From: an uncultured Gammaproteobacteria bacterium
GTDB taxonomy: Bacteria > Pseudomonadota > Gammaproteobacteria > Pseudomonadales > Azotimanducaceae_A
DNA length: 7,495 bases
Reading direction: 5' to 3'
NCBI GenBank assembly: GCA_913041025.1
Contig: CAJWGQ010000141.1
Location: 1-7,495 of the forward strand
Each line of letters starts with the position of its first letter. Within the stretch, counting starts at the first letter, position 1. A program made the translations under genes and the position numbers. Shown here one piece after another: positions 1 to 7,495 of this stretch. The notes below the pieces were generated by a model that was not told the DNA's origin, searched no databases, and saw only the letters and a list, made by a program, of their open reading frames with translations.

Positions 1-695
1 ACCGCTGATTTTAGAAATATTGGTTTATCTGTGTATTTGTGAGCTTGATCTGCTCGTGCAAGCACAAGGGCAACTCCTCCTTCTCCGGGAGAACAGAACA
101 TGTATTGAGTGAGCGGGTATGAAAGCATTTGAGATTGAAGAACTTCCTCCTCTCCCAAGGCCTCGCGTCTCCAAGCATTTTCATTCTTTGATCCATTTCG
201 AAAGGCCTTTGATGCTACCTTAGCCAGAGAACTTTGAGTTATTCCATATTCTTCCATGTACCTGTTGATTTTCATTCCAAAGAATTGGGTCGTCAGCGCC
301 ATTCCACTTCCGCCATACCAATCTCTTTCACCTTGCTTGCCCGTTTGCACTCTAAAAGCACCACGCTCATGCTTGTCAAAACCAACTGCGACGCCTAGGT
401 CGTAAGCGCCTGACTTGATAGTATTGTAAGTCGAAATCAGAGCAGACCCGCCCGTTGCACAACCATTTACAACATTGATGAACTGCAATCCGGTCAGTCC
501 CATTTGGGAAACCATGTGATCCGGAGAACCGGCAGCAACACTGCCTCCAAAAGCGAATTGGAGATCGCTCCATTTTATTTTGGCATCCTCGCAAGCTTTT
601 CTAATTGCGATCGCGCCTTGTTCCATCCCGCTGACGCCTTCATGTCGGCCGAATGGGTGAATTCCTATTCCAACAATTGCTACATCATCACTCAT
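1..695 (-). CDS. Thiolase-family protein (SCP-x/Ltp-type acetyl-CoA acyltransferase), C-terminus cut by window edge
   Basis: This is the N-terminal 231 residues of a thiolase-superfamily enzyme, which makes or breaks carbon-carbon bonds next to a CoA thioester. The frame is open from the ATG at 695 to base 1 with no stop. Seen: an N-terminal VAIVGIGIHPFGRH stretch, the nucleophile motif NGCATGG with the catalytic cysteine at residue 79, then GFDKHERGAF, and SPGEGGVALVLA near residues 202-212. This pattern fits the SCP-x/lipid-transfer-protein branch better than the FadA/AtoB branch. Family members run to about 380-400 residues, so roughly 40% is missing, including the second active-site region. 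The start is firm: AAGGAG lies 8 bases before the ATG. The DUF35 gene ends 16 bases upstream, and thiolases of this branch commonly work in complex with such partners. The reaction may be thiolysis or, as in steroid side-chain Ltp2 enzymes, retro-aldol cleavage; the visible part cannot decide. Confidence 0.9.
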   Translation of the reverse strand, partial: MSDDVAIVGIGIHPFGRHEGVSGMEQGAIAIRKACEDAKIKWSDLQFAFGGSVAAGSPDHMVSQMGLTGLQFINVVNGCATGGSALISTYNTIKSGAYDLGVAVGFDKHERGAFRVQTGKQGERDWYGGSGMALTTQFFGMKINRYMEEYGITQSSLAKVASKAFRNGSKNENAWRREALGEEEVLQSQMLSYPLTQYMFCSPGEGGVALVLARADQAHKYTDKPIFLKSA

Positions 696-711
696 TATAA
701 TTTCTCCTTAA

Positions 712-1137
712 TCAAGCAGAAGGGGCAAACGCAAAGGTAACAAGTTCATTACCCTCCTCGTCCATGCCGATAGTCTCTGGGACAATTTCCATCTCCATCC
801 CGATCTTTAAAAGCGAGGGATCTGATATCGTTAATCGCGATTCGACTTTCAATTGCCCTGGTAGTTCTATATACCCAACTCCATAGGCCTCAAATTTTTC
901 AGGGTTCGCTTCCCCTAGGTAGGGAGGCGCTTTGGGCGGGAAGCCTTGAATCGTCCAAGCCCATAGTGTTCCCTGAGTACCCAACTGAACCTCTTCTACA
1001 TCATCTGAAGTACATTTTGGACAGCCGGATTGCATCGGAAAAACGTGGTTTCCGCAGTTATTGCAACGCATGCCTTTCAGCCGCGGGCCATCGGGAGTTA
1101 AATCCATGACATTTTCATTAATGGAAACTTGGCCCAT
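712..1137 (-). CDS. DUF35 zinc-ribbon/OB-fold protein, partner of the thiolase
   Basis: This 141-residue protein has a rubredoxin-like zinc ribbon followed by an OB fold. The ribbon shows CNNC at residues 25-28 and CPKC at 39-42, giving four cysteine ligands. The OB-fold part holds GTLWAWTIQ (about 56-64), AYGVGYIELP (84-93) and a final EGNELVTFAFAPS segment. Both the size and the architecture are typical of DUF35 proteins. Known members (ChsH2-type proteins, and the archaeal thiolase/HMG-CoA synthase partner) bind thiolase-fold enzymes and help channel or position the CoA ester, so a stable complex with the thiolase 16 bases downstream is inferred. The start is the ATG at 1137, with GAGG 5 bases before it; the same frame stays open back to 1368, but that part overlaps the crotonase and has no family resemblance. 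The crotonase stop lies 76 bases upstream, so all three genes are probably one transcript. Confidence 0.88.
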   Translation of the reverse strand: MGQVSINENVMDLTPDGPRLKGMRCNNCGNHVFPMQSGCPKCTSDDVEEVQLGTQGTLWAWTIQGFPPKAPPYLGEANPEKFEAYGVGYIELPGQLKVESRLTISDPSLLKIGMEMEIVPETIGMDEEGNELVTFAFAPSA

Positions 1138-1213
1138 TAAACCCTCTCTTGTTGCATCTAGTTTTCTCAAGTTATCAGCTTTTTTTACTCTAATCCAGCC
1201 TGAATAGAAGCTA

Positions 1214-2068
1214 TTAGAATTCGTTAGATGCCCCTTTTTTTGCCTGCTTCTTAATCTTTTCTTCGCCTTCGGGCTCGACCGCTGTCTGGTGCAGCAGTCT
1301 TTCGTGGGCATGCCCCATGTGCTGTAACGACATTGCCGCTTGTAGGGATGTCCAAATCCCCTGCCCATCCTGCATCTGGTTGACTGACTGCTTGGCGAGC
1401 TTTAGCGCTAACAATGGTTGTTTGGCAATGTGGGTTGCCATTTTCATCGTAAAGTCTGTCAGATCGGAAAGTGGGACAACGTGGTTAACCATGCCTAGAT
1501 TTTTGGCTTCTTGGGCGGTTATTGCTTCCCCAGTAAAGAGCATTTCCTTCGCTTTTCGGACCCCAACTTCCCATGGATGAGCGAAGTATTCGACTCCATT
1601 GACCCCGAAAGCGACCACTGGATCGGAAAATCGCGCGTCTTCGCTAGCGATAACGATATCGAACGGCCAGACCAGCATAAGACCTGCTGCTATCACCCTG
1701 CCTTGAACCTCAACTATGGTTGGTTTGGGGATATTCCTCCAACGCCAACAAAAGCCTAGGTAAAGCTCTTCTTCAAAGGCCCAATGGCCCTCTATGCCTG
1801 GTTGATTGAACCCTCCCCACGTTCCCACCGGCTTATGTGTCATTGGCTCACGGTCCTTCATGTCATGTCCTGAAGAGAAATCAGGTCCTTCCGCTGCAAG
1901 CACAATCACCTTGCAGCTATTATCCTGAGCTGCCTCATCAAGGGTATCGTTAAGCTCGTATAGCATTCCTTTATTCTGAGCGTTTCGTTTCTCTGGCCTG
2001 TTGAGGACAATTCGGGCTACGCCGCTTGATACACCCTCATAACGGATGAAATTTAGTTCGTCTGTCAT
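1214..2068 (-). CDS. Crotonase-fold enoyl-CoA hydratase/isomerase-family protein
   Basis: This 284-residue protein belongs to the crotonase superfamily, whose members act on acyl-CoA through an oxyanion hole. Seen: RIVLNRPEKRNAQN at residues 19-32, the first oxyanion segment FSSGHDMKD at 64-72, the second (G123 to G129, GRVIAAG), PFDIVIASEDARF at 135-147, and the usual AKEMLFTGEAITAQEAKNLGMVNHVV stretch in pieces around 173-198. Length is normal with a slightly long, charged C-terminus (EGEEKIKKQAKK). Odd point: aligned to classical enoyl-CoA hydratase, the two catalytic glutamates fall on Met131 and Val151, so simple hydratase chemistry is doubtful and another acyl-CoA reaction is possible. 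The start is the ATG at 2068, preceded by AGGA; an in-frame TTG at 2101 exists but has no ribosome site. It is the first gene of the leftward crotonase-DUF35-thiolase operon and is divergent from the epoxide-hydrolase-like gene. Confidence 0.9.
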   Translation of the reverse strand: MTDELNFIRYEGVSSGVARIVLNRPEKRNAQNKGMLYELNDTLDEAAQDNSCKVIVLAAEGPDFSSGHDMKDREPMTHKPVGTWGGFNQPGIEGHWAFEEELYLGFCWRWRNIPKPTIVEVQGRVIAAGLMLVWPFDIVIASEDARFSDPVVAFGVNGVEYFAHPWEVGVRKAKEMLFTGEAITAQEAKNLGMVNHVVPLSDLTDFTMKMATHIAKQPLLALKLAKQSVNQMQDGQGIWTSLQAAMSLQHMGHAHERLLHQTAVEPEGEEKIKKQAKKGASNEF

Positions 2069-2074
2069 AAAATT

Positions 2075-2078
2075 TCCT
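2075..2078 (-). promoter_or_regulatory. Ribosome binding site that sets the crotonase start
   Basis: Read on the minus strand this is AGGA, six bases before the ATG at 2068. It favours that ATG over the in-frame TTG at 2101, which has no purine-rich site upstream. Confidence 0.6.
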
Positions 2079-2083
2079 GATTT

Positions 2084-2096
2084 TTTTGGTCCAAAA
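2084..2096. promoter_or_regulatory. Candidate operator palindrome in the divergent promoter region
   Basis: TTTTGG-T-CCAAAA is a perfect 6+6 inverted repeat around one central base. It lies 16-28 bases upstream of the crotonase ATG, where a bound repressor would block that transcript. No regulator gene is present in the window. A 12-base match in AT-rich DNA can also arise by chance. Confidence 0.3.
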
Positions 2097-2143
2097 GCCA
2101 AAATCTGGTAGTTTGATTTTTTTAAATTTATAAGGTTTAGTCG

Positions 2144-2626
2144 ATGGTAAACGTTTCCTTAGGGAGAAATGATAACGAACGAACTGTTTTAAAGCTAATC
2201 CGTGCAATGGAGCTTGGAAATCTTGATCAATCGATAGACGAGCTTTGCAGTTCTGAGTTCATTTGGGCCAACAGTGGACTTTCGACAATCTACGGCTTGG
2301 AACAGCTTCGGGGACATATGGCCAGCGGCGGTTTTTCGAACGATATCCCTATCTTAAAAAAGATGACGCATTTCAGCGCAGAACTCCTAAACCTCGCTAG
2401 CGATAAGGACATTGTCTTTACTGAGAGACTGGATCATCACTGGGATGAATCTGGAAGAGACTTAATGACTCCTCATATCTGCGGAGTGTCCAAGGTAGTT
2501 GATGGGAAAATACTCTCTTTTCGCGATTTTTACGATGTCGCCTGTTACCAACAAAAGCCTGGTGAAATTAAGCCTGACTTTGAATTACAAGCCTTCAGGC
2601 ACGCTCAGAAATCCGGAGTGAAATAG
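2144..2626 (+). CDS. Limonene-1,2-epoxide-hydrolase-like NTF2-fold (SnoaL-like) protein
   Basis: This 160-residue single-domain protein has the cone-shaped NTF2 fold shared by SnoaL, ketosteroid isomerase and limonene epoxide hydrolase. The best match by motif is the epoxide hydrolase: FTERLDHH supplies Arg95 and Asp97, and LSFRDFYD supplies Asp128. The Arg-to-Asp spacing of 33 residues equals that of Rhodococcus LEH (Arg99, Asp101, Asp132) as recalled from its sequence. Asn43 in WANSG matches the water-holding Asn55, while the Tyr53 position is Trp41. The expected role is one-step hydrolysis of an epoxide in a hydrophobic substrate, in the cytoplasm. It is divergent from the crotonase operon and probably belongs to the same catabolic route. 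The start at 2144 has a weak AAGG site; no better start is visible. It ends only five bases before the stop of the glycosyltransferase remnant on the other strand. A ketosteroid-isomerase-like role is the main alternative. Confidence 0.82.
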   Translation: MVNVSLGRNDNERTVLKLIRAMELGNLDQSIDELCSSEFIWANSGLSTIYGLEQLRGHMASGGFSNDIPILKKMTHFSAELLNLASDKDIVFTERLDHHWDESGRDLMTPHICGVSKVVDGKILSFRDFYDVACYQQKPGEIKPDFELQAFRHAQKSGVK

Positions 2627-2631
2627 ATGCT

Positions 2632-2763
2632 TTATCGATAAACCGCGACTCGGGCCCATAGATCATTGGCGAGTTCTTCGATTGGTCGGCTTGCTCCTTC
2701 TGCTAGCCATTTCACAAATGACTCCTGGGTACTACTGAAACTCGCAGCAACGGGGACAAGAAC
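2632..2763 (-). pseudogene. 3' remnant of a second MJ1255-type glycosyltransferase gene
   Basis: Read on the minus strand, this piece ends with a TAA at 2634-2632 and encodes a C-terminus matching that of the intact glycosyltransferase at 4942-5976. From its Thr-Gln-Glu-Ser to the final Tyr-Arg, 22 of 32 residues are identical by hand count, with an unbroken EELANDLWA block. At DNA level 74 of 99 bases match (2632-2730 against 4942-5040), including 17 identical bases at 2654-2670 and 4964-4980. Many changes are conservative (Lys/Arg, Asp/Glu, Ser/Thr, Ile/Leu), so it diverged as a working gene before being truncated. Weak similarity may run on to about 2760, just short of the dehydrogenase stop at 2766; the left boundary of homology is therefore approximate. 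The frame has no ATG and is not expected to be translated on its own. The rest of the gene is absent. Confidence 0.8.
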
Positions 2764-2765
2764 GT

Positions 2766-4106
2766 TCAGACTTTTCCAAATAATGCAGAGCTGCGCCCAA
2801 TGCCTTCGTAGATTAGTCCGTAACCCGCAACGCGAGCTGGGTGATAGATATTGCGACCATCAAAAATAAGTTTCGCCTTAAGAGAATTACTCAAGCGTCG
2901 AAAGTCTGGTTGCTTAAACTCTCTCCATTCGGTGACGACGATTAACGCGTCTGCATTATCCGTTGCACTATATGGATCTTCAACATAGGTAATATTCTGT
3001 TCACCCAAGGCTTTTATGCCAGACTCCAAGGCTACGGGGTCGTAAGCCCTAATGTGTGCGCCTCGAGTAATTAGCTCTTCAATGATAACGAGGCTGGGCG
3101 CTTCTCTTACATCATCGGTCTCAGGCTTGAAAGAAAGACCCCAAACCCCAAAACAATGGCCAGACAGATCTTCACCAAAGTGACGGCAGACTTTGTGGAC
3201 AATTAATCTTTTTTGTTGACTATTTCTGGACTCAACCGCTCGAAAAATTCCCCCGTCAATACCAGCGTCTTTCGCCATCCTGATCATTGCTTTTATATCT
3301 TTTGGGAAACAAGAGCCACCATAACCACAACCGGGATAAATGAAGGAAGATCCTATACGACTATCGGAGCCGATGCCTCTGCGAACATTCTCGACATCAA
3401 TTCCGAATTCATCACACATAAGCGAAACCTCGTTTATAAAAGAAATCTTGGTCGCTAGCATAGCGTTCGCAGCATACTTGATCATTTCTGCATCACGGAC
3501 ACCAACATACTGGATACGATCCTCTTTTTTAGCGAATGCCTCATATAACTCTTGCATTATCTTTTGACTCTTTGGATTATTCGTTCCAACAACAATTCGA
3601 TCAGGAAACATAAAGTCCTTAATAGCATTACCTTCCCGCAAAAACTCTGGATTACTTACCACGTCAAACTCTACGCTAAGATCCCGATGCTTAAGTGCCT
3701 CGGTAATAATCTCTCGAACTTTATCGCCTGTACCAACGGGGACCGTAGATTTATTAACGATAACTGTTGGTTTAACCATGCATTCACCAAGACTTCTTGC
3801 AACTGCTTCCACCTGCATTAAATCGGCACTTCCATCTTCTTTGGGCGGAGTCCCTACGGCAATGAAAGTTACTTCAGATTGATTTACAGCATTTACAAGA
3901 TCATCTGAGAAGGTTAGACGCCCCGCTCCCAAATTATTATTTACCAAAGTCTCAAGTCCTGGTTCATGAATTGGAATAACACCTTGTCGTAATTGCGCTA
4001 ACTTGGCTTTATTAATGTCTATACAGGTAACATTGTTCCCCATTTCGGCGAAACAAGTTCCAGTCACGAGTCCCACATAGCCGGTGCCAATAATCGTCAG
4101 CCGCAT
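2766..4106 (-). CDS. ugd: UDP-glucose 6-dehydrogenase
   Basis: This 446-residue cytoplasmic enzyme oxidises UDP-glucose to UDP-glucuronate with two NAD+. Seen: N-terminal Rossmann motif GTGYVGL at residues 7-13, FIAVGTPPKEDGS at 81-93, STVPVGT at 120-126, SNPEFLREG with Glu157 at 151-159, MIKYAANA with Lys210 at 208-215, the catalytic cysteine Cys266 in GGSCFPKD, GLSFKPETDD at 323-332, and DGRNIYHP at 416-423. The length is normal for the family, and the last motif favours UDP-glucose over GDP-mannose as substrate. The final nine residues after GIGR (RSSALFGKV without the Arg) lie next to the glycosyltransferase remnant and could be a junction product. The start ATG at 4106 follows the galU stop by 7 bases, so its expression is coupled to galU, which supplies its substrate. 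Confidence 0.95.
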   Translation of the reverse strand: MRLTIIGTGYVGLVTGTCFAEMGNNVTCIDINKAKLAQLRQGVIPIHEPGLETLVNNNLGAGRLTFSDDLVNAVNQSEVTFIAVGTPPKEDGSADLMQVEAVARSLGECMVKPTVIVNKSTVPVGTGDKVREIITEALKHRDLSVEFDVVSNPEFLREGNAIKDFMFPDRIVVGTNNPKSQKIMQELYEAFAKKEDRIQYVGVRDAEMIKYAANAMLATKISFINEVSLMCDEFGIDVENVRRGIGSDSRIGSSFIYPGCGYGGSCFPKDIKAMIRMAKDAGIDGGIFRAVESRNSQQKRLIVHKVCRHFGEDLSGHCFGVWGLSFKPETDDVREAPSLVIIEELITRGAHIRAYDPVALESGIKALGEQNITYVEDPYSATDNADALIVVTEWREFKQPDFRRLSNSLKAKLIFDGRNIYHPARVAGYGLIYEGIGRSSALFGKV

Positions 4107-4113
4107 CTACCTA

Positions 4114-4932
4114 TCAGACCTTACGATGATATTTATCATAGACGTAATTTGTTGCTTCTACGTAACCTTTTAAACTTCCGCAGTCGAAACGTGTCCCATT
4201 GAATTTGTAAGCAAGGACCATACTATTTTTTGCCTGCTCACAAATGGCATCTGTTATCTGAATTTCGCCAGCAGCACCAGGCTCAAGAGTACGAATAATA
4301 GAAAAAATATCGGGGGTAAGAATATACCGGCCAATAACCGCAAGATTTGTAGGGGCATCCTCAGGTGCTGGTTTCTCTATCATATTCGAAACCTTGATTA
4401 ACCCCTCGTCGATTTCTTTCCCATCAACAATACCGTATTTGTCAGTTTGATCAGCGGGCACCTCTTCTATTGCAACAATACTGCATTGATAATGGCTAAA
4501 AAGCCCGACCATTTGTTTGATTACACCGCTATCACAAAAATCATCTGCTAAAATAACTCCAAATGGCTCATTACCAATAAGAGTTTCTCCAGTCAGAATT
4601 GCATGACCAAGACCCTTCACCTCGGCCTGTCGAGTATAGGAGAAAGCACATTTATCAATCATATCTCGGACGTCGCTAAGTAGCGCTTCTTTAACACTTC
4701 CCGCTATCTGATGTTCTAACTCATAAGAAATGTCAAAGTGATCTTCTATCGCTCGTTTCCCTCGTCCAGAAACGAAGCCAATCTCTGTAAATCCTGCCTC
4801 GATTGCTTCTTCAACTCCGAACTGAATCAGGGGCTTGTTTACGATTGGAAGCATTTCCTTAGGCATAGCCTTGGTTGCAGGTAGAAACCTAGTTCCATAA
4901 CCTGCTGCTGGGAAAAGACATTTTTTCAGCAT
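4114..4932 (-). CDS. galU: UTP-glucose-1-phosphate uridylyltransferase (UDP-glucose pyrophosphorylase)
   Basis: This 272-residue enzyme makes UDP-glucose and pyrophosphate from UTP and glucose 1-phosphate. Seen: the nucleotide-binding loop AAGYGTRFLPATKAMPKEM at residues 9-27, GLGHA at 107-111, the metal-binding ILADD region at 127-131, MIEKP with Lys187 at 184-188, IGRYIL at 200-205, GEIQITDAI at 222-230 and RFDCGSLKGY at 248-257. Length is slightly short but within the usual range for bacterial GalU. The start at 4932 lies 9 bases after the glycosyltransferase stop. Having galU inside this operon, just before the dehydrogenase, means the operon supplies its own UDP-glucose and UDP-glucuronate. 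No key residue appears to be missing. Confidence 0.95.
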   Translation of the reverse strand: MLKKCLFPAAGYGTRFLPATKAMPKEMLPIVNKPLIQFGVEEAIEAGFTEIGFVSGRGKRAIEDHFDISYELEHQIAGSVKEALLSDVRDMIDKCAFSYTRQAEVKGLGHAILTGETLIGNEPFGVILADDFCDSGVIKQMVGLFSHYQCSIVAIEEVPADQTDKYGIVDGKEIDEGLIKVSNMIEKPAPEDAPTNLAVIGRYILTPDIFSIIRTLEPGAAGEIQITDAICEQAKNSMVLAYKFNGTRFDCGSLKGYVEATNYVYDKYHRKV

Positions 4933-4941
4933 ATCAATTGC

Positions 4942-5976
4942 TCATCGATAAACGCCGACGTCAGCCCATAGATCATTGGCCAGCTCTTCCAGCGGTTGTG
5001 TAGCTCCTGCCAGTAGCCATCTCACCAATGAATCTTGGGTATTTGGATAGGTGACTTTTATTGAGTCGTCCTGCTTTAACCAACTTCGGATGTCTTCGAT
5101 CGAGAGTTTTTTTACAACTGTTGCATAGCCAAGTTTTGATAATGCGGCTCCGTTCGACTGTTGCTCGATTTGGTTGCCCAGCGGTTTCGTAAAGACTCTG
5201 ATTCCAAGAGTTAAGCACTCACTAATGAGTTCAAACCCGGTGTTGCATATTGCGACGTTTGAGGTGATGAGATCGTCTTTAAAAGTTGTTCGAGAGATTT
5301 TTCGTTTATGGATATTTCCTTCGTTGGAGTTTTCGAACTTGGGGTGATAAACATAAAACTCATGATCAGAAATTTTCTGAAGACCTCTGGTTAAGTTTTC
5401 TGGTTCTTCGAAAGGCAGGTAAACGATCACTTTATTATTTTGAATTTTCCTCTCGGACGCTTGATCAACATCTACAATGGGAGGCAGAATCGGCTGGTTA
5501 AAATGATGCCAGTGTAAACCAACTTTTTTAGTGACTGGCGCGAAAAGTTTCATGATGTTTTTTGATAAGGGTTTCCCGCCTTGAATTGGTATATCGTAAT
5601 AGAAAGCATACTGATGCCCTATCCCAATGCTCTCTTTTTTGTTAATTCTTGCTGCCCATGCAGTAATTGGTTCATAATCTGTGACTAACAAATCATAGTC
5701 GCTAATTTTTAGTTGTCTGATATCTCTTATTAGTTGGCTCGGGTTAAAGTTAAATAGTGTTTTTACTAATTGAACCCCGCCATTTTTGATAACAAACGTC
5801 GCGCCTTCTCGCCAAATGATTTCCTTAGCTTTAATCGGGAGTTTCTCTTCTAACCTCCCAGAAATGAGCGCATCAACCTCGCACTTAGGGAAGAATGTCT
5901 CGATAGTTTCCGTCATTGCGATGGCTCGGGTGAGGTGCCCGTTGCCAGTCCCTTGAACACCGTAGAGTATTTTCAA
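4942..5976 (-). CDS. MJ1255/VC2487-type GT-B glycosyltransferase
   Basis: This 344-residue protein is a GT-B-fold glycosyltransferase of the MJ1255/VC2487 group, related to the GT28-like enzymes that act on lipid acceptors. Seen: the N-terminal motif GVQGTGNGHLTRA at residues 6-18, LLVTDYEPITAWAAR at 96-110, IGIGHQYAF at 117-125, and the C-terminal nucleotide-sugar site NTGFELISECLTLGIR at 245-260 followed by KPLGNQIEQQSNGAAL at 264-279. There is no signal peptide or membrane span. The start is a TTG at 5976 that overlaps the PAP2 stop in TTGA; no Shine-Dalgarno is visible, so translation probably depends on coupling. The next Met (21) would remove the glycine-rich motif, so the TTG is preferred. 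The donor is inferred to be UDP-glucuronate or UDP-glucose, made by the two genes that follow; the acceptor is unknown but the PAP2 neighbour points to a lipid. Its last 33 codons are matched by a remnant at 2632-2730. Confidence 0.88.
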   Translation of the reverse strand: MKILYGVQGTGNGHLTRAIAMTETIETFFPKCEVDALISGRLEEKLPIKAKEIIWREGATFVIKNGGVQLVKTLFNFNPSQLIRDIRQLKISDYDLLVTDYEPITAWAARINKKESIGIGHQYAFYYDIPIQGGKPLSKNIMKLFAPVTKKVGLHWHHFNQPILPPIVDVDQASERKIQNNKVIVYLPFEEPENLTRGLQKISDHEFYVYHPKFENSNEGNIHKRKISRTTFKDDLITSNVAICNTGFELISECLTLGIRVFTKPLGNQIEQQSNGAALSKLGYATVVKKLSIEDIRSWLKQDDSIKVTYPNTQDSLVRWLLAGATQPLEELANDLWADVGVYR

Positions 5977-6509
5977 GAGAGTTGAACAAAACTAAGATAG
6001 GCAATCGATGATCCCAAAAGACTTCCGACGAGCACGTCGGTAGGGAAATGAACCCCTAGCACCAATCTTGATAATGCTACCGATCCCGCCCAAAAATAAA
6101 AAATTGCAAAAACAGGTCCGTAGAATAGCACTAGAAGTGACACTATAAGGAAGGCGGCCGACGTATGCCCAGATGGGAAACTAAATTCATCTCCTGCTTC
6201 AATGACACTCTGATAGTTGGATACAATATTTGCCGGTCGCCGTCGCTTTAGGCCGTTCTTCATTACCGCGTAAATTAATCTCTCCGCAGCGAATGCGCTT
6301 ATCGCGATTTGAACGAATTCTGAGATTTGAGAAAAATCAAAAACCAAAAGAAAAACAGGCGTTAACAGATACAGATAACCGTCTCCGGAAAATGAAACTA
6401 CCTTTGCCAGCCGGGCAAGAGTTCCCGAAGCACTACCCGATGAAAAGACCCTGAAAGCCATAATGTCCCAGTGGTGGATCATATTTAGAAGGTAAAACGC
6501 ACTGTTCAT
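5973..6509 (-). CDS. PAP2-family membrane phosphatase
   Basis: This 178-residue integral membrane phosphatase carries the complete three-part PAP2 signature: K84 x6 R91-P92 (KNGLKRRRP), PSGH at residues 112-115 with His115, and SRx5HxxxD at 147-158 with His154 and Asp158. Hydrophobic stretches lie around 44-58, 64-83, 117-148 (probably two spans) and 159-176. Members remove phosphate from phosphatidate, undecaprenyl pyrophosphate or related lipids at the membrane. Here, as first gene of an operon with a glycosyltransferase and UDP-sugar genes, release of diacylglycerol as an acceptor is an attractive inference, with lipid-carrier recycling the main alternative. The start is uncertain: the ATG at 6509 is chosen, but an in-frame TTG at 6530 and an ATG at residue 10 are possible, and none has a clear ribosome site. 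The stop overlaps the next gene's start in TTGA. Confidence 0.88.
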   Translation of the reverse strand: MNSAFYLLNMIHHWDIMAFRVFSSGSASGTLARLAKVVSFSGDGYLYLLTPVFLLVFDFSQISEFVQIAISAFAAERLIYAVMKNGLKRRRPANIVSNYQSVIEAGDEFSFPSGHTSAAFLIVSLLVLFYGPVFAIFYFWAGSVALSRLVLGVHFPTDVLVGSLLGSSIAYLSFVQLS

Positions 6510-6683
6510 GAGGGCGGATCTTAGAGCCAAAAAATAAAGATTTAAAAAACAATAAGTTTATTTTATTAACTTTTCGTTTAGAGTGGGTTATGAATTGAAA
6601 GACATTGGTATAAAGGCCAATCAGCAACTAAAAGAGCTATAAGGAAAATAGAAAAGTTTTTTTAACAACTAGAGGGAATCTTT
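6510..6683. promoter_or_regulatory. Divergent promoter region between the glycolipid operon and the kinase-like gene
   Basis: This AT-rich stretch separates the PAP2 gene (leftward) from the kinase-like gene (rightward). Both promoters should lie here. Candidate elements are only suggestive: plus-strand TTGAAA at 6595-6600, TATAAA at 6609-6614 and TATAAG at 6638-6643, none pairing at ideal spacing, and a small inverted repeat AATAA-GT-TTATT at 6551-6562. A clear AGAGGGA ribosome site at 6671-6677 serves the ATG at 6684. No open reading frame with protein-like features and no terminator hairpin is seen. Confidence 0.45.
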
Positions 6684-7495
6684 ATGAGTTTGCCCAAATT
6701 CCCCGAGGGATTCTCGGCTGACTTTCTAAATCTGACTTTGTCAGAGAAGTTTTTGCCCCCAGGGGTCTTGATTCAAGAGGTTTCTATAGAGCCGTTAGCC
6801 GAGGGGACGGGAATGATGGCTGATATCTCGAAGCTAACATTCAAATATAATACCGAATCTCCGCACCTCCCACTTTCAGTAATAGCTAAATACGCGTCTG
6901 AAAACCTTACTAATCGTGAAGTGGCGATGAACATGAATTTATACGAAAGAGAAACTAGGTTTGCAGATGAATTAGATCCGAAAACAGAGGCAAGGTGTCC
7001 AGCTTTTTATTTCTGCGCGCTTGATGGGGATAATTTCCTGATACTCATGGAAGACCTCAGTGATTATGAAGTTGGAGATCAGGCGTTGGGAGCTAATCTT
7101 GAGCAAACCGAGTTAGCAATTGACGAATTAGCGAAGCTCCATACTGCGTTTTGGGATAAAACTTCCAGGCTGAAATGGGTCCCTGGGATTGCAAACAGTT
7201 ACCACGCAGATAATATGCGGAACTGGTCCAGGAGTGGTTGGGATCCAATGGTCGAAGCCTTTGGAGAATTCGTGCCCGAGCATGTGCGTGAACATCGAGA
7301 TCGGTTCCTAGATGCAGTGCCCGCTTTGCAGCTGGAGCGAATGAGTGGCCCCAATACTCTCTGCCACGGAGATTTTAGGATGCCAAATCTACTCTTCGGT
7401 GTTGAACCACATCATCATCGGCTGGCAATCCTTGATTGGCAGGGACCATTAATAGCCAAGGGAATGTTTGATGTCGCTTTACTGCTTGGCCAAAA
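6684..7495 (+). CDS. EcKinase/APH-fold phosphotransferase, C-terminus cut by window edge
   Basis: The first 270 residues of a small-molecule kinase of the protein-kinase-like (aminoglycoside phosphotransferase) superfamily are present; the frame is open to the end of the window. Seen: a likely ATP-binding lysine, Lys69, in VIAKYA, a helix-C-like YERETRF with Glu88 or Glu90 at 87-93, a hinge LILMEDL at 119-125, the catalytic loop LCHGDFRMPNLLF at 226-238 (His228, Asp230, Asn235) and the metal-binding ILDWQGP at 249-255 (Asp251). The DWQ form in place of DFG fits the EcKinase/DUF1679 branch, which includes ecdysteroid kinases. Bacterial members usually run well beyond 330 residues, so about a fifth or more is missing. 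The substrate is unknown; a lipid or steroid alcohol is possible given the catabolic genes at the other end of the window. The start is firm: AGAGGGA lies 6 bases before the ATG. Confidence 0.85.
   Translation, partial: MSLPKFPEGFSADFLNLTLSEKFLPPGVLIQEVSIEPLAEGTGMMADISKLTFKYNTESPHLPLSVIAKYASENLTNREVAMNMNLYERETRFADELDPKTEARCPAFYFCALDGDNFLILMEDLSDYEVGDQALGANLEQTELAIDELAKLHTAFWDKTSRLKWVPGIANSYHADNMRNWSRSGWDPMVEAFGEFVPEHVREHRDRFLDAVPALQLERMSGPNTLCHGDFRMPNLLFGVEPHHHRLAILDWQGPLIAKGMFDVALLLGQ

Follow-up and report, generated by a model that had tools for sequence, protein, structure and literature searches.

The closest described counterparts of the arrangement reported here are the displacement of effector modules in Vibrio cholerae and that of Rhs C-terminal regions. 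For the former, homology-facilitated illegitimate recombination, which is defined in PMC3240628, has been proposed, and the proposal covers the shifted-back 3' end of the older gene (PMC5361080, in the passages on effector modules). According to the same passages, the process occurs in other organisms at frequencies several orders of magnitude below those of ordinary recombination, and Rhs C-terminal displacement leaves ‘orphaned’ 3' regions (PMC5361080).

The 7,495 nucleotides analyzed in this work (hereafter, the window) resemble the Vibrio case, as far as it is depicted in those passages, in that foreign genes are found at one point, with one presumably homologous and one non-homologous side and with a displaced 3' part downstream. 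They differ from it in the cargo, which consists of sugar-nucleotide genes, and in the leftover, a tail of 32 codons without sign of function. As in the Rhs systems of the same source passages, older 3' ends remain behind a new insert; unlike in those systems, neither a repeated series nor a toxin-immunity logic was seen at this locus. Relative to the sister genomes, foreign DNA is inserted, and one of its borders lacks evident homology and is accompanied by sequence loss, which are two of the features that homology-facilitated illegitimate recombination requires; the locus would be a clean instance of this known process. We consider it probable that the remnant located behind ugd is a recombination scar, originated when a foreign galU-ugd pair was spliced in behind a glycosyltransferase (GT) gene, leaving a GT tail.

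Read along the minus strand, the window contains PAP2, GT, galU, ugd and the remnant, followed by the convergent LEH gene (Table 1). The genes beyond LEH, on the right, were presumed to be ECH, OB and thiolase, and the left-end gene to be APH, labels assigned from the look of their sequences and not from a family search. The full GT matched TIGR00661, the MJ1255/VC2487 family, with 198.8 bits (cut-off 195.9) over residues 2-310, and is a member of it. The product of ugd also matched the Pfam UDPG_MGDP_dh domains, and its matches to the UDP-glucose dehydrogenase equivalogs TuaD, AglM and PRK15057 were below their cut-offs.

Table 1. Coordinates of the features of the locus in the window
Feature	Position	Strand	Remarks
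LEH (limonene-epoxide-hydrolase fold) gene	2144..2626	+	Native right-hand neighbour, convergent with the remnant
GT 3' tail (32 codons + stop), apparently of a second allele of the MJ1255/VC2487-type GT	2632..2730	-	22/32 residues to the full gene, 28/33 to P0004
Join between the two scraps	2731..2737	-	Bases assignable with confidence to neither scrap
Epimerase 5' scrap (~11 codons)	2738..2769	-	CTG where G031/G179 have ATG; overlaps the ugd stop
ugd, UDP-glucose 6-dehydrogenase, of apparently foreign (g15-like) origin	2766..4106	-	TIGR03026 (subfamily) over cut-off; 88% to G031/G179
galU, UTP-glucose-1-phosphate uridylyltransferase, apparently of the same imported block as ugd	4114..4932	-	TIGR01099 over cut-off
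Full-length MJ1255/VC2487-family GT	4942..5976	-	TTG start; PF13528; TIGR00661
PAP2-family phosphatase, GT partner upstream	5973..6530	-	Found in 58/95 GT loci

Bases 2632-2730 and 4942-5040 are identical at 75 of 99 positions, without gaps, in the same minus-strand frame and with the same stop, and this bears out the match in frame and with equivalent stops for which a first-pass annotation of this DNA had counted 74 identities. The remnant corresponds to residues 313-344 of the full GT, with which it shares 22 of 32 residues and the position of the stop, and the base differences per codon position are 3, 8 and 13. The similarity is above chance, a point on which that annotation had let its reading depend: blastn returned E = 7e-17 (75/98), and the best ungapped score against the rest of the window was 52, the maximum over 100 single-base shuffles of the query being 18. 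The view that the copies are too divergent for a recent duplication also holds, given that 24 of 99 bases differ, whereas the window and the closest genome (G001, sharing 79% of sampled words) differ by 0.2-0.4% over GT and ugd; since the copies are far from near-identical, a recent duplication was rejected. A protein search close to the one suggested for the MJ1255/VC2487 family did not recover the remnant: positions 2632-2766 gave no match to Pfam or NCBIfam profiles, and the remnant remained below the TIGR00661 cut-off. It is thus a fragment and not a member of TIGR00661. Indeed, the profile match in the full GT ends at residue 310, before the tail, and a family-profile search misses the latter for this reason; the tail derives from the 3' end of a gene of this family but, unlike the family members, it lies beyond the profile-matched part and is assignable only through orthologues. 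G001 has an identical arrangement (99% over 341 bases, the second copy at 77%), and the whole window aligns to it in a single alignment at 98.99% with 76 mismatches; because the same layout extends across the full-window alignment, the remnant is not an artefact of one assembly.

The remnant had been thought to abut the ugd stop. This is not the case, since 35 bases (2731-2765) intervene, most of which resemble the start of a sugar epimerase. Window positions 2738-4933 align to G179 and G031, two genomes of genus g15, in one block (2205 columns, 85%) that spans galU, ugd and about 30 bases past the ugd stop; in both genomes ugd is followed by a NAD-dependent sugar epimerase (PF01370) whose ATG overlaps the ugd stop in an ATGA. 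Behind the epimerase, G179 harbors an RmlD-like gene and an APS kinase, and G031 has ORFs with the same beginnings. The 32 bases behind the ugd stop of the window agree with the G031 epimerase start, at fixed position, in 23 of 32 cases (binomial p of 3e-8 at 0.25 and of 1e-6 at 0.3, for a stretch whose length was picked after looking); counted from the CTG, the agreement is 26/36 and 30/45. Since these bases resemble an epimerase 5' end and 2632-2730 matches the GT tail, the segment 2632-2769 appears to be a double scrap, with an epimerase start (2738-2769) running in frame into a GT tail (2632-2730). The g15 alignment ends at 2738 and that to the locus of the sister genome G016 at 2730; epimerase codon 11 is joined to the GT tail without evident homology, and that GT copy lacks its first ~312 codons. 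Two things had escaped the first-pass annotation, namely that an epimerase scrap separates ugd from the remnant and that galU-ugd is of foreign origin; the epimerase scrap and the GT tail each fall below the 60-residue limit of the ORF listing.

The organization of the corresponding region in the sister genomes is different. In G016 (L014 and L015), G017 (L005) and G012 (L006), PAP2 is followed by GT and the latter directly by the convergent LEH, without galU or ugd. The window aligns to L015 in two blocks, 1-2730 (82%) and 4941-7495 (83%), which overlap on L015 by 100 bases, 6323-6422, corresponding to the GT tail; to L014 the alignment covers 684-2730 and 4941-7495 of the window and overlaps in the same manner, at 6937-7036. 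The GT-PAP2-APH side of the window is 83-84% identical to G016 throughout. The G016 locus is present on two contigs, whose identities to the window are about 1-2 points apart and which probably represent two strains in one bin. The stops of GT and LEH are separated by 6 bases in L014 and those of the remnant and LEH by 5 in the window, and on the basis of this matching spacing the remnant stands where the GT tail is natively found.

A wider survey was based on 80 of 133 relatives and on 95 fetched GT loci, a set that includes two loci from some of the genomes and in which many loci span just 4 kb or are truncated by contig ends. LEH was found in 6 of the 95 loci, and in all 6 GT stands beside LEH without galU or ugd; these loci correspond to three genomes, the two G016 loci having been fetched twice. 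No galU or ugd adjacent to and behind GT on the same strand was found among the 95 loci outside the window and G001; farther-off matches occur in 10 of them at 22-50% identity, and the one closest to GT, a dehydrogenase with 28% identity in L077, is encoded 240 bases behind it on the other strand. A donor order GT-galU-ugd-epimerase was likewise not found outside the window and G001, either in 206 family genomes (GT in 10) or in the 95 loci. As for ugd, the epimerase follows it in L095, L096, L097, L099 and L102 and is absent in L098, L100, L101, L103, L104 and L105, and no GT remnant was detected behind any of the 11 ugd loci of relatives (~240 bases translated in each). The suggestion of an ancestral order in which GT followed ugd is therefore not upheld: in 5 of the 11 loci that place is taken by the epimerase, and the GT without galU and ugd borders LEH.

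The phylogenetic analysis of ugd points to a source outside the genus. Matches with E of 1e-150 or better were found in 38 of 206 family genomes; after G001 the best were G031 and G179 (88% each), followed by G181 and G180 (77% each), all belonging to g15, and in the 8 other genomes of the window's own genus in that list the identity was 57-68%. A tree was built from 27 ugd proteins, comprising those of 12 relatives' loci and of the window and 14 of the best 120 listed proteins. In it, G031, G179, P0122 and P0123 cluster with the sequences of the window, G001 and P0121 (100/100); this cluster belongs to a set of 13 rows that also includes G181 and G180 (96/95) and lies apart from G012, G014 and G017. 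Sixteen of the fetched loci had been chosen for this tree, and L098, L103, L105 and L134, among them G016's own ugd (57%), were dropped because the frame-finding motif was absent. The rpoB gene, found in 6 of the 8 genomes asked (G017 and G012 being the two without it), runs the opposite way, with 93.6% between G001 and G016 and 81% between G001 and either G031 or G179, which, together with the grouping of ugd with g15, indicates horizontal transfer. The direction would be from a g15-like source into this locus, given that the g15 operon is longer and intact and that the epimerase is cut off here; the actual donor could also be a third, unsampled lineage. Together with the sister genomes, these data suggest that galU-ugd arrived after the split from G016 and point to a g15-like donor lineage.

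Based on these comparisons, we suggest that the ancestral locus had the order PAP2, GT and convergent LEH, as in the sister genomes, and that galU, ugd and an epimerase start, ultimately deriving from a g15-like exopolysaccharide operon, were placed behind a full-length GT allele. At its far end, the insert would have been connected with the tail of another GT allele, beside LEH, at a point where no homology is evident. The likely route is homology-facilitated illegitimate recombination, with a homologous anchor on the PAP2/GT side and a non-homologous join on the epimerase/GT-tail side. In this case the full gene would have come in, the tail would stem from the allele that was resident, and the scar would have no function of its own. 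The parts of this scenario that the comparisons show are the double scrap, the native GT-LEH order in the sisters, the foreign placement of ugd and, over 33 columns, the kinship of the tail to the P0004 type. The earlier proposal of a recombination using the shared 3' end survives in its first half, the right-hand join being one between epimerase and GT without evident homology. A gene import would thus have been caught with both scraps legible, the 11-codon start of a lost epimerase and the 32-codon tail of a GT allele.

The galU-ugd pair makes UDP-glucose and UDP-glucuronate. The functional gain of the import is presumably this intact pair, now located directly behind PAP2-GT. A second ugd match was not found in G001, a genome that is 71% complete.

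The relationships of the GT tail were assessed among the best 120 of 5092 protein matches for GT (the matches listed for ugd and LEH were the best 120 of 7998 and of 284, respectively). Over the last 33 residues, which include one codon of the join, the remnant shares, among the matches listed, 28 with P0004, 26 with P0031 and P0003, and 22 with P0002 and P0001, and the full GT shares 33 with P0001 (98% identical to it), 29 with P0021 and 28 with P0002. A tree of the 33 columns joins the remnant to P0004 (95/86) within a P0003/P0031/P0004 group (100/98), apart from the full GT and P0002. Over the length of the full GT, P0002-P0004 are 81-87% identical to it. The tail and the full gene therefore appear, over these 33 columns, to be alleles of one orthologous GT. 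The reading of the tail as part of a different GT subfamily was ruled out on these 33 columns, because its neighbours in the tree, P0004, P0003 and P0031, are close orthologues of the full gene and because the tail and P0002-P0004 are alleles of one orthologue. The two sources that had been envisaged for the piece fare differently, the allele of a related strain or species being retained and the paralog of a different subfamily being discarded. Identity along the length of the full GT to P0002, P0003, P0004 and P0005 revealed no clear switch of affinity within it of the kind expected at a crossover on the PAP2/GT side.

A possible, although less probable, alternative is that the full gene was the resident one and that the GT tail came with galU-ugd, for instance from a strain already bearing the epimerase/GT-tail fusion beside LEH. 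The full gene still has PAP2 as its partner, and its alignment to G016 extends over the GT-PAP2-APH side. Compared with the type of the sister G016 (P0005), the remnant is no closer (19/33) than the full GT (21/33), so that G016 does not favour the remnant as the resident allele. However, the fusion would have had to form in the donor by a like join, and the event would be merely moved. The differences between the window and G001 bear on the same point. They number 57/2626 at 1-2626, 2/143 in scar and spacer and 17/4726 at 2770-7495, and the change in their density falls near the scar. Scaled by the divergence from G016 (L015) and compared by Fisher tests, GT lies below ECH (4 against 185 vs 16 against 117, p 0.0006) and below all four right-hand genes (4:185 vs 57:391, p 6e-6), GT and PAP2 lie below ECH and LEH (8:280 vs 29:210, p 3e-5), and APH and GT are alike (5:97 vs 4:185, p 0.29). 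Because this change falls near the scar, it weakly suggests that the GT-galU-ugd side arrived as one block, and the higher differences on the LEH side fit an imported GT block somewhat better than a resident full gene. On the other hand, the differences are low over APH, PAP2, GT, galU and ugd alike, as the alternative would have it, and for the same reason a block boundary on the APH/PAP2 side is invisible. The right-hand differences are patchy, clustered in short tracts (303-546, 1616-2054, 2386-2485) and lacking at 547-912, 1079-1615 and 2055-2385, a pattern that appears to be that of repeated homologous exchange; since they are clustered with difference-free stretches between them, a later exchange on the LEH side explains the contrast equally.

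An ancestral tandem of divergent GT paralogs, between which galU-ugd was inserted with deletion of most of the second GT, would also account for two GT tails of different alleles in one locus. This appears quite improbable and was rejected, in that no second GT match was seen in the 95 GT loci (many of which are 4 kb or contig-cut, the remnant locus of G001 not being among them), the sister order has a single GT beside LEH and, in the tree, the tail falls among orthologues of the full gene. Still less credible is the reading of the 45-codon in-frame fusion, which begins with the CTG at 2769 and stops at 2632, as a small protein translated in coupling with ugd: its frame runs through the join without a stop and does so in G001 as well, and its start overlaps the ugd stop like the epimerase start in G031, but translation would have to begin at a CTG, the first common start codon, a GTG, leaves 27 codons, one join in three is expected to leave the frame open, and the single strain difference within the frame alters an amino acid; the sequence gave no sign that the scar is in use.

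We can further speculate, although we regard it as unlikely, that incoming DNA docks repeatedly at the GT/LEH junction: anchored in PAP2-GT, it would bring varied sugar-nucleotide genes behind GT and push the previous GT tail back each time; one such event is seen here. If true, a displacement as in the Vibrio and Rhs loci would serve surface-sugar diversity in uncultured bacteria. Among viral contigs just two distant GT relatives were present (43% and 30%), the former on a 190 kb IMG/VR contig (L156, 5001-6020).

The donor-like operon deserves a few additional remarks. In the operon regions at L145 11711-16293 and L146 1312-5966, the ugd genes of G031 and G179 are 99.8% identical, vs 93% for rpoB of the two genomes, and the epimerase, RmlD-like and APS-kinase ORFs beside them begin alike in the two genomes; hence, the galU-ugd-epimerase operon seems to be mobile within g15 itself. 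More sulfate-assimilation genes are found in G179 near the APS kinase, and this gene content suggests that the g15 operon makes a sulfated polysaccharide. In the same genome (L145) a 66% relative of GT is located at 5986-7020, 7 kb from, and facing, the 88% ugd at 14118-15458.
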